Source of the DNA: Cnuella takakiae
GTDB taxonomy: Bacteria; Bacteroidota; Bacteroidia; Chitinophagales; Chitinophagaceae
Assembly: GCF_001953305.1 (NCBI RefSeq)
Contig: NZ_MTFE01000010.1
Span: 3,042,772 to 3,106,771, forward strand
Length of the DNA stretch: 64,000 nt
Direction of reading: 5' to 3'
Shown: piece after piece, positions 1 through 64,000 of the stretch
How positions within the stretch are numbered: the stretch's first letter is position 1
Layout of the letters: each line of letters opens with the position of its first letter
Notes under the pieces: model-generated
Told to the model about the DNA's origin: nothing
Database searches by the model: none
The model's input: only the letters and a program-made list of their open reading frames with translations
Made by a program: the position numbers and the translations under genes

Positions 1-475
1 CGAGTTTATACTCATCGCCCTTTTCTTCAAAATAGGCTATGGCTTCCGCCTTAGGTATGGCCTTGCGCTCATAACTGTTGGCCTGCTTGGCCAGTTCGTT
101 CATCTTTTTTTCCAATGCCTTCAGGTCCTCTTCGGAAATGGTGCGGCCGCCCAGGTCTACATCATAGTAAAAACCGTTTTCAATGGCGGGCCCTACCCAG
201 AACTTCACACCGGGGAACTGCGACTCAATAGCCTCGGCCATCAGGTGGGCCGAGGAATGCCAGAACGTGCTTTGGCCGCCCTTATCATCCCAGGTCAGCA
301 ACTTAAGGGCACTGTCTTCATTGATGGGCCGCGTTGCATCCCACACTTCGCCATTCACTTCTGCGGCCAGTACTTTACGGGCAAGACCTTCCGAGATGGA
401 CTTGGCCACCTCCAAGGCAGACACGCCTGCCTCGTAGCTGCGCACCGCGCCATCCGGAAATTTTATTTGAATCAT
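1..475 (-). CDS. thrS: Threonyl-tRNA synthetase, N-terminal part (cut by window edge)
   Basis: Charges tRNA-Thr with threonine in the cytoplasm. The frame opens at an ATG (475-473) and reads MIQIKFPDGAVRS, the start of a TGS domain, and continues open to base 1. Next comes the editing-domain signature HSSAHLMAEA and the stretch IPKAEAIAYFEEKGDEYKL, all typical of bacterial ThrS. Only about 158 of the usual roughly 640 residues are present; the catalytic and anticodon-binding domains lie outside the window. It is divergent from the secreted-protein gene at 566. The identification rests on recognised motifs and is firm. Confidence 0.93.
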   Translation of the reverse strand, partial: MIQIKFPDGAVRSYEAGVSALEVAKSISEGLARKVLAAEVNGEVWDATRPINEDSALKLLTWDDKGGQSTFWHSSAHLMAEAIESQFPGVKFWVGPAIENGFYYDVDLGGRTISEEDLKALEKKMNELAKQANSYERKAIPKAEAIAYFEEKGDEYKL

Positions 476-565
476 ATGCGGTAGGTTCTTAAGAGGGGCG
501 AAATTAACAAAGCCTTGCCACATTGCACGAAAGACCCGATTTTTGAAACGCTAATTTCACGGAAT

Positions 566-1651
566 ATGAAGTTGAGGCCGGCGTTTTACCTTTTTTTACT
601 GGTATTGCTTGCAAGTGGCAGTGTACAGGCACAAAACCTTTCCGGTATCTGGAGGGGTTATTTTATTACCGAAGCATACGATCAGTACAAGTTCGAAATA
701 CAGATCAAGCAAACCCCTAAACGTACCGTTAGTGGTGTTTCTTATTCTTATCTCACAACTGTCTTCTATGGTAAGGCAACCCTTACGGGTAGCTATAATC
801 CCACGAGCAAACAAATTTTGCTACAGGAAATAAAAACGGTTGAACTCCGCATGTCGGGCAGTTCGGTTGCCTGTATCATGCGCTGCCTGATGGAATACAG
901 CAAGTCGGGCAAAGAGGAATTTTTGGAGGGAACCTATTCGTCCAAGTACGAAAAAAGCGACAAGGAGTTTGGCATCAGCCGCGGCGCTGGCTGTGGCGGC
1001 GGTAAGGTGTTTTTGCGCAAGGTGACTACCTCCGATTTTTACGTGGAGCCTTTTTTGCGCCAGGGGCCTGCACCGCGCAAACCTGATGTTGCCACCACCA
1101 AACCCAAGACTACACCAAAGCCCACGGTGCCGAAGGTTGCACCAAAACCGCAACCCAAGCCTCCGGTAGCGAGCACACCCAAAAAAGCAGTTGTGCCCCG
1201 GAAAGATTCGGTACGTAAAACTCCAGCACCGCCAATAGCACGCCAGGATGCACCCAAGGTGACCATCCCTGCACCCCGCATCAACCTGCCCGCTACTACG
1301 CGGAACCGGACCAACGACCTGGCGGAAACCGTAAGGGTAAGTGCACCCGAGATCGTGGTAAAGATTTACGACAATGGGGAAATTGACGATGACACCATCT
1401 CGGTTTACCTGGATAATAAACTGGTGCTTTCGCAAAAGAAACTGACTGCAGCCCCGCTGACCATCAACCTGAAAATGGACCCGGACAACCCGGATCACAT
1501 CCTGGTGCTGGTAGCCGAAAACCTGGGCCGCATTCCACCCAATACCTCACTGATGATTGTGCAGGACGGCGACAAACGCCACCAGGTGCGTATCACTTCC
1601 ACCGAGCAAAAGAATGCAATGGTGCGGTTCCGGTATGAAGCTGAAAAGTGA
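566..1651 (+). CDS. Secreted protein with Pro/Lys-rich linker; paralogue of the gene at 1813
   Basis: Function unknown. I start it at the ATG at 566, which begins a clear signal peptide (MKLRPAFYLFLLVLLASGSVQA), not at the upstream in-frame ATG at 515. The mature protein has an N-terminal beta-rich domain (about residues 25-165, opening NLSGIWRGYF), a linker of about 80 residues of Pro/Lys/Thr repeats (about 175-255), and a C-terminal domain (about 270-361) with IYDNGEIDDDTISVYLDN. The N- and C-terminal domains are both shared with the next gene, so the linker is an insertion between two conserved modules. Probably periplasmic or surface-exposed. A heptad-type inverted repeat follows the stop directly. 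Confidence 0.8.
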   Translation: MKLRPAFYLFLLVLLASGSVQAQNLSGIWRGYFITEAYDQYKFEIQIKQTPKRTVSGVSYSYLTTVFYGKATLTGSYNPTSKQILLQEIKTVELRMSGSSVACIMRCLMEYSKSGKEEFLEGTYSSKYEKSDKEFGISRGAGCGGGKVFLRKVTTSDFYVEPFLRQGPAPRKPDVATTKPKTTPKPTVPKVAPKPQPKPPVASTPKKAVVPRKDSVRKTPAPPIARQDAPKVTIPAPRINLPATTRNRTNDLAETVRVSAPEIVVKIYDNGEIDDDTISVYLDNKLVLSQKKLTAAPLTINLKMDPDNPDHILVLVAENLGRIPPNTSLMIVQDGDKRHQVRITSTEQKNAMVRFRYEAEK

Positions 1652-1665
1652 TGTCTGATTTGTGG

Positions 1666-1731
1666 TTTCGGATTTCGGCAGTTTACAATGATGCCAACAA
1701 CCCCTTTTTGGGCAAGATCCGAAATCCGAAA
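1666..1731. repeat. Inverted repeat with 7-nt periodicity
   Basis: Arms TTTCGGATTTCGG (1666-1678) and its exact reverse complement (1719-1731) are 13 nt long and lie 40 nt apart. Both arms and their flanks keep a 7-nt period (GATTTCG-like words). The element starts 15 bases after the stop codon at 1651. It belongs to a set of similar elements in other gaps of the window. It may fold in the 3' end of the transcript; no T-tract follows. Confidence 0.7.
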
Positions 1732-1812
1732 TCATAATTCCAAACTCCATCCCTGCTTTGCCGTTCGTGTAAAAATGCTCCCGGCTGGAGCCAATTACCG
1801 TACTTTGCTTCA

Positions 1813-2610
1813 GTGAGAAAACCAGCTGCAGCCTTATTATTTTTTTGTATCATTCTTTCTTTTGCCGGCAAAAGCCAGGTGCTCAATGGCATCTGGAAAG
1901 GTACCATGACCCAGGCACCGGGGGGCTGCTTTCCTGAATACAACCTCGAACTGCAAATAAAGATTGTTGGCAAACAGGTAACCGGCGTATGCTACCATTA
2001 CTCCGACACCCGCAATTATGTAAAAAAATTTTTCGAAGGCGAGTACCACGAAAGGACCAAGAACATCATTATCCGGGAACAGAATATCCTTGCTTTTCAC
2101 ATCCCGGAAGACTGTACGCCCTGCGTAAAGACCTATGATCTTTGGTATGCCAATTCCAACGGGGAATTGCTGAGCGGCGACTGGTTGGGCAAGGTCCTGA
2201 ACACGGGCGCCAGCTGCCAGCCTGGGCATATCACCCTTTCCCGCGTAAAGGAATCAGCCTTTGAAGGCATCCAGGAGATTGCTGTAGATACCGGTAATAT
2301 CAGGCTCGATTTTTACGACAATGGCTATGTAGACGATGACAGCATTTCGGTAATTGTAAATAACAAAGTGGTGCTGAGCCATGAAAAACTGGGTGCAAAA
2401 CCGGTCACACTGAATATCCATATGGACGCAGCCCAGCCCATTCAGGAAGTGGTGATGCAGGCCGAAAACCAAGGCTCCATTCCCCCCAATACCGCCCTGC
2501 TCATTGTTACTACGCCCCGCCGGCGCTACCAGCTTTACCTCCAATCTACGCAGAAGAGAAATGCCGCTGTCCGCTTTATTTATGAAGCACCAGTGAGTAA
2601 ACCGATGTGA
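1813..2610 (+). CDS. Secreted protein, paralogue of the gene at 566
   Basis: Function unknown. The start is a GTG (1813) opening a signal peptide (RKPAAALLFFCIILSFAGKSQ). The protein has 265 residues: an N-terminal domain (VLNGIWKGTM, with Cys residues that may pair) joined directly to a C-terminal domain (about 160-262) carrying FYDNGYVDDDSISVIVNN and IPPNTALLIV. Both domains align by eye with the preceding gene, which has an extra Pro/Lys linker between them, so the two look like a tandem duplication. The C-terminal domain resembles secreted Bacteroidota proteins of unknown role. Export is likely; the partner is unknown. Confidence 0.78.
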   Translation: MRKPAAALLFFCIILSFAGKSQVLNGIWKGTMTQAPGGCFPEYNLELQIKIVGKQVTGVCYHYSDTRNYVKKFFEGEYHERTKNIIIREQNILAFHIPEDCTPCVKTYDLWYANSNGELLSGDWLGKVLNTGASCQPGHITLSRVKESAFEGIQEIAVDTGNIRLDFYDNGYVDDDSISVIVNNKVVLSHEKLGAKPVTLNIHMDAAQPIQEVVMQAENQGSIPPNTALLIVTTPRRRYQLYLQSTQKRNAAVRFIYEAPVSKPM

Positions 2611-2662
2611 TCAACCATAACCTCCCTTTTCTTATTAAGAGACAAGAAGCGTGTACATGTTT

Positions 2663-3877
2663 TTATGCAGTAATGGATCCTGCTGTTGCATAATCGTGGA
2701 GGTAAGCGAAGGCAGGTGTTAATACGCCATTGCGAACGATGGTTGCCCGGTCAATAATATCAGAACCGCCATCCAGCAGTTCGGGTAATACGAACTTAAT
2801 CAGTTGTTCGCCAAAATACCGGGAAGCATCGCGGGGCAATTCGTTGGGAAGGTTGCCAACCGCTACTACATCAATGGAACCCGGCTGATAAGGTTTTGTT
2901 TTTTCCAGGTTGGAACGGCTTACACCATATACCGGATCGGCAATGGATTGATCACCCAGGTTGATGGGTACCGAACCATTTTCGTCATCGGTGATATCGG
3001 AAATTACAGAAATACGGAAGTCACTATCCTGAATGCTTTCCCGTTCAAAAAGCCTGGGTAGGTTTTGATCCCAGTAAACACCGTTCAACAGGATATCGGT
3101 GTGGCTGGTATACAAGGGAAACAAACAACGGTACTGCTCAGGGTGCTCGTGGAAATGATCGCGGTTATAGCTTCCCTCCTCTTTGTGCGCATACAGATCG
3201 GCGCCTTTCAACTGAACATAAACAGGATACTCGAATGACCGGCTTCGGTATTCTTCCTTCTCCACTTCAATAATGCCCATCAGGTTCATCACCTCCACAA
3301 TGCCATGGGCTACCCTGCCCGATCCTGTAACCCCAATTTTAATATTGGGCAACTTCAAACCAAAATAGGCATGGATCAATTTGCGAAAACTCTTTTGTTT
3401 GAACACCCTTTCCAACTGGTAGGATCCGGTACGGTTTCCATAAGCCATCATGCCATTATGTGCCCCCACAACACCTGCAAAAAAACCGAAACCAATAATG
3501 CGCTGACCATCGGAATGTTCAAGGCATTCAAAATCGATGAGGGTGATATGCTGTTTCAGAATTGTTTGCAGCAACACCTGGTTGTGTGCTTGCTTTTTCT
3601 TGGTATGCGAAAAAAAGAGGTAGGTCTTTTCAGCCAATAATTGGTTTACCGGAACTTCCTTGATGCCCAGCAAAATGGCACAATCACTTAGATCTTCCAC
3701 TACCTCGATGCCAGCCATACGGTACTCCTTATCGGTATAACAGCGTGTCGGGCAAGTCTGCACTTTGATGGTCAGTTGGGGGAACTGCTTTTGTAACATT
3801 TTGCATTGACCGGGAGTAAGCGCAACCCGGTTGTCTGCTGGTACTTTTCCTTCCCGTATAAGTCCTAGGGTAATCAT
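2663..3877 (-). CDS. Saccharopine dehydrogenase-like NAD-dependent oxidoreductase
   Basis: A 404-residue cytosolic enzyme of the alanine dehydrogenase / transhydrogenase / saccharopine dehydrogenase superfamily. The N-terminal substrate domain opens ITLGLIREGKVPADNRVALTP, the AlaDH/PNT N-terminal pattern. A Rossmann segment (IGVTGSGRVAHGIVEVM, about residue 180) should bind NAD, and the C-terminal part contains PVYGVSRSNLEKTKPYQPGSIDVVAVGNLP. The best guess is lysine-forming saccharopine dehydrogenase or a close amino-acid dehydrogenase. No lysine-pathway neighbour supports the substrate, so specificity is inferred only. It is convergent with the gene ending at 2610. Confidence 0.72.
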   Translation of the reverse strand: MITLGLIREGKVPADNRVALTPGQCKMLQKQFPQLTIKVQTCPTRCYTDKEYRMAGIEVVEDLSDCAILLGIKEVPVNQLLAEKTYLFFSHTKKKQAHNQVLLQTILKQHITLIDFECLEHSDGQRIIGFGFFAGVVGAHNGMMAYGNRTGSYQLERVFKQKSFRKLIHAYFGLKLPNIKIGVTGSGRVAHGIVEVMNLMGIIEVEKEEYRSRSFEYPVYVQLKGADLYAHKEEGSYNRDHFHEHPEQYRCLFPLYTSHTDILLNGVYWDQNLPRLFERESIQDSDFRISVISDITDDENGSVPINLGDQSIADPVYGVSRSNLEKTKPYQPGSIDVVAVGNLPNELPRDASRYFGEQLIKFVLPELLDGGSDIIDRATIVRNGVLTPAFAYLHDYATAGSITA

Positions 3878-3963
3878 GGTGTTTAAAGTTAATGGGTTTG
3901 GCGTTGCTTATGGAGGAAGGTGTGTTTGCAACATAGACGTGGAAGGAAATAGATATCATCCAG

Positions 3964-3998
3964 GTAATGGGTGATGCGTGAAAAGGGATGAGTGAGAT
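3964..3998. repeat. Heptad-periodic stretch in the 302-bp gap 3878-4179
   Basis: Five successive 7-mers (GTAATGG, GTGATGC, GTGAAAA, GGGATGA, GTGAGAT) keep a 7-nt phase. The gap 3878-4179 between two minus-strand genes otherwise shows only the methyltransferase terminator near 4130 and AT-rich sequence expected to carry the promoter of the 3877 gene; I see no gene in it. The words resemble those at 43977-44011. Confidence 0.45.
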
Positions 3999-4129
3999 TC
4001 AAGAGTGGTATTACTACTGGTTTAAACGCTTCCTAAAATGAATTTTAAATAACAGAAGGAAATATTTTTTAAAGTTGAGTGGCCATGATTGTAAAACTTT
4101 GATACTGCTTTTGATCATCTTATTACAAT

Positions 4130-4154
4130 AAAAAAAGGAGCCCGATGGCTCCTT
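4130..4154 (-). terminator. Rho-independent terminator of the methyltransferase gene
   Basis: Read on the minus strand: stem AAGGAGCC / GGCTCCTT with a 4-nt loop, followed by a run of seven T. It lies 26 bases past the stop of the gene ending at 4180. Confidence 0.85.
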
Positions 4155-4179
4155 AGTCGCAACCAATCCAAAACCAATA

Positions 4180-4803
4180 TCATCGGCTTGCTTCCATTAC
4201 CATAATCGCAGCCCTGCCTTGGTGACAAGGACCATTTTCCAATTGTACTAAGAGGTTTTCGCAACGTTCAATTGTTAGGTCAGCAAAATCATCGAGGAGC
4301 ATTTTAGTCGTATAAAGCAAGTTTGAATCTTCCGGTCCGCCTGTTTGGTAAGCCAGTTGCTTCCTGGCAAATCCAACCACCAGCAAGTGGCCACCTTTGT
4401 TTAAGGCAGCAACTAATTTGCCATGCAAGGCCTTCCTGTCGCCGGGTGGCAGATGCGCAAACACCAGGGCAATAGCATCATAACTTTTAACCGGGTTGAA
4501 TGCTGCTGCACTTGATTGAAAATAGCGCAGGCTTACTCCTGCTTCCATTGCATTTTGCAAAGCTTTCCGGATGGCTTCCCCGCTGTTTGTAAATGCATCA
4601 ACCTGCCAACCCATTTTTGCAGCATATATCGCATTGCAACCTGATCCCTCCAGGGGTAAGAGCAAACTGCCAGGCTCTTGGCGGGTCAGGAATTCCTGGA
4701 AATACCTGTTTGGCTCGCCGCCATACAGATGTGGATGGCCTGTAAATGGCTGTTTTCCGAATGCTGCTTCCATAAAACAATTTCCATATATCTGCTTGTT
4801 CAT
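4180..4803 (-). CDS. Class I SAM-dependent methyltransferase (TehB-like)
   Basis: A 207-residue cytosolic protein with the fold order of small SAM methyltransferases. A degenerate motif I at about residues 47-60 (LLLPLEGSGCNAIYAAKMGW) precedes an acidic-type strand end (VDAF), then SYDAIALVFAHLPP (post-motif, about 107-120) and LNKGGHLLVVGFARKQL (about 134-150). Family members of this size methylate small molecules or confer tellurite resistance; substrate unknown. Motif I has E-G-S-G in place of the usual D/E-x-G-x-G-x-G, so SAM binding is probable but unproven. Monocistronic, with its own terminator, divergent from proB. Confidence 0.75.
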   Translation of the reverse strand: MNKQIYGNCFMEAAFGKQPFTGHPHLYGGEPNRYFQEFLTRQEPGSLLLPLEGSGCNAIYAAKMGWQVDAFTNSGEAIRKALQNAMEAGVSLRYFQSSAAAFNPVKSYDAIALVFAHLPPGDRKALHGKLVAALNKGGHLLVVGFARKQLAYQTGGPEDSNLLYTTKMLLDDFADLTIERCENLLVQLENGPCHQGRAAIMVMEASR

Positions 4804-4950
4804 CAGGTGACAAGTATCACATAACCGTGAAGAATTCTTTATTGCCGCTTCAATTTGGGCGGATTAGAACCTTTTCAATAAATCCTGCTATTTCGTGAAC
4901 AATATGCAAGAGCAAAGCAATAATTTTAACAAGTTTCAATTAAACAGCCC

Positions 4951-5988
4951 ATGCAACTACCTGTACTGGTCATCAAGCTGGGATCCGCGGTGATCTCGGA
5001 CAGCCAGGGAAATATCGACGAAAAGATCATCCGCAAGTTGGCAGCCGAAGTGGCAAGCCTGTCTAAAGCCTATCATATTGTATTGGTATCGAGTGGTGCT
5101 GTGGGGAGCGGAAAATCTTTTTTCAAAAAGTATAAAGGCAGCTTGGTTGAACGGAAAGCCGCTGCTGCCGTGGGCAACCCCATTCTCATCAGGTTATACG
5201 ACCGGTACTGCTCCAAACATGGCATCACGGTGGCCCAGGCCCTTTGCGAAAGGCACCATTTTTCCAACCGCGCCCAGTTCTTACAACTGAAGGAAACCTT
5301 TCATGAGTTTTGGCGCAACGATATCCTGCCTGTGGTAAATGAAAACGACCTGGTCAGCAATGTGGAACTGAAATTTTCCGACAACGACGAACTGGCAACC
5401 CTGCTGGCCCTGGGTTTTGATGCCGATACCCTGGTGATCTGCACCTCCGTTGGCGGCTTTCTCGATGGTGAGAAAAAAGTTATCCCTGTGGTGTCTACAA
5501 TCGACCAGTCGGTAATGGGCTATATATCCAACGAAAAAAGCGGCCTTGGCCTGGGTGGCATGCTGAGCAAAATGACCTTTACCCGGCTGGCAACCTCCAT
5601 GGGTATACGGGTTTCAATAACCGGCCTTGCCGGTAAGGAGCCTTTAACCCGTTCGCTGAACGGGCTGCAGGGTACTACCTTTAAACCGCAACGCTCCAAC
5701 CTCAAAGCCCGCCAGAAATGGCTTGCCAGCGGCTCCATCACCCTGGGTGAGCTGCAACTGGATGAAGGCGCCGAAAAAGCCCTTCATGCTCGCAAAAGCC
5801 TGCTGTCGGTAGGCGTTAAGCAATTACAGGGAGCCTTTAGTGCCGGTGAAGTGGTACAGCTCCGCAATACCCAAGAAACCATCATTGGTGTAGCCAAGGT
5901 AAAACTGGGTGCCGCCGACCTGCAACAACAACTGCAAACCAGGAATGTACTGGCTGCACATGCCGACGATATCGTTTTATTTGACTAA
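4951..5988 (+). CDS. proB: Glutamate 5-kinase
   Basis: Phosphorylates glutamate to gamma-glutamyl phosphate, the first step of proline synthesis. The protein has 345 residues. The amino-acid kinase domain carries VIKLGSAV (7-14), VSSGAVGSG (about 46-54), NENDLVSN and FSDNDELATL (substrate and Mg/ATP loops), and GLGLGGMLSKM, a variant of the family's GTGGMxTK. The C-terminal PUA domain (about 255-340) reads KARQKWLASGSITLGELQLD onward, ending in GEVVQLRN. It lies 9 bases ahead of proA, forming the standard proBA operon. Presumably feedback-inhibited by proline as in the family. Confidence 0.96.
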   Translation: MQLPVLVIKLGSAVISDSQGNIDEKIIRKLAAEVASLSKAYHIVLVSSGAVGSGKSFFKKYKGSLVERKAAAAVGNPILIRLYDRYCSKHGITVAQALCERHHFSNRAQFLQLKETFHEFWRNDILPVVNENDLVSNVELKFSDNDELATLLALGFDADTLVICTSVGGFLDGEKKVIPVVSTIDQSVMGYISNEKSGLGLGGMLSKMTFTRLATSMGIRVSITGLAGKEPLTRSLNGLQGTTFKPQRSNLKARQKWLASGSITLGELQLDEGAEKALHARKSLLSVGVKQLQGAFSAGEVVQLRNTQETIIGVAKVKLGAADLQQQLQTRNVLAAHADDIVLFD

Positions 5989-5997
5989 GCAAGAACA

Positions 5998-7239
5998 ATG
6001 GAAAGCATTTTACCCCTGCTGCAAAAAACACATAAAGCTGCCTCCAGCCTCCGGGCCAGCACCGATGCGCAACTCCGCAAAACGCTCCTGAGCATGGCCG
6101 ATCTGTTGGAAGCAGACAGCAAAGCCATCTTAAAAGCCAACCAAAGCGATGTGGCCCGGCAGGAACCCAACGACCCCCGTACCGACCGCCTGCTACTAAA
6201 TGAACAACGTATTGGGAGCATTGCCAATGCTATGCGCCAGATCAGCAAGCTGCCCAATCCCGGTGGCAAACTGCTGGAGAAACGCAAGCTGCCAAATGGC
6301 TTACTGCTGCAGAAAATAGCCGTACCCCTTGGCGTGGTTGGTGCCATCTACGAATCGCGCCCCAATGTAACCTTCGACATTGCCGCACTTTGCATCCGCA
6401 GCGGCAATGCCTGTGTACTCAAGGGCAGCAGCGAAGCCGAAGCAACCAATAAGGCCGCCATCAAGATCATCAAAGCAGCTTTAAAGGAAAATGGCATCAA
6501 CCCGGATTGTGTTACCCTTTTGCCTGCGGCAAGGGAAACGGTTGCCGAGCTGTTTACCGCCACCCGTTACGTGGATGTCCTGATCCCGCGCGGCTCCGAT
6601 GGATTGATCCAATATGTAAGGAAAAACAGCCTGGTGCCGGTAATTGAAACGGGTGCGGGTGTTTGCCATATTTACGTGGAATCGGAAGCAGACCTGAAGA
6701 AGGCCCTCAGAATTGTGGTAAATGCCAAAACATCCAGGCCCTCGGTGTGCAATGCTGTTGACGCTATACTGGTTGACGAAGCGATTGCTGCAGACTTCCT
6801 GCCTTCGCTCGCAGCAGCCTTTTTGCCCTTTGAAGTGGCGGTTTTTGCCGCACCCAAGGCTGCCCGCCAGTTGAAGGGGTATCCCTTTTTGCAGGAGGCC
6901 AGGCCTGAAGATTTTGGAAGGGAGTTCCTGAGTCTTCAATGCGCCATCAAAACAGTTAAGAACCTGGATGAGGCACTGGCGCATATCAGTGCCTTCTCTA
7001 CCCGCCATTCCGAAGCCATTATATCGCGCAACAAAGCCCAGTGCAAACGTTTTGTACAGGAAGTGGATGCCGCAGCTGTGTACACCAATGCCTCCACCCG
7101 TTTTACCGATGGAGAAGAATTTGGGCTGGGTGCTGAAATAGGCATTTCTACCCAAAAGCTGCATGCAAGAGGGCCATTTGCATTGGAGAAATTGGTAACG
7201 GAAAAATGGGTCATTGAAGGAAACGGCCAGATTCGTTAA
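5998..7239 (+). CDS. proA: Gamma-glutamyl phosphate reductase
   Basis: Reduces gamma-glutamyl phosphate to glutamate semialdehyde with NADPH, the second proline step. The 413-residue length is normal. Diagnostic stretches: PLGVVGAIYESRPNVTFDIA (about 110-129), IPRGSDGLIQYV (about 196-207), VIETGAGVCHIYVES and the catalytic cysteine at about residue 251 in KTSRPSVCNAVDAILV. The C-terminus has TNASTRFTDGEEFGLGAEIGIST. Directly downstream of proB, so the unstable intermediate can be passed between partner enzymes. Confidence 0.97.
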   Translation: MESILPLLQKTHKAASSLRASTDAQLRKTLLSMADLLEADSKAILKANQSDVARQEPNDPRTDRLLLNEQRIGSIANAMRQISKLPNPGGKLLEKRKLPNGLLLQKIAVPLGVVGAIYESRPNVTFDIAALCIRSGNACVLKGSSEAEATNKAAIKIIKAALKENGINPDCVTLLPAARETVAELFTATRYVDVLIPRGSDGLIQYVRKNSLVPVIETGAGVCHIYVESEADLKKALRIVVNAKTSRPSVCNAVDAILVDEAIAADFLPSLAAAFLPFEVAVFAAPKAARQLKGYPFLQEARPEDFGREFLSLQCAIKTVKNLDEALAHISAFSTRHSEAIISRNKAQCKRFVQEVDAAAVYTNASTRFTDGEEFGLGAEIGISTQKLHARGPFALEKLVTEKWVIEGNGQIR

Positions 7240-7325
7240 TAGTAGTGTGGTGTTGTCAAGGTTATGCCGTATACGCTATCCTTTTGGCAATCGCCTATCT
7301 TCGTCCCGGCTTTAAACCTGCAACC

Positions 7326-7802
7326 ATGAGCGAAAAGAACGGATTGGATGAAATTGACCGCAAGATCCTGAACGAACTGGCTAGGGATGCCGAAAAACCT
7401 TATTCCCAGATTGCCAAAAGCCTGGATGTTTCCAATACAATGATCCACCAGCGGATTGCGCGGATGAAGCAGTTGGGTGTAATTGAGCAAACGGAAATAA
7501 AGCTGAATGAAAAGCACCTGGGTTATGGCTCTTCCGCATTTACCGGTATCATCTTAAAAGAAGTTTCCAATACAGCTAAAGTGATGGAAGCCCTTGACAA
7601 GATTCCTGAAGTGGTGGAATGTTATTTTGTTTCAGGCGCCTACAACCTGTTTGTAAAAATTATTGCCAAAAACAATGACCACCTGATGCATGTGTTGTAT
7701 GAAAAAATTGACAGCATTAAAGGAATCGTTCGAACAGAAACCCTGATCAATTTCCGAACGGTAATCAAAAGAGGTTGCCCTATTCCGGATGCAGATATAT
7801 AA
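7326..7802 (+). CDS. Lrp/AsnC family transcriptional regulator
   Basis: A 158-residue DNA-binding regulator, normal length for the family. I start it at the ATG at 7326 (MSEKNGLDEIDRKILNEL) and not at the upstream in-frame ATG at 7245, which would add a non-family extension. Winged helix at about 8-60 (YSQIAKSLDVSNTMIHQRI is the HTH); ligand-binding RAM domain at about 75-150 (AFTGIILKEVSNTAKVMEALDKI). It sits just after proBA on the same strand, 86 bases downstream, and is closed by a strong terminator. Regulation of amino-acid metabolism is the family expectation; the actual targets cannot be read here. Confidence 0.92.
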   Translation: MSEKNGLDEIDRKILNELARDAEKPYSQIAKSLDVSNTMIHQRIARMKQLGVIEQTEIKLNEKHLGYGSSAFTGIILKEVSNTAKVMEALDKIPEVVECYFVSGAYNLFVKIIAKNNDHLMHVLYEKIDSIKGIVRTETLINFRTVIKRGCPIPDADI

Positions 7803-7821
7803 ATCCAGTAACAAAATTACA

Positions 7822-7844
7822 GCCACCTCAGGGTGGCTTTTTTT
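7822..7844 (+). terminator. Rho-independent terminator after the Lrp gene
   Basis: Stem GCCACC / GGTGGC (7822-7827, 7832-7837) with loop TCAG, followed by seven T. Ends the proBA-lrp side transcript ahead of pckA. Confidence 0.93.
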
Positions 7845-7959
7845 ATGTTTTTACCGGTATGTTATTCGGATAAAAGCTTCGGTGTTCAAACTTTAGCTTT
7901 CGTGTATAAATGACACCTATTCGCACGTTTAAAAATATTTTTCGTTTTATTGTGGGTGG

Positions 7960-7994
7960 TTTGGTGTCAAAATTGCTTTTATACCCTAGCTTTA
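7960..7994 (+). promoter_or_regulatory. Possible Bacteroidota-type promoter of pckA
   Basis: TTTG (7960-7963) and TAGCTTTA (7987-7994) approximate the Bacteroidota -33 TTTG and -7 TAnnTTTG elements, spaced 23 nt, ending 16 bases before the pckA ATG. The -7 box has one mismatch at its last base, so this is tentative. Confidence 0.35.
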
Positions 7995-8010
7995 TTTAAA
8001 AGACGCACCC

Positions 8011-9621
8011 ATGTACCAACGATTACTTGCCACAATTGAACAACAACTCTGGTGCCATGGCATTCGCCGGCCCAAAATGTATTACCAGTGTACCGCTGAA
8101 GAACTGAGTGCCCAAACGGTGGCCCTGGGCCAGGGTGCGCTGGATGAAAACGGAACGCTGGTGATTCACACCGGAACTTTTACAGGACGATCGCCCAAGG
8201 ACAAATACTTTGTAAAAGACGAACTGGCGGAAGAGTACATCCACTGGAACGAATTCAACCAGCCTATAGAACCGGCTTGTTCGGAGCAATTGCGCCGCCG
8301 GATGATGGCATACCTCTCTACCCGCGACCTTTGGATCAGGGATGCTTTTGTTTGTGCCGACCCGCAATATTCCATTTCCCTGCGGGTGATTTCCGAAAAG
8401 CCCTGGGCCAGCCTTTTTGCTGGCAATATGTTCATCGCTCCCAAGGGCCGCGAAATACAGGATTTTGAACCCGAATGGAATATTTTTCATGCCCCCGACT
8501 TCGAAGCCATACCTGAAAAAGACGGAACACGCTCCCCTCATTTCGTCATAATAGATTTTGGAATGAAGCTGATCCTGATTGGCGGTACGGCCTATACCGG
8601 CGAGATTAAAAAGGGCATGTTTACCGTACTCAACTACCTGTTGCCCCAACAGCAGGTGCTGCCTATGCATTGCTCGGCCAATGTGGGTACGGCGGGCGAT
8701 GTGGCCCTATTCTTTGGGTTGAGTGGTACCGGTAAAACAACCCTGAGTGCAGACCCTAACAGGCGCCTGGTGGGTGATGACGAGCATGGCTGGAGTGATA
8801 CCGGCGTGTTTAATTTTGAAGGCGGCTGTTATGCCAAATGCATCGACCTGAGCCCGGAAAAAGAGCCCGAAATCTTTGCTGCCATCAGGCCGGGTGCCAT
8901 GCTGGAAAATGTGCAGTTTTTTCAGGGTACCAATCAGGTGAATTATGCCGACGGCTCCCTTACTGAAAATACACGGGTTTCTTACCCGCTTTCCTTTATT
9001 TCCAATGCCCTGCAACCCTCGGTAACGGGTATTCCGGAAAATATCTTTTTCCTGACCTGTGATGCTACAGGTGTACTGCCTCCCATTTCGAGGCTTAGCC
9101 CTGAGCAGGCCATGTACCATTTCCAGGCAGGGTATACTGCCAAGATTGCTGGTACCGAAGCGGGTGTTACGGAGCCCAAGAGCACTTTCAGTCCTTGTTT
9201 TGGTGCACCCTTTCTTCCCCTGCACCCCGAAACTTATGCCCAGATGCTGGGTGAAAAGATCAGGGGTAATGAGGTGGCGACCTGGCTGGTAAATACCGGT
9301 TGGACCAGTGGTTCTTATGGTATTGGTCACCGCATCTCACTCAAGGTAACCCGTGCCCTGATCAATGCGGCCTTAAAAGGCGAATTGGAAAAGGTAGCCT
9401 ACCAAACCGAACCTGTGTTTGGTTTGCAAATGCCAACCAGTTGCCCCGGTGTTCCCGAAGGTTTGCTCAACCCTCGGGATGTATGGACCGACAAGGATGC
9501 TTATGATGCTGCGGCTGCAAAACTCAAACAGCAGTTCGATGAGCATATGGAAAAGGTGCGGCAGTCGAAAGTGCAAAGTCAGCGGGGCGTGTTTCGGACA
9601 TCACTGAGCAGGGTGATTTAA
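8011..9621 (+). CDS. pckA: Phosphoenolpyruvate carboxykinase (ATP)
   Basis: Converts oxaloacetate and ATP to PEP, CO2 and ADP, the entry to gluconeogenesis. The 536-residue length is standard. Motifs: HTGTFTGRSPKDKYFV (about 54-69), the substrate/Mn region GGTAYTGEIKKGMFTVLNYL (about 191-210), kinase-1a P-loop FGLSGTGKTTLS (about 236-247) and kinase-2 GDDEHGWSDTGVFNFEGGCY. The ATG follows an AT-rich promoter-like stretch; a hairpin terminator lies about 155 bases past the stop. It stands alone between terminators. Confidence 0.98.
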   Translation: MYQRLLATIEQQLWCHGIRRPKMYYQCTAEELSAQTVALGQGALDENGTLVIHTGTFTGRSPKDKYFVKDELAEEYIHWNEFNQPIEPACSEQLRRRMMAYLSTRDLWIRDAFVCADPQYSISLRVISEKPWASLFAGNMFIAPKGREIQDFEPEWNIFHAPDFEAIPEKDGTRSPHFVIIDFGMKLILIGGTAYTGEIKKGMFTVLNYLLPQQQVLPMHCSANVGTAGDVALFFGLSGTGKTTLSADPNRRLVGDDEHGWSDTGVFNFEGGCYAKCIDLSPEKEPEIFAAIRPGAMLENVQFFQGTNQVNYADGSLTENTRVSYPLSFISNALQPSVTGIPENIFFLTCDATGVLPPISRLSPEQAMYHFQAGYTAKIAGTEAGVTEPKSTFSPCFGAPFLPLHPETYAQMLGEKIRGNEVATWLVNTGWTSGSYGIGHRISLKVTRALINAALKGELEKVAYQTEPVFGLQMPTSCPGVPEGLLNPRDVWTDKDAYDAAAAKLKQQFDEHMEKVRQSKVQSQRGVFRTSLSRVI

Positions 9622-9776
9622 AAAGCGTTTTATAAATAAGCTGATGAAGGGAACGGTATGGCCCTGACAATTGCTAGAGGCCGATGTTGAATTGAGAATA
9701 CACAAATCCTAAATGCCTTACCTACCTTATACATGGTATAGGAACAACTCCTTTTCGCTTGCTTGTTTTTCTGGAA

Positions 9777-9804
9777 GCCGGTCATTTGACCGGCTTTTCT
9801 TTTT
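9777..9804 (+). terminator. Rho-independent terminator downstream of pckA
   Basis: Stem GCCGGTC / GACCGGC with an ATTT loop, followed by TTTTCTTTTT. It lies between the pckA stop and the start of the next gene at 9819, so it also shows that 9819 is the real start and not 9759. Confidence 0.85.
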
Positions 9805-9818
9805 CCTACATTCGGTGC

Positions 9819-10889
9819 ATGAGCGTTGAACTGGACAAGCCCTCCCGTAAAAAAACCTTTTACCCTGTTAGCAAGGGCCTGCGGTCCTACCTGAAAAAGC
9901 ATGGCCGGGAAGCAACGCTCCCCCTGGTGTACCAGGACCTGATGAACATGTCTTTTTCTATTCCACTTAAAGACAAAGCAGGCAAAGACACCTATTGGGA
10001 AAAAACGCTCTACGATATGCGGGAGTGGAATTTTCTTCGGACCGAACTGATCAACCTGTATGCAATCCTGAAAACCGAAGGCGATTTTTCTTATACCAAG
10101 CACCTGGATGTTGCCAGGGTTGATTACTGCACTTTCGGCAACTCGAACCCCTTCCGGGTGCGTATTGTAAACAGGTATAACGACAACTACGATCATTATT
10201 ATATCAAAAAGGAAGATGCCTCCCGCATTTATGGGCTGGAACTGGAGCACCTCTTATCACCCAACCGCATTACTTATCTTACAGCACCGGGCACCATCGT
10301 GGAAGAACATGTGGCTGGCATTCCAGGCGATGTGTTCATACAACAATACCTCGATGCTCCGGACACCAACCGAACCCGTTTTGCCAAGGAGTTTGTGAAG
10401 TTCAATGAGCGGTGTTTTGTAAGGCTGCTCGGAGACATGCGCAGCTACAACTGGGTAGTGGACATCACACCCGATATAGAAGATTTTCAGTACCGCATCC
10501 GCGCCATCGATTTTGATCAACAGAGTTACGAAGGCAGAAAGAACCTGTACCTGCCCCAGTTCTTCAAAGAGAACCGGCCGCTTGTTGAACTGGCATCGCA
10601 ACTGCTAAACATGGAAACAGTAAAGCAGTACCAAACGGAAGAAAGAACCATGATGGCCTTCCGGCTAGCTTCCGATAAATACCGCATCAAAGACCTATTG
10701 GATACCATGCAAACAGATGAAATATCCACGCAACAAAAGATCGCCGAACTGGCTATTGCACTTAATCAACATTTTGGCACCACGCAATTTAAATCGCAGG
10801 GCTCCATGGGTGAGTTGGTAAAGTGTCACCTAAAGCAAACCTTGCGTAAGGAGTTATTGCACGTGCCCAAGATGAACAGCCGGCATTAA
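9819..10889 (+). CDS. Conserved-looking protein with kinase-like catalytic loop, function unknown
   Basis: A 356-residue soluble protein that I do not recognise as a named family. The start is set at the ATG at 9819 (MSVELDKPSRKK), because an upstream in-frame ATG (9759) would place a terminator inside the gene. The middle part reads LLGDMRSYNWVVDI (Asp206, Asn210), followed 25 residues later by YRIRAIDFDQ (Asp231, Asp233). This spacing and pattern resemble the catalytic HGD-xxxx-N loop and the IDFD metal-binding loop of aminoglycoside-phosphotransferase/HipA-type kinases. There is no clear glycine-rich loop at the N-terminus. It could be an atypical kinase or a pseudo-kinase. Monocistronic, preceded and followed by hairpins. 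Confidence 0.72.
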   Translation: MSVELDKPSRKKTFYPVSKGLRSYLKKHGREATLPLVYQDLMNMSFSIPLKDKAGKDTYWEKTLYDMREWNFLRTELINLYAILKTEGDFSYTKHLDVARVDYCTFGNSNPFRVRIVNRYNDNYDHYYIKKEDASRIYGLELEHLLSPNRITYLTAPGTIVEEHVAGIPGDVFIQQYLDAPDTNRTRFAKEFVKFNERCFVRLLGDMRSYNWVVDITPDIEDFQYRIRAIDFDQQSYEGRKNLYLPQFFKENRPLVELASQLLNMETVKQYQTEERTMMAFRLASDKYRIKDLLDTMQTDEISTQQKIAELAIALNQHFGTTQFKSQGSMGELVKCHLKQTLRKELLHVPKMNSRH

Positions 10890-10992
10890 GAGCTTCAAAG
10901 GCTTGTAGCAGGCTTATTGTTGCAACAGGTTCTTGTCCTGCAGATGCCTTTCAGTAAATCCTTCAATTTCATTTTTGTAATTAAGGAAAGAG

Positions 10993-11014
10993 AATGCCGA
11001 CATAGGTCGGCATT
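10993..11014. terminator. Hairpin between convergent genes
   Basis: Arms ATGCCGAC / GTCGGCAT (10994-11001, 11006-11013), extended by an A/T pair, with loop ATAG. U-tracts are weak on both strands (TAAAATC; TTCTCTTTCC). Its position between convergent genes (stops 10889 and 11109) suggests a bidirectional terminator. The rest of this gap is AT-rich, with an imperfect 7-nt period at about 11077-11104. Confidence 0.5.
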
Positions 11015-11108
11015 AAAATCTTACCACTTAAATAAGCTTGTACCGCCATTTGCTGAGGTGCACAATAAACTTAGCCAAACTATAAATCAAAAACTAAAAA
11101 CCTTATCC

Positions 11109-13103
11109 TTACTGCACATCTCCATCTTCACCCTGCTGTTTGTTGAAATCATTGAGGATTTCACTGGCAGTAGAATCGCCTTCAGAGATGGCTTGCATCA
11201 GCAGTCGACTGCCCCTTACAATATCGCGGTCAAAGGAACAACGGTTGTATTTGGCCACACGAAGAACCTGCTGGTTTTGACCAAACAGGTAGAGAAAACC
11301 AAGGGTTCTTTTGGCTGGGGTATAATCCCTTTCCGCTGCTTTTTCCACCATTCCAAAAGCGGAGTTGCAATCAAGCCCGGAATGTTCGGCTTTAAGGGCA
11401 CGGTTGCCATATTCAAACAGTGCTTCAGGCACTTCCTGCGCTGCCAGGGTTTTATAAATTTCTATCGCATCATCCTTATTTCCCTGCTCCAGCAATTGTT
11501 TGGCTTGCTGCAACTGCTGGTTGATTTCAATTTTGGTAAGCTGTACCGGCTTTGTTGCCTCCTGTGCCTGCCATTCCTCCAAGGGCATCAGGTCGGCTTT
11601 CTGCAGCCAGCCTTTGGAGGTTTGCCCCCTGCTGTTGGTAAACTCCGTATATATAAAATCGCCCTGTTCTTCCAATGCTTTGATAATTTCTTCCGAAGGA
11701 ACGAGGTAAGCGCCCCTACGGGAAGCTTCATCCGCTTCATTGTGAAAATAAGCGCGGTCGTTTACCACCTTGTATTCACCAATCACCTTCCTGGGCTGCT
11801 CGGCTTTGGTTTCCTTGGGTTGCTCGATAGTAGTTACCGGTTTTTTTGTGGCCTCTTGCTTGCCGGCAAACAGGTTGCTGATGGCCATGTAAATGATGGC
11901 ACCAATAATAAATAAACCCAACAGGATCATGGGCAGGCGCAGGCTGCGGTCGCGGCGGGCGGGTTGCCGTTGTGCCGGTGCAATAGCCGGTTCGGGTCGG
12001 TTTGCATAAGCCTGCAGTTCGCGGTCCTTACGGGTAAGTGCCACACGCAGGTTCACCAGTTCCTGCTCCTTTGCCTGCACCTGTTCGGTTTGCTGTTGCA
12101 ATGATTTTTGCAGTTCGCTTTTTTCCCTGCGCAATTGCTCGTTTTCCTGCTGCCAGGCCGTTGTCGGTGCAGCGGTTATGTTGCCTGTTTTCCGGGTTTG
12201 TGTGCTGTGCAAAACCAGAAATTCCTGCAAAGCAGCTCCATCCTTAAACCGGGCATCAGGCTTCTTTTCCAGGCACTGCGCGATCATATCCAGCAACCAT
12301 TGCGGCACATGGCTTTCCCGGTCTTTTTTCTCCGAGCTCCAGCCTTCCGGCAAATGTTCCGCACGCAGGGTCATCGGGTCTGGGACGGTTGCCTCCATGT
12401 GCTGGAGTCTTACTTCGTTGCGGGCATGTTCGTTGCGGTTTGATAAGGGAAAGGGAACCCTTCCTGCCAGGAGTTCAAAAAGGATAATGCCAAATGCGTA
12501 AATATCACTTTGCGGCAGCAGCAATCCATCATTCTGCTCCGGTGCCATAAACTCGATGGCGCCGGCCTGCCGCAAACTGGTGCGCCGCTGTTCGTCGCTC
12601 ATGATGGCCAGCCCGAAATCGAGCAGTACGTAATTGCCGGTATGTATGTTGAACTTGACGTTGTTGCTTTTTATATCACCATGCCGGATGCCCAGCCGGT
12701 GACAATGCGCCAGTGCATTGGAAAGATGGTCGGCAACCTTGATGGCTTCCTTGATGGTAAAAATTGGTTCATGTGGCGGTTGCAGCAGTTCCTCGAGGTC
12801 GGGGCCTTCAATGAACTCCATTTCAATAAAAGGCAGCGAGCCGCTTTCTGTTATACCCGAACTCAGGATTTTGACAATATTGGGGTTGGGCTGCTCGCTT
12901 ACCCTTTTCAGCTTGGCCACCTCGTTCAGGAAATCTACATAGTGCTTATCATGTTCACTCTCGCTATGTATGGGTGTGGGCAGCAGTTTTACTGCCGTGA
13001 TGATGGGTCCCATCCGCCGTGCCTTATACACCGAACCCTGGCCACCCGTTTTAAGGGCACCCATGTTCTCCAATCCCTCTGTTATGGTAAATACTTTCGA
13101 CAT
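11109..13103 (-). CDS. Membrane-anchored Ser/Thr protein kinase with SH3-like and Sel1-like C-terminus
   Basis: Hanks-type kinase, 664 residues. Kinase domain at about 1-295: glycine loop TGGQGSV (19-25), AVK lysine (Lys39), catalytic loop HGDIKSNN (141-148; RD is replaced by GD), DFG (162-164), APE (187-189). A coiled coil (about 317-372) leads to one membrane span (about 390-409, LPMILLGLFIIGAIIYMAI). The outside part has an SH3-type module (about 442-505, ending GWLQKADL) and Sel1/TPR-like helices (about 540-650). PASTA repeats, the usual outside domain of PknB-type wall kinases, are absent. Last gene of a block with an FHA protein, SEDS-PBP and PP2C, so it probably phosphorylates those partners. 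Confidence 0.9.
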   Translation of the reverse strand: MSKVFTITEGLENMGALKTGGQGSVYKARRMGPIITAVKLLPTPIHSESEHDKHYVDFLNEVAKLKRVSEQPNPNIVKILSSGITESGSLPFIEMEFIEGPDLEELLQPPHEPIFTIKEAIKVADHLSNALAHCHRLGIRHGDIKSNNVKFNIHTGNYVLLDFGLAIMSDEQRRTSLRQAGAIEFMAPEQNDGLLLPQSDIYAFGIILFELLAGRVPFPLSNRNEHARNEVRLQHMEATVPDPMTLRAEHLPEGWSSEKKDRESHVPQWLLDMIAQCLEKKPDARFKDGAALQEFLVLHSTQTRKTGNITAAPTTAWQQENEQLRREKSELQKSLQQQTEQVQAKEQELVNLRVALTRKDRELQAYANRPEPAIAPAQRQPARRDRSLRLPMILLGLFIIGAIIYMAISNLFAGKQEATKKPVTTIEQPKETKAEQPRKVIGEYKVVNDRAYFHNEADEASRRGAYLVPSEEIIKALEEQGDFIYTEFTNSRGQTSKGWLQKADLMPLEEWQAQEATKPVQLTKIEINQQLQQAKQLLEQGNKDDAIEIYKTLAAQEVPEALFEYGNRALKAEHSGLDCNSAFGMVEKAAERDYTPAKRTLGFLYLFGQNQQVLRVAKYNRCSFDRDIVRGSRLLMQAISEGDSTASEILNDFNKQQGEDGDVQ

Positions 13104-13128
13104 GTATGTATGCGGTTAGCAAGTTAAA

Positions 13129-13161
13129 AAGCTTCAGGCTGTTTGCGTTTGCCTGGAGCTT
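13129..13161. repeat. Hairpin between FHA and kinase genes
   Basis: Arms AAGCTTCAGGC (13129-13139) and GCCTGGAGCTT (13151-13161) pair at 10 of 11 positions over an 11-nt loop. It lies in the 88-bp gap inside the putative operon and has no T-tract. It may tune expression of the kinase relative to the upstream genes. Confidence 0.5.
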
Positions 13162-13191
13162 CTAGCTGCAAGTAGTTGCAGTATTTCTGGT

Positions 13192-13968
13192 CTAGGCTTC
13201 ATAACCAAACTCCAGCAGGGCCGAATCGCCCAGGATGATCTGGTCGCCATGCTGGAGGGTATAACCAATATGTGTGCTTTGCAGTTTCACAGGTTCATTT
13301 CCACCCGTGCGCACCTTTACCTTGTTGCGTGGCGGAATGCCCCCTTCGTCAGCAAATAGCTGGAAAGCACCTACTTCTTCGCTCCATTCTACATGCGCAT
13401 GCTGGCGACTTACAAACCTGTTGGCTTCCTGGCTGCTTTGGGCAAGGAATGCAATTTTATTTTCGCGGTGAAATCCGTCACCCGCCTGTACCATCTTATC
13501 GCGGCCGATGGTAATTTTCCCGGAGGCTGCATCAAACTGGTACCGGGCCTGTTCCGTTTCGCCCTGCTGAACGATGATGTATCCTTTGCGCAATCCCTGG
13601 GTGGCAATTTTTCTTTTCCGGCTGTCCACCAGCATTGCGGCCTGCAAGCCCGGAGCCTGGACCGCCTCGGCAGGTGCAGGCGCAAATGCCAGTTCAAAAT
13701 TCCATTCCAGGGGCAGGTCAAGGGCATAGTCGTCTGCAATGCGCTGAACCTCCTCCCGGAACTGGTCTTCTGACCCTTCAAATACCGCAGCGGCATACTG
13801 GCTTCTTTCCCCTTCGGCGGGGAAAAGATAAAGCTGTATGCTGCGGATATTACCGCCTTCGCCACCCTCCCACTGCTGTAATTGATCTTTTATAAAAAGG
13901 AGCAATTGCTGGCGGATGTTCTTGACATCTGAAGGGATTTCTTCGTTTTTAAAAAACTTTGAAAACAT
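13192..13968 (-). CDS. FHA-domain protein (phosphothreonine reader)
   Basis: A 258-residue cytosolic protein. C-terminal FHA domain (about 150-255): ITIGRDK (strand with the conserved GR), then RFVSRQHAHVEW (187-195) with the Ser-x-x-His that contacts phosphothreonine, and a closing GDQIILGDSALLEFGY. The N-terminal about 95 residues form a separate alpha/beta domain (IRSIQLYLFP, YAAAVFEGSEDQFREEVQRIADDYA), which recalls the N-terminal domain of actinobacterial FhaA in layout only. It probably docks the phosphorylated kinase or SEDS-PBP. It lies between the SEDS-PBP gene (115 bases) and the kinase gene (88 bases) on the same strand. Confidence 0.88.
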   Translation of the reverse strand: MFSKFFKNEEIPSDVKNIRQQLLLFIKDQLQQWEGGEGGNIRSIQLYLFPAEGERSQYAAAVFEGSEDQFREEVQRIADDYALDLPLEWNFELAFAPAPAEAVQAPGLQAAMLVDSRKRKIATQGLRKGYIIVQQGETEQARYQFDAASGKITIGRDKMVQAGDGFHRENKIAFLAQSSQEANRFVSRQHAHVEWSEEVGAFQLFADEGGIPPRNKVKVRTGGNEPVKLQSTHIGYTLQHGDQIILGDSALLEFGYEA

Positions 13969-14083
13969 AAGCTCTTTTTAAAGGTTGCGCAAAATATTGT
14001 GTTCCCTTCTTCCACCTGTTCCAATCATATTTTAACCAGGTTGGCAGGTATAAACTTGCAACTTACAGGGCCTGCAAGCTCGA

Positions 14084-17000
14084 TCAATAACCTTGAACAT
14101 ATCCTCTTTGCAATAGTACCGGTATCACATGCCGGCCGGCAACCGCCACGGCAATACTGCTGCCTTTGGTGTCTTCTACCCGCACACAACAAACGGTATG
14201 TCCCTGGCCATTGGGTTTGGGGGCAAAAAACACGTACCACCCATCGTTGATCCTTTTGCCGCGTACAATTCTTTCAGGGGTACCGGTCTTTCCTGCAACA
14301 GCAATACCCAACCTGTCGCGCTTACCCGCACTTTGTGCCTGCATAAAGCCGGTTAGCAGCTGGGTATGCTCGGGCCTTTTGGCCAGCACCAGGCTGTCCT
14401 TTGGCGCTAATAACGAATCGGCTATCCGCAGTACATAACGGTTGTCGGTTAAAAACCCATTATTGGCAATACCTGCGGCCAGCCGGGCCACAGATGCCGG
14501 TGTGCTCACCAGCTCACCTTGTCCCCATGCCATACCCGAAATGCCCAGCCCTCGGGTTGCCCGGATATTATTGGGGTCGTAACGCCGTTTGCTCTGAAAC
14601 TCGGTAGCCCGCCAGGTTTTGCGCCATTGCTCTGCCTGGTAGGCATTGCCACCGTCAAAACTATAGTAATAGCCGCCCAGCCCCCGCAGGAACATCCCGG
14701 TTTGTATATACAGGGTGGCCATTTCCTCCTGGAGGCTTTCTTCGTTGGCCAGCCTAATAAAATATGGATTGTTTGATTTTACAATGGCCCGCTCCATACC
14801 AATGGTGCCTGTTTCATCTGGCTCATCGCCACGGGTGCGCACCAGGTCCTGTTGCCTGATCTGGAAGCTGCGGCGGGCGGCGGCATCGCCCAATTTATTG
14901 AAGGCAGCCAGTGCCGTCAGCAGTTTGGCTGTAGAGCCGGGCTGCGTGGCATGCGTAAACCCAAGATCTGCCGTTGTAACAAAAGTGCCCAGTTGTGCCT
15001 GCTGTCTTGCGGAAAGGGTGAGCAGGTCCCAGTCGTCAACCGGGGGTAAAGGATAAAGTGCAGAAGCCAGCACATCACCTTGGATATCGTCCATTACCAC
15101 AATGGACACTCGGCTGTTGCGGATGGTTTCGTCTGTTTGCAGCGATTGCTGGATTGCGGTTTGCAAACCTGCGTCGATGCTCAGTTGCATATCCCGGTTC
15201 TTTTGTTTGAAGCTATCCACCAGCGGGCTGTTGATTCCCGACAACAACATGGGCGAGAGTGCGCGGTAGTCCCTGCGGGCCACAACCATTTCGCGTGCTT
15301 CACGCGGCAGGAAAGGATCTTCGCGGAAACGGGTTGCTACTACCTGTTGGTTGGAAATGGGCGTGGGAAATCCCCGCAATTCGGCACCGTGCTGGTATTC
15401 GGCAAAATAGCCATTGTTGCCGCCGGTGAATACGCCGGTATTGGCATCGCCCGTCCAGAAGAAAGCATGGGCACCGAAGGGGTAATATCGATCCTGGCGT
15501 CGGTGACTCAGGGCTTCCAGTTCGAAGGCCATCAGCCCCGATTTCACCAGGGTATCTTTTTGCTGCACCAACAACCGGGGCTTGCTGGTTGCCAACAACA
15601 CCCCTTTCCTGTCGTAAATATTGCCCGCCTGCAAGCGGTTCATGAGGATGGCAATACGGGGGTTGTAGCTGTACATCCGGGCACCGCTCCGTTCCGCTAC
15701 CAGCGCAGGTTCTACCACCCAGCGTTTGTTGTTGAACAGGTATCGCGACACATTTACACCCAGCAGTATGATTCCTATACCGGCTGCTACCAATGCAGGC
15801 ATCAGGTTGCGATCCTGTTGTTTACCGATATAGTTCATTTGTGCCGGCGAGCCCTGCACCAGGGAAACGGACAGCAGGAAACCCGCAGCCACCATGTTCA
15901 TGATGAGCGAAGAGCCGCCATAGCTTACGAAAGGTAAGGCCACCCCCGACAGCGGAAGGGCTCCGGTAGAGCCGCCTGCAATCAGCACAAATTGCACAAA
16001 GGTGCTGATGCCGATACCTGCTGCCAGGTAAAACAGAAAGGGCCGGCCCGTTTGCCTGCCGATAACGATGGCCCTGTGTAGGTACACCAGAAAAAGGACA
16101 AACACACTAATGATACCTGCCCAGCCAAACTCTTCGCCAAAAGCGGGCAGGATCATATCGGTATGTGCTTCGGGAATGGTTTTGCCAAAACCCTCACCAA
16201 TGCCCTGCCCACGAATGCCACCACTGGCCATCGCCCAGATACCATTGGCTACCTGGTCGCCGCCAAATACATTATTGTCCCAGGCATTTTCCCAGATGGC
16301 CTTTCGGTCGGTAAGGCGCTGAATGGGGCCGGGGAAAAGCAAGTCTAATAAAGGCACCTGGTCCAGGAGCAGGAAGGCAGCGATCACCACAACGGCCATG
16401 ATGGCTGGTTCACTGATCTGTTTGCGAACAAAGAAATACAGGGCCCCCATCAGTACAAAAGTGATGGCCGTTCCAATCCATACATTTCCGGTAGCCCAAA
16501 CTGCAAGGGTGTACAATACCACGGCTGCAATGGTTTGAGCAAAATCGCCGCGGGCAAAAGACAGCAGGATGATAAACGTAAAGCAGACCACCATGGCAGG
16601 CCCTAAATCGCCCAATACCAGGAAGAGGAAAATGATAGCGAGCACAGCTGCGAGTGCAAAGGAGAAAAAACGCCAGCGGCTGCGTGCTGTGGCATACCCT
16701 GAAATAAATCTTTCGTTGGCAGTAAAGAAACCGGCAAGAAATACCAGCAGAATAAAGCGCACCAGCTCGCTGGGCTGAAAACCAAAGAGGTTGACTTTTA
16801 CACCGCTGCCCTCGGGGCCGGTACCAAATAGAATGGTAAGCGCCAATAAGGCCAGGCCAAGCGCAGCCCAGGGCCAGCCGTTGGCCGCACCCTTGTGCTG
16901 TTTGAAATAAAATAAGCGGAACAAGCCCGAGTCTGGCGTGAAACGCCTGAGGTCAAAAAGCATCAGCAGGGATAGTAGCACGATGCCTATGGTGAAGAAG

Positions 17001-18148
17001 CTGAGCATGTCGCGCACCAGGAAGCGGTCGCGCAAGGGATCCTGGAGGCTGAACAGGGTAAGTATGGAAAATCCTGTTAGCAGGAACACGACGGGCAATA
17101 TCAACTGGTCGGCATGGGCAAAACGAAAGGACAGCAAGCCATGCACCAGCCAGAATGCAGCAAAAAACACCCCGCAGATGATCCAAAACCAATTGTTTAC
17201 CTCGGCAGGTGTGCGCACAATGAGCGCACCTTCTTTTTTTAGGTTGTTGAAATCCCTGGTGCTGAGCAGTTTGATGGTATGCGGCGTTTGCAGGAAAGCA
17301 AAGTCGGGATCTCCTTTTAAAGCACTTATGCCCTTAGCACCTCCGAATTGAAACCCAGGTTGTAGCGGCAGCACCGAAAATGCTTTGCCCTTTGGCAAAC
17401 CGCCAAATTCCGCTTCCCCATCCTCGTTGGTACGTGCATAAGCTACCAGCGATTGCAACTGCCTTTGGCCTCCTTCATTGAGGATGAAGGTCTTTTCAAA
17501 TCCCGCGCCCTTTTCGGTTTGCAACCTGTTTACCTCTACTACGGCATTGCTGTACAGGCTATCCTGTGGTAAAACCAGGTTGAGGCGCACCAGTACACCT
17601 GCAACAGGGTCTCCTTCACGGTTTACAATAGTTGCTGTAATCTCCTGATTACCCAAGCCGGCCTGCACCTTTTGGGGAGCGGAAATGGGCTTTTGTACCT
17701 CCTGCTCAAATAAAAGGGAATCCGGGCCGGAAAAACCAATCAGCTCGCGGGAAAGCGCCACCCTTTTTTGAAAGGAAGCACCGCCTTTTGCATATGCCTC
17801 GTTTGCCTGCACATAGTATTTGCGTTTGTTCAGTTCGCCGATGTTGTCCACCGGCTCCTGGTCATCGCGCAGGCGGGTGGTGAGTATGGAACTAACGAGG
17901 TTGATGTCCCTGTAGTCCTCCAGGTAAAAGCCTTTTTGTAAAAGTGCCCGCACCTTGCCGCCGGGGTTCTCAGCGTTGAGGTTAACCATGCTGCCATCGC
18001 CAAGCCGTTGCGGCACATCAGTAAAGTCGCGTTGTAAAACGGTATACAGTTGGTAAAAAAGCAAACCCAACACCAAGGTTGCCATTAAGAGAAACAGCCT
18101 TTCTATTCCCCGGCCTTTTTTTATCATCGGTTTTTCGGCCATCTTCAT
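14084..18148 (-). CDS. SEDS (FtsW/RodA) glycan polymerase fused to class B penicillin-binding transpeptidase
   Basis: 1354 residues combining both reactions of peptidoglycan assembly. The start is the ATG at 18148, overlapping the phosphatase stop as ATGA. TM1 at about 16-38; an outside region of about 300 residues (39-345) with an Ig-like stretch (GDPVAGVLVRLNL); the SEDS core at about 355-780 with FGFQPSELVRF (Gln458), LGDLGPAMV, PEAHTDMILPAFGEEFG (His662) and LPFVSYGGSS (about 740). The PBP domain (about 830-1345) has all three penicillin-binding motifs: STAK (nucleophile Ser1072), SNN (1125) and KTGT (1287). SEDS and class B PBP are normally separate partner proteins; here they form one chain. 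Likely in septation or elongation. Phosphatase upstream, FHA and kinase downstream. Confidence 0.93.
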   Translation of the reverse strand: MKMAEKPMIKKGRGIERLFLLMATLVLGLLFYQLYTVLQRDFTDVPQRLGDGSMVNLNAENPGGKVRALLQKGFYLEDYRDINLVSSILTTRLRDDQEPVDNIGELNKRKYYVQANEAYAKGGASFQKRVALSRELIGFSGPDSLLFEQEVQKPISAPQKVQAGLGNQEITATIVNREGDPVAGVLVRLNLVLPQDSLYSNAVVEVNRLQTEKGAGFEKTFILNEGGQRQLQSLVAYARTNEDGEAEFGGLPKGKAFSVLPLQPGFQFGGAKGISALKGDPDFAFLQTPHTIKLLSTRDFNNLKKEGALIVRTPAEVNNWFWIICGVFFAAFWLVHGLLSFRFAHADQLILPVVFLLTGFSILTLFSLQDPLRDRFLVRDMLSFFTIGIVLLSLLMLFDLRRFTPDSGLFRLFYFKQHKGAANGWPWAALGLALLALTILFGTGPEGSGVKVNLFGFQPSELVRFILLVFLAGFFTANERFISGYATARSRWRFFSFALAAVLAIIFLFLVLGDLGPAMVVCFTFIILLSFARGDFAQTIAAVVLYTLAVWATGNVWIGTAITFVLMGALYFFVRKQISEPAIMAVVVIAAFLLLDQVPLLDLLFPGPIQRLTDRKAIWENAWDNNVFGGDQVANGIWAMASGGIRGQGIGEGFGKTIPEAHTDMILPAFGEEFGWAGIISVFVLFLVYLHRAIVIGRQTGRPFLFYLAAGIGISTFVQFVLIAGGSTGALPLSGVALPFVSYGGSSLIMNMVAAGFLLSVSLVQGSPAQMNYIGKQQDRNLMPALVAAGIGIILLGVNVSRYLFNNKRWVVEPALVAERSGARMYSYNPRIAILMNRLQAGNIYDRKGVLLATSKPRLLVQQKDTLVKSGLMAFELEALSHRRQDRYYPFGAHAFFWTGDANTGVFTGGNNGYFAEYQHGAELRGFPTPISNQQVVATRFREDPFLPREAREMVVARRDYRALSPMLLSGINSPLVDSFKQKNRDMQLSIDAGLQTAIQQSLQTDETIRNSRVSIVVMDDIQGDVLASALYPLPPVDDWDLLTLSARQQAQLGTFVTTADLGFTHATQPGSTAKLLTALAAFNKLGDAAARRSFQIRQQDLVRTRGDEPDETGTIGMERAIVKSNNPYFIRLANEESLQEEMATLYIQTGMFLRGLGGYYYSFDGGNAYQAEQWRKTWRATEFQSKRRYDPNNIRATRGLGISGMAWGQGELVSTPASVARLAAGIANNGFLTDNRYVLRIADSLLAPKDSLVLAKRPEHTQLLTGFMQAQSAGKRDRLGIAVAGKTGTPERIVRGKRINDGWYVFFAPKPNGQGHTVCCVRVEDTKGSSIAVAVAGRHVIPVLLQRGYVQGY

Positions 18149-19542
18149 CGTATTTGGGTTGTGTCGGAAAACAGGGAATCTGAAACCATCAGGTTGGCCG
18201 GACTGTTCACGGGTGCGGTGCCGCTCATTTGCACCGGCACGGCGCAATTCAGGAACTGTACATTCTTCAGCTGTACACTGTGTCCACCAGCAAGGATAGC
18301 GGTTTCAAAATTTTCAAAAACCATATCCTCCAAAACCAGGTGTTTGTTTTTAGGGCCCAAGGAAAAGGCAGCACCGCTAAAACTGGAGTCGGCAACCAGG
18401 TGCAACCCGTTTCCTTTGATCAGCAAACTATCACTTTGGACAAGAAGGGTATCTTGCACGGTTATCATTTGCCGGGTGTTGTCCATCCAGTTGAGGGTGT
18501 CTGGGGCAGCTGCAAGATTTGCTTCCAGTTTCTGGAACAAAGGGTCGGGCGGTATAACGGCGATGCTTGCTGGCTTTTGTTGCTGTTGCCAGATAAATAA
18601 GACTGTAGCCAGAATAAGTGGCAGCAAAACGAGGTAGGGAATCCATGCTTTCTTTTTCTTCACCGGCTGTTGCATTGCAACGGGGTCCTTGGCAGCCTGT
18701 TCCGCTGGTTGGGGCACAACTGGGGAAACTGGCGATACTTTCTTTTTTCTGCCCGGTTTGCCCTTGGGCTTTATGGCTTTTTGGTTTTGTGGCTTGCGGC
18801 TATGCCGCACCAGCACCACCGTAATATTGTCTTTCCCTCCTGCCCTGTTGGCGGCATCAATCAGCCGTTCCGTTTTTTGGGGCAAAGCATCTTCAGAAGC
18901 CAGTACTGCCCTTATGTCTGCTGCAGTTACCAAGTCGGTCAGGCCATCGCTGCACAGCAGCAAAATATCGCCCGGCAGGTAGGGTGATGTGCCGGTGTCG
19001 AAATAATCTTTTTGGTTGCGCAACTGCAGGTCAAAGCCAAGGGCTTTGTCGATCTCGTTGCGTTTCAAATGGTGCATGGCCTCGCCCTCGCTCAGCTTAC
19101 CGCTGTCTTCAAGAAAGCCAACAAACGACTGGTCGCGGGTAACTTTTACCAGCGAACCATCCCGGTACAGGTATAGGCGGGTATCGCCTACATGGATGTA
19201 ATGGAGGGTATTGGATTGTTCATCGGCCAGCACGAGGGTAGCCACACAGGCCATATCGGCCAGTTTGGGGTTTGCCCTGCGCTCGGCAAGAATGCGGTCG
19301 TTAGCCGCGGTCATGGCTTCCAGCATCATGGTGGCTGCGCTGCCCGAAGGCACACTCAGGTATTCTAGCAGGGTATCATGTGCCAGTTGTGCCGCCACTT
19401 CGCCGCCTTCATAGCCGCCCACGCCATCAATAACACAGGCTGCCAGGTAAGCACCCTGCATCACCGGCTGTACAAAGAAACTGTCTTCATTGTTGGACCT
19501 TACCATCCCCTTGTGGGTAGCTCCAAAATAGAGGTTAGTCAT
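18145..19542 (-). CDS. PP2C-type Ser/Thr phosphatase with membrane span and beta-helix-like outside domain
   Basis: 465 residues. PP2C domain at about 1-247 with the metal ligands in VRSNNEDSF (Asp20), VIDGVGGYEGG (Asp39), SDGLTDL (Asp199) and GGKDNITVVLV (Asp238). A Lys/Pro-rich linker leads to a single span (about 301-319, IPYLVLLPLILATVLFIW). The outside tail (about 345-465) contains short rung-like repeats (LLIKGNGLHLVADSS, LVLEDMVFENFETAIL, VQLKNVQFLNCAVPV) suggesting a small right-handed beta-helix. It should reverse the kinase encoded downstream. Its stop overlaps the SEDS-PBP start (ATGA), and its own start lies inside the end of the 31-residue ORF, so translation is coupled on both sides. 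Confidence 0.92.
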   Translation of the reverse strand: MTNLYFGATHKGMVRSNNEDSFFVQPVMQGAYLAACVIDGVGGYEGGEVAAQLAHDTLLEYLSVPSGSAATMMLEAMTAANDRILAERRANPKLADMACVATLVLADEQSNTLHYIHVGDTRLYLYRDGSLVKVTRDQSFVGFLEDSGKLSEGEAMHHLKRNEIDKALGFDLQLRNQKDYFDTGTSPYLPGDILLLCSDGLTDLVTAADIRAVLASEDALPQKTERLIDAANRAGGKDNITVVLVRHSRKPQNQKAIKPKGKPGRKKKVSPVSPVVPQPAEQAAKDPVAMQQPVKKKKAWIPYLVLLPLILATVLFIWQQQQKPASIAVIPPDPLFQKLEANLAAAPDTLNWMDNTRQMITVQDTLLVQSDSLLIKGNGLHLVADSSFSGAAFSLGPKNKHLVLEDMVFENFETAILAGGHSVQLKNVQFLNCAVPVQMSGTAPVNSPANLMVSDSLFSDTTQIR

Positions 19543-19630
19543 GCCTGCGGTGGGTCTTTTTAATTTCCAGGAAATGCGCAGCCAGCAGCAATACTATGAT
19601 CAGCAGCAGGGCAAGGGAAAGATTGGCCAT
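19535..19630 (-). CDS. 31-residue single-span membrane peptide
   Basis: Short reading frame opening with ATG (19630-19628): MANLSLALLLIIVLLLAAHF, followed by a Lys/Arg/His-rich tail (EIKKTHRRHD). It has one hydrophobic helix (about 4-20) and a positively charged C-terminus, so N-out/C-in topology is expected. The stop overlaps the first 8 bases of the phosphatase gene, a coupled arrangement typical of real small genes. It sits between the FHA-like gene and the phosphatase in the wall-signalling block. Function unknown; it might tether or regulate a partner. It could instead be a translation-coupling leader. Confidence 0.6.
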   Translation of the reverse strand: MANLSLALLLIIVLLLAAHFLEIKKTHRRHD

Positions 19631-19695
19631 AGAGAAAGTTTATGCCAGGCTTGGTTAAGGGTTAATCAAACAGGGTAGCGATGAAACACCCGCTA

Positions 19696-20649
19696 TCAAC
19701 CTTTGAACAGGTTGATACCCACAATACCGTTCAGCACCATTCTTGAATTAACGGGCACTTCCGTCCACTGGGGATCAGTGGCAGGGCTGCGCCTGATCTC
19801 CTGTTCGTTTACCACGGTTTTTTCGCCAAAAGAGGCTACAAAAAACTTTGCCGAAGACCGGTCAAAGCGTACCCTGAGGTGTGGTGTATTCACCCACTCG
19901 GAAGGCACCTTAAAAATATTGGCGGCAGTACGGGTTTCATCTTTGCCCGACACCACGATCTCTTCATCCTGCATCAGGTACTCCAGCTTTTTGCCCGAAA
20001 ATGCCTTATCGGGCAGGATGGTTTCCAGTCGGGCCAGCGCACCGGAGGGCTGGCTGCTGATGCTGTTCTGCGTATAGGCCAGCTCGGTAGTAAAAGGCAC
20101 TTCGTAGTAACCTTCACTGTAAAAAGTAAACCCTTTGAGGATTTCGGGATTAACATCCAGGGTTTGGGCTATGCCCGTTTGACGGGGAATAAAGGTCACC
20201 CTTAGGTTATCGTTTTGCTGGGCCGCGGCGCCGGGCAGGAGCTTGCCAATAAAGCCCAGGTCGCCCCGCACATAGTCGGGGTGCGACACAAAACGGAATA
20301 CCCACTTGGATGCTGAAGGCTCTACGTTTTTACCTTCCGCTTTAAAAGATTTGAGCTTGTCGTAAAAGCCCCGTACCGCCTCCTGCACAATCAGGCCGAA
20401 AATGCCTTTTTTGCTGTCCATGAAATCCTGGTAGTCCTCGGCATTGAAGCAGATGATGTACTCATGGAAAAAGACGATGCGACTGGCAAAGGACAGTTCC
20501 TTAACCGACTCATCAAACTTTTGCCCGATATAGTGAAACACATCGTTGGGGGTAACGGCAGGCGCTTTGGCTTTTGTAGCCTCCGGGTCTTTTTTCACCA
20601 GCCACTCGTGCAGGCCCAGGCGCTGCCAAAAAGAAGGTTTTGTGTTCAT
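19696..20649 (-). CDS. FHA-like protein with degenerate phospho-binding loop
   Basis: 317 residues, cytosolic, start at the ATG at 20649 (MNTKPSFWQRL); TTG codons lie further up. The N-terminal domain (about 30-125) reads TPNDVFHYIGQKFDESVKEL and VFFHEYIICFNAEDYQDF, then SKWVFRFVSHPD. It has the helix plus strand layout of the N-terminal domain of actinobacterial FhaA, a resemblance by eye only. The C-terminus (about 225-317) looks like an FHA beta-sandwich (EEIVVSGKDETR, VNTPHLRVRFDRSSAKFFVASFG) but lacks a clear GR and Ser-x-x-His. It may bind partners without phosphothreonine. First gene of the block, 65 bases ahead of the small peptide. Confidence 0.7.
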   Translation of the reverse strand: MNTKPSFWQRLGLHEWLVKKDPEATKAKAPAVTPNDVFHYIGQKFDESVKELSFASRIVFFHEYIICFNAEDYQDFMDSKKGIFGLIVQEAVRGFYDKLKSFKAEGKNVEPSASKWVFRFVSHPDYVRGDLGFIGKLLPGAAAQQNDNLRVTFIPRQTGIAQTLDVNPEILKGFTFYSEGYYEVPFTTELAYTQNSISSQPSGALARLETILPDKAFSGKKLEYLMQDEEIVVSGKDETRTAANIFKVPSEWVNTPHLRVRFDRSSAKFFVASFGEKTVVNEQEIRRSPATDPQWTEVPVNSRMVLNGIVGINLFKG

Positions 20650-20917
20650 AAGCAATAACAAAAGGAAGGGTTGGTTAAGGATGGCCTGCGGAGCGGTTTA
20701 CTCCTAACCAGGCGGCAATACTATGCCTGTAAACGAAGGAGCAGGTAAAAAAGTGTCCGGCGGGCTTTTCCTTGTGATGAAATAAGGATGAATCCAGCTC
20801 CACAACATAACAGGAAGGAGCATGCAGGATGAAGCAGTATATGCTCAGGCAAGCAACACCTTGTTTAAACCTTATTGCTCCATCGTTTACTGCCGGTCAT
20901 TGTGGTTCAACACCGGC

Positions 20918-21415
20918 TTAAAGCAATGTCTTCGCCTCAGTGATGATGCAGTTGATAGCTTTCATCAATTGTTCCTGCTGTTGCTCGTTCAGTACAAGGT
21001 CCACTTCGCCACGGGTTCCAATCATTTTGATGCTCAGGGTCTTTTTTGTAGCCAGCCTTTGCAGCATGGAAGGCGTCACCGCAAGATTTTTAAAATTGGT
21101 ATGAAACAGCCCCTGGCAATTTACCGAGCCTGTATTCTTAAATGTGGCTTTTAACCTGCCGCCTTCAAAAGTGAATACTGCAGTAGACTGGTCGTCGAAA
21201 CACTGGTCGGGAACACCGGTGAGGTTAAAGAAAAAGTCAATCTCCTTCTTGGTAGCATCCAGCGAAAGGGAAAAGCGCTTCAGGGTTTTGAAAGGTATAA
21301 ACCCGGTAGTGATTTTGGGCTCCTGGCTGAACTGGTCCTTTTCGCGGGTAAGGTTACAATCCTGTGCCGCAGCAAAAAGAGGCAGGAAGAAGCATAGCAA
21401 AAACAAATGTTTCAT
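20918..21415 (-). CDS. Secreted protein of unknown function
   Basis: 165 residues from the ATG at 21415, which opens a strong signal peptide (MKHLFLLCFFLPLFAAAQ) cut before or at DCNL. The remainder is a small beta-rich domain with four cysteines (DCN, QCFDD, NCQG, NCII) that could form two disulfides after export. No family recognised. The 268-bp gap to the next gene downstream (20650-20917) has no visible ORF or strong hairpin, so it is probably not part of the phospho-signalling block. Confidence 0.75.
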   Translation of the reverse strand: MKHLFLLCFFLPLFAAAQDCNLTREKDQFSQEPKITTGFIPFKTLKRFSLSLDATKKEIDFFFNLTGVPDQCFDDQSTAVFTFEGGRLKATFKNTGSVNCQGLFHTNFKNLAVTPSMLQRLATKKTLSIKMIGTRGEVDLVLNEQQQEQLMKAINCIITEAKTLL

Positions 21416-21553
21416 TGAATGGAGGATTGGCCTAAAAGTATGCATTAGGTACTGGTGCGATTGTGAAAGGTTTAAAAAATTTAGAAAAGCAAAGTTGAAC
21501 GTCGTTAAAGGATAATGATTTGATCCGAAGCTCTCCCAAGCATCTTAAGAATG

Positions 21554-21575
21554 AAAAACCCGGCTGGCGGCCGGG
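21554..21575 (-). terminator. Rho-independent terminator of the metallophosphoesterase gene
   Basis: On the minus strand: CCCGGC, 5-nt loop, GCCGGG, then five T. Thirty bases past the stop at 21606. Confidence 0.88.
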
Positions 21576-21605
21576 ATTTTCCTTTTATTCCATTGTTCAA
21601 CCAGG

Positions 21606-22343
21606 TTACACATCAAAATAGTAAAATGGTTCAGGGTAACCTTCCTTCTTCAAAATTTGCCGGGCTACGTTAAACACCTTTACACCATCAATATTGCCTT
21701 CCAATGTACCCACATGTGCATGCCCGTGAAAAGCGGCTGTCACCTTACGCCGCGTAAGCGGTTCAGCAAGACGGGAGGAACCCAGGAAAGGAAAGATGGC
21801 TTCCGGCTCACCTACAACAGTAGCCTTGATGGGTGCATAGTGCATCAGCACTATTTTCTTAAGCCCCGACTCCATCGAATCTAACCTGGCCAGTGCACGG
21901 TCCAGGTGGAGCGCTTCGTCCACCGCTTCCTGTACAAAGGCCTTCATCGCGCCTTCGCCAAACATCGAAAGCATATGGTTGTCGAAACCACCACCAAAAC
22001 CTTTGATGCCGGCAAATCCAATGCCTTCCAACACGATCGACTCGCCATCCAGCATGTGCACCCCCGCTTTTTGCAGCATGTTGCGGATCAGCTTATGCCT
22101 GCCTTTTTCATAATCATGGTTGCCGAGTACGGCCACAACCGGGATGGTACAAGCCTTCAGTTCTTCGGCCAGCACCTGCGCTTCACCTTCATCACCGGTA
22201 TCGGTGAGGTCGCCGCAAATCAGCAATACTTTTGCTTCCTGCGACACCAGTTTAAAACATTCCTTCCATTTGCCCGTGTCCGTTTCCCGAACATGGATAT
22301 CGCCTACCGCTGCAATTCTGACCATGTTGTTTTGTTCTTCCAT
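21606..22343 (-). CDS. Calcineurin-like metallophosphoesterase
   Basis: 245 residues from the ATG at 22343 (MEEQNNMVRIAAVGDIH). All five dinuclear-metal motifs are present: GDIH (14-17), GDLTD, GNHD, MHYAP and GHAH. Family members cleave phosphomono- or diesters, including cyclic nucleotides, nucleic acids and nucleotide adducts; the substrate cannot be read. It lies downstream of a nucleotidyltransferase on the same strand with a repeat-bearing 164-bp gap. A functional pair, one adding and one removing a nucleotide, is possible but inferred. Ends in its own terminator. Confidence 0.88.
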   Translation of the reverse strand: MEEQNNMVRIAAVGDIHVRETDTGKWKECFKLVSQEAKVLLICGDLTDTGDEGEAQVLAEELKACTIPVVAVLGNHDYEKGRHKLIRNMLQKAGVHMLDGESIVLEGIGFAGIKGFGGGFDNHMLSMFGEGAMKAFVQEAVDEALHLDRALARLDSMESGLKKIVLMHYAPIKATVVGEPEAIFPFLGSSRLAEPLTRRKVTAAFHGHAHVGTLEGNIDGVKVFNVARQILKKEGYPEPFYYFDV

Positions 22344-22387
22344 GCTGTACAAGCTTATTGTTTGAAAAAGCGGCTATCCTCTGTAAT

Positions 22388-22455
22388 TATTGATTATTGA
22401 ATTACTAATTGTTGGAGTTACCTGCACTAATAATCAATAATCCAATAATCAATAA
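22388..22455. repeat. AT-rich inverted repeat with 7-nt period
   Basis: Arm TTATTGATTATTG (22388-22400) and its exact reverse complement (22443-22455). The right side carries the word AATAATC four times (two tandem pairs offset by one base). It sits between the nucleotidyltransferase and phosphoesterase genes and belongs to the same class of periodic elements as those at 1666, 23377, 41449 and 43977. Confidence 0.7.
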
Positions 22456-22507
22456 TCTCTAGATTAAGTGCTTAAGCCAATAACATCCGGCTGCAACCCG
22501 CTCCCAC

Positions 22508-23254
22508 TTACACCGTTTTAATCGTGCACACTTTATAATTCCATTCCTTGATATCCACCTGGTACTGCGTTTGGTCGATGATGGGTCCACGGCAAACCTT
22601 TTCTGTTGCCGATGGCAGATCATATTGCTCATGTGCCCGTTCCATCAATTCTTCAAACAACCAACGAGGGATGATTTCATGAAAGTCTGAAGGATAGACA
22701 AACTGGAACTGGAGAATCTGTGCCAACAGTAGGTGCCAGTGGGGATCCATGCGGAACAGGAGCCGCTTCCAGTCGAGCTTTTTACCCCATTTCAGGATCA
22801 GGTGGTTCACATCGGAACCGTCGTAGCGTTCGCGGTTCTGTACGTAGATTTTACACCACATCAGCTCTTCGGGTGGGATCACTTTTACCCGCACATCGCC
22901 AAAGTCGGCCTCGGTGGCATGCTCGTACCAGGAGTCGTCTACCGTGCAAATATTGTTAACCGTATCAAAAATGATATCTATATAATGCGGGCCATCAAAC
23001 ACTTTGGCCAGCCAACGCACATCGGTCAGTTCAGTTTGAAATCCTTTAGCTGCGAAATGTTTCATGATCTTAGGGTATTCGCTGGGTTTGCAGAATACGT
23101 CCAGGTCTTTCATGTCGCGTTCGATCCCGGTATACTGGAACAGGGCAAAGCCGCCGCCCATCATAAAGTTGACCCCGCTTTCGATAAGGCCTTCAAGGGC
23201 TTCCTCGTAACATGCGCGGGCCTGCAGTTTTTGTTCTTCTGTTACTACCATCAT
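22508..23254 (-). CDS. Nucleotidyltransferase-fold protein
   Basis: 248 residues. The N-terminal part has the nucleotidyltransferase signature: GGGFALFQYTG (33-43), then KDLDVF with two acidic metal ligands (Asp50, Asp52), and a third acid in YIDIIFDT (Asp93). The C-terminal half is helical (HLILKWGKKLDWKRLLFRM, LLLAQILQFQFVYP). This layout fits stand-alone nucleotidyltransferases of the type found in antitoxin/AbiEii-like and aminoglycoside-modifying groups. Targets unknown. Same orientation as the metallophosphoesterase downstream. Confidence 0.8.
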   Translation of the reverse strand: MMVVTEEQKLQARACYEEALEGLIESGVNFMMGGGFALFQYTGIERDMKDLDVFCKPSEYPKIMKHFAAKGFQTELTDVRWLAKVFDGPHYIDIIFDTVNNICTVDDSWYEHATEADFGDVRVKVIPPEELMWCKIYVQNRERYDGSDVNHLILKWGKKLDWKRLLFRMDPHWHLLLAQILQFQFVYPSDFHEIIPRWLFEELMERAHEQYDLPSATEKVCRGPIIDQTQYQVDIKEWNYKVCTIKTV

Positions 23255-23376
23255 GGCTCCATTGTCTTTATGTTACAAAAATCCCAGCTGCAGGACCCCG
23301 GGCAGCAATCGCCTCATTTTCATTTGCCCCATCAGTGGAGCATTGGTAGTTAAAGAAATGTGCCAAAATGAAGTTT

Positions 23377-23533
23377 GATTTCGGATTGGAGATTTAGGAT
23401 GGGCGCTCATGGCAGTGTGCGCTCGTATAGAAAATGGCTATGCACCATTTCAATTGGGGAAATGGTGCATAGCCAGGAGCTTGGTACTTGAAGCTTCAAT
23501 TTATGAATTCCGGAATCTCACATCCGAAATCCT
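23377..23533. repeat. Degenerate heptad-periodic inverted repeat around a strong hairpin
   Basis: Left arm heptads: GATTTCG, GATTGGA, GATTTAG, GATGGGC (23377-23404). The right arm (about 23505-23531), read in reverse complement, starts GATTTCGGATGTGAGATTC and matches the left arm at about 20 of 24 positions. The right arm runs into the last codons of the GMC oxidoreductase gene. A perfect 16-bp hairpin (23436-23474) lies in the middle. Confidence 0.65.
23436..23474 (-). terminator. Strong hairpin, probable terminator of the GMC gene
   Basis: Perfect 16-bp arms GGCTATGCACCATTTC (23436-23451) and its complement (23459-23474) with a 7-nt loop. On the minus strand ATTTTC follows, a weak U-tract. 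It lies 26 bases past the GMC stop. Confidence 0.7.
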
Positions 23534-25261
23534 ACACGGTTCCTTTTTTAACGATGCCACTGCATGATGCGCCGCCCGGGCGGTAAGTGCCATATAGGTA
23601 AGCGATGGATTTTGCGTGGCGGTAGAGGTCATACAGGCGCCATCGGTAACATATACATTGGGTACCCCGTGCAACTGGTTATTGCCATTGAGCAGGGAGG
23701 TCTTGGGATCACGGCCCATGCGCACCCCGCCCATTTCATGGATGTCCAACCCGGGCGCCTGGCCCGAGTCGGAAGTGGAAATATTAATACAACCAGCTGC
23801 CTCGAGCATGGCCCTTCCCTCCTGCAGGAAATCTGCCATCAGCTTTTTGTCATTGTCATCATAACCCACACTGGTTACCAGCAGGGGCATACCCCATTTA
23901 TCCTTTTCGGTAGTGCTCAAACGCACATGGTTACTTTCCTTGGGAATTGTTTCACCCTGCATCATCATAAACACGCCCCATCCGCCCGGCTCTCCCAATG
24001 CATCTTTATAAGCGCCCCCAATCTCAGGTCCTGAAGTGGTAGCACCCGTACTCCGGTAGGCACTAAAGAAGCTCATATAGCCTCGTAGAAAATCGGTTTC
24101 CTGCTGGTGCACGTTCCTGAAGTTGGGCATCATGGGCTGGGTAGGCCTGCGGCCATAATAATACTGGTCCAATGGACCGTCGATGGTGGCACTGATAGAA
24201 CCCCGGTAGTTGTGAAAGGCGATGAATTTACCCATCAGGCCATTGTCATTTCCCAGACCCTGCGGGAAGCGGCGGGAAGTGGAGTTCAGCAGGATGAGGT
24301 TGGTATTCAGGCAGGCGGCATTGACAAAGATGATGCGGGCAAAATATTCGGTAGCAGCACCCGTATGCGCATTAATCACCCTTACCCCTGTTGCCCGTCC
24401 GCTTTCCTGGTCATATATCAGGGAGTGCACCACGCTGTCTGGCTGCAGGGTCATTTTACCGGTAGCTTTTGCCCAGGGCAGGGTTGCTGCATTGGAACTG
24501 AAATAACCGCCAAATGGACAACCCCGGTAACAAAGGCTCCGTGCCTGGCACCGGCCCCTGCCCTGCTGCAGGTGCACTTCTTTGGGCTGGGTAAGGTGGG
24601 CGCAACGGCCCTGCACCACATGCCTGCCTGTAAAGGCTTTTTCTATTTTCTGCTTCATGCCCTGCTCCACGCAGTTCAGATCCCATGCGGGCAAAAACTC
24701 ACCATCGGGCAGGGTGTCCACACCATCCCTGTTGCCGCTGATGCCGGCAAATTGTTCTACATAGCTATACCAGGGCGCAATGTCCCTGTACCTAATGGGC
24801 CAGTCCACTGCAAAACCATCCCTTGCCGGACCCTCAAAATCGGTAACGCTCCAGCGTTGGGTTTGGCGAGCCCAGGTAAGGCTTTTACCACCTACCTGGT
24901 AACCCCTGATCCAGTCGAACGGCTTTTCCTGTATGTATGGGTGCTCGGTGTCCTTTACAAAAAAGTGGGCAGTGGCTTCGTCTACTGCATAACACTTGGT
25001 GAGGATGGGGTTTTGTTTGTCGAAAGCAGCAGGCATGCGCAGGCGGTGCGGAAACTCCCAGGGATTCAGGGTGGCCGTTGGATAATCTTTCAGGTGCTGC
25101 ACATCGCGGCCCCTTTCCAGCACAAGGGTGCGGAGCCCCTGCCCGCACAACTCTTTGGCGGCCCAGCCACCCGAAATGCCGGAACCGATAACGATGGCAT
25201 CAAAACTGTTTAGTGCTTTGCCCCTGGTGGCAATGGCAATCTGAAGGGAATCTCCGGGCAT
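23501..25261 (-). CDS. GMC family oxidoreductase (FAD)
   Basis: 586 residues from the ATG at 25261. FAD-binding Rossmann motif IVIGSGISGGWAAKELCGQG (about 24-43) with ERG shortly after; substrate-side motifs YQVGGKSLTWARQT and a Cys-rich stretch ARSLCYRGCPFGGY; C-terminal HEMGGVRMG and GACMTSTATQNPSLT, where the His/Asn pair of GMC oxidoreductases is expected. Members oxidise alcohols or sugars, and bacterial ones like this often pair with a gluconate-dehydrogenase subunit 3-like gene, which is not seen here. No signal peptide is evident. Its final codons overlap a repeat element. Confidence 0.9.
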   Translation of the reverse strand: MPGDSLQIAIATRGKALNSFDAIVIGSGISGGWAAKELCGQGLRTLVLERGRDVQHLKDYPTATLNPWEFPHRLRMPAAFDKQNPILTKCYAVDEATAHFFVKDTEHPYIQEKPFDWIRGYQVGGKSLTWARQTQRWSVTDFEGPARDGFAVDWPIRYRDIAPWYSYVEQFAGISGNRDGVDTLPDGEFLPAWDLNCVEQGMKQKIEKAFTGRHVVQGRCAHLTQPKEVHLQQGRGRCQARSLCYRGCPFGGYFSSNAATLPWAKATGKMTLQPDSVVHSLIYDQESGRATGVRVINAHTGAATEYFARIIFVNAACLNTNLILLNSTSRRFPQGLGNDNGLMGKFIAFHNYRGSISATIDGPLDQYYYGRRPTQPMMPNFRNVHQQETDFLRGYMSFFSAYRSTGATTSGPEIGGAYKDALGEPGGWGVFMMMQGETIPKESNHVRLSTTEKDKWGMPLLVTSVGYDDNDKKLMADFLQEGRAMLEAAGCINISTSDSGQAPGLDIHEMGGVRMGRDPKTSLLNGNNQLHGVPNVYVTDGACMTSTATQNPSLTYMALTARAAHHAVASLKKEPCRISDVRFRNS

Positions 25262-25332
25262 GTTCAATCCTTTTGGAAAAGATAAACAGGAAGATTTTAA
25301 AATTCATTTTATTAACCCTGCGCCTGCCCTGG

Positions 25333-26313
25333 TTATATCGCCAGCAAACTGCAGCCCCTGATATCACTGTGATCCAGCCGGCCCAGAACTTCAAAGCCCC
25401 CATCGGGATGCAGGCGGGCCACATCTTCGGTAGCAATGAAGGAACAGGAATGAATATTGGCGAGGTCAATAATATTGAGTGCCCCGGTGGTGGGTTGCTC
25501 AACAGCCTGCCAGATGGCCATGGGATCATCTTCCTCGCGCAACAGTGCCTGCATCCAGGAAGGTGTGTGAAACATACCTTCTTGGGTGGCGTAAGCTTGC
25601 GACAACAGTTCGGTCATGCCGTACTCGGAATGGATACCTTTCAAATGGAATGCTGCCTGCAAGATTTCGTGCACCTCGGCACGGAGCAGTTCTTTTTTCC
25701 GCCCTTTCATGCCCCCGGTTTCCATTATCAAGGTATGTTGCAGTGGCAAGGGGTGGGCTGCGGCAAAATCAAGCAGCGCATAAGTAACACCGATCAAAAT
25801 CGTTCGTTGCCCTTCTGCTTCCAACCGGCGCAAGGTTTGTTCAAGCCCTTCAAAATCGTACAGGTAAAAACCTCCCGAGTGATGGCCGCTTTGTTCAACC
25901 AGTTTCTGCACCATATACACCAAGGAGGAACTGCCCCTTTCCAGGTAGGAAGGCAGGAGACCCAGAATACAGTAGTCCTGAGGGGAGCCATAAAACTGCT
26001 GGAATGCCTTGAAAAAACTGGCTTCGTAAAGGCCTAAGTCTTTTACCAGGTGGCGGCTGTTGCTGGTGCCGGTGGTGCCGCTGCTTTCAAAAATGGTTTG
26101 AGGTTGCCAATTGCCGCTTACCACGGCTTCCTTTTTGAAGAGGTGGATGGGCAGGAAAGGAATTTGCTCCACCGAATGAATCTGGCTGGTATGGCAATTT
26201 AGCGCAGCCAGGTAGCGTTTGTACACAGGGTTGGCCTCGCTTTGGTAGTGAAACACCCGCAAGGCCTTTGCGGTAAAAGACAGGTCATCGGCAAAAATCC
26301 AGTTCCATTCCAT
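25333..26313 (-). CDS. LuxE-like acyl-protein synthetase
   Basis: 326 residues from the ATG at 26313 (MEWNWIFADDLSFT). The adenylate-forming signature IFESSGTTGTSNSRH lies at about 78-92, followed by ILGLLPSYLERGSSSLVYMV and HSEYGMTELLSQAY, which together match the LuxE / acyl-protein synthetase family (ATP-dependent activation of a carboxylic acid and transfer to a protein). No luxA, B, C or D neighbour is present, so a role in bioluminescence is unlikely; it more likely activates an acid for lipid, polyketide or cell-surface chemistry. Divergent from the lipoprotein at 26415, and 71 bases ahead of the GMC gene. Confidence 0.82.
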   Translation of the reverse strand: MEWNWIFADDLSFTAKALRVFHYQSEANPVYKRYLAALNCHTSQIHSVEQIPFLPIHLFKKEAVVSGNWQPQTIFESSGTTGTSNSRHLVKDLGLYEASFFKAFQQFYGSPQDYCILGLLPSYLERGSSSLVYMVQKLVEQSGHHSGGFYLYDFEGLEQTLRRLEAEGQRTILIGVTYALLDFAAAHPLPLQHTLIMETGGMKGRKKELLRAEVHEILQAAFHLKGIHSEYGMTELLSQAYATQEGMFHTPSWMQALLREEDDPMAIWQAVEQPTTGALNIIDLANIHSCSFIATEDVARLHPDGGFEVLGRLDHSDIRGCSLLAI

Positions 26314-26414
26314 CGGTGGCAAAGATCGGGTTTGCAGGTGAAGCCGGAAACAGGCTTTGGTGGCGAAAGCTTCAACCCAAAATAAGATTACATTTGATCA
26401 GCTAATAACGTGTT

Positions 26415-26873
26415 ATGAAGGTTGTATATGGATTGCTGGCCCTGGCTTTGGGCCTGATGGCTTGTAACAAAGATGAATTTCAGACCAAACCGCAGATTAA
26501 AGTATTATCGGCCACACCCGACGTGGTGCCCATTGGACAGGCCCTGACGGTAAGCCTCGAGTTTACCGACAAGGAAGGTGATGTGGATGATTCGGTAACC
26601 GTTATCCGTACCCGCATCAACCAACGCGATTTTACCAAATTGCCTTTTACCATCAAGTATAAAATTCCCCTTTTTCCGGATAAAACAAGGGGCGAAATGG
26701 ATGTAAACATGGCCTGGAGCACGGCGCTTACCCTGCAGAATTCGCCCCTCCGCATACCGGGTACCAACACCAATGAACCCGATACCCTCCGGCTCCAGTT
26801 TTCGGTGAAGGACGCCAAAGGCAACCGCAGCGACACCATTACATTTGATAAAAACGTGATTGTAATCCGTTAG
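26415..26873 (+). CDS. Lipoprotein, function unknown
   Basis: 152 residues. Signal peptide with lipobox (VVYGLLALALGLMAC, Cys about 17), then one Ig-like beta-sandwich domain (IKVLSATPDVVPIGQALTVSLEFTDKEGD, ending DTITFDKNVIVI). The stop is followed after 3 bases by a TTG start of a membrane protein, so the two are probably co-transcribed. Outer-membrane or periplasmic anchoring is expected. Family not recognised beyond the Ig-like fold. Confidence 0.82.
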   Translation: MKVVYGLLALALGLMACNKDEFQTKPQIKVLSATPDVVPIGQALTVSLEFTDKEGDVDDSVTVIRTRINQRDFTKLPFTIKYKIPLFPDKTRGEMDVNMAWSTALTLQNSPLRIPGTNTNEPDTLRLQFSVKDAKGNRSDTITFDKNVIVIR

Positions 26874-26876
26874 GCT

Positions 26877-27749
26877 TTGGCGCAACAGGATGAAAGCACC
26901 ACCAGTTGGGGCAGGCGTGTATTCAATCTTTTTTTGTTTACCAGTTTTTTCCTTGCCATTTGCGCGGTAGCCATGGTTTGGCAAACCTGTTACCTGTTTC
27001 ACCTGCCCATCAACTCTTCTTTGCTGGGTTTTACTTTTTTTGGCACCCTGTGCAGTTATAATTTCCATTGGTATTTTACCCCGGCAGCATTTGGTGGTTC
27101 CAACAAAACTGCCTGGTCGGGGCGCAACAAACCGGTACATGCGACCCTTTTTCTAATAGCGCTTGTTGGAGCCCTGTATTGCACCTGGCTGCTCAGGGCG
27201 CATTGGGGCTGGTTACTGCTCACGGCCTTTGTTACTTTTTTGTATTCGGCGCCCAAAGTGCCGCACAACTGGGCGCTCCACCTCCAAAAAATTGCGGTAG
27301 GCAAAACCATCTTCCTGGCATTTGCCTGGGCACATGTTACGGCCCTGCTCCCGCTCCTGGTCTATAATGCCGACCAGTCAGACAAAGCCGTGTTCTTTGT
27401 CGTCAACCGCTTTTTCCTCATTTACGCCATCTGCATATTATTCGATTACCGCGATCGCGAATCAGACCGAAAGGAAGGCATCAGGAGCCTGCTTACCTGG
27501 CTGGAGCACGAAGGCATCCTGATCCTGTTCTGGACCATCATGGTTGCTTTTGGCCTGTCCGGCATCTTGTTGTACGGGCAGGGTATGCCGCTTGTTTCTG
27601 TTGTGGCACTTTCCATTCCCGGCCTTATTGTTGCCGGGCTCCAACCTTATAGCATGCGGCACAGCGGCGATTACCACTATTATTTTGTGCTGGATGGATT
27701 GATGGCTTTTTCGGTGCCGCTGGTGGCGCTGTTGGATTATGGGCCCTAG
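26877..27749 (+). CDS. UbiA-like integral membrane protein
   Basis: 290 residues with about eight hydrophobic segments. The start is a TTG three bases after the lipoprotein stop; the first Met would cut off a membrane helix. A cytosolic loop reads FDYRDRESDRKEGIRSL (about 190-206), close to the second Asp-rich motif of UbiA prenyltransferases (DxxxDxxxG). The first motif (NDxxDxxxD) is replaced by SYNFHWYF, so catalysis in the classic way is doubtful. Possibly a divergent prenyltransferase or a relative with another role. Paired with the lipoprotein upstream. Confidence 0.62.
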   Translation: MAQQDESTTSWGRRVFNLFLFTSFFLAICAVAMVWQTCYLFHLPINSSLLGFTFFGTLCSYNFHWYFTPAAFGGSNKTAWSGRNKPVHATLFLIALVGALYCTWLLRAHWGWLLLTAFVTFLYSAPKVPHNWALHLQKIAVGKTIFLAFAWAHVTALLPLLVYNADQSDKAVFFVVNRFFLIYAICILFDYRDRESDRKEGIRSLLTWLEHEGILILFWTIMVAFGLSGILLYGQGMPLVSVVALSIPGLIVAGLQPYSMRHSGDYHYYFVLDGLMAFSVPLVALLDYGP

Positions 27750-27830
27750 ACCATGGACTAAGATCAAAAACCTGGTAGTGGTAAAAGACCTTTCCCATTT
27801 ATTTACATTTGAAACCCAAACAACAGCGAT

Positions 27831-28955
27831 ATGGCAAAAGCTAAAAAAGAGACCGGCAATACCAATAATTACGTGCTGAGCGATCCATCTTTTCAATTTC
27901 TTAAAGATTATATCAACAACCCCTCTCCTGTTGGCTTTGAAGCCGCAGGGCAGAAACTTTGGCTTAATTACCTCAAACCCTTTGTTGACGAAACCTTTAC
28001 CGATCCTTATGGAACCGCGGTAGGCATCATCAATCCCGGCACCAACTTCAAAGTAGTGATAGAAGCACATGCCGATGAAATCAGCTGGTTTGTCAACTAC
28101 ATCACCAATGAAGGCCTGATTTACCTGAAGCGCAATGGCGGCGTGGACCATATGATTGCACCGGGACAAAGGGTGTTTATCCATACCCGCAACAATGGCC
28201 TGGTAAAGGCGGTATTTGGCTGGCCTGCCATTCATACGCGCCTCAGCACACCCGATAAGGAGAACAGCCCCAAGGTGGAAAATCTCTGCCTGGACTGTGG
28301 CGCACGCAACCGCCAGGAAGTAGAAGCTTTAGGCATTAAGGTGGGCAATGTGGTAACTTACCAGGATGGCTTTGATGAACTGGCCAACGGTTATTACATC
28401 GGCCGTGCTTTCGACAACCGCATCGGTGGATTTATGATTGCCGAAGTGGCCCGCCTGCTGAAGCAAAACGGAAAAACCCTTCCTTACAGCCTGTATATTG
28501 TTAATGCCGTACAGGAAGAGATCGGGTTGCGTGGCGCCGAAATGATCGCCCGCCGCATCAAGCCCAATGTGGCCATTATTACCGATGTTACCCACGACAC
28601 CTCCACCCCCATGATCAACAAAATGATTGAAGGGGAGACCTTCTGTGGAAAAGGACCATCGCTTTCTTTTGGTCCGGCGGTACACAATAAACTGCTGCAT
28701 TTTGTACAGGATGTGGCTGCTGAAAAAGAGATTCCCGTGCAATTGCGGGCTGTATCGCGCAGCACCGGCACCGATACCGACTCTTTTGCCTATGCCAATG
28801 ACGGTTGTCCTTCTGTGCTTATTTCCATCCCGCTTCGCTATATGCACACCACAGTGGAAATGCTCCACAGAACTGATATTGAACAAACCATCCGCCTGAT
28901 GTATGAAACCCTCCTGCAACTGAGTCCGGATACCAATTTGAGCTATTTTGATTGA
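27831..28955 (+). CDS. M42 family metallopeptidase (aminopeptidase / glutamyl-type)
   Basis: 374 residues, cytosolic, di-zinc or di-cobalt aminopeptidase. Metal ligands: EAHADE (His80, Asp82), GRAFDNRIGG (Asp195), VQEEIGLRGAE (Glu229 catalytic, Glu230 ligand), DVTHDTS (Asp about 251) and a late His in RYMHTTVEML. The order and spacing match FrvX/PepA-type M42 enzymes, which form tetrahedral complexes that trim peptides after the proteasome-like steps. Start at ATG 27831; followed by a terminator within 10 bases. The gene stands alone. Confidence 0.94.
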   Translation: MAKAKKETGNTNNYVLSDPSFQFLKDYINNPSPVGFEAAGQKLWLNYLKPFVDETFTDPYGTAVGIINPGTNFKVVIEAHADEISWFVNYITNEGLIYLKRNGGVDHMIAPGQRVFIHTRNNGLVKAVFGWPAIHTRLSTPDKENSPKVENLCLDCGARNRQEVEALGIKVGNVVTYQDGFDELANGYYIGRAFDNRIGGFMIAEVARLLKQNGKTLPYSLYIVNAVQEEIGLRGAEMIARRIKPNVAIITDVTHDTSTPMINKMIEGETFCGKGPSLSFGPAVHNKLLHFVQDVAAEKEIPVQLRAVSRSTGTDTDSFAYANDGCPSVLISIPLRYMHTTVEMLHRTDIEQTIRLMYETLLQLSPDTNLSYFD

Positions 28956-28962
28956 TACAAAG

Positions 28963-28985
28963 GCCGGGCATCGTCCCGGCTTTTT
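28963..28985 (+). terminator. Rho-independent terminator after the M42 peptidase gene
   Basis: GCCGGG / CCCGGC stem with a 6-nt loop, then TTTTTATT. Confidence 0.88.
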
Positions 28986-29138
28986 ATTACCCCTCCCTCC
29001 TGCAAATTGACACCATGTAAAAACCAGGGTAAAGAAAACTTTGGCGCAGCCTTTTTCATTTGCTTGGCTGTTTACCTTTAAACGGATCAAAGGGCGGCTA
29101 GGCCCTTCCCTTACAGCACCCACCGCAATTACCAATAG

Positions 29139-31706
29139 ATGAACCAGGTTTTGAATACGGAGTTTTCCGGGTTATCGAGCGAAGCAGTATTGCTTTCCAG
29201 GAAAGAGCATGGCAATAATATCCTGGTTTCGGAAAAGAGCAACCCCATCCTGGAAGGCATAAAGGATGTACTCAGCGAACCCATGGTGATTTTGCTGCTG
29301 GTGGCCGCAGCCATCTATTTCATCAGCGGCAGTACAGGCGATGCCATCTTTTTATTATCAGCGGTCCTACTGGTTGCTGCTATTTCCCTCTTCCAGGAAA
29401 ACAGGAGCCGTATGGCCTTGGAGCAATTGAAGGATTTTACCCAGCCCCTGAGTAAAGTAATCCGCAATGGCAGTTATGTGGCTGTCAAAAGCGAGGAACT
29501 GGTGGTAGGCGATTACCTGGTGGTGGAGGAAGGCGCACAGATTCCCGCAGATGCCACCATCATCCAGTCGAATGATTTTTCGGTAAACGAATCCTTGCTA
29601 ACCGGTGAATCATTAACCGTAGCAAAAGACAGGAGCAGTGATCCCCTAATTTATGCCGGCACCCTGGTGTCCGGTGGTAGGGCCATTGCCATTGTACAGG
29701 CTATCGGCATGGAAACAAAGCTGGGTAAAATTGGCAAAAGCCTGGAGCAACTGGAAGCGGAACCCACAGCGCTTGAAAAGCAGATTGCTGCTTTTGTACA
29801 TAAAATGGTGCTTGTTGGAGCGCTTGTTTTTTTAATTGTTTGGGGCATCAATTTTTTCCAGACTTACCAATTGCTGGATAGTTTGCTAAAAGCCCTTACC
29901 CTAGCCATGAGCATTTTGCCCGAAGAAATACCCGTGGCCTTTACCACATTTATGGCACTGGGTGCATGGCGGCTGATGAAAAAAGGGGTGGTGGTGAAAC
30001 AAATGAAAACGGTAGAAACCCTTGGCAGCGCTACCATCATCTGTACCGATAAAACGGGCACCATTACCGAGAACAGCATGCAGGTGGCCAAGCTTTTCAC
30101 CCTGTTGGAACAACGCATTACTCCAGGTGAAACCATACATACAGAAGCGGAAAAGTGCCTGATCCAAACAGCCATGCTGGCCAGCGAACCCATCCCATTC
30201 GATCCCATGGAGTTGGCCATACTGGATGCTTATACTTCAGTATTTGAAAATGGCAAACGCCCTACTTTTAAGATGGTACACGAATACCCTCTTGAAGGCA
30301 GGCCACCCATGATGACCCACGTGATGGCCGACCAGCAGGACCGGCAAATTGTTGCTGCCAAGGGGGCGCCTGAAGCGCTGATGCCCTTGTGCGCACTCAC
30401 CCCTCTGGAGGTTGAACAACTATCAAAAGCCATCGACATCTTTACCGCTGACGGGTTGCGGGTGCTGGCTGTTGCCTCTACCCATTTTGATGGCAAAGCC
30501 TACCCCGAAAAGCAACAGGATTTTTCCTTTCGCCTTTTGGGCATCCTTGCTTTTGCCGACCCGCCCAAGGAAAACATACCCTTGGTATTGCAGCAGTTTT
30601 ACGATGCAGGCATCGATGTAAAGATGATCACCGGCGACAACCCGGCCACCGCCAGATCTATTGCAAAGGCAGTGCAATTGAAGGGATATGAACAGGGGAT
30701 TACAGGTGATGCATTGATGCAACTGGATGATGCGGCCTTGCAGCAGGTGGTGATGCACACCCATGTTTTCAGCCGGATGTTTCCGGAAGCCAAACTCAGG
30801 ATCATCAATGCGCTTAAAGCCAGTAACCAGGTGGTTGCCATGACCGGCGATGGTGTAAACGATGGACCTGCATTGAAAGCTGCCCATATCGGTATTGCCA
30901 TGGGCAAACGGGGGTCGGAGATTGCTAAAGATGCCGCATCCCTGATCCTGCTCACCGATGATTTTTCCAAAATGGTTGCAGCTGTAGCCATGGGCCGAAG
31001 GATCTATACCAACCTGAAAAAGGCCATCCAGTACATCATTTCCATCCATATTCCCATTGTGCTCACGGTATTTCTGCCGCTGGCTTTGGGATGGGTTTAT
31101 CCGAATATTTTCTCACCGGTACACATCATTTTTTTAGAGTTGGTGATGGGTCCTACCTGTTCCATTGTTTACGAAAACGAACCCTTGGAACCCAACCTGA
31201 TGCAACAGCCACCCCGGCCCTATACCACCAATTTCTTCAATATCCGGGAGCTGTCTACCAGCATCCTCCAGGGATTGGTGATCACAGCCGGTTGTTTGTT
31301 GGGCTATCAAATTATGGTACAACAGGGCGCCAGTGAAGCCCTTACCCGCACCCTTACCTTTTCAGTACTGGTGATCGCCAATATTTTTTTAACGCTGGTG
31401 AACCGTTCCTTTTATTATTCTGTATTTACCACCCTTCGTTATCCCAACAAGCTCATTACTTTCGTGATCCTGATCACTGTTTTAATATTGGTCCTGCTGG
31501 TTTTTGTACCCCCGCTTACAGCCTTTTTTGGGTTTGCGCAAATGGATGGCCAGCAATGGGGCCTTGCCCTCCTGATCGGCTTTTGTTCGGTAATCTGGTA
31601 TGAAGGCGTAAAATGGGGCAAGCGTATACGTAAAGCAGGAAATTTGAATCCTAATTTTATGTGGCGCACAAATGCTGCCAACAAAGCAGATGTTGATCTG
31701 TCCTGA
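29139..31706 (+). CDS. P-type cation-transporting ATPase (P2-like)
   Basis: 855 residues, about ten membrane spans. N-terminal cation-ATPase domain; actuator TGES (155-158); phosphorylation site CTDKTGTIT with Asp304; nucleotide domain KGAPEAL; hinge MTGDGVNDGPALKAAHIGIAMG. The overall pattern is that of calcium-type (PacL/SERCA-like) pumps, with the large C-terminal helix bundle and GPTCSIVYENEP. In TM4 the usual PEGLP is PEEIP (SILPEEIPVAF), so the ion may differ. The cation is not decided by sequence alone. Stands alone between terminators. Confidence 0.88.
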   Translation: MNQVLNTEFSGLSSEAVLLSRKEHGNNILVSEKSNPILEGIKDVLSEPMVILLLVAAAIYFISGSTGDAIFLLSAVLLVAAISLFQENRSRMALEQLKDFTQPLSKVIRNGSYVAVKSEELVVGDYLVVEEGAQIPADATIIQSNDFSVNESLLTGESLTVAKDRSSDPLIYAGTLVSGGRAIAIVQAIGMETKLGKIGKSLEQLEAEPTALEKQIAAFVHKMVLVGALVFLIVWGINFFQTYQLLDSLLKALTLAMSILPEEIPVAFTTFMALGAWRLMKKGVVVKQMKTVETLGSATIICTDKTGTITENSMQVAKLFTLLEQRITPGETIHTEAEKCLIQTAMLASEPIPFDPMELAILDAYTSVFENGKRPTFKMVHEYPLEGRPPMMTHVMADQQDRQIVAAKGAPEALMPLCALTPLEVEQLSKAIDIFTADGLRVLAVASTHFDGKAYPEKQQDFSFRLLGILAFADPPKENIPLVLQQFYDAGIDVKMITGDNPATARSIAKAVQLKGYEQGITGDALMQLDDAALQQVVMHTHVFSRMFPEAKLRIINALKASNQVVAMTGDGVNDGPALKAAHIGIAMGKRGSEIAKDAASLILLTDDFSKMVAAVAMGRRIYTNLKKAIQYIISIHIPIVLTVFLPLALGWVYPNIFSPVHIIFLELVMGPTCSIVYENEPLEPNLMQQPPRPYTTNFFNIRELSTSILQGLVITAGCLLGYQIMVQQGASEALTRTLTFSVLVIANIFLTLVNRSFYYSVFTTLRYPNKLITFVILITVLILVLLVFVPPLTAFFGFAQMDGQQWGLALLIGFCSVIWYEGVKWGKRIRKAGNLNPNFMWRTNAANKADVDLS

Positions 31707-31906
31707 TGCCTTGTTTATGATCAAGTAATTTTATACATGCCTGATGCAGTAATCAGGAAACTGAAAAGGGGCAGGCATCATTTTGGTGCGGAATATGGTT
31801 GCCTGATTTACCTGTACAGCCTAAGTGCTGCTTTTTTGTCCATACTACTTGTGGGAAACCGAAACCTTGTTATTTTTCAAAACCTTTTTTAACCATCCTA
31901 CCAGTT

Positions 31907-32839
31907 ATGAACACAGTACCCAGGGTAAGCGTACTCATCCCATCTTACAACCAAAGCAAACTGCTGAAAGAAGCTATTGAAAGTGTGCTGAGCCAAACCT
32001 TTTCCGATTTTGAATTGATCATCAACGACAATGCATCTACAGATGATACCCAAACAATGGTGCAGCAATTCCTGCATGATGCCAGGGTAAGGTATTTCCG
32101 GAACGAGGTCACCATCCCCATGCATGAAAACTGGAACAAGTGTCTGGAACATCCACGGGCAAGTTATATCAAATACCTGTGTTCGGATGATAAGCTCAGG
32201 CCACGGGCCCTTGAATTAATGGTTGCTGCCATGGACGAAAATCCGGATGTAGCCATCGTATCCAGTGGCCGCCAATATTTCGGTGAAAAGGACCGCTTGT
32301 TTATTCTGGACTGGAAGGGCAAGTATGACGGGAAAGAAACCATCCTGAATACCTTAAGGATATCCAATTGGATGGCTTCGCCAAGTACGGTGATGTGCCG
32401 TAAGGAAAACTTTGAACATAATAAGTTCCGCGGCTACAAATGGGTTACCGATTGGGATATGTGGATCAGGCATCTTGGGCTGGGCCATTACTATGGCATT
32501 CCGGAAGTGCTGATGGATGAAAGGGTGCATAGTGGTTCGGCAACCCGGAATTTTTCCATGAACATGATCAAACTGTCGGAAGAATATGAACTTTTCCGCA
32601 ATGTCAGGGATAATGGTTATAGCATCCAGTTCCCCGGCCGTGAAGAAGAACTGGAACAATTAGTAAAGCGTAAGGCTTTAGAATGTTCCCGGTATATGTA
32701 CTCCCGGGTTCCGAGGCTGAAGAAGAAAAAAAACAGGATTGCTTTTTTAAAGATGCTGGCCATTGTACGGAAAGAAAAAGTGCTTGTGAAAAGCCTACAA
32801 GTGCAAGTGGAAAAAAGATTGTTGGGTAAACAGGTTTAG
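31907..32839 (+). CDS. Glycosyltransferase family 2
   Basis: 310 residues from the ATG at 31907 (MNTVPRVSVLIPSYNQ); an earlier in-frame ATG at 31799 adds a non-family stretch. GT-A signatures: SVLIPSYNQSKLLKEAIESV, DFELIINDNASTDDT (nucleotide-binding acids) and IKYLCSDD (DxD-like). The C-terminal half has a cytosolic helix-rich tail. Members transfer sugars to polysaccharide or glycolipid acceptors. No other glycan genes adjoin it, so the substrate is unknown. Convergent with lon through a shared terminator. Confidence 0.88.
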   Translation: MNTVPRVSVLIPSYNQSKLLKEAIESVLSQTFSDFELIINDNASTDDTQTMVQQFLHDARVRYFRNEVTIPMHENWNKCLEHPRASYIKYLCSDDKLRPRALELMVAAMDENPDVAIVSSGRQYFGEKDRLFILDWKGKYDGKETILNTLRISNWMASPSTVMCRKENFEHNKFRGYKWVTDWDMWIRHLGLGHYYGIPEVLMDERVHSGSATRNFSMNMIKLSEEYELFRNVRDNGYSIQFPGREEELEQLVKRKALECSRYMYSRVPRLKKKKNRIAFLKMLAIVRKEKVLVKSLQVQVEKRLLGKQV

Positions 32840-32862
32840 TGAACCAACATACTGATACTAAA

Positions 32863-32894
32863 CAAAAAGGGTAATGCACCAGCATTACCCTTTT
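32863..32894. terminator. Bidirectional terminator between GT2 and lon
   Basis: Perfect 14-bp inverted repeat AAAAAGGGTAATGC / GCATTACCCTTTTT with loop ACCA, giving T-tracts on both strands. Confidence 0.95.
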
Positions 32895-32910
32895 TGTTAT
32901 TCCAAGCAGG

Positions 32911-35301
32911 TTACATCAACGCTAATTCCAGCACCTGGTTCATTGTTTTCACATAGTGAAACTGCACTCCGCTGATGTATTCGGGATTGATTTCCTGCAC
33001 ATCTTTTTCGTTTTGCCAGCAAAGAATCAGTTCTTTAAGGCCGGCACGTTTTGCTGCCAGTACTTTTTCCTTGATACCACCTACGGGTAGTACCTGTCCC
33101 CGCAAAGTGATCTCGCCGGTCATACCCAGGTAAGGCCGCACTTTGCGGCCGGTAACTGCCGATGCCAGAGCGGTAAGCATGGTAACACCTGCACTGGGGC
33201 CGTCTTTGGGAACAGCACCCTCGGGCACGTGGATGTGTACGGTCTGGCTTTCAAATTTTTTGGGGTCGATGCCGTATTTGCGGGCATTGGCACTCAGGTA
33301 GCTCAGGGCTGTGGTGGCACTTTCCTTCATCACGTTGCCCAGGTTGCCGGTAAGGCGCAGTTCGCTCCTGCCCTCGCTCATGGTGGCTTCAATAAACAGG
33401 ATGTCGCCGCCAACATAGGTATAAGCAAGACCAACAGCAACGCCTGGAATGCTTGCTGCCTTATACATTTCGTTGCTGTAGCGGGCACGCCCAAGAATGC
33501 GTTCTACATCGGCTACGGTAAGGGTGGGTTTTACCTTTCCTTCAATAGCCAGTTGTTTGGCAAGGTTGCGCATGATTGCTGCCAGCTGCCTGTCCAGTTC
33601 GCGCACACCGCTTTCACGGGTATAATCCGAAATGATCTTGTCCATCACCTTGTCCGAAATAGAAAGCCTGGTATTTTTCAAACCATGTGCTTCTTTCTGC
33701 TTGGGCAGCAGGTGGCGTTGTGCAATCTGGATCTTTTCTTCCACGGCATAACCACTCAGTTCTATGATCTCCAACCGGTCGCGCAGTGCTGGCTGGATGG
33801 TTTGGAGGTTATTGGCGGTGGCTATGAACAACACCTTGCTCAGGTCGTACTCCAGCTCCAGGTAATTGTCGTAAAATGTATTGTTTTGTTCCGGGTCCAG
33901 CACTTCCAGCAAGGCGGAAGAAGGATCGCCGCGGTGGTCGGCGCCAACTTTGTCTATTTCATCCAGTATCATCACCGGGTTGGAGGTTTTGGTCTTGCGG
34001 AGGTTCTGTACAATCCTACCTGGCATGGCTCCGATATAGGTTTTACGATGTCCGCGGATCTCGCTTTCATCGTGAATGCCACCCAGGCTCAGGCGCACAT
34101 ATTTACGGCCAATGGCGTTGGCAATACTGCGGCCCAGTGAGGTTTTTCCAATACCCGGAGGACCGTAAAAGCAGAGAATGGGACTTTTCATATCGCCCTT
34201 CAGTTGCAATACGGCCAGGTATTCCAGTATGCGCTCCTTGATCTTGTCCATACCATAGTGGTCGTGGTCCAAAATCTCTTTGGCACGTTTCAGGTCAAAG
34301 ATATCCTGCGTGTATTCGTTCCAGGGCAGGTCGAGTAAGAGGTCGAGGTGATTGTACACAACCGAGTAGTCGGGTGTGGTAGGATGCATCCGTTCCAACT
34401 TCTCGATGCCTTTTTTAAACATGTCGCGGGCTGCTTCAGGCCATTGCTTGCTCTCGGCCTTTTTGCGCATTTCACGCAGCTCCAGGTCGTTGGCATCCCC
34501 GAGTTCTTCCTTGATGCTTTTCAGCTGTTGTTGCAAAAAGTATTCGCGCTGCTGCTTGTCAAGCTCGGTCTTTGTTTTAGCCGTAACCTTGTTTTTCAGC
34601 TCTGCAAACTGTAATTCTTTCTGCAGCAGCTGCATCAGCAGTTCGGCCCTTTCGCGGATATTATCGAGCTCCAGCAGGCGTTGTTTTTCCTTCAGGTCGG
34701 TATTAAGGTTGCTGGAAACAAAATGAATGAGGAAGGCAGGGTTTTCGATATTCCGGAGGATGATGCTGGCCTCAGATGGAATATTGGGTGATAGCTGAAT
34801 AATCTCTGCAGCAACGTCTTTGATATTGGCTACATAGGCTTCAAAGTCATTATCCTTGGGGGCTTCCTGTTCGGTTATTACCTGGATACGAGCCTTGAAA
34901 TAAGGCTCCTCGGAAAGGAGTTCCCCTACCTGGAAGCGGCTCCTGCCCTGGATGATGATGGTGGTGCCACCATCAGGCATTTTGATCTGCTTTACGATTT
35001 TGGCAACTGTACCAATAGCTTCCAGATCGGCAAATTCAGGGTCTTCAATGGCGCTGTCTTTCTGGGCAATAACACCTATCAGCCTGGTTCCTTTATAAGC
35101 ATCATTTACCGCCTTGATGCTCTTATCGCGGCCAACAGTAATGGGTAAAACCACGCCGGGGAAAAGCACGGTGTTGCGCAGGGGCAGCAGGGCCAGTTCG
35201 TCCGGAATATCCTGGGTGTCCAGGCCATCATTTTCTCCTTCGTTGATGGGCATGATGGGCATGAAATCGAGTTCGTCTTCCGGCTTAAGCAAAAAATTCA
35301 C
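32911..35301 (-). CDS. lon: ATP-dependent protease Lon
   Basis: 796 residues. N-terminal substrate domain (LALLPLRNTVLFPGVVLPITVGR), long helical region, AAA module with Walker A FYGPPGIGKTSLG and Walker B PVMILDEIDK, and the proteolytic domain with the catalytic Ser/Lys dyad: PKDGPSAG (Ser703) and GGIKEKVLAAK (second Lys, Lys746). The start is a GTG at 35301 (MNFLLKPEDE); the ATG at residue 14 is the alternative. It degrades damaged and regulatory proteins in the cytosol. Monocistronic, terminator shared with the GT2 gene. Confidence 0.97.
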   Translation of the reverse strand: MNFLLKPEDELDFMPIMPINEGENDGLDTQDIPDELALLPLRNTVLFPGVVLPITVGRDKSIKAVNDAYKGTRLIGVIAQKDSAIEDPEFADLEAIGTVAKIVKQIKMPDGGTTIIIQGRSRFQVGELLSEEPYFKARIQVITEQEAPKDNDFEAYVANIKDVAAEIIQLSPNIPSEASIILRNIENPAFLIHFVSSNLNTDLKEKQRLLELDNIRERAELLMQLLQKELQFAELKNKVTAKTKTELDKQQREYFLQQQLKSIKEELGDANDLELREMRKKAESKQWPEAARDMFKKGIEKLERMHPTTPDYSVVYNHLDLLLDLPWNEYTQDIFDLKRAKEILDHDHYGMDKIKERILEYLAVLQLKGDMKSPILCFYGPPGIGKTSLGRSIANAIGRKYVRLSLGGIHDESEIRGHRKTYIGAMPGRIVQNLRKTKTSNPVMILDEIDKVGADHRGDPSSALLEVLDPEQNNTFYDNYLELEYDLSKVLFIATANNLQTIQPALRDRLEIIELSGYAVEEKIQIAQRHLLPKQKEAHGLKNTRLSISDKVMDKIISDYTRESGVRELDRQLAAIMRNLAKQLAIEGKVKPTLTVADVERILGRARYSNEMYKAASIPGVAVGLAYTYVGGDILFIEATMSEGRSELRLTGNLGNVMKESATTALSYLSANARKYGIDPKKFESQTVHIHVPEGAVPKDGPSAGVTMLTALASAVTGRKVRPYLGMTGEITLRGQVLPVGGIKEKVLAAKRAGLKELILCWQNEKDVQEINPEYISGVQFHYVKTMNQVLELALM

Positions 35302-35523
35302 GCAGCAAATATTTTTAGTAATCTTCAGTAGTTAATCCGAACCTGCAAAGTTAGGCCCAAGGCACCAATGTTGGGGACTACTTTTCAGGGGGGCTTTGAC
35401 AGCTGGCCTATGGGCGACGGACAACGAAGAGAAAACACAACCTTAGTTTTGACCGGGAAGAGTAGTTGTGTATTGCACTGTATTGCCAGCCGTCTGTCCG
35501 CTGATTGTGAGTCCCACCACAAC

Positions 35524-35555
35524 AAAAAGACCCACACTTTTAGTATGGGTCTTTT
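35524..35555 (-). terminator. Terminator of the phosphorylase gene
   Basis: On the minus strand: AAAAGACCCA, a loop with two further pairs, TGGGTCTTTT, then T-rich. Nineteen bases past the stop at 35574. The rest of the gap 35302-35573 shows no gene. Confidence 0.88.
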
Positions 35556-35573
35556 CAAGCTGAATGCAGTAAG

Positions 35574-37256
35574 CTAGTAGGTAGCTTCTACGTTGTGGTA
35601 CTCCTGGTACAACATCTCGTAATATTCGTTTGCCATACGGTTGCTGTCAAACTGCAGCCATACGTCGCGCATCCCGTTTTTCACAATCTGGCGCCAGGTG
35701 GGATAATCTTCGTAATAGAGCGGCAGCATTTCCTTGAGCAGGATATCATACAATTTGTCCAGGTCATATTGATCCTGTTCCTGCTGGTTCATCTGCTCGT
35801 ACTTGGTGGGCGGCACTACAAAACCATTGTTGCCATGGTGGATGAATTCAGGTATCCAGCCATCGTTGGTGCTGAAGTTAACGGCGCCATTCATGGCAGC
35901 GGTCATGCCACTGGTACCCGATGCCTCGCGGGGCACACGCGGGTTATTGAGCCAGCAGTCGGCAGCCTGCTTCAGGCGCTTGCTTAAGCCCAGTTCGTAG
36001 CCTATAAGCACCGATACATTTTTATAACGCTTGCTCAGGTGTACCAGGTTGTTGAATTCCGAGATGGCAGGGTAATCGGCCGGGTATGGTTTGCCCGCCC
36101 AGATGATCTGTACCGGGTATTTTGCATTGCTCATCAGGGCTTCAAAACGCTTCTCATCCCAGGTAATCAGGCCAGGACGCTTGTAACCGGCAAAGCGGCG
36201 TGCCCATACAATGGTGAAAACCTTGGGATCGAAAACCTTACCCGTCTGGTCGGCAACAATTTCGAATGCCCGCTTTTTCATCCAGCGTTTGCGGTCGTCA
36301 AATCCTTCGTCGTTGCCATCTTCGCGGAAACGGTACAGCGCCTTATCGGCCCAGTACTGCCAGTTCTGCGAGTTGGTGATGGAAACAATGGGCGCAATTT
36401 TATCATACTTGCTCCACATCTCGCGGCTAACCTGACCATGCAGCTGCGACACGCCATTGGCAATACGTGCAAAACGAAGCGCTGCCAGCGAGTGGTTAAA
36501 TTGGTCATCTGGCATACCCGTAACCTTGCGCACTTCGTCGATGCCCAGGCCACAGAAATAACTCATTTTGTGGCAAAGGTGTATATCGTGCTTTTCATTA
36601 CCAGCCTCTTCAGGGGTATGGGTGGTAAATACCAGGCGCTTTTGTACTTCGGCCAGGTTGTGGTTGTATTTGCGATACAGGTAAAAGGCAGCAGATACGC
36701 CATGGGCTTCGTTGAGGTGGTACACCTCCGGATTAAATCCGATTTCATCCAGCAGGCGGGCACCGCCTACACCCAGCAGGATGAACTGCGCCACCTTGGT
36801 AGCCACATTGGCATCGTAAAGGCGGTGGGTAATGGTTTGCGAAACATAATCGTTCTCCGGGATATCGGTGGTCATCAGGAAAAGCGGCGCCGAATTGAAC
36901 ACATTGGGGGGCAGGTACATCACCTTTACCCAAACCGGGTGTTCGTGCACGGTGATGGAAAATTTGATACCGGTATCAACAAGGAAGCTGTATTGTTTTT
37001 CCATCCAGGTTACCTGCAGGGTCTGGTCCTGGTTGCGTGCCTGGTCGTAATAACCATACTTCCACAAGATGCCGATACCGATCATATTCTGGTGGAGTTC
37101 GTAGGCGCTGCGCAGGTGCGAGCCCGATAGGAAACCAAGGCCACCGCTGTATATTTTCAGGGGTTGATGAATGGCAAACTCCATGGAGAAGTAAGCCACC
37201 CGTTTGTTGTAACGCTCATCAACAGTGTAGGGTACTTTATATTTTCTGAAATCCAT
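35574..37256 (-). CDS. Alpha-glucan phosphorylase family (GT35) lacking the PLP lysine
   Basis: 560 residues from the ATG at 37256 (MDFRKYKVPY); TTG lies 3 codons earlier. It belongs to the short bacterial alpha-glucan phosphorylase group: VAYFSMEFAIHQPLKIYSGGLG (active-site entrance), EVYHLNEAHGVSAAFYL, TTHTPEEAGNEKHD, and ARRFAGYKRPGLI. The C-terminal signature reads EASGTSGMTAAMNG; the family pattern (E-A-S/C-G-x-G/S-x-M-K) has Lys where this protein has Thr452, so PLP cannot attach through the usual Schiff base. Either it acts without PLP (a glycosyltransferase-like relative) or it is inactive. Family assignment firm; phosphorolysis uncertain. A palindrome lies in its promoter region. Confidence 0.82.
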   Translation of the reverse strand: MDFRKYKVPYTVDERYNKRVAYFSMEFAIHQPLKIYSGGLGFLSGSHLRSAYELHQNMIGIGILWKYGYYDQARNQDQTLQVTWMEKQYSFLVDTGIKFSITVHEHPVWVKVMYLPPNVFNSAPLFLMTTDIPENDYVSQTITHRLYDANVATKVAQFILLGVGGARLLDEIGFNPEVYHLNEAHGVSAAFYLYRKYNHNLAEVQKRLVFTTHTPEEAGNEKHDIHLCHKMSYFCGLGIDEVRKVTGMPDDQFNHSLAALRFARIANGVSQLHGQVSREMWSKYDKIAPIVSITNSQNWQYWADKALYRFREDGNDEGFDDRKRWMKKRAFEIVADQTGKVFDPKVFTIVWARRFAGYKRPGLITWDEKRFEALMSNAKYPVQIIWAGKPYPADYPAISEFNNLVHLSKRYKNVSVLIGYELGLSKRLKQAADCWLNNPRVPREASGTSGMTAAMNGAVNFSTNDGWIPEFIHHGNNGFVVPPTKYEQMNQQEQDQYDLDKLYDILLKEMLPLYYEDYPTWRQIVKNGMRDVWLQFDSNRMANEYYEMLYQEYHNVEATY

Positions 37257-37298
37257 ATTGGACAATTTTGGAATACAAATAAAATTAAATTTCTACAC

Positions 37299-37321
37299 AA
37301 ATGTGTTGATCGCACACATTT
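37299..37321. promoter_or_regulatory. Operator-like palindrome upstream of the phosphorylase gene
   Basis: AAATGTGT, 7-nt centre, ACACATTT (perfect 8-bp arms), about 43 bases upstream of the phosphorylase ATG. The half-sites resemble a Crp/Fnr-type site, but TGTG and CACA are spaced 9 nt and not 8. Candidate repressor or activator site. Confidence 0.45.
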
Positions 37322-37346
37322 AGGGTTAAATGCTTATGCTGTTTGC

Positions 37347-38306
37347 TTACTTACGCTTAGTTTCCTTAGTGTCTGCTTCTTTCTTTTTCTTAAAGGTGCC
37401 ATTGAAACTACATTCCAGTCCCCTGCGCGACCCGCAGCCTTCCTGTTCCTGCAGCGTTACCGCACCCTTGCCAAACTTCAGCGTCAGGATGCAGGGATCA
37501 CCAGGTGTGCGGTAGATGGCTGTTGTGCCATCCACTATTTCCGCATCGCCTTTGATCTCCCCGGTGCAGGTGCCTTCTTTCGCTTCCATATGAATGAACA
37601 CGGTGATCAGCCCCTTCTTTCGGCCATCCCTAACCGAAACGATATTTCTTTTATCACGGCTGTAATCACCAGCATAAGTATAGTTGCTGCCCAAAGTATC
37701 AATCGGGTTGATCAACTCTGGCTTTTCATCACTCAGCGGATCGGTCATTACCAGGTCGAAGGTCCGGCCCAGTTCGCTGTAGGCAAATACATCTTTTCCT
37801 TCCTGGAAGCTGTCGTCGGGAAGGGTGCGGTGTACCGTCCGAATAACCGAAAAATTACCCTCAAAACTGGTTACCTGTTTCGATGCTGCATCCTTATCGG
37901 GTACCAGGAAGGGTAATACAGCTGTGAGACTATCGGGATGGGCAGCCACCACCATGAGGGCGGCGCTCCGGTTTTCGCGGGCGGCTTTTACCAGGAAGTA
38001 CTGCTCCCCTTTTTTGCCTTTGAAACTAGCCAGCGGGGTATAGTTGATACGGGTGGTAGCTCCAAAAATGTTCTTGGTAATACTATCAGGTATGAACTGG
38101 TTCCACTGCTCCGAGCGGATCCGCACAGTGTCTTTATTGGCCAGCAATCCAGAATCGCTTAAAGTATAGGGTGGTTTCATTTCCTGGAACAGGGATGCAA
38201 AAGCTGCGTTTCCTGAACCATCGGTGGAGGCTGCCGTGCTGTTTTTATCCTTGCTGCCGCAAGCCGATAAGAAAATAAGGGTGCACAATACCGCGAAACG
38301 GAACAT
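37347..38306 (-). CDS. Lipoprotein, function unknown
   Basis: 319 residues. Signal peptide with lipobox FLSAC (Cys about 16), a Ser/Thr-rich spacer, then a large domain (about 60-240) and a C-terminal cysteine-containing module (GTCTGEIKGDAEIVD, PCILTLKFGKGAVTLQEQEGCGSRRGLECSFNGTF) ending in a highly charged Lys tail. Probably anchored in the outer or inner membrane and facing the periplasm. No family recognised. It is not obviously co-transcribed with the phosphorylase, from which a 90-bp gap separates it. Confidence 0.82.
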   Translation of the reverse strand: MFRFAVLCTLIFLSACGSKDKNSTAASTDGSGNAAFASLFQEMKPPYTLSDSGLLANKDTVRIRSEQWNQFIPDSITKNIFGATTRINYTPLASFKGKKGEQYFLVKAARENRSAALMVVAAHPDSLTAVLPFLVPDKDAASKQVTSFEGNFSVIRTVHRTLPDDSFQEGKDVFAYSELGRTFDLVMTDPLSDEKPELINPIDTLGSNYTYAGDYSRDKRNIVSVRDGRKKGLITVFIHMEAKEGTCTGEIKGDAEIVDGTTAIYRTPGDPCILTLKFGKGAVTLQEQEGCGSRRGLECSFNGTFKKKKEADTKETKRK

Positions 38307-38382
38307 GGGATGGTTTTGGGCTAAAGTAAAGGAAAATGGGTAGATGGTGGGTGGCAGACTTTTTGATGTGTTGAAATAAAAA

Positions 38383-38398
38383 TTTAGATTAGCCTAAA
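38383..38398. promoter_or_regulatory. DtxR/MntR-type operator ahead of the metal regulator gene
   Basis: TTTAGATTAGCCTAAA, with TTTAG/CTAAA arms, lies 9 bases before the ATG at 38408. The core resembles known DtxR/IdeR boxes (TTAGGTTAGCCTAA). Expected to be bound by the regulator it precedes, giving autoregulation of the regulator-ZIP operon. Confidence 0.7.
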
Positions 38399-38407
38399 AA
38401 TTAACAG

Positions 38408-39064
38408 ATGGTTATTTCACCTACCGAGGAAAACTATCTAAAAGCCATTTACCACTTGCAAGCGTTGAGCGAGGTGGTGAGCACCACGCACCTGGCCCAG
38501 AAGCTGCAAACAAAACCTGCATCGGTTACCGATATGATGAAGAAGCTCCAGGCAAAAAACCTGTTGCACTATACCCCTTACCATGGATTTTCGCTGAGTG
38601 CTGAAGGCCGGAAGACGGCACTTCATATTGTAAGGCGACATCGTTTGTGGGAATATTTTTTGGCCGAAAAGCTCTCGTTTGAATGGAATGAGGTACACGA
38701 GGTTGCGGAAGAACTGGAGCATATCGGTAATAAAAAGCTTATTGAAAAGCTGGATGCCTATTTAGGCTTCCCGCAGTTCGACCCGCATGGCGACCCTATC
38801 CCGGACAGCAGGGGCAGAATGCAGCAGCCCGAGTTGGTACCGCTGAGTACCGCCCCCATAGCCTTTACCGGTGTGCTTCAATTGGTTACAGACCAAAGCA
38901 AAGATTTGCTGGAGCACCTGGCATCCCGCAAGCTGCGAATTGGTACCCGGCTGGAGTTGCGCAGCCGTTCTGCTTTCGACGGATCGGTAGACATAAAAAT
39001 GGGCAGTAAAACCCTTACCCTTACCAGGCAATTGGCTAATCACCTGCTTTTAAAGCAAATTTGA
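38408..39064 (+). CDS. DtxR/MntR-family metal-dependent transcriptional regulator
   Basis: 218 residues. N-terminal winged helix (about 5-60: PTEENYLKAIYHLQAL, then the recognition region TKPASVTDMMKKLQ), dimerisation and metal-binding domain (about 65-140: IVRRHRLWEYFLAEKL, WNEVHEVAEELEHI with the expected Glu/His ligands) and a C-terminal FeoA-type SH3 domain (about 148-215, LRIGTRLELRSRSAFDGSVDIKM). In this family Mn or Fe binding enables DNA binding. It is followed after one base by a ZIP-family transporter, and a DtxR-like box sits in front, so it probably controls metal uptake and its own gene. Confidence 0.93.
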   Translation: MVISPTEENYLKAIYHLQALSEVVSTTHLAQKLQTKPASVTDMMKKLQAKNLLHYTPYHGFSLSAEGRKTALHIVRRHRLWEYFLAEKLSFEWNEVHEVAEELEHIGNKKLIEKLDAYLGFPQFDPHGDPIPDSRGRMQQPELVPLSTAPIAFTGVLQLVTDQSKDLLEHLASRKLRIGTRLELRSRSAFDGSVDIKMGSKTLTLTRQLANHLLLKQI

Positions 39065-39065
39065 C

Positions 39066-39890
39066 ATGCACCAGATAGAACATTTTTTTGAAGGCATTGG
39101 TCCTGTTTACGCAGCCTTACTGGCTACCACTTTTACCTGGCTGGTTACCGCCGCCGGTGCTTCATTGGTTTTTTTCTTTCGTACCCTCAACCGCAATGTA
39201 CTGGACCCCATGCTGGGTTTTACTGGTGGCGTAATGGTTGCGGCTTCTTTCTGGAGCCTGCTGAATCCCAGTATTGAAATGTCGGAGCGATTGTTTCCAG
39301 GTTGGAGCTGGATGCCTGCTGCAGTGGGTTTTCTTTTGGGCGCTTCTTTCCTGTATTTCCTGGATAAGCTCACGCCTCACCTGCACATCAATTTCGGAGC
39401 AGAAGAAACTGAAGGAATGAAAACGCAGTTTCACCGTACAACCCTGCTGGTGCTGGCAATCACCCTGCACAATATTCCGGAGGGTTTAGCCGTAGGCGTT
39501 TTATTTGGGGCAGCTGCTGAAGGAATGCCCGAAGCAAGTATTGCAGGGGCTGTGGCCCTTGCCATCGGTATTGGCATACAGAATTTCCCGGAAGGCATTG
39601 CTGTGGCTATGCCCCTCCGGCGTAATGGGGTAAGCCGGTTTAAGAGCTTCTGGTATGGACAGCTTTCGGCCATTGTAGAACCTTTTGCCGGTGTGCTGGG
39701 TGCGGTGGCCGTGATGTATATGCAGCCCCTCCTGCCCTTTGCACTTGCATTTGCCGCAGGCGCCATGATATATGTAGTGGTAGAAGAAGTCATTCCGGAA
39801 ACACAAAGGGAAAAGTATACCGACCGCTCTGTAATGGGGTTCATCTTTGGCTTCCTGGTTATGATGATTTTGGATGTTGCGCTTGGATGA
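39066..39890 (+). CDS. ZIP-family metal transporter (ZupT-like)
   Basis: 274 residues, eight spans. The metal-binding helices carry HNIPEGLAVGVLFG (TM4) and IQNFPEGIAVAMPL (TM5), the ZIP signature, and a His-containing loop precedes them (LTPHLHINFGAEE). It imports divalent metals such as Zn, Fe or Mn; which one cannot be told from sequence. One base separates it from the MntR-like regulator, so they form a bicistronic operon under the box at 38383. Confidence 0.93.
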   Translation: MHQIEHFFEGIGPVYAALLATTFTWLVTAAGASLVFFFRTLNRNVLDPMLGFTGGVMVAASFWSLLNPSIEMSERLFPGWSWMPAAVGFLLGASFLYFLDKLTPHLHINFGAEETEGMKTQFHRTTLLVLAITLHNIPEGLAVGVLFGAAAEGMPEASIAGAVALAIGIGIQNFPEGIAVAMPLRRNGVSRFKSFWYGQLSAIVEPFAGVLGAVAVMYMQPLLPFALAFAAGAMIYVVVEEVIPETQREKYTDRSVMGFIFGFLVMMILDVALG

Positions 39891-40050
39891 TCCCTGGTGC
39901 AAAGCATCCTGTACCATCCTGATTTGTGAGGGGTTTACGCGGCCGTTTTGCAAGAAACGCCTGTTGGCATTGGGTTTCCGTTCTTTTATATACTTTAGGC
40001 AGCAGGATTAGTTTCATTCAAAAATGAGCTGCCTGATTTGCATAAATCGT

Positions 40051-40058
40051 TAAGTTTG
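40051..40058 (+). promoter_or_regulatory. -7 promoter element of icd
   Basis: TAAGTTTG matches the Bacteroidota -7 consensus TAnnTTTG exactly, 27 bases before the icd ATG. The matching -33 TTTG is weak (CTG or ATTTG upstream). Confidence 0.5.
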
Positions 40059-40085
40059 CCCACCTATTTTTAAACGCTTCCCAAC

Positions 40086-41321
40086 ATGACGCAAAAAATT
40101 AAAGTAGCCAATCCGGTAGTTGAACTGGATGGTGATGAGATGACGCGGATCATCTGGAAATTTATCAAAGACAAACTGATCCTGCCTTATATCGACGTTG
40201 ACATAAAGTACTTTGACCTTGGCGTGGAATACCGCGATCAAACCAATGATCAGGTTACTGTTGACGCTGCCAACGCCATCCGTCAATATGGGGTGGGTAT
40301 CAAATGCGCTACCATCACTCCTGATGAAGCCCGTGTGGAAGAGTTTGGCCTGAAGCAGATGTGGAAGAGCCCCAACGGCACCATCCGCAACATCCTGGAC
40401 GGTACCGTATTCCGTGAGCCCATCGTTATCAACAATATTCCCCGCCTGGTTACCACCTGGGATCGTCCCATCGTTGTAGGCCGCCATGCATTTGGCGACC
40501 AGTACCGCGCTACCGATTTCGTTGTAAAAGGTAAGGGTAAACTCACCGTTACTTTCGAAGGCGAAGACGGCACCAAGCAGCAGTACGAAGTGTACAACTA
40601 CACCGGCGAAGGTGGCGTAGCCATGGCCATGTACAATACCGACGAAAGCATCCGTGGTTTTGCACGCAGCTGTATGAACATGGCCCTGCAAAAAGGCTGG
40701 CCCCTGTACATGAGCACCAAGAACACCATCCTGAAAAAATACGATGGCCGTTTCAAGGATATCTTCCAGGAAGTGTTTGACGCCGAGTTTACCCAACTGT
40801 TCAAAGACGCAGGCATTACCTACGAGCACCGCCTGATCGACGACATGGTAGCTTCTGCCATGAAGTGGAACGGTGGTTTTGTATGGGCTTGTAAAAACTA
40901 CGATGGCGACGTACAGAGCGATAGCGTTGCACAAGGCTTCGGTTCGCTGGGCCTGATGACTTCCGTACTGGTTACGCCTGATGGCAAAACCATGGAAGCA
41001 GAAGCTGCACACGGTACTGTTACCCGTCACTACCGCGAGCACCAGAAAGGCAACCCCACCTCCACCAACCCCATCGCTTCCATTTTTGCATGGACCCGCG
41101 GTTTGGCTTTCCGTGGCAAGCTGGATAACAACCAGGAGCTGATCGACTTCTGCGATGCCCTGGAAGCTGTTTGTATCGAAACCGTTGAAAGTGGTAAGAT
41201 GACCAAGGACCTCGCACTCACCATCAAACCTGGTAAAGTGCAGCATGGTACCGACTTCCTCTACACCGAAGAGTTCCTCGACGCTATCGACGAGAACCTG
41301 CAGAAGAAGATGGCGAAGTAG
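40086..41321 (+). CDS. icd: NADP-dependent isocitrate dehydrogenase
   Basis: TCA-cycle enzyme, isocitrate to 2-oxoglutarate. 411 residues of the eukaryote-like (subfamily II) class: opening [22 protein letters not shown], then [42 protein letters not shown], a substrate-loop [15 protein letters not shown], and the C-terminal [15 protein letters not shown] with [12 protein letters not shown]. Its base composition at third positions is noticeably more C-rich and even than its neighbours', as in strongly expressed genes. It ends at a strong bidirectional terminator; monocistronic. Confidence 0.97.
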
Positions 41322-41400
41322 TAACAGTTGAAGGTTGCTGTGAGAAAAGCACCAAGCTTCAAGACTCATTTTGCACAACCCAACTTGATATTAATATTAA

Positions 41401-41430
41401 AAAAACCCCGGAAATGCCCCGGGGTTTTTT
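41401..41430. terminator. Bidirectional terminator after icd
   Basis: AAAAACCCCGG / CCGGGGTTTTT (41401-41411, 41419-41429) with a 7-nt loop; T-tracts form on both strands between convergent genes. Confidence 0.93.
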
Positions 41431-41448
41431 AATGGGAAATATTTGAAA

Positions 41449-41518
41449 GCTCGCCATTTGCGGCTTGCAGCTCGCCACTTGCCACTTGCGGCTTGCAGCT
41501 AATACCTTTCAGCTTTTC
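41449..41518. repeat. Ten consecutive 7-mers (GCTTGCA-like)
   Basis: From 41449 the sequence reads in 7-nt phase GCTCGCC, ATTTGCG, GCTTGCA, GCTCGCC, ACTTGCC, ACTTGCG, GCTTGCA, GCTAATA, CCTTTCA, GCTTTTC. It lies between the icd terminator and the end of the M43 protease gene. Short-arm pairing is not obvious here. Confidence 0.65.
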
Positions 41519-41524
41519 TTTTCG

Positions 41525-42535
41525 CTAATTCACTGCGGTAAAATAGGCATTTCTCGCTTGTTCAATCGTCAGGTTCATACGTTCCTGTTGCAGGCGGGTA
41601 AACATATACAAACAGCGGTCATAGGAGTAATCCATATAGTTCATCCATTGCTCAAGGGGACGACTGCTGCACAGGCTGCGGGAGCCAATGGTACCGCAAC
41701 TGAAATTAGGGCCGTCATGCTGCGGTGTATCCTCCACGCGGTCGTCGCCACAACGCCTGTCTCCCCAAATATGCCGCAGGTTCAACCAATGACCCATCTC
41801 GTGGGTAGCGGTGCGGCCCAGTGCATAGGCTGGTGCAAGGGGGTAGCGTGCGGTGCGGCCAAAACCCAGGTAGTTGAGCACTAATCCATCGGTAAGCGGG
41901 TCGCCCCCAGGAAACTGTGCATATCCCAAAATGCCTCCGGCAATATCGCCAACCCAGATATTCAGTTTGGTGGCGGGCGAAACGGCATCGCTGCCGCCTT
42001 CGGAACTAAACTTTATATCATCATCGGTAGAAAAGGTTGAAACTTTGGTGGCTTTCCTGATCACGCCGTCCAGCACAAATTGAATATTGGCCACCGGAAG
42101 GGTGTTGTAGTCATAACCGGCCAGGTAAACCCCGGGTTTTGCCAACTCCTTATTTGCTTTATTAAAGTCTTCATTCAATACATCTATCTGCGACCTTACC
42201 TGTGCATCTGTAACAATAGCCGGGTCCGGCAGAACAATATGTATTATGACTTGGATTTGTCGTGCTGTCCTGTTGCTGCTTTTTCTGCCTCCTTTCTGCA
42301 GTCCTTGGATGGTAGCCTCCAGTATTTCCAGGTTGCGGCCCCGCTCTGGGTTGGCAGCAATCTGTTTTTGTAACAATTCATCGGCCACACAACGCACCCT
42401 TGGTGCCGCTGATGTGATGCCTGTGCTGGCTGCATCTCCTGGCTGGATGCTTTGTTCAGGTTGGATTACTTCTTTCTTTACACAGGATGCCAACAACAGC
42501 AGGCATGCCGCAAATGTATACAGACGCTTTTTCAT
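41525..42535 (-). CDS. M43-type zinc metalloprotease, lipoprotein
   Basis: 336 residues. Signal peptide with lipobox LLASC (Cys about 18), a propeptide-like region (about 50-95), then a pappalysin/cytophagalysin-type catalytic domain. The extended zinc motif HEMGHWLNLRHIWGD (from His245) gives three histidine ligands with the following Asp, and a Met-turn-like MNYMDYSYD lies about 50 residues later. Anchored outside the cytoplasm, it likely cleaves proteins in the periplasm or at the cell surface. The gene is convergent with icd. Confidence 0.88.
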   Translation of the reverse strand: MKKRLYTFAACLLLLASCVKKEVIQPEQSIQPGDAASTGITSAAPRVRCVADELLQKQIAANPERGRNLEILEATIQGLQKGGRKSSNRTARQIQVIIHIVLPDPAIVTDAQVRSQIDVLNEDFNKANKELAKPGVYLAGYDYNTLPVANIQFVLDGVIRKATKVSTFSTDDDIKFSSEGGSDAVSPATKLNIWVGDIAGGILGYAQFPGGDPLTDGLVLNYLGFGRTARYPLAPAYALGRTATHEMGHWLNLRHIWGDRRCGDDRVEDTPQHDGPNFSCGTIGSRSLCSSRPLEQWMNYMDYSYDRCLYMFTRLQQERMNLTIEQARNAYFTAVN

Positions 42536-42722
42536 TGTTATGGTATTTGGTTTTAAAGTAATCCGGTATGATCATAAATAAAACAAGGCTTCAAAATATA
42601 AATAGGTTGCATGCGTGAATCGGGGAACAAACAACAAGTATCTGCGCAAGCGTTTTCATTGAAAACACCAAGGGCTGATATGGCATTTGTTCGTAATTTC
42701 CTCGGCAATAACCCCTGCATGT

Positions 42723-43970
42723 ATGAAATCTGCTACCGGTGCTTCTTTATCGCTGATGATGTTCCTGGAATACTTTGTCTGGGGCGCATGGTACGTCACA
42801 GTGGGTACCTATATGAAGGTTAACCTCGAGGCTTCTGATGCACAGATTGGCGCCACTTATGGCGCCTTGGCCATTGCAACGATGATCTCGCCCTTTTTTG
42901 TAGGCATGGTTGCCGACCGCTATTTTGCCGCACAACGCATCATGGGTGTATTGCACCTGTTGGGAGCGGCACTCCTGTTCTTCGCTACACAAATTGGTAA
43001 TCCCAATGTGTTTTACTGGATCATCCTGTTTTACTCCTTGCTTTATATGCCTACCATAGCTTTAAGCAATAGCGTAGCGTTCGGGCAGATGAATGATCCG
43101 GGCAAACAGTTTCCCTGGATTCGGGTTTTTGGCACCGTTGGCTGGATCGTAGCCGGCCTTTTAATAGGAGCTTTGGGCATTGAAAAAACGGGCAATACTT
43201 TTTATATGGCTGCGGCTGCATCGGCTGTTCTGGGATTGGTATCTTTCTTCCTGCCCAACACGCCACCCAAAGGAAAGAGTGCAGAACAGTCTGCTGCCGG
43301 TGCATTGGGCACCGAGGCCTTTGTTTTGTTCCGCAACCGACCGTACCTGATCTTTTTCATAGCCGCCATTTTGGTGTGTATTCCCCTCTCCTTCTATTAT
43401 GGTTTTGCCAACCTCTTTTTAAATGAAGTGGGTATGGAAAATGCCGCTGGTAAAATGATCTTGGGCCAGGTTTCGGAAGCGGTATTCATTCTTGCCATTC
43501 CCTTTTTGTTCAACCGCATTGGCGTAAAAAATATGCTGCTGCTGGGTATGGTAGCCTGGATTCTCCGCTACCTCTGTTTTGCCTATGGCAATATTGAAAC
43601 GGGCAGCTGGATGTTGTATGCCGGCATCGTCTTACATGGGATCTGCTACGACTTCTTCTTTGTAACCGGCTATATGTATACTGAAAAGAAGGCCGGCCAG
43701 CAGATCAAGAATGCGGCACAAGGGCTTTTCACTTTTGCCACTTATGGGTTGGGTATGTTTATCGGCACGTACTTTTCGGGCATGATTGCGGGTATGTACA
43801 CCCTTGAAGCGATCAACCCCTTCACCAATGCCACCGGCCACAACTGGACCAATATCTGGTATGTGCCTGCATTTATTGCCGCAGGTGTGTTGTTGTACTT
43901 TCTTTTGTTTTTTAAAGAAAAAAATACTGTTGGGGTAGCAACAGCTGCTCCACCGCCGATGCAGCAATGA
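42723..43970 (+). CDS. MFS transporter, nucleoside/H+ symporter type
   Basis: 415 residues from the ATG at 42723 (MKSATGASLSLMMFLEYFVWGAWYV); an earlier ATG at 42687 is not supported by the family start. Twelve spans; the opening resembles NupG/XapB-like nucleoside permeases (FLEYFVWGAWYVTVGTYM), with VADRYFAAQRIMGVLHLLGA in the first half. Such carriers import nucleosides or sugars with protons. The following gap contains a large heptad-repeat element. Substrate inferred from family resemblance only. Confidence 0.82.
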   Translation: MKSATGASLSLMMFLEYFVWGAWYVTVGTYMKVNLEASDAQIGATYGALAIATMISPFFVGMVADRYFAAQRIMGVLHLLGAALLFFATQIGNPNVFYWIILFYSLLYMPTIALSNSVAFGQMNDPGKQFPWIRVFGTVGWIVAGLLIGALGIEKTGNTFYMAAAASAVLGLVSFFLPNTPPKGKSAEQSAAGALGTEAFVLFRNRPYLIFFIAAILVCIPLSFYYGFANLFLNEVGMENAAGKMILGQVSEAVFILAIPFLFNRIGVKNMLLLGMVAWILRYLCFAYGNIETGSWMLYAGIVLHGICYDFFFVTGYMYTEKKAGQQIKNAAQGLFTFATYGLGMFIGTYFSGMIAGMYTLEAINPFTNATGHNWTNIWYVPAFIAAGVLLYFLLFFKEKNTVGVATAAPPPMQQ

Positions 43971-43976
43971 GGGAGA

Positions 43977-44011
43977 TGAGTGGTGAGTGGTGAATTGTAA
44001 ATAGTGAGGCT
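43977..44011. repeat. Left arm of a heptad-repeat element
   Basis: TGAGTGG, TGAGTGG, TGAATTG, TAAATAG, TGAGGCT in perfect 7-nt phase, six bases after the MFS stop. Its words are the reverse complement of the style of the right arm at 44124. Confidence 0.7.
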
Positions 44012-44123
44012 TCTGTAGGATGCGTGTTGATTATTGAGATTAATATGCAAATACTTTAGTTCTTGCAGCAATAAACACCCTTTATTCTTTTCATTTATCT
44101 TTCCTTAAATACCCAATACCTAA

Positions 44124-44186
44124 TCACCAGTCACCAGTCACCAGTCACCAGTCACCAGTCACCAGTCACCAGTCACCAGTCACCAT
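44124..44186. repeat. Tandem heptanucleotide array (TCACCAG)8 plus variant
   Basis: Eight perfect TCACCAG copies (44124-44179), then a variant TCACCAT (44180-44186). Heptad phase continues on both sides (ATACCCA, ATACCTA before; TCACTAA, TCACTAT after). The array ends 22 bases upstream of the ATG of the Gfo/Idh gene, so copy-number slippage could shift promoter or leader spacing. Confidence 0.95.
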
Positions 44187-44208
44187 TCACTAATCACTAT
44201 TCCGCCAT

Positions 44209-45402
44209 ATGACACGAATTGCCATGTTAGGTTCCGGTTTTATCGGACGTTTTTATGCCGACTCCATCCAGGGTTACCGCAGCCAGGATAAAGTTGTAAG
44301 CATCTACTCACGCCGCGAAGAGTCGGCACGCAAGTTTGCCGAAGATTATGCCGTTCCATTCTGGACCACCACTATGGAAGAAGCTATTGCACGGCCTGAA
44401 GTGGACATTGTTTGTATTTCGCTGCCCAACAACCTCCACGAAGAAGCTGTGATGCTTTGCTGCAAACACAAGAAGGCTGTGATGACCACCAAACCCCTCG
44501 GCCGCAATGCCGCTGAAGCCAAGCGAATGCTTGAAGCTGTTGAAGCTGCCGGTATTTTTAATGGCTACCTCGAAGACCTGGTGTACACACCCAAGTTTAT
44601 CAAGGCCGAACAAAGCGTGCGCAATGGCGCCCTGGGCAGGATTCTTTGGGCCAAGAGCCGCGAGACGCACCCTGGCCCGCACTCCGACTGGTTCTGGGAC
44701 CTGGAGCAGGCCGGCGGCGGTTGTATCCTCGACCTGGGTTGTCATTGCGTGGAAATTACCCGTAGTTATATTGGCAAGGACATCAAACCGGTGGAGGTGA
44801 TGTGCTGGGCCGATACACAGGTGAAACCCATTGAAGCTGAAGACCACGCCATCGGCTTGGTGAAATATGAGAATGGTGCCATCGGGCAGTTTGAGGTAAG
44901 CTGGACTTTCCGTGGCGGCCTCGACCTGCGCGATGAAGTAATGGGTTCTGAAGGCACCATCTGGATCAACTCTTTCCTGCGTACCGGCTTTGATATGTTT
45001 ACCACCGGTAAGGGCGGTGATTATGTTGCTGAAAAAGCGGAAAGCAATACGGGCTGGTTGTTTCCTGTAGGTGATGAACTGAATGAACTGGGTTACAACC
45101 ACATGTTCATGGATATGTTTAACGCACTGGAAAAAGGGGAAGCTCCCAAAGAGACTTTCTATGACGGATATGTGGTAAATGCTGTTTTAGATGCTGCTTA
45201 CCGTTCGGCAAAAAGCAAACTCTGGGAACCCGTAAACCTCGAAGTTTGGCGGGGCCGCGAAGGTGTGGGCAAGGACAGCCACCTGATTGAATGGGATGCC
45301 GACCACTACCTGGTGAAAGAGGAAATGACCCACTACGGCGCCAAAAAGCTGATCCTCAAACACAAAGTTTCGGGTGCCTTTATTCAGAAAGTGCTGGAAT
45401 AG
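44209..45402 (+). CDS. Gfo/Idh/MocA-family oxidoreductase
   Basis: 397 residues. N-terminal Rossmann fold ARG-free start IAMLGSGFIGRFYADSIQG (NAD(P) motif GSGFIG), then AEAKRMLEAVEAAG and the family's EDLVYTPKFIKAEQ (conserved Lys region), followed by WFWDLEQAGGGCILDLGCHCVEI (His of the active site). Members oxidise or reduce sugars, inositols or related polyols; the substrate is not predictable. Preceded by the TCACCAG array and followed by tRNA-Arg. Confidence 0.92.
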   Translation: MTRIAMLGSGFIGRFYADSIQGYRSQDKVVSIYSRREESARKFAEDYAVPFWTTTMEEAIARPEVDIVCISLPNNLHEEAVMLCCKHKKAVMTTKPLGRNAAEAKRMLEAVEAAGIFNGYLEDLVYTPKFIKAEQSVRNGALGRILWAKSRETHPGPHSDWFWDLEQAGGGCILDLGCHCVEITRSYIGKDIKPVEVMCWADTQVKPIEAEDHAIGLVKYENGAIGQFEVSWTFRGGLDLRDEVMGSEGTIWINSFLRTGFDMFTTGKGGDYVAEKAESNTGWLFPVGDELNELGYNHMFMDMFNALEKGEAPKETFYDGYVVNAVLDAAYRSAKSKLWEPVNLEVWRGREGVGKDSHLIEWDADHYLVKEEMTHYGAKKLILKHKVSGAFIQKVLE

Positions 45403-45448
45403 TGGAACTGTCTTATATTTGCAGCCGCTCCGTAAAGAGCAGCTGTAC

Positions 45449-45522
45449 GGACCGGTAGCTCAGCTGGATAGAGCATCTGCCTTCTAAGCAGACGGTCATT
45501 GGTTCGAATCCAATCCGGTTCA
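45449..45522 (+). tRNA. tRNA-Arg (anticodon TCT)
   Basis: 74 nt, full cloverleaf: acceptor GGACCGG / CCGGTTC (one G-T), D arm GCTC / GAGC, anticodon stem TCTGC / GCAGA with loop CTTCTAA (anticodon TCT, reads AGA), T arm ATTGG / CCAAT with TTCGAAT. The discriminator is A; the CCA end is not encoded. Confidence 0.97.
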
Positions 45523-45525
45523 CGA

Positions 45526-45565
45526 AAGCCTTGTAAGTCTACACTTGCAAGGCTTTTATTTTTTT
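45526..45565 (+). terminator. Terminator after tRNA-Arg
   Basis: AAGCCTTGTAAG / CTTGCAAGGCTT (one G-T pair) with a 6-nt loop, then TTATTTTTTT. The following stretch to 45753 shows no gene. Confidence 0.93.
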
Positions 45566-45753
45566 AGACCACTCCAAATAAAACCAAGCAAACGCAATGG
45601 TCAAGGATAGGAACAGCGCAATGTGCTGTTTTCCTGCTTAGTCCTTTTTGGTGGTAGTAATTACAATTTGCACACAAAGATGGTTAGCTGTGGTAAGGGT
45701 AAAATGCTAAAGGCAACCTTCCTCCGTTTATCTTAGATGGCAAAGTCACCACC

Positions 45754-47364
45754 ATGTACCGCCTCAACATACTGGGCATCCTTATTTGGTTTTTATATGC
45801 CTGCAACAATGGGGAAAGCCAAACAACAGCCGTTGCCACGCAAAGAGATACCACCATTGTAGCGGCTAATTCCTACAGTGATATTTTTTTAGATAGCAGC
45901 CTGCTTTCAACCTTCCTTGCCCAGCGCAATCCCACTGATAGCATCGGCAGTTTGATGCGCAATTTTTACAATAGCCGCAACTTTCAGGCGGCATGGTTCA
46001 ACGAGCGGGGCAAGCTAACCAACCAGGCGCTTTCTTTCTGGAACCTCCACGAGCAACATTTTAAGCTTACGGGCGACAGTGCTATTTATTCCCAATCACT
46101 ACATGCGCGTATGGACCGGCTGGTGGAAGAAGATACCACCCTCCTGCCCGATCGGAACTTGCTGGAGCAGACGGATTTGGAACTGACCGAGCATTTTTTC
46201 CATTTTGCCCGGTATGCATATGCCGGGAAACTTGATCCCGGAAAGTTGCAGTGGTATATCCCCCGCAAGCAGGTAGATGCCGTTAGGTTGCTGGATTCCC
46301 TGTTGGTACACCAGGGCGCTAACCTGGATGATTGGGAACCGGTAAACCCCATGTATGGCAAGGTGCGCAGGGAGCTTAAGCGCTATTACGACTTGCAGCG
46401 GAAAGGTTCTGAAGATTCGATTTTACCGGGAAGGAACAAAGTTTTTCAACTGGGTGATACCGGGCTTGCGGTAGCGCAACTCAATCGTAAACTTTTTTTG
46501 TTAGGCGATTGCCATGATAGCAGCAAGGTTGATTTTTATACTGCAAACACTGTTGCTGCTGTAAAACGGGCACAACAGCGTTTTGGATTAACCGCCAATG
46601 GTGTTGCCGACATGCGATTGATTAAAGAATTAAATGTTTCCTATCGAAAGAGGATCGAACAATTGCTGGTGAATATGGAACGCATGCGTTGGGTGCCCAG
46701 GGAAGCTAAAGGCGATCATATCATTGTCAACATCCCGGAGTTCCGGTTGCATGCCTATAACGATACCGGGAAAGTTTTTGACATGCGGATTGTTGTAGGT
46801 AAGTCGGGCACCAGTACGGTTGTTTTTAATGATGAACTGAAATACGTGGTCTTTAGTCCTTACTGGAACGTGCCTGCTTCTATCGTGCGCAACGAAATAA
46901 TGCCGGCCATGCGGCGCAATCCCGGCTACCTTGCAAGAAAGAATATGGAGCAAACCGGTACCAGTGGCGGCCTACCTGTCATCAGGCAAAAACCTGGTGG
47001 ATCCAATTCGCTGGGGTTAGTGAAATTCCTTTTTCCTAATAGCTACAATATTTACTTCCATGATACCCCCAGCAAAAGCTTGTTTAGCCAGGACAAACGA
47101 GCCTTCAGCCATGGCTGTATCCGCCTGGCAGAGCCGGTGAAAATGGCGCAATGGTTATTGCGTGATCAGCCCCATTGGACCGCCGAAAAGATCAATGAAG
47201 CCATGCACCAATCCAAGGAAAAATGGGTAACGGTGAAGCAACCCGTGCCCGTGTTTATCTCCTACTTTACAGCATGGGTAGACCGGGAAGGATTACTCCA
47301 CTTCCGGGATGATATCTATGGGCATGATAAGGAAATGGCGGAGCAGATGTTTGCGCGGAAATAA
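45754..47364 (+). CDS. L,D-transpeptidase (YcbB-like), lipoprotein
   Basis: 536 residues. The start MYRLNILGILIWFLYAC gives a lipobox-like end (Cys about 17), so it is probably a lipid-anchored periplasmic enzyme. A helical and peptidoglycan-binding-like region (about 220-300, LGDTGLAVAQLNRKLFLLGD) precedes the YkuD catalytic domain (about 320-480) with HDTPSKSLF and FSHGCIRLAEP (His, Cys455 nucleophile, Arg). Catalyses 3-3 crosslinks or attachment to the wall; carbapenem-sensitive type. The peptidoglycan-binding motif and length match YcbB-type L,D-transpeptidases. Confidence 0.93.
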   Translation: MYRLNILGILIWFLYACNNGESQTTAVATQRDTTIVAANSYSDIFLDSSLLSTFLAQRNPTDSIGSLMRNFYNSRNFQAAWFNERGKLTNQALSFWNLHEQHFKLTGDSAIYSQSLHARMDRLVEEDTTLLPDRNLLEQTDLELTEHFFHFARYAYAGKLDPGKLQWYIPRKQVDAVRLLDSLLVHQGANLDDWEPVNPMYGKVRRELKRYYDLQRKGSEDSILPGRNKVFQLGDTGLAVAQLNRKLFLLGDCHDSSKVDFYTANTVAAVKRAQQRFGLTANGVADMRLIKELNVSYRKRIEQLLVNMERMRWVPREAKGDHIIVNIPEFRLHAYNDTGKVFDMRIVVGKSGTSTVVFNDELKYVVFSPYWNVPASIVRNEIMPAMRRNPGYLARKNMEQTGTSGGLPVIRQKPGGSNSLGLVKFLFPNSYNIYFHDTPSKSLFSQDKRAFSHGCIRLAEPVKMAQWLLRDQPHWTAEKINEAMHQSKEKWVTVKQPVPVFISYFTAWVDREGLLHFRDDIYGHDKEMAEQMFARK

Positions 47365-47449
47365 AGCGATATAATTTGCCTGCTGGTAAGGAAGAATGCA
47401 GGTGATGAAAATAGATTTCAAGATAAGTTGGCTGCGTTCTATAAAAGAA

Positions 47450-47495
47450 AAAGTGTTTGGCAAATGGCTATTACTAACCTTCCACCAAACACTTT
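47450..47495. terminator. Inverted repeat between convergent genes, possible terminator
   Basis: AAAGTGTTTGG (47450-47460) and CCAAACACTTT (47485-47495) pair perfectly over a 24-nt loop, between the L,D-transpeptidase and GH105 stops. No long T-tract. Confidence 0.45.
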
Positions 47496-47510
47496 CCCTT
47501 AAAGAGTTGC

Positions 47511-48650
47511 TTACTTCATTTTCAAAACTTCCGAACCTGCCAGCAAAAAGCAGCCCAGGCCATAGTCTTCAAAATCGGGCATGCTGGTGTATGATACCGG
47601 CTGTCCGTCCTTGGGTTCTTTGCCGGTACCCTGTACCCAACCCAGAAAGCCGTTGGGGTGCACCGACTCTTTTAGCAATGCGCTCCATGCTTTAGCTATT
47701 ACCGGCTTATATGTTTTTGCATCCAATAATCCATTGCGCACACCCCATGCAAAACCATACACAAACAGCGAAGTGCCGGTAGCTTCCTTACCACCAAAAT
47801 GGGTAGGATCCTGGAGGCTTACATTCCAATAGCCATCGGTGCGCTGCAAAGGCAACAGGGCATTGCACATGGCCAGGTAGTCGTTGAAGTATTCCTGGTA
47901 GTGCGGGTCAGATTTGGGCAGCAGCTCCAGGGTGCGCACAAGGGCGGCCACTACCCAGCCATTTCCGCGGCTCCAGTAGCAATCATCACCATTGGGTTCC
48001 TTGTAGGGGGGTACAAAATCTTTGTCGCGCCACCACAAACCTTCCGCTGCATTGTACAGGCCTTTGCCGCCATGCTTGTACTTGCTGAAAGCATAGAGGT
48101 CGTACATCTTGCGGAAATAACTGGTGTCTTTGTACAGCACACCAAGGCGTGTCATTACAGGCATGCCCATTTGCAAGGCATCGATCCAATTCCAGTCGTC
48201 GGCCTTTTCGCTTGTCACCATGTTGTCGATGGAAGCCTTGATGTCCTTAATCCTTTCCGGCTTTTGGTCTATCAGGTACAGGTCGATATAGGTTTGGCCA
48301 CAGGCCTGGTTGTCCGCATTGCGGGTGTTGACGCCACCGTTCAATCCCCATTTGTGTTTGTCGCCCCACTGAACCGCGTAGTCTACATACTCTTTTTTGG
48401 GGTCAACATCATTCAGCGCCATCAACCCTTCATAATAAACGGCACGGGTCCAGATGTTGGAAGGCCGCTCTTTATTGGTGATGATGGTTTTGCCCGCATC
48501 GGGCCACTTGTTCATGAAGTACTGGTTGGTAAGGCGCAGGGCCGCCAGTGTTTTTTTACGGGCAGGCAACTTTTGTGCATGAGCCGTTGGTGCCAAAAAG
48601 GAAAAGGCAACTATTCCCATTGCCAGTATGCGTGTAGTAATCTGTTTCAT
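47511..48650 (-). CDS. GH105 unsaturated rhamnogalacturonyl hydrolase
   Basis: 379 residues with signal peptide (MKQITTRILAMGIVAFSFLAPTAHA). Alpha/alpha-barrel features of GH88/GH105: AVYYEGLMALNDV, DNQACGQTYIDLYLI, WNWIDALQMGMPVM and WSRGNGWVVAALVR (WxRGNGW is diagnostic for GH105). These enzymes remove the 4,5-unsaturated galacturonate left on rhamnogalacturonan oligomers by lyases. Placed downstream of PL11 and CE12 genes, with which it probably forms an operon (32 bases from the upstream CE12). Periplasmic. Confidence 0.92.
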   Translation of the reverse strand: MKQITTRILAMGIVAFSFLAPTAHAQKLPARKKTLAALRLTNQYFMNKWPDAGKTIITNKERPSNIWTRAVYYEGLMALNDVDPKKEYVDYAVQWGDKHKWGLNGGVNTRNADNQACGQTYIDLYLIDQKPERIKDIKASIDNMVTSEKADDWNWIDALQMGMPVMTRLGVLYKDTSYFRKMYDLYAFSKYKHGGKGLYNAAEGLWWRDKDFVPPYKEPNGDDCYWSRGNGWVVAALVRTLELLPKSDPHYQEYFNDYLAMCNALLPLQRTDGYWNVSLQDPTHFGGKEATGTSLFVYGFAWGVRNGLLDAKTYKPVIAKAWSALLKESVHPNGFLGWVQGTGKEPKDGQPVSYTSMPDFEDYGLGCFLLAGSEVLKMK

Positions 48651-48682
48651 GCTTCTTTATTGCAGGTATATAAGGGTTGTTA

Positions 48683-49474
48683 TTAGTTGCGTAAAAAACG
48701 GTGCAGTTTACCGGGTTTGGTATCGCGGATGGCCTGGGCCAGGATAGCTGCACTCAGCAAGGCGCCTTCCTTTTCGGTATGGGTATGATCGTAGGGAAAA
48801 TAGGCGGCCACCCTGGCAGCACCCATGGCTTCATAGCGGTCGGCAATGAGGTTGTTGAGGTCGAGGAAAGGTATGTTTTCCTCACGGGCAAGGGTGCGTG
48901 CCCAAAGGCCGTAACTACTGTCTGAGCGCACGACTTTTCCGGCCTTCCAGTTGTTGCGCGGAACCAGCGAACACATAACCGGGAGTGCACCTTTGGCTTT
49001 TGCATCCCTGATATAGCGGCGCATATAATGGCCATAGGTGTACACGGTTTCTTTCTGTTTGGTAATGGGGTTCCATATCTCTTTGCTTTCGGCGCCAAGG
49101 CCATTGATGGTGCCACGGGCACGTGCCGTATCATCAAGCGGGCTGGCATCGTTGTGGCCAAACTGCATCAGTACATAATCGCCTTTCTTCAGTGTGGACA
49201 TGATCTTGTCCCATCGGCCCTCGGTGATAAAGGTGCGGCTGCTGCGGCCACCCATTGCGTGGTTTTGGAGGCTGATCCGGCCGGTATCGAAATGCGCAGC
49301 CAAAAAACTGCCCCAGCCCCACTGACCGTTTTTGCCGGTGCCATCGCCATTGCGCACTGTGGAGTCGCCTATGATATACAATACGGGTTTTGCCTTGCGC
49401 CAGGTAAAAGCCGCAGCCCCGGTAAAAAGCAGGAGCATTACTATACTGCGCCAGATTGTTTGGTTCTTGTTCAT
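48683..49474 (-). CDS. Rhamnogalacturonan acetylesterase, CE12/SGNH (first copy)
   Basis: 263 residues with N-terminal signal/anchor (IVMLLLFTGAAAF). SGNH blocks: YIIGDSTVRNG (Ser38 nucleophile), MGGRSSRTF, QFGHNDAS and DHTHTEKEG (catalytic Asp/His). These match CE12 acetylesterases that remove O-acetyl groups from rhamnogalacturonan, allowing lyase access. Paralogue of the gene at 49589. Start at the ATG at 49474; 32 bases upstream of GH105 on the same strand. Periplasmic. Confidence 0.9.
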   Translation of the reverse strand: MNKNQTIWRSIVMLLLFTGAAAFTWRKAKPVLYIIGDSTVRNGDGTGKNGQWGWGSFLAAHFDTGRISLQNHAMGGRSSRTFITEGRWDKIMSTLKKGDYVLMQFGHNDASPLDDTARARGTINGLGAESKEIWNPITKQKETVYTYGHYMRRYIRDAKAKGALPVMCSLVPRNNWKAGKVVRSDSSYGLWARTLAREENIPFLDLNNLIADRYEAMGAARVAAYFPYDHTHTEKEGALLSAAILAQAIRDTKPGKLHRFLRN

Positions 49475-49505
49475 GTATGCTTTTTATATTTTACTACTAA
49501 TGCCA

Positions 49506-49578
49506 TTTTCAAGTAGGTAATTCAGTAATATCGGCATGACAATCTTCTATTTTGCATATAACACTACCTAATTGAAAA
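49506..49578. promoter_or_regulatory. Inverted repeat between the two CE12 genes, possible operator
   Basis: TTTTCAAGTAGGTA (49506-49519) and, in reverse complement, TTTTCAATTAGGTA (49565-49578) match at 13 of 14 positions, and a further CCA/CCG matches on the outer side. The site lies upstream of the CE12 gene starting at 49474 and downstream of the one ending at 49589. It could be a regulator site or part of a long hairpin. Confidence 0.45.
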
Positions 49579-49588
49579 CGGTATAGCC

Positions 49589-50413
49589 TTATAGGGTAGC
49601 CGAAAACCGCTTCAGTTCTTTTTTACGGATCGCGCTTTTCAGGTGGAGGCTTTTGGTACCTGCCAGCAGGTCCGATACCGAAGCGGCATTGAGCCTTGCG
49701 CCTTCCTTGTTGGTATGGGTATGGTCGCCATGAAACAGGCGGCCTACTTTTTCCGGGCCCAGTTGTTCATAACGGGCTGCCGATTTTTCGTTCAGGTCAA
49801 GAAAAGGCACGCCTTCCTGTTCCGCCACTTCTTTGGCCCACAGACCAAAATCCATTTTGGCCCGGGGTACTTTGCCATCTTTGAAAATATTGCGCGGCAC
49901 CATGCTCAGTACCACCGGTTGCGCGCCCTTGGCTTTTACCTGTCGTACAAACTGCCGGATATACCATCCATAGCTGTGCACTACCTCGGTACGGCCATCT
50001 GACCAACGCAGCAGGATGCTGTCTTCACCGGTGCCCTTAAGCGTGCCCCTGTTTTTGGCCGTGGTATCGGGGTAGCTGCCATCGTTGTGGCCAAACTGTA
50101 TCAGCAGGTAGTCGCCGGGTTGCAGCAGGGAGTCTACTCTGGCAAAACGGCCTTCTTTGGTAAAGCTCCGGGAGCTTCGTCCGGCCATGGCATGGTTGGC
50201 GATCCGCACTTTACCCGAATCCAAAAACTGGTGCAGCAGCGAGCCCCAGCCCCACTGCTCTTTATCGTTGTTGCGCACGGTGGAGTCGCCAATGAGGTAA
50301 AGAGTTGGTTTTGGCTTGCGCCAAAAAGGTGCGAAAGAAGCACCGGCCACCAGCAGTATGAAGAGCGCAACAGGCCTCAGGCCTGTATTTATAGCTTTTG
50401 CTTGCGGCTTCAT
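49589..50413 (-). CDS. Rhamnogalacturonan acetylesterase, CE12/SGNH (second copy)
   Basis: 274 residues, signal/anchor (LFILLVAGASFAPF). Motifs YLIGDSTVRNN (Ser44), MAGRSSRSF, QFGHNDGS and DHTHTNKEG. Very similar to the copy at 48683 (shared DSTVRN, QWGWGS, NHAM-GRSSR and SMVPRN), so a local duplication is likely. The start overlaps the PL11 stop (ATGA), so both are translated from one message. Expected to deacetylate rhamnogalacturonan in the periplasm. Confidence 0.9.
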   Translation of the reverse strand: MKPQAKAINTGLRPVALFILLVAGASFAPFWRKPKPTLYLIGDSTVRNNDKEQWGWGSLLHQFLDSGKVRIANHAMAGRSSRSFTKEGRFARVDSLLQPGDYLLIQFGHNDGSYPDTTAKNRGTLKGTGEDSILLRWSDGRTEVVHSYGWYIRQFVRQVKAKGAQPVVLSMVPRNIFKDGKVPRAKMDFGLWAKEVAEQEGVPFLDLNEKSAARYEQLGPEKVGRLFHGDHTHTNKEGARLNAASVSDLLAGTKSLHLKSAIRKKELKRFSATL

Positions 50414-52248
50414 TTTTTTCCTGCGTTTTTGGTGAAAACAATATTTGGCCGGGGCACCTCAGGCTTGTCGCTACCCATGTAAAAACTGGTATGCTGTGGC
50501 TGGTTATAACCTACATTTTGCGCAGCCACTCCCTGGCGGTATTGCAGGTCGTGCATTAGTGTGTACTGAGCGTGCGGCGTAGGAATGGTAGTGCTGTAAA
50601 TACGCAATTCCTTATTGTCGGCGCTCCGGAAAATGACTTCTTCGCGCCAGTCGCCAAGGATATCTGCACTCAGCACCGGGTTGCTTTTGGTGCCGTTGTT
50701 CCAGGTACAGCCATCGGCGGTCAACAGCTTGCCAACGCCGTATTTTTCGATACTGGTTTTATCCAGCAGTTCACGTTCCTTATCGCCATCCCACCACACC
50801 AGGAAATTGGCAGAGCGGGGCATTTCGCCTACCCTTTCCCCCTTGCTATTGAACATGCCTCCGGCACCCAGCCACCAGATTTCACTACCAGGGTTGGTGG
50901 CATCTATGTTGGCGGCAACGCCCCTGCCTACATCGGTACCCGGGGCTGCACTAAACAATATCTTTCCATCTTTGCCATTATACAGGGCTGCGCCAAAACC
51001 ATCGCCTCCATTTTCCAGTTCGTGGATGCCAAATACCTCAAGGCCCGGGTTGCTAGGGTCATGGTCAGTAACGTGGAGCGCATCGCCATGTTTTAACCCG
51101 GTGCTGTATTTTCCCTTTCCATCATCATCCACCACCATGGAGCCATATACGATTTCGTCCTTGCCATCGCCATCAATATCAGCGGCGGTGAGGTTGTGGT
51201 TGCCCTGGCCCGAAAAGGGATTGCTGCCTTTTTGTGAGTCAAAAACCCAACGGCTTTTGAGCTGCCCGTTTTGCCAGTCCCAGGCTGCCAACACCGTGCG
51301 GCCATAATAGCCGCGGCACATCACCACGCTGGGGTGTTTGCCATCGAGGTATGCGATACAGGCAAGGAAGCGGTCGGCACGGTTGCCATAGCTATCGGTT
51401 CGGCCATTGCCGCCATCGCCTCCCCAGCCATCAATAGGATAACGCGAAGGAATATAATCGGTAGTAGCCAGTGCCTTCCCGGTAAGGCCGTCGAAAATGG
51501 TAAAGTATTCGGGCCCATCAAGGATGCGGCCCTGAGTATTTACATAATGTTTGGTGCTGTCGCCAATAACGGCACCTGTGCCGTCAATGGTGCCATCGGC
51601 GGTTTTCATGGCCAGTTCGGCACGGCCATCGCCATCGAGGTCGTACACCATAAAATGGGTATAGTGGGCACCTTCCCTGATGTTGGGACCCAGGTTGATG
51701 GTCCAGAGCAGTTGCCCTTCCAGGGTATATGCCTGGAAGATGGGTGGGTCGGTTGGTCCTGCGTGCGAGTTGTCGTGGGCACGGCCGGTTTGGTGGAGCA
51801 CGATCTCGTAATCGCCATCGCCATCGAGGTCGCCTACCGATCCATCGTTGGGCGTGTAACCGGGTATGGTTTGCAGCGGTAGGGATAGATAGCCTTGCGC
51901 CGTTTTGCCTGCCGCCAATTGGAAGGAATCCATTCCGCTTTCTTTTCCTTTCAACAGCTGCCGAATATAGTACGTGGCAGCACCTTCATCCACTGCATCC
52001 ATAAAGTTGGAAACCTGCAGAGGCTTTGCATTTCGCCTTTCCAGCTGCCCGCCAGCTGCACGGCGGTATAGGTTGAAACGTGTTTCATCAGGGTCGGTGC
52101 CAAGTATGCGCCAGCTGATAAATACAGAATCGGGTGCGGTACGCAAGGCTACCATGCCCCGGTTAAGCGCTTCAGCCTGCCTTTGCGCAAAGCTGGTGAA
52201 ACCGGATAAAGCAAAAACTAAAAGGAGCAATTTTGCAGCAGTACGCAT
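50410..52248 (-). CDS. Rhamnogalacturonan lyase, PL11
   Basis: 612 residues from the ATG at 52248 (signal peptide MRTAAKLLLLVFALSGFTSFA). Eight-bladed beta-propeller lyase: an N-terminal FnIII-like domain, then Ca-binding-like repeats DLDGDGDYEIVL and DLDGDGRAELAMK, GPEYFTIFDGLTGKAL, and YYGRTVLAAWDW. These match PL11 family rhamnogalacturonan endolyases, which cut the rhamnosyl-(1,4)-galacturonosyl linkage by beta-elimination. Upstream of two CE12 genes and GH105 in the same direction; a small gap separates it from GH28. Secreted to the periplasm. Confidence 0.94.
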   Translation of the reverse strand: MRTAAKLLLLVFALSGFTSFAQRQAEALNRGMVALRTAPDSVFISWRILGTDPDETRFNLYRRAAGGQLERRNAKPLQVSNFMDAVDEGAATYYIRQLLKGKESGMDSFQLAAGKTAQGYLSLPLQTIPGYTPNDGSVGDLDGDGDYEIVLHQTGRAHDNSHAGPTDPPIFQAYTLEGQLLWTINLGPNIREGAHYTHFMVYDLDGDGRAELAMKTADGTIDGTGAVIGDSTKHYVNTQGRILDGPEYFTIFDGLTGKALATTDYIPSRYPIDGWGGDGGNGRTDSYGNRADRFLACIAYLDGKHPSVVMCRGYYGRTVLAAWDWQNGQLKSRWVFDSQKGSNPFSGQGNHNLTAADIDGDGKDEIVYGSMVVDDDGKGKYSTGLKHGDALHVTDHDPSNPGLEVFGIHELENGGDGFGAALYNGKDGKILFSAAPGTDVGRGVAANIDATNPGSEIWWLGAGGMFNSKGERVGEMPRSANFLVWWDGDKERELLDKTSIEKYGVGKLLTADGCTWNNGTKSNPVLSADILGDWREEVIFRSADNKELRIYSTTIPTPHAQYTLMHDLQYRQGVAAQNVGYNQPQHTSFYMGSDKPEVPRPNIVFTKNAGKK

Positions 52249-52276
52249 TGGTAGTATAGGGATAGTGAATTTTGAA

Positions 52277-53740
52277 TTAATGGCTGACACTGGTTTCTGT
52301 ATTGGTCAGCCCGGTGATGTTGCGGCTTGCTTTTACCCGGAGGGGTTTGCCATCAGCAGCTTCGATGGTCATGTTGTTAAAAATCCAGTTGGCAGCATGT
52401 GTCAGCTCGCCTGCTTCTTTTGTACCGACCCTTGTTTTTTCAAAATAAAAACCTTCCAACACCGAAGCTTCCAGCCCCTGTGCATTGATTGCCCGGGTAC
52501 TGTTGGTAGCCTGCACACCCGATACATAGATGTTGCGGAATTGCGGGATACCCTTGCTTTCGGGTGTTACTTTCTGGAGCATGGTTTTCCAGTGCTGCGG
52601 CACTTTGGAGGTGTCCATACCGGCAGGCACTGTAGCATAGGAATAAGCAGGGTTCCAGTTCATGGTAAACTGGAAAGCCGTGCGTACGCTGTCCATTTCA
52701 ATGTTGCGAAAATGGATGTCTTCTACTACCCCGCCGCGAGTTGTTGCCGACTTGATTTGTAGTCCATTGGAGGTGCCTTTTGCCACCAGGTTGTATGCCA
52801 GCACATGCCTGATGCTGCCCGATGTTTCGCTGCCCATGGTGAGCAGGCCGGCGCCCCTGCGGGCAATGCTGTTGCGGATCACAACGTATTCCGTAGGGCG
52901 GTTTACCCGGAGTCCGTCCCAGTCGCGGCCGGCTTTGAGACAGAAATCATCATCGTTGCAATCGATGTCGCAGTTTTCTACCAGCACCCAGCTCGAAGAG
53001 TCGATATCAATGCCATCGGTGCTGGGGCCATGGCCATCTTCGTTGTTGCGGATGGTTACCCCGTCAACAGTTACATGGTGCGAATACAGAACCTGTACGG
53101 TCCAGAAGCCGGCATTTGAAAAGGTTATTCCTTTGATTTCAATATTGGAGGATTCCTGCACCAGCAGGGTGCGTACCCTTTGCGCATCGTAGTCTACAAT
53201 CCAGCGGAGGCCGCGGGCTTCATAGTCCTTGCGCATGGCCCAGTACTTGTCCCAGCAAAACTTACCCCTTGCATTCACCTTGCCTTCCCCGCTGATAGCC
53301 ACCCCCTTTTGTCCGATCACATTGATGAGGGCCGCGGGCCAGGGCATCTCCATACCGGCAATACGGGTATTGATGGTGGGGTAATCGGCGAAGTTCTGGC
53401 TGCCCAGGATCAGTACGCCCTTGGGAATGTTGAGGTGTACGCCCTTTTTCAGGAAGATGGCGCCCATGAGGTAGGTGCCCGGCTCAAAGCTTACCGTACC
53501 GCCACCGGCTTTTGCGCAAGCATCAATAGCAGCTTGAATCGCTTTGGTGGCACCCGTGGTACCATTACCTTTTGCGCCGTACTGATTTACCAGGAACTGT
53601 TTTTTTAAAAAATGGAGTTTGCCTGCACCTACCTTTCCTGCCCATGCAGGCATGGCGAAAGCGGCCTTTTGCGCCCCTGCACAAACAGGAACACCAGCCA
53701 GGAGGCAAGCAGCAAAAAGAAACCGGCAAAAGGCAATCAT
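52277..53740 (-). CDS. GH28-family protein with altered active site
   Basis: 487 residues with signal peptide (MIAFCRFLFAACLLAGVPVCAGA). Right-handed beta-helix: FLVNQYGAKGNGTTGATKAIQ, STDGIDIDSS (motif I), NDDDFCLKAGRD (motif II). In canonical polygalacturonases the next motifs are GHG and RIK; here Ala297 stands for His (GAGLLTMGSETSG) and Gln328 for Arg (GLQIK). Retaining the acidic DD while losing these suggests another specificity than simple polygalacturonan, or a different member of GH28. Together with PL11, CE12 and GH105 it still points to a pectic substrate. Same strand as PL11; shares the promoter gap with the divergent esterase gene. Confidence 0.86.
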   Translation of the reverse strand: MIAFCRFLFAACLLAGVPVCAGAQKAAFAMPAWAGKVGAGKLHFLKKQFLVNQYGAKGNGTTGATKAIQAAIDACAKAGGGTVSFEPGTYLMGAIFLKKGVHLNIPKGVLILGSQNFADYPTINTRIAGMEMPWPAALINVIGQKGVAISGEGKVNARGKFCWDKYWAMRKDYEARGLRWIVDYDAQRVRTLLVQESSNIEIKGITFSNAGFWTVQVLYSHHVTVDGVTIRNNEDGHGPSTDGIDIDSSSWVLVENCDIDCNDDDFCLKAGRDWDGLRVNRPTEYVVIRNSIARRGAGLLTMGSETSGSIRHVLAYNLVAKGTSNGLQIKSATTRGGVVEDIHFRNIEMDSVRTAFQFTMNWNPAYSYATVPAGMDTSKVPQHWKTMLQKVTPESKGIPQFRNIYVSGVQATNSTRAINAQGLEASVLEGFYFEKTRVGTKEAGELTHAANWIFNNMTIEAADGKPLRVKASRNITGLTNTETSVSH

Positions 53741-54041
53741 CAGTTTATGCTTAACAAGTAAAAGGTTCAGCCCTTAAAGGGACAAACTGGCTAAAATTAA
53801 GTTACGCTCCCTGTGTACCATCCTGCCTTGTCCTGTTGAAAGCATAAGGCCAGGCAATAGCCTGTACATTTAGCATAAGGAAAGAACCTGCGCGGGAGAT
53901 GTTGTAGGTGTTTCGGTTTTGCTTTTCCTCCATGCAAGTGGCAGTTGATAAAATCTGTTGGTGCAAAACAAGACTCTGGTTCATTCTTCCCCTAACTTTC
54001 CTGCGTACAACCAACAAACCCCACCCCGGAAAAAAAGGATC
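53741..54041. other. 301-bp gap between divergent genes, no gene seen
   Basis: It should contain the promoters of GH28 (minus) and the esterase (plus). I see AT-rich parts (near 53741-53800 and 53870-53970) but no certain promoter element, repeat or ORF. Confidence 0.6.
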
Positions 54042-54959
54042 ATGAAAAGAACTGCCTTACTAACTATTGCCGCCATGTTTACATTATCCGTATATGGACA
54101 GGAACACACCCTTCCCCTCTACCCTGCCGGAAAGGTGCCCAACTGGAAAGATGCCGGCGAAAAAGAACAGGCCGAAGTAAATGAGATCGTACGGTACAGC
54201 CTGGTTCAGGAGCCCAATATCGCGGTGTTCCTGCCGCCCAAACGTATTGCTACAGGGCAGGCCGTGGTGGTATGTCCCGGTGGTGGCTATGGCGTGCTGG
54301 CCTACGACTGGGAAGGTACCAGCGTAGCCAAATGGCTCAACAGCAAGGGTATTGCTGCGGTGGTGCTCAAGTACCGCCTGCCCAATGCTAAAAGCAATAT
54401 TACGCCGCACCTCACGCCGCTGATGGATGCCAAGCGGGCCATCCGCATGGTGCGTGCCAACGCCCCGCAGTGGAATGTGCAGCCAGGCAAAGTTGGTGTG
54501 ATGGGCTTTTCTGCCGGTGGCCACCTTGCCTCCACGTTGGGAACTCATTTTGATGCGGGCAACAAGACTGCTACCGACTCCGTGGAGCGCTTTTCTTCCC
54601 GCCCCGACTTTATGGTATTGATTTACCCAGTCATTACCATGGATAAACAGTATACACACAGCGGTTCGCGCAACTACCTTATTGGCGCCAACCCCTCTGC
54701 CGATTTGGTGCAGTTGTACTCCAACGAGCTGCAGGTAAGCAAGGAAACACCATCCACATTTATTGTTCACTCCACCGATGATAAGGGCGTACCTGTTGAA
54801 AACAGCCTGCTGTTTTACCAGGCACTAAAGGCCAAGGAGGTTCCTGCCGAAATGCATATCTACCCATACGGCGGTCATGGTTTTGGATTGGCTACCGGCC
54901 GCGGCTACCTGGAAAGCTGGTCAGACAGGTGTCTGGATTGGATGCGGAGTTTAAAATAA
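54042..54959 (+). CDS. Alpha/beta hydrolase, probable acetyl esterase of the pectin locus
   Basis: 305 residues from the ATG at 54042, opening a signal peptide (MKRTALLTIAAMFTLSVYG); upstream in-frame codons (GTG at 53958) are not used for this reason. Alpha/beta fold: VVVCPGGGYGVLAYDWEG (oxyanion-side, resembling HGGG), nucleophile elbow MGFSAGGHLAS (Ser157), and YPYGGHGFGLATGRG (catalytic His). It resembles esterases that deacetylate plant polysaccharides (xylan or pectin). Divergent from GH28 and followed at once by a strong terminator. Periplasmic; specificity inferred from context. Confidence 0.82.
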   Translation: MKRTALLTIAAMFTLSVYGQEHTLPLYPAGKVPNWKDAGEKEQAEVNEIVRYSLVQEPNIAVFLPPKRIATGQAVVVCPGGGYGVLAYDWEGTSVAKWLNSKGIAAVVLKYRLPNAKSNITPHLTPLMDAKRAIRMVRANAPQWNVQPGKVGVMGFSAGGHLASTLGTHFDAGNKTATDSVERFSSRPDFMVLIYPVITMDKQYTHSGSRNYLIGANPSADLVQLYSNELQVSKETPSTFIVHSTDDKGVPVENSLLFYQALKAKEVPAEMHIYPYGGHGFGLATGRGYLESWSDRCLDWMRSLK

Positions 54960-54963
54960 AACG

Positions 54964-55004
54964 CCATAAAAAAAGCAGCGGTCGTACCGCTGCTTTTTTT
55001 ATGG
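54964..55004. terminator. Strong bidirectional terminator
   Basis: Perfect 19-bp inverted repeat (54964-54982 and 54986-55004; core GCAGCGGT / ACCGCTGC, flanked by seven A and seven T) with a 3-nt loop. It ends the esterase gene (plus) and the acetyltransferase side (minus). Confidence 0.96.
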
Positions 55005-55072
55005 AGGAATCCTTGCTGATAAATATAATTTGTTGAAGCTGTTTTGTCTACGCTGCTATTAATTCAGTGCAC

Positions 55073-55540
55073 TTATTCAGGCTTGGTCTTTACACTTCCT
55101 TTCTTATAATTCTTCCAGTCTTTAACGGTCATTTCAAACTTTATCTCGCCTGAGCCATGCACCCCTTTCTCTGCCCAACCTGATTTTCGATAAAAGATTT
55201 CGGCTCTTGTTTTTGGAGCTGTGCTTAACCAGATATCTTTTGCCGTTTGACTGAAGTACCAGTCAAGCATGGTGTCGTGAAGCAGTCTGCCGGCTCCCTG
55301 CTTTTCCAGGTCAGGGTGAACAAATAAGGCCCACACATTATTTGCAACCAGGTCAACAATGGCAAAGCCACTAACTTTTCCGCCCAATTCGCATACCCAG
55401 CCCTTACCTCTTTTGTTTATGTAGGTATTGCAATCATCGTCTGTGACCCTTTTGGGATCAGAAAGTCTATTTTCCCTGACAGCATGTCGAATGATTTGAA
55501 TTTGCTTGATGTCACCTGTCGTTGCTTCCCGGATGATCAT
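55073..55540 (-). CDS. GNAT-family N-acetyltransferase
   Basis: 155 residues. GNAT fold: MIIREATTGDIKQIQIIRHAV (beta1-alpha1), GFAIVDLVANNVWALFVHPDLEKQGAGRLLHD (beta4, acetyl-CoA loop variant of Q/RxxGxG/A) and IFYRKSGWAEKG (beta6). Substrate unknown. The surrounding 1.7 kb is richer in A/T than the sugar-enzyme genes on both sides. No partner gene adjoins. Confidence 0.86.
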   Translation of the reverse strand: MIIREATTGDIKQIQIIRHAVRENRLSDPKRVTDDDCNTYINKRGKGWVCELGGKVSGFAIVDLVANNVWALFVHPDLEKQGAGRLLHDTMLDWYFSQTAKDIWLSTAPKTRAEIFYRKSGWAEKGVHGSGEIKFEMTVKDWKNYKKGSVKTKPE

Positions 55541-55724
55541 GATAAAGAGTTGGTAGCAAAGTATCTAAGCTAACCCACCATTGTTCCATCGAAGGTTCAA
55601 CGCATTGCCGAAGGTGGCGCAATAAGGCAAGGTGAGCTTCACTAAAGTATAAAAGCAAAATTAAAAACTGATAGCCCGCCGATGTTTATTAACCCCACCT
55701 TTGGCGATGGGCTATTGGCAGCAA

Positions 55725-56378
55725 CTAAAGCTTGGCGTAACCCAGCCTTTCAATTTCTTCATGGCTTTCAGCTAAATGGGTTTTTCCATCTGTTAGTACA
55801 TAAAGGTTGTCACAAATGTCAAGCACTTGTCTGTACAAATGGTCTGTGATCAATAGGCCTTTATTCTTTTTCTCCTCCATCAGCAATTCTTTTACTTTTT
55901 CGATCTGCAGCGGACTTAAGTGGGTGAAAGGCTCGTCCAGCATAGCGAAGGCTGATTTTGATTTTACGATAACGTACAGTTCCAACAACCTTTGACCACC
56001 ACCTGAAAGGCTGCCGACTGCAGCCTTATATTGTGACGCTAGTTCAGGAAATATTTCTGCAAATGGGGCGAAGTCTAAAGAAAAGTCATGAAACACTCTT
56101 TTTACCGAGAGTGACTTAAGAATATAATTAAACTGGGGGAGGTAAACTAACAAGTCCGCCCTTTTAAATACTGCATGGTATGCCTGGCCATCAATACGAA
56201 CAGATTTCTCACATTTCAGTGTGCCATGGATGATTTTCATCAAACATGATTTCCCCTGCCCATTTCTGCCAAGCAAACCTGTAATTTTTCCGGTTTCACA
56301 TTTCAAGTATACATTGGACAAAATTACCCGATTGCCAAATTGAAGTTGTATACTGTCAGCTTCCAGTTTATGAATCAT
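55725..56378 (-). CDS. ABC transporter ATP-binding protein
   Basis: 217 residues: Walker A GRNGQGKS (37-44), Q-loop YLPQF (about 79-83), signature LSGGGQR (124-130; the usual LSGGQ with an extra Gly), Walker B AFAMLDEP (143-150) and H-loop ITDHLYRQ. It sits as a four-base ATGA overlap just after a small membrane gene, with which it should form the transporter. Compared with standard exporters it is short and lacks other domains. No substrate can be told. In an AT-richer patch. Confidence 0.92.
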   Translation of the reverse strand: MIHKLEADSIQLQFGNRVILSNVYLKCETGKITGLLGRNGQGKSCLMKIIHGTLKCEKSVRIDGQAYHAVFKRADLLVYLPQFNYILKSLSVKRVFHDFSLDFAPFAEIFPELASQYKAAVGSLSGGGQRLLELYVIVKSKSAFAMLDEPFTHLSPLQIEKVKELLMEEKKNKGLLITDHLYRQVLDICDNLYVLTDGKTHLAESHEEIERLGYAKL

Positions 56379-56683
56379 TTGAACTTATAAGTCTGGATAA
56401 TAAGAAAAAGAAAAAGAATGAAATCAAAAGTTAGGGTAACAACCCATAAGCGGGTTTTTGGAATGCCTAGATTCTGATAATAGTAGTATTCTTTCCGCTT
56501 GTAATTATTGATGAAATTGTAAATAAACGCGAGGCTCGCAATTTTGAGCCAGAACAATCCAGAGTAGGCGCTGAATCCATACTTCCAGAAAATACTTAAA
56601 CAAAATGCATTAATAACCAGCGACGCAAAGAAGAAACTTCTGTAGAAAGTCCAAATAAGCCGTATAGTTTTGATTGGTTGCAT
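56375..56683 (-). CDS. Small membrane subunit paired with ABC ATPase
   Basis: 102 residues from the ATG at 56683 (MQPIKTIRLIWTFYR); GTG at 56701 is an alternative. Three hydrophobic stretches (FFFASLVINAFCLSIF, LFWLKIASLAFIYNFI, LWVVTLTFDFILFLFLII) separated by a tyrosine-rich basic loop (NNYKRKEYYYYQNLG). The stop overlaps the ATPase start as ATGA. A full ABC permease needs at least six spans, so this protein would have to oligomerise or act with a subunit elsewhere. Function not known. Confidence 0.8.
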   Translation of the reverse strand: MQPIKTIRLIWTFYRSFFFASLVINAFCLSIFWKYGFSAYSGLFWLKIASLAFIYNFINNYKRKEYYYYQNLGIPKTRLWVVTLTFDFILFLFLIIQTYKFK

Positions 56684-56859
56684 GGTGATGGCTGCCAACA
56701 CTTAAATATACGCAGCTCCTTGCTCCATTTACCATCGATTACCAATTGAATTTGGAACAAGGGATGCACGGTAATTGTAACAACATGGTTTTTCTACAGC
56801 AACTGTGTTCAGAAAATCCAGGCTCAACCAAACAGTCCTTCCTGGCCCAAAATCCAACA

Positions 56860-56887
56860 AATATGCCCGGATACATCCGGGCATATT
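56860..56887 (-). terminator. Hairpin after the GH43 gene
   Basis: Perfect 13-bp arms AATATGCCCGGAT / ATCCGGGCATATT with a 2-nt loop, just past the stop at 56891. U-tract weak (TTTGTTGG). Confidence 0.8.
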
Positions 56888-56890
56888 CTC

Positions 56891-57853
56891 TTAAGGCCTT
56901 GTTTGTTTTACCTGTTCAGCCAAAGCATTCTGGAGCTTGCTGAATGCATCAGTTGTAATGCTGAATACCGTGCCGTGGCGGATGCCCGGCGGCATGGACA
57001 GTTGGGCGGAGATATCCTCCCAGTTTTGAAGGTCTTTGGAGCGGAGGGCACCATAGCGGTGGTCGCGGTATTTGTCAAAGTACACCACCCAGTGGTTATC
57101 TATTTTAACTGCCGTAGGACCCTCAGCCCAGTACTTGCCGGTGATGGGTGCCGAGGCCTTGCTGTATGGTCCTTCGATATTCTTTGCCCTTGCTATGCGG
57201 ATATTCTTTTCTTCAGGCCACCGGGTTTCGTTTTTCAGGAACATGAGGTATCCCCTGCCTTCCTGTACAATGGAGGCATCAATTACGCTGTAACCGGGTT
57301 CGTACAAAAGTTTGGCGGGTGAGAAATGTACAAAATCAGGGGTGGTAACATAATACATCCGGTGGTTGTAACTGCTTTCAGCAGCCGTGTCCTTATTAGG
57401 GTAGCGGCCTGCAATGGTCGTAGCCCAGTAGATGATGTACTGTTTGGAACGGGGATCATAATTCAGCTCGGGTGCCCAGCAGTTGCGGGCACTGTCCGTT
57501 CCTTCCATCACGGGCAGGTAGCGCTGCTCGCTCCAGTGGACGAGGTCTTTTGAATAGGCATAACCAATGCCTTTTGCATTCCAGCTTACCGTCCACACCA
57601 TGTGGTACAGCCCGTCCGGACCGATGGTGATGTGCGGGTCGCGCATCAGCCGGTCTTTGGAAACTGTTGGCCGAAGGAAGCTGCTGTCCTCCTTAAGCGC
57701 CGACCATTTCAACCCATCATGGCTATAAGCCAGGTGGAGGCCATCCTGTCCGTTTTGTTTGAAATAGGAAAACAGGTACACGGGCTTGTTTTGTTGCGCC
57801 TGCACCGTACAGGCAATGCACAAAGCGGCCAGGCATAGAAGAAGGTATCGCAT
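56891..57853 (-). CDS. GH43-family glycoside hydrolase
   Basis: 320 residues from the ATG at 57853 (signal peptide MRYLLLCLAALCIACTVQA). Five-bladed propeller features: YLFSYFKQNGQDGLHLAYSHDG, RDPHITIGPDGLYHMVWTV (Asp), CWAPELNYD and WAEGPTAVKI (Glu). These are the positions of the GH43 base, pKa modulator and acid, so it likely cleaves arabinofuranosyl or galactosyl/xylosyl residues from side chains of rhamnogalacturonan-I. The gene begins 10 bases after the GH2 stop; co-transcribed with it. Confidence 0.86.
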   Translation of the reverse strand: MRYLLLCLAALCIACTVQAQQNKPVYLFSYFKQNGQDGLHLAYSHDGLKWSALKEDSSFLRPTVSKDRLMRDPHITIGPDGLYHMVWTVSWNAKGIGYAYSKDLVHWSEQRYLPVMEGTDSARNCWAPELNYDPRSKQYIIYWATTIAGRYPNKDTAAESSYNHRMYYVTTPDFVHFSPAKLLYEPGYSVIDASIVQEGRGYLMFLKNETRWPEEKNIRIARAKNIEGPYSKASAPITGKYWAEGPTAVKIDNHWVVYFDKYRDHRYGALRSKDLQNWEDISAQLSMPPGIRHGTVFSITTDAFSKLQNALAEQVKQTRP

Positions 57854-57863
57854 TGGGGGTGGT

Positions 57864-60719
57864 TTATAAAAGTTCATTCACGGCGGGCATGGTAAACTGC
57901 TTGTCACCCTTTGTGGGTTTGGGCAGCCCGAAATAAAAATAAATGGTTCTTTTAGTAGTGCCGTTTACCGTGTTCCACTCGCTTTGCGGCCCCAGCGATT
58001 TGGTGTTGGTATTGATGTTGAGTGCCAGCTTGGTACCGATGGGTGGTATGTGGTCCAGAAAGGACAGGTTGCCCACGGGCAGTTCGGGGTGCGGCTTTAC
58101 ACCCGACAAACCATAGAAGTCAAACAGGCGGATAAACAGCCCCGGGTGGGGAGAAGCTACGGTAAACTTGCCTTCAACGGTGTTGAGTTGCATCCAGCTG
58201 ATATCGGCATAATAACCTTTAAACTCGGGCAGCTGCCAGGGCGCCGAGCCTGTTTGGTTGTTGTTGTACATGCTTTCCCAAACATTATCCGTAACGCCCT
58301 GCAGCCTGTTTTTCCATACCCGGTAAGGACCCTTGCCCAGCCATTTGGCACCCAGTACAAAGTTTTCGGGGTAGGTAAAGGAAATACCGGTAAAAGGATA
58401 TTGCCCGTTGAGGGTATAGGCATAATCGAGCTGCAGCCAGCCGCTGCCCCAGATTTTCCACTTCATGTACTGCAGGGCGCCGCTATACTGGAACTCGGCT
58501 ACCTGGCTGTTTCCTTCGGCATAAGTGCGTACGCTTTCCAGCTTGCTGTCGCCGCTTACCAGTATGGGGCCTTTGCCAAAGGAAAGCGCATCGCTTGCTG
58601 CAGGTTTAACGTACTGCAGCAGTCCGTCTTTTTTACCGATGCTTACCGTGAGCTCGCTGCCTGAAAGGGTAACCAGCGAGTCGGTTTCGGTAAGCTTGGT
58701 TGCAGCGGTATCCAACAGGGCAACGGCTCCTGCCAGCAGGTCCTGTCCCTCTTTGGTACGGAAGGTCCACTGGTAAATTTTTTTTCCCGAAGGATCAAAT
58801 GCTGCCACCTGCAAAGCGTCGGCATCTTTCCAGGTGGCTGGCAGGCCCAGGTGCAGGCTGCCCTGTGCGCCACCGGGTGCAATATCCGGGGCAATAGACT
58901 GCCCTTTTGCCTGTATATCATAGCCAGCAAAAGGATCGGAGGGCTTTTTATAATTGACCAGGGCCCAGGTAAAATGGCAGGCTTTGAGGTTGGTAAAATG
59001 ATAGCGGTTTTCCAGCGGCAGGCTACCGTTGAAACCGGCAGGCAGCTCTTGCACCAGCATCTTTACCGGTGCATAGATTTCCCTGATGGCCCAAAAGCTG
59101 CCTTCTTTCTGGCGGTGTGGTCCCAGCACGCCATCGGGAGCGTTGAGGCCGTTTACATCTATTTGGTTGTTAAAGTCGGTGCGCACCAGGCCTTCATCCA
59201 CCAGGGCCCACAAAAAGCCGCCGGCACCGCGCTTTTCTTTCCAGTGCAGTTCCCAAAAATCGGAAAGCGCTGCAGCACCCCCGCCATCATCCTGTGCGTG
59301 GAGGAACTCAGTGGGCATATAGATATTGCTGTCGGCAACAATGGCCTTGGTGCTGTAGTAATCTTCGTAGTGGTTGCAATCGATGCCATGGAAGGCATTG
59401 CCGGGACGGTGGTGGGCATGAATAACAGGGTGATGAGAAAGGTCGTATTGCCCGTAATCATCATCCAGTTCCTTGTTGTGGCCGCCTTCGTTGCCATTGC
59501 TCCAGATGAGGACGGAGGGATGGTTGGCATCGCGCAAAACCATTTCTTTTACCAGCTTGCTGCCGGCTTTGGTGCTATAGGCCTTTTGCCAACCAGCCAG
59601 TTCATCCAGCACATACAAACCCAGCGAGTCGCATATTTCCAAAAAACGTTTATCGGGCGGGTAATGCGAACACCGCACCGCGTTCATGTTCATCTCTTTG
59701 ATCAGTTGCACATCCAGCAGGTCGGTTTCTGGGCGGGTGGCCCTGCCGGTTTCGGGCCACCACACATGGCGGTTGATGCCCTTCATTTTGATCTTGGTGC
59801 CATTGAGGTAGATACCATCACCCTGCCTTATTTCGATGGTACGAAAACCAAAGCGGTCACCTGTTTGGTATCCGGTTTTGCCACCGCTTGCCAGGCTTAG
59901 TTCAAAGCGGTACATGTGCGGTGTTTCGGCGGTCCACAACTTTGGGTTGCTTACCACGGTGGACAGCTGCACCAGGCTATCGCCTTTATTGGCTTTGGCA
60001 GTTGCAGAGCCTACCTGTTTGCCCTGCCCATCCAGTATGCGGGCCACCAGCGTCGCGCCTTGCTCCAGGCCGGACAGGTGTGCCTGCAGCCGGAAGCTGC
60101 CATCCGCCTTAGCATCCACCACTGCATGTTCAATAAAGCTCGTAGGTACGGCTTCCAGGTACACCGGCCGGAAGATGCCGCCCAGTATCCAGTAGTCGGC
60201 AAGGCGTTCGGCATTGTTCACCGACTCATCCGCCGACATCTTGCTGACGGTAGCCTCCAGCAGGTTTTCTTTACCAAACATCACCTTGTCTGTTACCTCG
60301 TACTTAAACCGGTAGAATGCCCCCTGGTGCATTTCACCTGCAGGCTTGCCATTGATCTTTACATCGGTATCCGTCATGGATCCTTCAAATACCAGGAATA
60401 CCTTTTTGCCTTTCCAGCCCTGGGGCACCCTGAACTTGTGTCGGTACAAACCTTTTTCATCAGCAAAGCGGAAGTTTTTGCCATAGGTTTTGTAATCACG
60501 GCCATAGTTGTAGGCGCCAAAGCCTTGTTGCTCCCAATGTGCGGGTACCGGGATCCGGGTCCAGGTGCCGCTTTTGCGGCCACCGGTGCAATAAAAATCC
60601 CAGTCAACGGTATGGTTTACATCCCTGCCGGAGAGGTACTGAATTTCCTTCTGCTGTGCGCCTGCCGCTAAGGATGCCGAGAGGGCAAGAGCGGCCATGT
60701 ATTTTTTGATACCGAACAT
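57864..60719 (-). CDS. GH2 beta-galactosidase-like enzyme
   Basis: 951 residues from the ATG at 60719 (signal MFGIKKYMAALALSASLAAGA). GH2 layout: jelly-roll N-domain (IPVPAHWEQQGFGAYNYGRDY), immunoglobulin-like domain, (beta/alpha)8 catalytic domain with the acid/base WSNGNEGG (Glu411) and nucleophile stretch MPTEFLHAQDDGGG (Glu of TEF), GFLWALVDEG, and C-terminal beta domains. Probably removes beta-galactosyl residues from pectic side chains. Co-transcribed with GH43. Substrate inferred from family and context. Confidence 0.92.
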   Translation of the reverse strand: MFGIKKYMAALALSASLAAGAQQKEIQYLSGRDVNHTVDWDFYCTGGRKSGTWTRIPVPAHWEQQGFGAYNYGRDYKTYGKNFRFADEKGLYRHKFRVPQGWKGKKVFLVFEGSMTDTDVKINGKPAGEMHQGAFYRFKYEVTDKVMFGKENLLEATVSKMSADESVNNAERLADYWILGGIFRPVYLEAVPTSFIEHAVVDAKADGSFRLQAHLSGLEQGATLVARILDGQGKQVGSATAKANKGDSLVQLSTVVSNPKLWTAETPHMYRFELSLASGGKTGYQTGDRFGFRTIEIRQGDGIYLNGTKIKMKGINRHVWWPETGRATRPETDLLDVQLIKEMNMNAVRCSHYPPDKRFLEICDSLGLYVLDELAGWQKAYSTKAGSKLVKEMVLRDANHPSVLIWSNGNEGGHNKELDDDYGQYDLSHHPVIHAHHRPGNAFHGIDCNHYEDYYSTKAIVADSNIYMPTEFLHAQDDGGGAAALSDFWELHWKEKRGAGGFLWALVDEGLVRTDFNNQIDVNGLNAPDGVLGPHRQKEGSFWAIREIYAPVKMLVQELPAGFNGSLPLENRYHFTNLKACHFTWALVNYKKPSDPFAGYDIQAKGQSIAPDIAPGGAQGSLHLGLPATWKDADALQVAAFDPSGKKIYQWTFRTKEGQDLLAGAVALLDTAATKLTETDSLVTLSGSELTVSIGKKDGLLQYVKPAASDALSFGKGPILVSGDSKLESVRTYAEGNSQVAEFQYSGALQYMKWKIWGSGWLQLDYAYTLNGQYPFTGISFTYPENFVLGAKWLGKGPYRVWKNRLQGVTDNVWESMYNNNQTGSAPWQLPEFKGYYADISWMQLNTVEGKFTVASPHPGLFIRLFDFYGLSGVKPHPELPVGNLSFLDHIPPIGTKLALNINTNTKSLGPQSEWNTVNGTTKRTIYFYFGLPKPTKGDKQFTMPAVNELL

Positions 60720-60863
60720 GCATCTAATTTTTGTAGGTGGGTGTAAACGAAAACGCAATGCTGCATCACCATCACAGCTTATGGCGCCATCCTTGAAAAG
60801 GAATACCACCACCTGAATAACGCATAATTTGTCTGCCTTTGATTAGGGTAGTGCAGTATTGGT

Positions 60864-63686
60864 TTATTTCAGGGGTGATAGGGTTACAGGTCCCAACAAA
60901 CCCGAAGACTGCGGCTCCCAACCAGAAGCATCAAACACGCCGTTCTTTAAGTTGGTGCGGATGCGTGCCGACATATTGATGTTGTAAAACTTTTTCCACT
61001 CAATGCCGTTGCGGTCCATGTAGCGGATGCGGTTGGCCATCAGGTTGGCTACTTCAATCACCAGTTCGTTGGAAGCCTTCATTTCTTGAGCGGGTATCAC
61101 CAGGTAGAAATAGGGCCCTATAAGAGAAGCCATTTTTTTGCCGTTTAGGTAAACAGTAGCTGTTTCATCTACGTGGCCCAGGTGAAGAAGGTAATTCGCA
61201 ACCTGACCCGATGGCTTGGGAATTACGGTTCTATACCTTGCCACACCTGAAAAGTTCTGGTAGCTGCTATCCTTTTCTTCGGTCCAGGAGCGCAGCGTGG
61301 TGGTGGTAAAAGGTGGAGGTAATACTGGCCCGCCACTCATAAAGCTTACTTCCCACCGGGTAATGCGGACGGGTGCTTCACCTAATTGTTCAATATAAGG
61401 AAAGGGCTTGTCTGCCTGCGTCTTATTGAAGGTTCGGATAAGTGTCGAAGCATGGGGCAACAATTGCAGCCAAACCTGCAGTTTACCTCCTTCAATCCGG
61501 GTGCGTGCCAGCCCCTTGTTGCCAGTGGCGGCATCAAACAAGGCCACAGAAGCAGCCTTTACTGCTAACGGTACCCAGCCTTCAAAAACCTGGTCTTTCC
61601 GGTTGTTTATAAAATACGTGTGTCCATCGCTGTTAGCCCTGCGCACAAACTGCAAACCCTGCTCTGCAAGTTCCTCTTTACGGATGCTGCCTGCTGACAT
61701 AAGGTTATTGAGGTCTTTGCCTATTATTACGCTACCCTGTCCCAGTACTGCGGTTTGTATGCCTTCCTTAGTGGTAAAGCGCAGCTGCTGCAATAAACGT
61801 TGCATTTGGTTGCGGCGTTGCTCCAGCTGGTGCAAGCCAGGAACATCCTTGGGCAGCTCATTTAATACCAGCAGTTGTGCGCCCCCTTTTACCAACTCCA
61901 GGAGCTTGGTGAGTGTTTCCAGTGGCAGGTAGGTATTGGCAGGGAGCAGGATGGTTTGGTAGGTTACGCCGCCTGTTTGCAGCTTACCGCCTGCCACCTT
62001 CATCTGCTGTAATTGGCGGTCGGAAAAGAAGTCGAATGTATACCCGCCTTCTTCAAGCGATTTTGCGGTGTGCTCAAAGGTGCTGCCCTCCCAGTTCTTT
62101 TCCATGCCGTCGAAATGCTGGAGCATCAGGTTGCCCGGTTCCATGTACTTGTCTACCATGGGGAGGTAGAGCAACACATCGTTGTTAGGTTTGCCTGCCT
62201 GCAAAAAGCTTTGGGTGCGGGCAACATAGTCGTTGAGTGCTTTGAAGTCCTTCCATTGCGGGTTGGCCTGGTTAAAATGCGTAGCTGCATAAAACAACCA
62301 TCCGGGCCATGTCGCGTCTTTTGGTGAGTAGTTTACGCCGTGATAGAAGATATGGTTCACCCCCCCGAGGAAGAACAGGTCCACGATCTTTTTTACATCA
62401 CCCCATGAGTTGAGAAAATGCTCGTTGAGCCAGGTTGCCGACTCCGATGAAACCAGGGGTTTGCCCATTACGTTGGCAGTAGAGGTCGCAAACTTAAAGC
62501 GCAGCACATCGTTGCCTTCTGTTTCCGGTATGTCGATGGCGCCGTACAGGTCCAGCAGGTTGGCAGGAGAGCCATGCGACTGGTTGCGGATCAACTTGCC
62601 TTTGCCGGCGCCCCATTTCTTCCACTCGCGGGTAAAGTTCTCGAGGATCAGTTCGTCGATGGTGGCGCGGTAGTCGTACAACACGCGGCGGTTTTTTTCA
62701 GGGTCCGCCTGCTGGAAAAGGGCGGGCAGTTGCTGGCGCAGGTCGTAGCCACGTCTTTTTTGGAAAATATCAAAGAAGCCGGGCGTCCAGTTGCTTTGCC
62801 CGCGGGCATCGTCCACTTCGTACGAGTCGTTGAAAAGAGCCCTGAGGTAATAAAGGTCACGGCCCTTGAAAGCAGTATCAAAGCGGCGCAGGAAAGTATG
62901 GAGTGCATCTGCCGAAAAATGGTCGATGGCATAGCCTTCGCCACCGGGAGCCGCCCGTTCCACCATTTTTCCATGGAGGCCCTGGAATAGTGCATACAGG
63001 TTCCAGTTGCCTTCAGGAGCCGTCCAGTTGAGGGTACCAACTGCGTCGACATTTTTGGTCAAGTCAATCACCTGTCCTTTATCGGAATAGGCCATCAGGC
63101 TTTGCAGGTCCAGCTTACCGGAAAAGCGCACCTGGTCGAGTGCCAGTGCCTGCAGGTCCTTGTTGATGGCAATATCGCGGTTGATCTCGCTTTCCTTGCG
63201 GGACGTGGTGTTGGCGGTGCGCACAAAGCCTTCCTGTACCAGTTGAACGGGTTCCTGGAGCTTTTCGCCGCCCTTTAGCTTGAAGGTTTTGTATTGCACT
63301 GTTTTACTGGCGTCTTTATCCTTGATCCAGGGTCCGCCAAAGGGCCAGCCGGTGCCGTTGGCCATATCTATACCGATACCCAACTTTTTGGCTTCCTGCA
63401 GGCTGTATGCCAGCATGTCCATCCACTTGGGTGTGAGGAAAGGAATAAACTTTTGCTCTTCCCCTTTTACCCCGTAGATGGGTGTGATCTCCAGTCCACC
63501 CAACCCTGCCGCGGCATAATCCTGCATGTTGCTGCGGAGGTTGGCGGTATCTACTGCGCTGCCTTCCCACCACCAACGGGCCCATGGTTTGTTTGTTTGT
63601 TTGATGGGTGGCCATGCCACCTGTGCCGATGCGGGCAGCATGCCTGCTGCCAGTAAGGTTCCAATTGCGAGTTTGCGGATCTGCAT
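60864..63686 (-). CDS. GH106 alpha-L-rhamnosidase
   Basis: 940 residues from the ATG at 63686 (MQIRKLAIGTLLAAGMLPASA); the further upstream frame is repetitive DNA and not used. Diagnostic opening ARWWWEGSAVDTANLRSN and AAAGLGGLEITPIYGVKG, then IDMANGTGWPFGGPWI, all typical of GH106. These enzymes release terminal rhamnose from rhamnogalacturonan and related glycans in the periplasm. The C-terminal part includes jelly-roll modules (VARYRTVIPKPSGQ, VYLNGKKMASLIG). Operon-like with the GH2/GH43 pair and the CE12 upstream. Confidence 0.93.
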   Translation of the reverse strand: MQIRKLAIGTLLAAGMLPASAQVAWPPIKQTNKPWARWWWEGSAVDTANLRSNMQDYAAAGLGGLEITPIYGVKGEEQKFIPFLTPKWMDMLAYSLQEAKKLGIGIDMANGTGWPFGGPWIKDKDASKTVQYKTFKLKGGEKLQEPVQLVQEGFVRTANTTSRKESEINRDIAINKDLQALALDQVRFSGKLDLQSLMAYSDKGQVIDLTKNVDAVGTLNWTAPEGNWNLYALFQGLHGKMVERAAPGGEGYAIDHFSADALHTFLRRFDTAFKGRDLYYLRALFNDSYEVDDARGQSNWTPGFFDIFQKRRGYDLRQQLPALFQQADPEKNRRVLYDYRATIDELILENFTREWKKWGAGKGKLIRNQSHGSPANLLDLYGAIDIPETEGNDVLRFKFATSTANVMGKPLVSSESATWLNEHFLNSWGDVKKIVDLFFLGGVNHIFYHGVNYSPKDATWPGWLFYAATHFNQANPQWKDFKALNDYVARTQSFLQAGKPNNDVLLYLPMVDKYMEPGNLMLQHFDGMEKNWEGSTFEHTAKSLEEGGYTFDFFSDRQLQQMKVAGGKLQTGGVTYQTILLPANTYLPLETLTKLLELVKGGAQLLVLNELPKDVPGLHQLEQRRNQMQRLLQQLRFTTKEGIQTAVLGQGSVIIGKDLNNLMSAGSIRKEELAEQGLQFVRRANSDGHTYFINNRKDQVFEGWVPLAVKAASVALFDAATGNKGLARTRIEGGKLQVWLQLLPHASTLIRTFNKTQADKPFPYIEQLGEAPVRITRWEVSFMSGGPVLPPPFTTTTLRSWTEEKDSSYQNFSGVARYRTVIPKPSGQVANYLLHLGHVDETATVYLNGKKMASLIGPYFYLVIPAQEMKASNELVIEVANLMANRIRYMDRNGIEWKKFYNINMSARIRTNLKNGVFDASGWEPQSSGLLGPVTLSPLK

Positions 63687-63710
63687 AAATAGGTTGCTAG
63701 AAGGTGAACC

Positions 63711-63783
63711 AAAGAAGACAGGGACGACAGGGAGAACACAGGATTGCCCTTTGTGCACTTTCCTGTTCTGCGTGTCTTTGTGG
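63711..63783. repeat. Nine-nt-periodic inverted element
   Basis: The left side (ACAGGGACG, ACAGGGAGA, ACACAGGAT) and the right side, read in reverse complement (CACAAAGAC, ACGCAGAAC, AGGAAAGTG, CACAAAGGG), show a 9-nt period and partial complementarity. Located between GH106 and the third CE12 gene. Similar phrases are common in genomes of several phyla; no function known. Confidence 0.5.
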
Positions 63784-63824
63784 TTTGACTTTTTCATGCT
63801 TAAAATGATCGGTTGCCGATTAGC

Positions 63825-64000
63825 TTAGTTGCCATCTGGTTTTGCGCCTGCTGTACTGGTGTTCAGGGGCAGGGAAAAATGTTCAAATCGTGGTGGTTTT
63901 GCAGGGTCGTAAGGCGCCAGGTCCTTGCGCAGCAATTTGGCTAAGGGCAGGTTGTTGTCCTTCATGCCTTGCGCTACGCACCGTGCCAGCTGGTAAGCTC
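63825..64000 (-). CDS. CE12-like SGNH acetylesterase, C-terminal part (cut by window edge)
   Basis: 57 codons plus stop are visible: AYQLARCVAQGMKDNNLPLA, then KLLRKDLAPYDPAKPPRFEH and a low-complexity tail. The arrangement, with a helix then LPLAK and DPAKP, fits the C-terminus of rhamnogalacturonan acetylesterases, which would make it a third member in the locus. The catalytic residues are outside the window, so the assignment is moderate. Upstream of GH106 on the same strand, 138 bases apart. Confidence 0.6.
   Translation of the reverse strand, partial: AYQLARCVAQGMKDNNLPLAKLLRKDLAPYDPAKPPRFEHFSLPLNTSTAGAKPDGN

Follow-up and report, generated by a model that had tools for sequence, protein, structure and literature searches.

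A kinase-phosphatase-FHA operon encoding a fused SEDS-PBP protein in Cnuella takakiae, a probable homologue of an actinobacterial cell wall locus

Gene content of the locus

The window analysed here, a 64,000 nt stretch of the Cnuella takakiae genome, contains a block of six genes (nt 11109 – 20649), all on the minus strand, which specify two FHA-type proteins (FHA1 and FHA2), a 31-aa membrane peptide, a PP2C phosphatase, a SEDS-PBP fusion and a membrane kinase. From the first gene onwards, and with a hairpin that lies beyond the last, the features are:

nt 19696 – 20649, minus strand: FHA1, a FhaA-like protein of 317 aa, first gene of the block; predicted FHA fold, with relatives in other classes matching FhaA_N and a canonical FHA domain
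nt 19535 – 19630, minus strand: 31-aa transmembrane microprotein, its 3' end overlapping the start of the PP2C gene by 8 nt; a similar ORF is found in 92 of 95 loci, with a dN/dS of about 0.25
nt 18145 – 19542, minus strand: PP2C phosphatase with one TM (residues 298 – 320) followed by an outer domain of some 145 aa at the C-terminus; PP2C_2 1.5e-11, Stp1/IreP-type 3e-57
nt 14084 – 18148, minus strand: fusion of a SEDS glycosyltransferase and a class B PBP, 1354 aa; FTSW_RODA_SPOVE 2.9e-44, Transpeptidase 1.4e-17
nt 13192 – 13968, minus strand: FHA2, an FHA-domain protein without a predicted TM, canonical IGR and SRQH motifs; FHA E 0.0053, below the Pfam cut-off
nt 11109 – 13103, minus strand: Hanks-type kinase (non-RD, HGD) with a coiled coil, one TM (about residues 390 – 412), and an outer strand block plus helical repeat; Pkinase 5.8e-34
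nt 10993 – 11014, minus strand: terminator-like hairpin of 9 pairs, 3' of the kinase gene; a pattern match, with 22 such sites in the region against 15.8 expected

An earlier note on this DNA, made from the sequence alone, had listed six same-strand genes with these identities, and all were located at the positions it gave. The overlaps it described among the peptide, PP2C and SEDS-PBP genes are likewise present, being 8 nt at the first junction and 4 nt at the second, where the PP2C stop and the fusion start (ATG at nt 18148) share the letters ATGA. No tRNA or Rfam RNA was found within the block, and a sigma-70 promoter scan of the region gave no excess of sites (8 vs 8.6 expected).

Conservation and distribution

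The order FHA1 – PP2C – SEDS·PBP – FHA2 is kept in 78 of 80 named loci (the best 80 of 288 found), the two exceptions being cut contigs, and the arrangement is therefore far beyond chance. The earlier note would have counted as refuted if the genes never co-occurred in relatives; instead, the set stands together in these 78 loci and also in another class of the phylum (genome G687, FHA1 – PP2C – fusion – FHA2). One to three kinases (of more than 300 aa) flank the core in 75 of the 80 loci, and the remaining five touch contig ends. The number and position of the kinases differ between loci. In a single genome, G812, the PP2C, SEDS and PBP parts form one frame of 1384 aa, in which the PP2C motifs are intact, with FHA1- and FHA2-like genes on either side. 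Genome G771 has a second fusion, which has a kinase as its sole neighbour from the block.

With 30 carriers among 244 genomes of the host family, the distribution is patchy. The whole block also occurs on a 137-kb plasmid of Spirosoma, and the 18 annotated features in its vicinity there include none named as a secretion gene. At one locus (L127) the FHA1 and PP2C genes are present and antisense ORFs run across both. A literature search, of a kind that misses most subscription papers, found no description of the block among the papers listed.

Phosphatase and kinase

Metal-site motifs occur, as regex matches not tied to position, in 87 of 87 relatives of the PP2C protein, which scores 193.8 bits against the NCBIfam Stp1/IreP model (cut-off 230). 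The outside domain that had been ascribed to it corresponds to the C-terminal portion following the TM, in the predicted topology.

The Lys, the catalytic Asp and the DFG motif are invariant in the kinase alignment, and their positions were located in the window kinase. Its fold matches are headed by PknB, and it scores 146.5 bits against the NCBIfam PASTA-kinase (Stk1-family) model, for which the cut-off is 450. The lack of PASTA domains claimed previously agrees with the absence of any match among 68 kinases at E 0.01. In a high-confidence prediction, the outer part consists of seven strands (residues 442 – 507) and then a run of helices (508 – 659). The SH3-like and Sel1-like parts envisaged for this region fit the predicted fold of the window kinase, and no domain library names them. 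TPR_16 reaches E 0.024 at most in this protein, while the set of 68 includes one Sel1 match and one TPR_16 match.

FHA proteins and membrane peptide

The window FHA1 carries no Pfam domain (a single chance match at E 0.2) and has no FhaA_N match; its predicted fold (mean pLDDT 77.6) has an FHA domain at its end, and this fold is degenerate in the lineage of the window. A regex for the SRxH motif, not tied to position, matches only 1 of 84 FHA1 proteins, making phosphothreonine binding by FHA1 doubtful. Relatives encoded beside the fusion in other classes match Pfam FhaA_N above its cut-off, together with a canonical FHA domain. Across the phylum FhaA_N was detected in 4 of 198 genomes, all four of which carry the fusion, and among 14 control genomes in one (C. 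glutamicum); the window genome and G110 have the fusion and no FhaA_N match. A profile of FHA1 that includes the relatives from other classes matches actinobacterial FhaA across both domains (probability 95, E 3e-8), whereas the match of a profile of Bacteroidia alone is weak (probability 11, E 0.0028). A PDB sequence search with the FHA1 of locus L126 gave weak FHA matches and no entry for the N-domain of FhaA among 15, and Foldseek with FHA1 returned FHA-domain entries, including the FHA domain of FhaA, with no N-domain match recognised among the 50 matches listed. Taken alone, the sequence of the window FHA1 does not prove homology of the block to the actinobacterial locus.

FHA2 was considered as a possible FhaB and this was rejected, as it has no profile match to FhaB and no predicted TM. 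Its relatives in G687 and G812 bear an N-terminal HEPN_Swt1 domain. The position of fhaB in the actinobacterial order is occupied by the conserved membrane peptide, about 22 – 35 aa in length.

The SEDS-PBP fusion and its ancestry

That polymerase and transpeptidase are one protein, as previously stated, is borne out by the single frame carrying both domains. Its predicted topology is TM – outer domain – TM – SEDS core – TM – transpeptidase. The SEDS Asp and the PBP motifs SxxK, SxN and KTG, which are taken here to be catalytic, lie at residues 662, 1072, 1125 and 1287 of the window fusion and are present in 103 of 103 fusions examined (as regex matches not tied to position, or by eye in the 10 fusions in which the regex missed motifs). 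The fusion represents a third synthase, because RodA-PBP2 and FtsW/FtsI-type genes of the ordinary kind are present in the same genome. These ordinary genes are a RodA (L002) adjoining a PBP2 (L154), an FtsW-like gene (L001), and an FtsI-type PBP (L155) next to MurE.

In a SEDS tree of 34 rows, five of them flagged for odd composition, the fusions group with actinobacterial RodA and a Monoglobus sequence, and a 99/98 split separates this group from the 11 other SEDS rows, including the RodA and FtsW of the host itself (further rows are the FtsW-like L016, and L008/L171, RodA beside PBP2 and MreB). The actinobacterial SEDS rows were the top matches of a search with a fusion, and three of the six (L150, L165, L167) have no PP2C match nearby. 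AU tests, using groups chosen after the tree had been seen, gave p values of 0.039, 0.0065 and 0.0016 for trees constrained to join the fusions with the Bacteroidota FtsW-type rows, the RodA-type rows, and all six SEDS rows, respectively. Tree and tests disfavour an origin of the fusion as a duplicate of the host's own RodA or FtsW. The SEDS half of the window protein does not discriminate by itself, as it scores 95 bits with Tsukamurella RodA and 92 bits with Priestia FtsW.

In the PBP tree, which contains long branches that meet, the fusions did not group with actinobacterial PbpA. Pairwise PBP scores lean toward PbpA, but in G687 and G771 one or two PbpA sequences are outscored by E. coli MrdA or the host's own PBP2. 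For the PBP halves of four fusions from other classes, the Monoglobus PBP gave the top score in every case.

Comparison with known systems

The block resembles the actinobacterial fhaA-fhaB-pstP-rodA-pbpA-pknA-pknB locus (Tsukamurella, L149; Actinomyces oris, L151; PMC6554272), in which an FhaA_N-FHA protein, PP2C, a RodA-type SEDS protein, PBP and kinase are encoded on one strand in one order. Order and direction are the same in the Tsukamurella and Actinomyces loci as in the block, and profile matches and ORFs show the same for Nonomuraea and Arthrobacter. The Bacteroidota block differs in that SEDS and PBP are fused and accompanied by an extra outer domain, the 31-aa peptide stands in place of fhaB, and a second FHA gene, dissimilar to fhaB and without a predicted membrane anchor in its product, follows the PBP. 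PknB has PASTA domains, and no match to them was found in the 68 kinases at E 0.01. The fusion is a third synthase, the hosts are Gram-negative, and the block is patchy and in one case plasmid-borne.

In Monoglobus (Clostridia, L169) an FHA protein adjoins FtsW/RodA and PBP genes whose products are close kin of the fusion halves, but these are unfused, and neither kinase nor PP2C was found in 18.8 kb by annotation or profile. Firmicutes have pairs of PASTA kinase and PP2C (PrkC-PrpC, Stk1-Stp1), and the block resembles these in that its PP2C is nearest the Stp1/IreP model and its kinase nearest the Stk1-family model, both below cut-off; it differs in having a non-RD kinase, without PASTA found, and a wall-synthase operon attached. 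Natural SEDS-PBP fusions, with polymerase and transpeptidase in one ORF, are already known (PMC10449877, which cites the Rhodococcus RHA1 genome); the passage on them, compared here by description, links them to no kinase, PP2C or FHA gene.

Origin of the operon

The operon is probably the Bacteroidota homologue of the fhaA-fhaB-pstP-rodA-pbpA-pknA-pknB locus, encoding a third peptidoglycan synthase in which a SEDS polymerase and a PbpA-like transpeptidase form one polypeptide. The actinobacterial gene order, the FhaA_N domain in FHA1 relatives of other classes, and the branching of the SEDS half with actinobacterial RodA all point to this. The phrase 'Bacteroidota version', used in the earlier note, was apt in a more literal sense than the note intended: FhaA and RodA are the apparent homologues of FHA1 and the SEDS half, and the genes stand in almost the same order. 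Its view that all modules had been rebuilt is too strong, since the enzymatic modules, from these same likenesses, seem to be inherited. The block was probably not rebuilt from scratch; the changes seem to lie in the parts that would sense the outside, in the joining of SEDS and PBP, and in the presence of a second FHA gene and of the peptide.

An independent assembly in Bacteroidota of a kinase, a phosphatase, FHA genes and a duplicated SEDS-PBP pair, with the likeness to Actinobacteria due to functional convergence, would account for outer domains that are all different, for the missing match between FHA2 and FhaB, for a PBP tree that does not join the fusions with PbpA, and for the weak match of Bacteroidia FHA1 to FhaA. 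Such convergence is quite unlikely, as it sits poorly with FhaA_N above cut-off beside a fusion in another class, with a SEDS half that stands apart from Bacteroidota RodA and FtsW in the tree and the AU tests, and with gene order and direction nearly identical to those of Actinobacteria. It is also unlikely that the genes share an operon and serve separate pathways, the kinase, PP2C and FHA proteins governing the response of the envelope or to stress in general, with the fusion as a bystander or as the maker of a special wall (in stationary-phase or spherical cells). The varying number and place of kinases and the second fusion of G771, with a kinase alone nearby, would suit this arrangement, but FHA1, PP2C, fusion and FHA2 stay together in nearly all of the best 80 loci, the PP2C and fusion genes overlap at ATGA, and in one genome PP2C is in frame with SEDS-PBP. 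Far less probable again is a mobile kinase-phosphatase-FHA cassette of other purpose, such as secretion control or an antiphage module, that acquired wall enzymes. The plasmid copy, the patchy distribution and the HEPN_Swt1 domain on FHA2 relatives recall such a cassette; against this, the features around the plasmid copy name no secretion genes, the wall synthase is the constant core, and the gene order equals that of the actinobacterial wall locus.

Within the preferred reading, that of homology to the actinobacterial locus, a more far-reaching version is possible, if tentative: a mobile, pre-assembled, phospho-gated third wall synthase of actinobacterial-type descent may have spread through Bacteroidota. 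The peptide would then be an obligate subunit, possibly the stripped-down anchor of FhaB, the outer domains of the kinases would be exchangeable sensors that took the place of PASTA, and the phosphatase would, in one lineage, have come to lie inside the synthase polypeptide, giving an enzyme with its own switch.

Possible function and significance

The analysis shows which genes are present, how they are ordered and conserved, their likely homology, catalytic residues that are intact and a predicted topology; that the proteins phosphorylate, bind through FHA domains and activate the synthase, and when they do so, is inferred. In the proposed scheme, the membrane kinase would sense conditions in the periplasm or wall via its outer part and phosphorylate threonines in itself and in the synthase or in partner proteins. 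FHA2 would bind phosphothreonine and FHA1 serve as a scaffold, both recruiting or switching the synthase, while PP2C, whose translation would be coupled to that of the synthase, would undo the phosphorylation. The 31-aa peptide may belong to the complex as a small subunit in the membrane. The block could amount to the self-contained, phospho-regulated wall synthesis system envisaged earlier, with a sensing logic that would be unlike the known one.

For Actinobacteria and Firmicutes, the way in which Ser/Thr kinases govern SEDS-PBP synthases is not yet settled, and the enzymes there are frequently indispensable and difficult to dissect. Such a logic seems to recur in Gram-negative Bacteroidota whose RodA-PBP2 and FtsW/FtsI-type genes exist separately beside it. 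Because most relatives are without it, the block is likely to be dispensable and deletable gene by gene, and, as a single protein combines polymerase and transpeptidase and another outer part stands in for the PASTA sensor, it lends itself to direct questions about the part on which control depends and the signal that is sensed. Since a Gram-negative block nearly repeats the actinobacterial gene order, a wider spread of such control is possible, and kinase-linked control of wall growth may be commoner than thought.

Gene order and its conservation

The block under study runs in the order FHA1 (317 aa), a 31-aa membrane peptide, PP2C, a SEDS-PBP fusion (1354 aa), FHA2 and kinase:

20649 down to 11109, minus strand, six-gene block (read from the sequence)

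By sequence reading, the peptide gene runs 8 nt into the PP2C gene, and an ATGA overlap joins the PP2C stop to the fusion start; a terminator-like hairpin lies after the kinase gene (pattern match). The kinase, PP2C, SEDS and transpeptidase are all named by Pfam and NCBIfam, with which FHA2 gave a weak FHA match and FHA1 of the window none.

Scanning the genome collection with a 9-sequence fusion profile recovered 288 relatives; the 80 best were taken further. Among these 80 named loci, FHA1, PP2C, fusion and FHA2 follow one another on one strand in 78; in the remaining two fetched loci (L073, L098) the contigs end before FHA1. The 78 include L034 despite a fusion in two ORFs of 266 and 1159 aa (8190-12482, metagenome assembly), L110 despite a split FHA1, L063 and L080, whose FHA1 is truncated by the start of the locus, and L032, where 4.2 kb of extra DNA separates the fusion from FHA2. 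One to three kinases of more than 300 aa flank this core in 75 of the 80, the other five touching contig ends. No kinase occurs between PP2C and fusion in the 80 named loci examined; one or two are found there in L026, L027, L132, L134, L136, L138, L139 and L148. Pedobacter panaciterrae O48 carries the block twice on one contig (NZ_LGEL01000011.1; L105 and L110), with FHA1 of L110 present as two ORFs.

Between FHA1 and PP2C, 92 of the 95 loci having both genes contain a hydrophobic ORF, 22-59 aa long and in most cases 28-35 aa; L036, one of the three missed in this count, has the peptide by motif. For the longer ORFs, the true start may lie further downstream. With 77 peptides aligned at their shared motif, dN/dS was approximately 0.25, and pN was below pS in 847 of the 849 pairs that passed the divergence filter; the dN/dS value is rough, given the high level of synonymous change and the overlap of the final codons with PP2C. 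All the same, the ORF has the look of a genuine protein under selection. It occupies the position that fhaB has in Actinobacteria, and an alignment shows that actinobacterial FhaB starts with a hydrophobic segment; that the peptide descended from FhaB is a guess.

The synthase fusion and the phosphatase

SEDS-PBP fusions are already known, and one paper states that examples exist, citing the Rhodococcus RHA1 genome (PMC10449877). None of the papers listed in literature searches describes a kinase-PP2C-FHA-fusion block. The SEDS His-Thr-Asp residues and all three transpeptidase motifs are kept in each of the 103 fusions longer than 900 aa among the fetched loci. In the window's fusion, the match to the TIGR RodA model starts at residue 348, and hydrophobic segments lie at 13-33, at 317-335 and, after the SEDS core, at 780-805. 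From these positions the predicted topology is TM - outer domain - TM - SEDS - TM - transpeptidase, which would put the transpeptidase on the outer side. The outer domain of the L126 fusion matches CarboxypepD_reg (1.1e-9).

The metal motifs of PP2C are present in 87/87 relatives, and its tail, which has a faint pectate-lyase-like match (0.023), reads, from the alignment alone, like a short beta-helix. In the one-contig genome G812 (L130, 8262-12416) a PP2C domain (11-249) and SEDS-PBP form one frame of 1384 codons. An in-frame fusion of phosphatase and synthase would be an outcome expected from physical partnership. However, the two are separate frames on the same contig in G687 and G925 and lie on different contigs in G932, so G812 is the one instance of the joined frame, which could reflect an error in the sequence. 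In a further genome, G771, there is a divergent SEDS-PBP fusion besides the first, near a kinase (L131, 112-9088); no FHA or PP2C match was found in 14.7 kb of this locus.

Kinase and FHA2

The kinase keeps Lys39, Asp143 and DFG. Of 139 kinases, 132 carry HGD in place of HRD, 4 have HRD itself and 3 gave no match, which makes this a kinase of the non-RD kind; 136 of the 139 have a single hydrophobic segment after residue 290. In the predicted structure (mean pLDDT 86) the kinase domain is followed by a coiled coil and a TM helix, then by seven strands spanning 442-507 and finally by helices that reach 659. PknB, Stk1 and PknA lead the Foldseek matches of the kinase part; for the outer part, no match could be recognised among those listed. 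PASTA was matched by 0 of 68 kinases, among which there were single matches to Sel1 or TPR_16; two, from alignment A8, matched FHA and have this domain within the kinase protein (best E 3.4e-10). The FHA2 relatives of L127 (11935-13305) and L130 (12479-13753) have an N-terminal HEPN_Swt1 domain.

Relationship to the actinobacterial pkn locus

Gene linkage of the pkn locus (fhaA-fhaB-pstP-rodA-pbpA-pknA-pknB) is described as conserved across Actinobacteria in PMC6554272. Two annotated examples from plasmid-collection records, Tsukamurella and Actinomyces oris, carry DUF3662-FHA, FHA, PP2C, FtsW/RodA, PBP, kinase and PASTA kinase, the Tsukamurella PP2C being absent from the annotation table and found by profile. 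Profiles and ORFs gave the same order in Nonomuraea and Arthrobacter (SEDS in two frames in the latter). The window's block shares this order, but its second FHA gene lies elsewhere and its SEDS and PBP are one protein.

FHA1 proteins from other classes of the phylum retain a canonical FHA domain and match FhaA_N (at 27.4 bits in G674, where the cut-off is 25, and at 18.4 bits, below cut-off, in G812). Searching for FhaA_N in 198 genomes of the phylum gave four with a match, three of them above cut-off, and each of the four is a fusion carrier; in the window genome and G110 the fusion occurs with no FhaA_N match. C. glutamicum is the only one of 14 control genomes with FhaA_N. A joint FHA1 profile matched FhaA over both domains (probability 95, E 3e-8), as against a probability of 13 for FhaB; a Bacteroidia-only FHA1 profile reached just 11 against FhaA. 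Second FhaA_N-like proteins occur apart from the fusion in L174 (8072-9373), L176 (7521-8825) and L175 (1854-5821), and in L175 an FHA protein, the FhaA_N-like protein and PP2C adjoin one another.

The SEDS tree unites the 16 fusions in one clade. A 99/98 split sets this clade, the Monoglobus SEDS and six actinobacterial RodA apart from 11 rows, among them Bacilli, E. coli and the genomes' own RodA and FtsW. Of the six rows from Actinobacteria, three are from pkn loci (L149, L151, L152); the others (L150, L165, L167) have no PP2C match nearby and received their RodA label in this analysis. Constraints that joined the fusions to Bacteroidota rows were rejected, whether to the three of FtsW type (p 0.039), the three of RodA type (p 0.0065) or all six (p 0.0016), with groups named after the tree had been seen. 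The PBP tree did not settle the placement of the fusion PBP halves. Pairwise, the PBP halves of four fusions from other classes all scored highest with the Monoglobus PBP, followed by an actinobacterial PbpA. Own PBP2 and E. coli MrdA were generally lower, but in G687 and G771 they exceeded one or two of the PbpA; neither own FtsI nor that of E. coli was detected. The window's own SEDS and PBP halves are too diverged to discriminate by pairwise score. On these results, homology of the block to the actinobacterial locus is likely, not proven.

Distribution and probable role

By record title, the best 80 of the 288 relatives are mostly Mucilaginibacter, Pedobacter, Segetibacter, Flavisolibacter and others, with a few unclassified Bacteroidetes assemblies; we take these genera to be mostly Chitinophagaceae and Sphingobacteriaceae. 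The nearest named relative among them is Paracnuella (73% identity). The fusion is present in 30 of 244 genomes (14 of 101 genera) of the window's family, Chitinophagaceae, in 40/201 of the family of G114, in 7/99 of the order of G812 and in 12/296 of the phylum sample. Full fusions were found in 3/198 genomes of the class sample, a fourth match being SEDS alone, and in 9/298 of the order sample, where three more were SEDS only. A Spirosoma oryzicola plasmid (136,743 bp, NZ_CP089545.1) carries the whole block as FHA-PP2C-kinase-kinase-fusion-FHA (L148, 5481-16037). Two fusions from the window's family (G396, G472) group in the SEDS tree with that of Spirosoma, not with that of the window, which, together with the patchy distribution, points to probable transfer between lineages.

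Since most relatives are without the block, it is probably not essential. The window genome has three kinase matches. It keeps RodA adjoining PBP2, as well as an FtsW-like SEDS approximately 5 kb from an FtsI-type PBP, followed by MurE; judged by this gene content, the block would thus add a third synthase, one that brings its own switch.
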